Positions 1 through 5,212 of a stretch of 5,212 nucleotides of DNA are shown here, one piece after another; the first letter of the stretch is position 1, and each line of letters starts with the position of its first letter. The stretch comes from Chthoniobacterales bacterium (lineage in GTDB: Bacteria; Verrucomicrobiota; Verrucomicrobiae; Chthoniobacterales; UBA10450), in the NCBI GenBank assembly GCA_003244125.1, contig QHBL01000064.1, positions 1-5,212 on the forward strand. The letters are read 5' to 3'. A model generated the notes under the pieces. That model was not told the DNA's origin, did no database searches, and saw only the letters and a list, made by a program, of their open reading frames with translations. The position numbers and the translations under genes are program-made.

Positions 1-819
1 ACCGATCCGCGGAAGACGGATTTGTTCGCCAAGTTCAATTGGCCGCGCGTCTCCTGTCCGAGCATTGATTTTTCGCTGCCGCAAAACGAACGCGAACACG
101 ACGTGGCCGAGCGCGAGAAACAGTGCGGTTCAGAAATTCGCAAATTCCTGGAGGAACGCGGCGCTGACATTTGCGCGATCATCATCGAGCCAATCCAAGG
201 CGAAGGCGGCGATAATCATTTCCGCGGCGAATGGCTGAGAACTCTGCGCCAGGTCGCCGACGCGAACGATGTGCTGCTGATTTTTGACGAAATCCAGTGC
301 GGCGGCGGCACCACCGGCAAAGCGTGGTGCTGCGAGCATTTCGGCGTGGTGCCTGACCTTGCGGCGTTTGGGAAAAAGATTCAGGTCTGCGGCGTGCTGG
401 CTGGACCGCGCCTCGATGAAGTGAAGGATAACGCGTTCCGTTTGCCCTCGCGCCTGAACTCAACCTGGGGCGGCAATTTCACCGACATGGTGCGTGCGAA
501 ACATTACCTGCGCATTATCGAGCAGGAAAACTTGATCGAGAACGCCGGAACGGTCGGCGCTTACTTCATCGAGCGACTGCTGGAGTTGCGGAACGAGTGC
601 GAATTGGTCTCGGCCGTGCGCGGCCGCGGATTGTTCATCGCGTTTGATCTGCCGGATGCAAAGACGCGCGACGACATCTGGCGTGAGCTCTTCGACGCCG
701 GCGTGCTGGCGCTGAAGTCCGGTGAACGCGCGATCCGTTTCCGGCCGGCTCTCGATATCACGCGTGAAGTCGTTGACGAAGCGATGGACGTGCTGCGTCA
801 ACACTGCCGGGCGCGATGA
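1..819 (+). CDS. lat: L-lysine 6-transaminase, C-terminal part (5' end outside window)
   Basis: This PLP-dependent class III aminotransferase moves the epsilon-amino group of L-lysine to 2-oxoglutarate, giving 2-aminoadipate 6-semialdehyde and glutamate in the cytosol. The frame is open to base 1 and homologous residues precede the first possible start (TTG at 22), so the gene begins upstream. 272 codons are present and roughly 170-180 are missing. Family landmarks seen are EPIQGEGGDNHFR (about 187-225), FDEIQ with the PLP-ring Asp at 286-288, FGKK with the Schiff-base Lys at 373-375, SRLNSTWGGN with Thr at 463-465, and a C-terminal RFRP (736-747). The Glu-Asp-Lys-Thr spacing of 28, 29 and 30 residues matches E243, D271, K300 and T330 of Mycobacterium tuberculosis Rv3290c as I remember it. 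This separates it from ornithine and 4-aminobutyrate transaminases. It is the first gene of the apparent operon in this window; its promoter is not visible. Confidence 0.95.
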   Translation, partial: TDPRKTDLFAKFNWPRVSCPSIDFSLPQNEREHDVAEREKQCGSEIRKFLEERGADICAIIIEPIQGEGGDNHFRGEWLRTLRQVADANDVLLIFDEIQCGGGTTGKAWCCEHFGVVPDLAAFGKKIQVCGVLAGPRLDEVKDNAFRLPSRLNSTWGGNFTDMVRAKHYLRIIEQENLIENAGTVGAYFIERLLELRNECELVSAVRGRGLFIAFDLPDAKTRDDIWRELFDAGVLALKSGERAIRFRPALDITREVVDEAMDVLRQHCRAR

Positions 820-852
820 GCGCATTGGGTAGCGCACGCATCCCGCGTCCTG

Positions 853-874
853 GCGATGGCATCCTCGCTATCGC
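853..874. repeat. Imperfect hairpin within the first intergenic repeat
   Basis: GCGATGGC (853-860) faces GCTATCGC (867-874) across a 6-nt loop. Seven pairs are Watson-Crick and one is G-U if transcribed from the plus strand. It is the first internal arm of the palindromic element. Confidence 0.55.
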
Positions 875-892
875 GGACTTCTCCAGATACGC

Positions 893-918
893 CGCCGAAA
901 GGAAAGTTCCTTTCGGCG
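893..918. repeat. Perfect 12-bp inverted repeat, 2-nt spacer
   Basis: CGCCGAAAGGAA (893-904) is exactly complementary to TTCCTTTCGGCG (907-918) with AG between, so a transcript would form a long hairpin after opening the apical pairs. No T-tract follows on either strand, so it does not read as an intrinsic terminator. It is the second internal arm of the palindromic element. Confidence 0.75.
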
Positions 919-964
919 AGACGCCAAAACCAACACGCGAGACGCGTGCGCTACCCGGATTGTG

Positions 965-2503
965 ATGCGCACCGTTCTGGAGAAACTGGGAATCACTGGC
1001 GAAAACGACGGCGTTTTCTGCGGCGAATGGCGCGCCGGCGCCGGGCCGGTGATCGAGAAAATCTCGCCAGTCGATGGTCGCGTTCTTGCGCGCGTGCGCA
1101 GCGCGTCGGCTGAGGAGTACGAGCAGACGATCACGCGCGCGCACGAAGCTTTTTTAAAATGGCGCACGACGCCTGGGCCGGTGCGCGGTGAAACGGTGCG
1201 GCGACTCGGCAACGCCTTGCGCGAATCGAAGCACGAGCTCGGCACGCTCGTGACTCTCGAGTCCGGAAAAATTCTCCCCGAAGGCGAAGGCGAAGTGCAG
1301 GAGATGATCGACATCTGCGACTTCGCCGTCGGGCAATCGCGCATGCTCTACGGACTAACGATCCAATCAGAGCGACCGCAACATCGTTTGATGGAGCAAT
1401 GGCATCCGCTTGGCGTCGTCGGTGTGATCAGCGCCTTTAATTTCCCCGTCGCGGTCTGGTCGTGGAATGCGGCTTTGGCTGCCGTCTGCGGCGACGCCAT
1501 CATTTGGAAGCCGAGCGAGAAAACGCCTCTAACCGCGATCGCGGTGACGAAAATCGCGGAGCGTGTTTGTCGCGAGAGCGGCGCTGATCCGGCCATTTTC
1601 TCGCTCGTTATCGGTGACGGACCTTCGATCGGCCAAAAGCTCGCGAGCGATCGACGGGTTGCTCTTATTTCAGCGACCGGATCAACGCGGATGGGTTGTC
1701 ATGTCGGGCCCGCTGTGGCCGGGCGGCTGGGCAAAGCATTGCTCGAACTCGGCGGCAACAACGCACTTATCGTCAGTCCGACGGCTGATCTCGCGATGGC
1801 GACGAGCTCCATTTTTTTCGGGGCGGTGGGGACTGCGGGACAACGCTGCACGAGCACGCGGCGCGTCATCATCCACGAAAGCGTAGCCGACAAAATTCGC
1901 GACTCGTTAGTGCGCGCTTACAAGACGGTGTGCATCGGCAATCCGCTCGAGAAACAAACGCTGATGGGCCCGTTGATCGATGGCGACGCGGTGGAAAATG
2001 TGCAGCGCTCGATCGCGAAAGTGCGCGACCAGGGCGGGGAGATCCTTTACGGCGGCGACAAGCTCGACCTTCCTGGCGGTTGTTACATGACGCCGTGTCT
2101 GGCGCGGGTGCAGACAGAGATCGAGATCGTGCAGCACGAGACCTTCGGGCCATTGCTGTATCTGATGACGTATCGGGATTTTGATGAAGCGCTGGCCATC
2201 CACAACGGCGTGTCGCAGGGACTCAGCTCCGCCATTTTCACCAATGACGTGCGCGAGGCTGAGAAATTCGTCAGCGCACTCGGCAGCGATTGCGGAATCG
2301 CCAATGTGAATACCGGGACAAGCGGCGCGGAAATCGGCGGAGCGTTCGGCGGCGAGAAGGACACGGGCGGCGGACGCGAGAGCGGGAGCGACTCGTGGAA
2401 GAACTATATGCGGCGGCAGACGAATACGATCAACTTCTCGAGGGAGCTGCCGCTGGCGCAGGGGATCCAGTTCGGCGCGGGAGAAGGAAGCGCCACCGCG
2501 TAA
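965..2503 (+). CDS. amaB: L-2-aminoadipate-6-semialdehyde dehydrogenase (ALDH7/antiquitin family)
   Basis: This NAD(P)-dependent aldehyde dehydrogenase oxidises 2-aminoadipate 6-semialdehyde, the product of the preceding gene, to L-2-aminoadipate. The 512-residue length is normal for the family. Visible are the cofactor-domain Asn in SAFNFPVAVW (N159), the SATGSTRMG nucleotide-binding loop, the general-base Glu in LELGGNN (E261) and the catalytic Cys in GQRCTSTRR (C295). The C-terminal stretch TSGAEIGGAFGGEKDTGGG, followed by RESGSDSWKNYMRR, is a hallmark of antiquitin (human ALDH7A1, bacterial AmaB/Pcd) and sets it apart from generic ALDHs. I chose ATG 965. GTG 962 directly before it is also in frame, and neither has a clear Shine-Dalgarno sequence. 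It lies 145 bp after lat, with the gap filled by a palindromic repeat. The symbol amaB follows pseudomonad usage. Confidence 0.93.
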   Translation: MRTVLEKLGITGENDGVFCGEWRAGAGPVIEKISPVDGRVLARVRSASAEEYEQTITRAHEAFLKWRTTPGPVRGETVRRLGNALRESKHELGTLVTLESGKILPEGEGEVQEMIDICDFAVGQSRMLYGLTIQSERPQHRLMEQWHPLGVVGVISAFNFPVAVWSWNAALAAVCGDAIIWKPSEKTPLTAIAVTKIAERVCRESGADPAIFSLVIGDGPSIGQKLASDRRVALISATGSTRMGCHVGPAVAGRLGKALLELGGNNALIVSPTADLAMATSSIFFGAVGTAGQRCTSTRRVIIHESVADKIRDSLVRAYKTVCIGNPLEKQTLMGPLIDGDAVENVQRSIAKVRDQGGEILYGGDKLDLPGGCYMTPCLARVQTEIEIVQHETFGPLLYLMTYRDFDEALAIHNGVSQGLSSAIFTNDVREAEKFVSALGSDCGIANVNTGTSGAEIGGAFGGEKDTGGGRESGSDSWKNYMRRQTNTINFSRELPLAQGIQFGAGEGSATA

Positions 2504-2519
2504 CTGCTACCGACGCGCG

Positions 2520-2626
2520 TGTCATCCTGAGCGCAGCGAAGCACAGTCGAAGGATCCCGGCGCGAAAGCTTTAAGGTAACTTCCACGGGATCCCTCGGCT
2601 CCGCTTTCGCACCGCTCGGGATGACA
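2520..2626. repeat. Inverted pair of ~40-bp 'GTCATCCTGAGCG' repeat units
   Basis: Two similar units face each other: 2520-2559 (40 bp, starts TGTCATCCTGAGCG, ends GGATCCCG) and the reverse complement of 2586-2626 (41 bp, starts TGTCATCCCGAGCG, ends GGATCCCG). The outer 14 bp match with one T/C difference, which is a wobble pair in the plus-strand RNA. The inner 8 bp (2552-2559 against 2586-2593) are perfect. The middle parts are diverged. The 26-nt spacer 2560-2585 holds a small AAAGCTTT palindrome. From memory, 'TGTCATCCTGAGCGAAGCGAAGGATC' repeats are abundant between genes in several soil and environmental phyla, often as such facing pairs. It is unlike the repeat at 827-956. No T-tract follows, so a terminator is not supported. 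Confidence 0.75.
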
Positions 2627-2655
2627 GCGCGCGAAAATTGAACGACAATTTCACT

Positions 2656-4044
2656 ATGACGACAGCTACGTTAGATGGGAAACAACGCGCGACGGAATCG
2701 CGGTTTGAATGGCCGCTCTGCTACGAGGCGGAGAATTTCATCATCGAGCGCATCGACGCTTTCACGCAGCAGAACGGTTTTGCGCGCGAGCTTTCCACAC
2801 GGATGCGCGATGAGACTGGCACGCTCATTCTCGATTGGACGGATTATCTGCTTCTGCCCGCGTCTGATGAAAAGGCGCTGCGCGATCTCGGCTACAGCGA
2901 TGATCCAATGGCCGATGCGCCTGATGCGCAGAAGCAGCTTTGGCATCCGCAAGCGATGTTGCCGCGAGTCTTGATCGCGCCGACAAACGCGAAGTATCCG
3001 CTCGCCCTCGGAATTCGCGCGGAGGATCTCGCGATCTTCGCGGGGGTGTATGGCGTTACGAACCCGATCGAAGGCGCACCGCTCTCGCGTTTCCGCAAGA
3101 TGCTGATCTCGGAGGAAAACGGGGCGCGCTTCGAGGTGATCGAGCGCCGCGCGTATCGCGGTTACACGACGGCCGAGCCGGATTTGAAGGCGTACCTCGC
3201 GGCGCGCGAGCTGTGGCAGACGCGGCGCCGAGTGTGGGATGACGATCGCGCGGGGATGAAACACGGGCTGGAGCGGATCGAACAGATGGTGAAGCTGGTC
3301 GGCCAGGATTTGGCCTGTCATCTCGTCTTCGAAGAGGAGCGTCGCTATTGGCAGAAGCGAAACCGGGCTGGAACGGAACAGAAGCGCCGGCAGGACTCGT
3401 TAGGCTTGGGTTGGGCGAATCACGACCATCACACCTACCGTTCGTCGCGCGAGTGTTTCGTCGATTTGATCAAAGCGTGGGAACTGCTCGGGTTTCATCG
3501 CCGCGAGCGCTACTATGCCGGTCAGGAAGCGGGCTGGGGGGCGCAAGCCGTGGAGCAACCGATCGAGGGAATTATTATTTTCAACGACGTCGATTTGAAC
3601 CCCGATGAGGTGGATGTGGATTTCTCGCGGAAGGAACTGCCTTCGCAGCCGACTCTCGGGACGATTGGACTCTGGTGCGGTTTGCACGGCGAGAGTTTTC
3701 TCGAGGCGGGGATGCATCATCTGGAGTGCCGTTTCGATCACGCGCTGCTGCGCGATCAACTGAAAGCGGAAGGCATAAACACGATGAAACCGTTCTCCGA
3801 TTTTCCGTTCCTGAAACAGGCGTTTACCGAAGGCGAGCGGTGGACTGTTCGTCGCGCGCGCGCCGAACGACTGCTGCAGAATCAATCAATCACGGACGAC
3901 CAGTTTGCGGAGTTCACGAAAAATGGCGCGATCGGCAGCCACCTCGAAAACCTTCAGCGCAAAGGCGGCTTCAAAGGATTCAATCAGCACACAGTGAGCC
4001 TGATTATCGCGGAGACCGATCCGCGGAAACAGCAGGCGCATTGA
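2656..4044 (+). CDS. Uncharacterised protein of the lysine cluster; possible VOC-fold metalloenzyme, distantly HglS/DUF1338-like
   Basis: I do not firmly recognise this 462-residue protein. It has no signal peptide or membrane segment, so it is probably cytosolic. The N-terminal half (about 1-245) is mixed alpha/beta with no motif I can name; it includes WHPQAMLPRVLIAP from residue 96. The C-terminal half looks like a vicinal-oxygen-chelate enzyme: NHDHHTYRSS (255-264), then a helix ending in LLGF (277-280), a hydrophobic strand IIIFNDVD (306-313), MHHLECRF (353-360), and HLENLQRKGG (429-438). The H-x3-R (H258/R262), His354 or His355, and Glu431 resemble in order and local context the metal-binding His, His, Glu and substrate Arg of 2-oxoadipate dioxygenase/decarboxylase HglS (464 residues). 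Spacing differs and the alignment is only by eye. Position between aminoadipate-semialdehyde and glutaryl-CoA dehydrogenases favours a lysine-pathway role. Start: ATG 2656 is preferred; TTG 2638 in frame would add six residues. Neither has a clear ribosome binding site. Confidence 0.8.
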   Translation: MTTATLDGKQRATESRFEWPLCYEAENFIIERIDAFTQQNGFARELSTRMRDETGTLILDWTDYLLLPASDEKALRDLGYSDDPMADAPDAQKQLWHPQAMLPRVLIAPTNAKYPLALGIRAEDLAIFAGVYGVTNPIEGAPLSRFRKMLISEENGARFEVIERRAYRGYTTAEPDLKAYLAARELWQTRRRVWDDDRAGMKHGLERIEQMVKLVGQDLACHLVFEEERRYWQKRNRAGTEQKRRQDSLGLGWANHDHHTYRSSRECFVDLIKAWELLGFHRRERYYAGQEAGWGAQAVEQPIEGIIIFNDVDLNPDEVDVDFSRKELPSQPTLGTIGLWCGLHGESFLEAGMHHLECRFDHALLRDQLKAEGINTMKPFSDFPFLKQAFTEGERWTVRRARAERLLQNQSITDDQFAEFTKNGAIGSHLENLQRKGGFKGFNQHTVSLIIAETDPRKQQAH

Positions 4045-4055
4045 CGCTGCTCGGC

Positions 4056-4060
4056 GGGAG
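4056..4060 (+). promoter_or_regulatory. Possible ribosome binding site for glutaryl-CoA dehydrogenase
   Basis: GGGAG lies in the 29-nt gap after the third gene. It ends 13 nt before GTG 4074, which is long, but only 7 nt before an in-frame ATT at 4068. It is the only purine-rich Shine-Dalgarno-like stretch I see before any start in the window. Confidence 0.35.
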
Positions 4061-4073
4061 CTAACGCATTGCC

Positions 4074-5212
4074 GTGGCCTCGCTGGATTACTACGGGCTC
4101 GAAGAACTCCTGACCGACGAGGAGCGCGCCGCGCGTGGCCGGGCGCGGCGGTTTGTCGATGAAGAGGTGATGCCCGTCGTGGTGGATAGCCACCGCGAGG
4201 GGCATTTTCCTGAGCAGCTGATTCCGCGGATGGGGGCGTTGCGTTTCTTTGCGCCGCATCTGCACGGGCATGGCTGTGCTGGCTTAAGCCAAACTGCGTA
4301 TGGCCTCATCATGCAGGAGTTCGATCGCGCGGATTCCGGTCTGCGCTCGCTCGCGTCTGTCCAAGGTTCGCTCGCGATCCACGCGATTCACTCTTTTGGC
4401 ACACCGGAGCAGCAGGCGCGTTGGCTGCCGGGATTGGTGGACGGAACACGCATCGGTTGCTTCGCGTTGACGGAGCATGGCCACGGCTCTGATCCCCGCG
4501 GAATGGAGACACGCGCGACCCGCGATGGCGAGCATTATGTGCTGAACGGCAGCAAGTGCTGGATCGGCAACGCATCGATCGCGGATGTGAAGGTGGTCTG
4601 GGCCAAGGATGAGGATGGCCACGTCGGCGGGTTCGTTGTCGAAAAAGCTTCGCCTGGTTTTCGCGCGCAGGACATCGACGGGAAGTTCAGCCTGCGAATG
4701 TCACGCACGTCCGAATGCTGGTTCGAGGATTGCCGCATTCCCGCAGAGAATCGCCTGCCGAATGCGAATGGCTTGCGCGCACCGCTTTCGTGCCTCTCGC
4801 AGGCGCGGGTCGGGATTGCTTGGGGCGTGATCGGCGCCGCGATTGATTGTTATGAGACGGCGCTCGCCTATGCGAAGGCGCGCGAGCAATTCGGACGTCC
4901 AATCGCCGGGTTCCAGCTCGTGCAGGAAAAGCTCGTCTGGATGGTGCAGGAAATCACGAAGGCGCAGTTGCTGGCGTTGCGCCTGACGCGAATGCTGGAA
5001 GCCGGCGATGTGCGGCCGGCGCAGATTTCGCTCGCGAAGCGCAACAACGTCTGGATGGCGCTCGAATGCGCCCGCAAGGCGCGCGACATCCTCGGCGCCG
5101 CAGGAATTACCGACCGCTACTCGGTCATCCGGCATTTGATGAACCTCGAGAGCGTCTACACCTATGAAGGCACGCACGACATCCACACGCTCGTCGTAGG
5201 ACAGGATGTCAC
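4074..5212 (+). CDS. gcdH: Glutaryl-CoA dehydrogenase, decarboxylating (3' end outside window)
   Basis: This FAD flavoprotein of the acyl-CoA dehydrogenase family converts glutaryl-CoA to crotonyl-CoA and CO2, passing electrons to electron-transfer flavoprotein. The frame is open from GTG 4074 to the window edge: 379 whole codons, with about a dozen C-terminal residues missing. Diagnostic segments are LDYYGLEELLTDEE at the start, GCAGLSQTAYGLIMQE, the substrate-binding Arg in GLRSLASVQGSL (R91), KFSLRMS, ARVGIAWGV, LAKRNN, and RHLMNLESVYTYEGTHDIH with the catalytic Glu at residue 365 (5166-5168). This set matches human GCDH closely and distinguishes it from short-chain acyl-CoA dehydrogenases. 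An in-frame TAA at 4062-4064 limits the start to GTG 4074 or the rare codon ATT 4068. The gene starts 29 nt after the third gene, which supports cotranscription. One oddity is that the usual LTEP-x2-GSD loop reads LTEHGHGSD (residues 132-140). Confidence 0.93.
   Translation, partial: MASLDYYGLEELLTDEERAARGRARRFVDEEVMPVVVDSHREGHFPEQLIPRMGALRFFAPHLHGHGCAGLSQTAYGLIMQEFDRADSGLRSLASVQGSLAIHAIHSFGTPEQQARWLPGLVDGTRIGCFALTEHGHGSDPRGMETRATRDGEHYVLNGSKCWIGNASIADVKVVWAKDEDGHVGGFVVEKASPGFRAQDIDGKFSLRMSRTSECWFEDCRIPAENRLPNANGLRAPLSCLSQARVGIAWGVIGAAIDCYETALAYAKAREQFGRPIAGFQLVQEKLVWMVQEITKAQLLALRLTRMLEAGDVRPAQISLAKRNNVWMALECARKARDILGAAGITDRYSVIRHLMNLESVYTYEGTHDIHTLVVGQDV

Follow-up and report, generated by a model that had tools for sequence, protein, structure and literature searches.

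The unnamed 462-residue protein encoded in a lysine-catabolic operon of a Chthoniobacterales soil bacterium (hereafter the target) is, with a probability of about 0.7, a tandem-duplicated and sequence-divergent hydroxyglutarate synthase, in which a metal-less N-terminal and an Fe(II)-containing C-terminal DUF1338-type VOC domain are joined and which most likely converts 2-oxoadipate to 2-hydroxyglutarate. A sequence-only reading of this DNA had already proposed a divergent branch of HglS (DUF1338, VOC fold) within a lysine operon. Structural neighbours, a neighbourhood survey and a distribution complementary to that of HglS agree with this proposal, and the fold guessed from the raw sequence is well supported by the predicted models. 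The duplication within the target and its exchange with HglS are new in this analysis.

Results

The target gene lies in a lysine operon

The window, i.e. the whole stretch of 5,212 nucleotides analysed here, contains a run of genes on one strand in the order partial L-lysine 6-transaminase (LAT), L-piperidine-6-carboxylate (P6C) dehydrogenase (P6CDH), target and partial glutaryl-CoA dehydrogenase (Table 1). LAT reached 347 bits against the whole-protein cut-off of 521 for TIGR03251, falling short because the gene is truncated. For the last gene, an acyl-CoA dehydrogenase, the best solved relatives were 2eba (2.8e-127), 3sf6 (7.6e-123) and human 1siq (3.9e-108), and no NCBIfam equivalog was matched at its cut-off. 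Together with the NF050084 match of the P6C dehydrogenase, these relatives confirm the placement between aminoadipate-semialdehyde dehydrogenase and glutaryl-CoA dehydrogenase given in the sequence-only reading, and the motifs it had singled out, HHTYR (258-262), HHLECR (354-359) and ENLQRKG (431-437), are all found at these residues of the 462-aa ORF. An alternative start at TTG 2638 would extend the protein to 468 aa. Imperfect palindromic repeats occupy the gaps between LAT and P6CDH (827-956) and between P6CDH and target (2520-2626), with arms of 37 nt at 78% and 21 nt at 86%; a piece of the second repeat, GTCATCCTGAGCG..., recurs in L031 and L052 among the 102 loci scanned.

Table 1 Features of the window and of the target protein.
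Feature	Position	Strand	Remarks
L-lysine 6-transaminase (LAT), 3' part, cut by window edge	1..819	+	TIGR03251 E 1.3e-103
L-piperidine-6-carboxylate (P6C; 2-aminoadipate semialdehyde) dehydrogenase, start codon uncertain	962..2503	+	NF050084 788 bits, cut-off 730
Target gene	2656..4044	+	462 aa from ATG 2656; predicted tandem HglS/DUF1338-type VOC protein
Target N-terminal degenerate DUF1338-type domain (predicted)	2698..3180	+	residues about 15-175
Target C-terminal domain, predicted catalytic	3271..4041	+	residues about 206-462
H258-H259-T260-Y261-R262, putative first metal His and substrate Arg	3427..3441	+	conservation; H+4 as H70/R74 of HglS
H354-H355-L-E-C-R359, putative second metal His, fifth strand	3715..3732	+	conservation; cf. 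I-N-H226-L-T-P-R of HglS
E431-N-L-Q434-R435-K-G437, putative metal Glu, last VOC strand	3946..3966	+	conservation; cf. E294-I-E-Q-R of HglS, E-V-I-Q-R of HPPD, E-F-A-x-R of short DUF1338
Glutaryl-CoA dehydrogenase, 3' end cut by window	4074..5212	+	PDB relatives 2eba, 3sf6, 1siq

The target belongs to a large family without a profile name

Homology searches returned 6862 of 7997 scored candidates at E ≤ 1e-3. Given this number and the residues invariant across 65 aligned members, the target is no chance ORF. Besides the window protein, the alignment (A2) comprises nine of the 120 homologs listed and 55 of 80 loci; D257, H258, H259, T260, R262, H354, H355, R359, E431 and R435 are invariant in 65/65 members, and Q434 is kept in 60. 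Among the 120 homologs listed, the readable names are 'hypothetical protein', and several belong to Chthoniobacterales or Verrucomicrobiota. One homolog (L078, 6068-7591) aligns as two pieces, which suggests a frameshift or an assembly error.

As the sequence-only reading had it, no family could be named: the target matched nothing in Pfam up to E 10 and nothing in NCBIfam up to E 0.1, including the HPPD profile TIGR01263, while sequence and profile searches of the PDB yielded weak, unrelated matches only (radixin, ESAT-6-like protein, CBFA2T2, BfpB). The DUF1338 profile match to which that reading had looked did not appear, as PF07063 was listed neither for the target nor for any of the 65 members at E 10, a search in which most matches weaker than E 0.1 are removed by the HMMER filters. 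A limited open-access literature search found no paper on the family.

Profile-profile comparison by hhalign yielded probabilities of 1.4% for the target against long HglS (A3; 30 of the 120 HglS homologs listed and two loci) and of 0.3% against HPPD (A5; six of eight HPPD loci over the cut-off, two being removed for overlong ORF starts), neither of which is significant; the best local piece to HPPD was the E-x-x-Q-R region (P 0.06-0.21, not significant). Against 33 short DUF1338 proteins (A6; 32 of 120 listed homologs plus the query), the N-terminal half scored 8.8% (P 0.0038, 82 columns) in a register that pairs D63-H/Y64 with the D-H motif containing the first metal ligand. The C-terminal half scored weakly (1.4%, P 0.038, 191 columns), with H258, R262, E431 and R435 aligned and the second His not. 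As a control, short against long PF07063 members gave 6.4% (P 0.0058), and the long-HglS profile retrieved HglS and YdcJ only from the PDB up to E 10, missing FLO7, 3lho and 3iuz. According to PMC7286885, FLO7 has the same activity as HglS at about 15% identity. Since these controls miss true PF07063 members, weak profile scores are no argument against kinship, and the link of the N-terminal half to short DUF1338 proteins is as strong as one within the accepted PF07063 family. The query of the short set is a 268-aa protein of genome G110 (L086, 1102-1905), which matched 3lho at 4.5e-71 and rice FLO7 at 1.5e-31 and for which 2975 of 4513 candidates were homologous; G110 has no P6CDH over the cut-off.

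Both halves of the target are predicted to adopt a DUF1338-type VOC fold

The AlphaFold model of the target, obtained from the 65-row alignment, has a mean pLDDT of 90.1 and a pTM of 0.88. Foldseek with the whole target ranked HPPD/HMS on top (E about 3e-8), at a TM of 0.2-0.3 and an r.m.s.d. of about 20 over the whole chain. Re-alignment by VIA-align placed FLO7 (6w1k, short type) best with a Z of 16.7 (r.m.s.d. 3.4, 215 residues), next 3iuz (15.6) and 3lho (15.1), and lower HMS (12.4), the long-type P. putida HglS (6w1g/6w1h; 12.2 and 12.1) and YdcJ (2rjb; 12.0), and HPPD (11.8). The first three, all DUF1338 structures, outscore HMS by about 3-4 Z for the whole model and by about 3.5-5 for the N-terminal half, and P. 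putida HglS is level with HMS for the whole target (12.2 versus 12.4).

The DUF1338 match of the whole model sits in the C-terminal half, at about residues 206-462. Folded alone, the N-terminal half (pLDDT 91.2) matched 3lho best (Z 12.7; model 22-173 versus 3lho 2-253), 3iuz with 12.4 and FLO7 with 11.1, above YdcJ (8.2), P. putida HglS (7.7), HMS (7.6) and other VOC proteins (about 7), and 3lho was the sole Foldseek hit at E ≤ 1e-3. A novel fold of this half, which we had considered, was dropped after these matches. The models thus predict a DUF1338-type VOC fold in both halves, and an unrelated fold was nowhere matched with confidence. As each half separately resembles a near-complete short DUF1338 protein, a tandem duplication is suggested. 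By eye, the likeness between the halves is short (xxxER-GYRGF in the N-terminal, ENLQRKGGFKGF in the C-terminal half), and hhalign of one half against the other gave no duplication signal (0.4%).

Judging from the models, the nearest DUF1338 proteins are of the short FLO7/3lho type, not P. putida HglS. The kinship to the HglS fold put forward in the earlier proposal is supported. The N-terminal stretch, which that proposal had left unexplained, would be no unrelated extension but a degenerate second copy of the same fold.

The C-terminal half carries a putative metal site

In HglS, the metal is bound by H70, H226 and E294, with R74 as a further site residue, as described in PMC7286885. The P. 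putida sequence reads H70-G-A-I-R74, I-N-H226-L-T-P-R and E294-I-E-Q-R at these places, and the target counterparts are H258-H-T-Y-R262, H355-L-E-C-R359 and E431-N-L-Q434-R435. Thus, the motif order noticed in the sequence-only reading, including the Arg at the fourth position beyond the first His, is that of HglS. Short DUF1338 proteins show D-H-x-A-x-R, N-H-F and E-F-A-x-R, FLO7 and 3lho at matching places D-H-x-A-x-R, N-H and E-F-A-x-R, and HPPD from host genomes D-H, G-V-Q-H and F-E-x-I-Q-R. In the model, strands 258-262, 355-359 and 429-435 are consistent with strands one, five and eight of the VOC fold. Of H258/H259 and H354/H355, the metal ligands would probably be H258 and H355. R262 follows H258 by four residues in 65/65 members, at the position of HglS R74, and may contact the distal carboxylate of the substrate. 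The ligand spacing of 97 and 76 residues is closer to HPPD (83 and 79 in L091) than to HglS (156 and 68); that the His-His spacing is unlike HglS had been pointed out before.

Conservation marks the C-terminal half as the likely catalytic one. Within the N-terminal half, D63 is invariant and followed by His in 52/65 members and by Tyr in the window protein. Among the 65 members, this half has no conserved second His, no Glu at the ligand position and no Arg at H+4, and is therefore probably not catalytic.

Target homologs lie mainly beside lysine genes

Of 316 confirmed genome loci, the best 80 were surveyed for their gene neighbourhoods, which biases the counts towards close relatives; several of these loci end close to the target gene. 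P6CDH was found near the target in 53/80 loci (52 on the same strand), LAT in 17 and a saccharopine-dehydrogenase-like (SDH-like; PF16653/PF03435) gene in 26, and at least one of the three stood beside it in 55, i.e. homologs are mostly not away from lysine genes. Two main orders occur, LAT - P6CDH - target and target - SDH-like - P6CDH, the SDH-like gene of the latter starting 24-221 bp downstream of the target. For the other 25 of these best 80 loci, nine genomes encode P6CDH elsewhere, and 16 loci belong to genomes in which neither a neighbouring lysine gene nor P6CDH was found, among them Planctomycetota and Brocadiales (L069, L071, L074, L075, L080). A search of these 16 genomes and G385 for the SDH-like protein (17 genomes, no positive control) found none, which says little.

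At eight loci (L002-L005, L007, L008, L012, L076), the target is followed by a thiolase-like gene in place of glutaryl-CoA dehydrogenase; the L004 copy had PRK06289 as best model (362 bits, cut-off 375). True HPPD over the cut-off, separate from the target, is present in 8/25 host genomes, and the idea of the target as an HPPD replacement was dropped for this reason.

HglS occupies the same operon slot in other genomes

Two genomes, G143 and G182, carry HglS - SDH-like - P6CDH on one strand. This order equals target - SDH-like - P6CDH and places HglS in the same operon slot. PF07063 was absent from 25/25 target-bearing genomes. Across a class sample of 286 genomes, P6CDH (E ≤ 1e-150) was detected in 27, the target in 17 and PF07063 in six; 13/17 target and 6/6 PF07063 genomes had P6CDH, target and PF07063 occurred together in none of the 286, and 8/27 P6CDH genomes had neither. 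The chance of zero overlap between target and HglS within the 27 P6CDH genomes is 0.010, and enrichment in P6CDH genomes has P 4e-12 for the target and 4e-7 for HglS, P values that are only guides since the genomes are related by descent and possibly incomplete. Four of the 17 target matches fall outside the P6CDH set, and in one of these (G519) a truncated P6CDH gene immediately precedes the target. In G489 and G506, only short stretches of the A2 model are matched; G336 has weak upstream LAT- and P6CDH-like matches (32-35%), and no lysine neighbour is present within the 16 kb examined of G385.

A phylum sample of 288 genomes held the target in seven and PF07063 in six. Its 15 P6CDH-positive genomes, all of which recur in the class sample so that the two are not independent, had the target in seven and PF07063 in five without overlap (P 0.019). 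The PF07063 genome outside this set is G110, with the short 3lho-type protein. PF07063 frames of 566-615 aa with the profile split in two were seen in L107 (G192), L084 (G099), L085 (G204) and L103 (G498); these are HglS with an internal insertion, found in some Verrucomicrobiota.

Gene neighbours favour 2-hydroxyglutarate over glutarate

At six of the best 80 of 316 loci, a divergent gene upstream of the target has as its best NCBIfam model the D-2-hydroxyglutarate dehydrogenase YdiJ (575 bits against a cut-off of 1350). It lies within 300 bp in L021, L027, L039 and L065 and within 3.2 kb in L031 and L036, and in the HglS-positive genome G192 such a gene adjoins the SDH-like and P6CDH genes. 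Counting 26 of the 27 P6CDH-positive genomes (G489 left out), close YdiJ relatives (≥58% identity) occur in 6/6 HglS-positive, 5/12 target-positive and 1/8 genomes with neither, that is in 11/18 with one of the two against 1/8 (Fisher 0.036). Weaker relatives (E ≤ 1e-20) are found in 26/26, so that YdiJ presence alone tells little. Distribution and position of the YdiJ-like gene favour 2-hydroxyglutarate over glutarate, and the glutarate product suggested by the sequence-only reading is less supported. Against 2-hydroxyglutarate stand the 7/12 target-positive genomes that lack close YdiJ and the glutaryl-CoA dehydrogenase as next gene in the window. Among the best 80 of 316 loci, the latter enzyme has a good match near the target only in L007, where a fragment (81%) precedes the target at the contig edge, and three others reach 27-28%.

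At locus L109 (G038, 4684-8971), LAT and P6CDH are accompanied by a gene on the other strand that resembles glutaryl-CoA dehydrogenase (53%). Neither target protein nor PF07063 was found in the G038 genome, and L109 is possibly a glutaryl-CoA branch.

Discussion

Our data point to the target as a likely hydroxyglutarate synthase. Its N-terminal DUF1338-type VOC domain would have lost the metal site, while the C-terminal domain would hold Fe(II) by two His and one Glu, probably H258, H355 and E431 with H259 and H354 as alternatives, and R262 would hold the distal carboxylate of the substrate. Acting in lysine catabolism after lysine 6-transaminase or the SDH-like enzyme, and after P6C dehydrogenase, with a presumed aminoadipate-to-oxoadipate step, the target would convert 2-oxoadipate and O2 to 2-hydroxyglutarate and CO2, and 2-hydroxyglutarate would then be oxidised to 2-oxoglutarate.

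The same fold and metal site might serve another reaction, e.g. an oxidative decarboxylation of 2-oxoadipate that ends at glutarate, followed by CoA activation and glutaryl-CoA dehydrogenase, or one on 2-aminoadipate or P6C. We regard this as unlikely: the glutaryl-CoA dehydrogenase beside the target in the window, the fragment in L007, the arrangement of the target-less L109 and the ligand spacing unlike HglS speak for it, but this dehydrogenase is rarely adjacent among the best 80 of 316 loci, YdiJ-like genes stand beside the operon and the same slot is filled by HglS itself. Moreover, by the chemistry of the family, a glutarate-only outcome requires an uncoupled ferryl, which counts against glutarate.

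Quite improbable in our view is an HPPD/HMS-like oxygenase of alpha-keto acids, or a different VOC enzyme, with a substrate outside lysine catabolism and a secondary operon position. HPPD has two VOC domains of which the second alone is active, and this plan, the top Foldseek rank, the HPPD-like ligand spacing and the 16 of the best 80 loci in genomes without the lysine markers searched for fit such an enzyme. They are countered by VIA-align, which sets three DUF1338 structures above HMS for whole model and N-terminal half alike, by the separate HPPD of host genomes and by the 55 loci beside lysine genes. That the target has a regulatory or other non-enzymatic role as a VOC protein in lysine operons, as its N-terminal copy apparently without a metal site might suggest, we consider hardly credible, since all putative ligands and the Arg are kept in the C-terminal copy in 65/65 members.

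Returning to hydroxyglutarate synthase, we think it somewhat probable that this large, unannotated bacterial family, with Verrucomicrobiota as its best-represented phylum here, forms a second lineage of the enzyme with tandem domains. A short DUF1338-type domain would have been duplicated and its first copy would have decayed, the protein taking on an HPPD-like two-domain plan and standing in for HglS in the same slot; members off lysine operons may use another 2-oxo acid. If so, thousands of proteins without Pfam or NCBIfam name would gain a function, the 2-oxoadipate step of lysine catabolism would be filled in those Verrucomicrobiota that yielded no PF07063, and a route from a one-domain VOC oxygenase to the HPPD-like two-domain plan, by duplication and decay, would become visible.

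Compared to known systems, the target shares with HglS/DUF1338 proteins the best structural neighbours of both halves, chiefly of the short type (6w1k, 3lho, 3iuz), the D-H-x3-R and E-x3-R motifs, the lysine operon position and an exchangeable slot. It differs from them by two VOC domains instead of one, by lacking a PF07063 match and any significant profile link, and from P. putida HglS by its His-His spacing (97 versus 156). With HPPD/HMS it has in common the VOC fold, two domains with a predicted catalytic C-terminal one, the E-x-x-Q-R motif and a similar ligand spacing, whereas HPPD/HMS fall behind the short DUF1338 structures in Z, show no sequence link and have another gene neighbourhood, and a separate HPPD can occur in target hosts.
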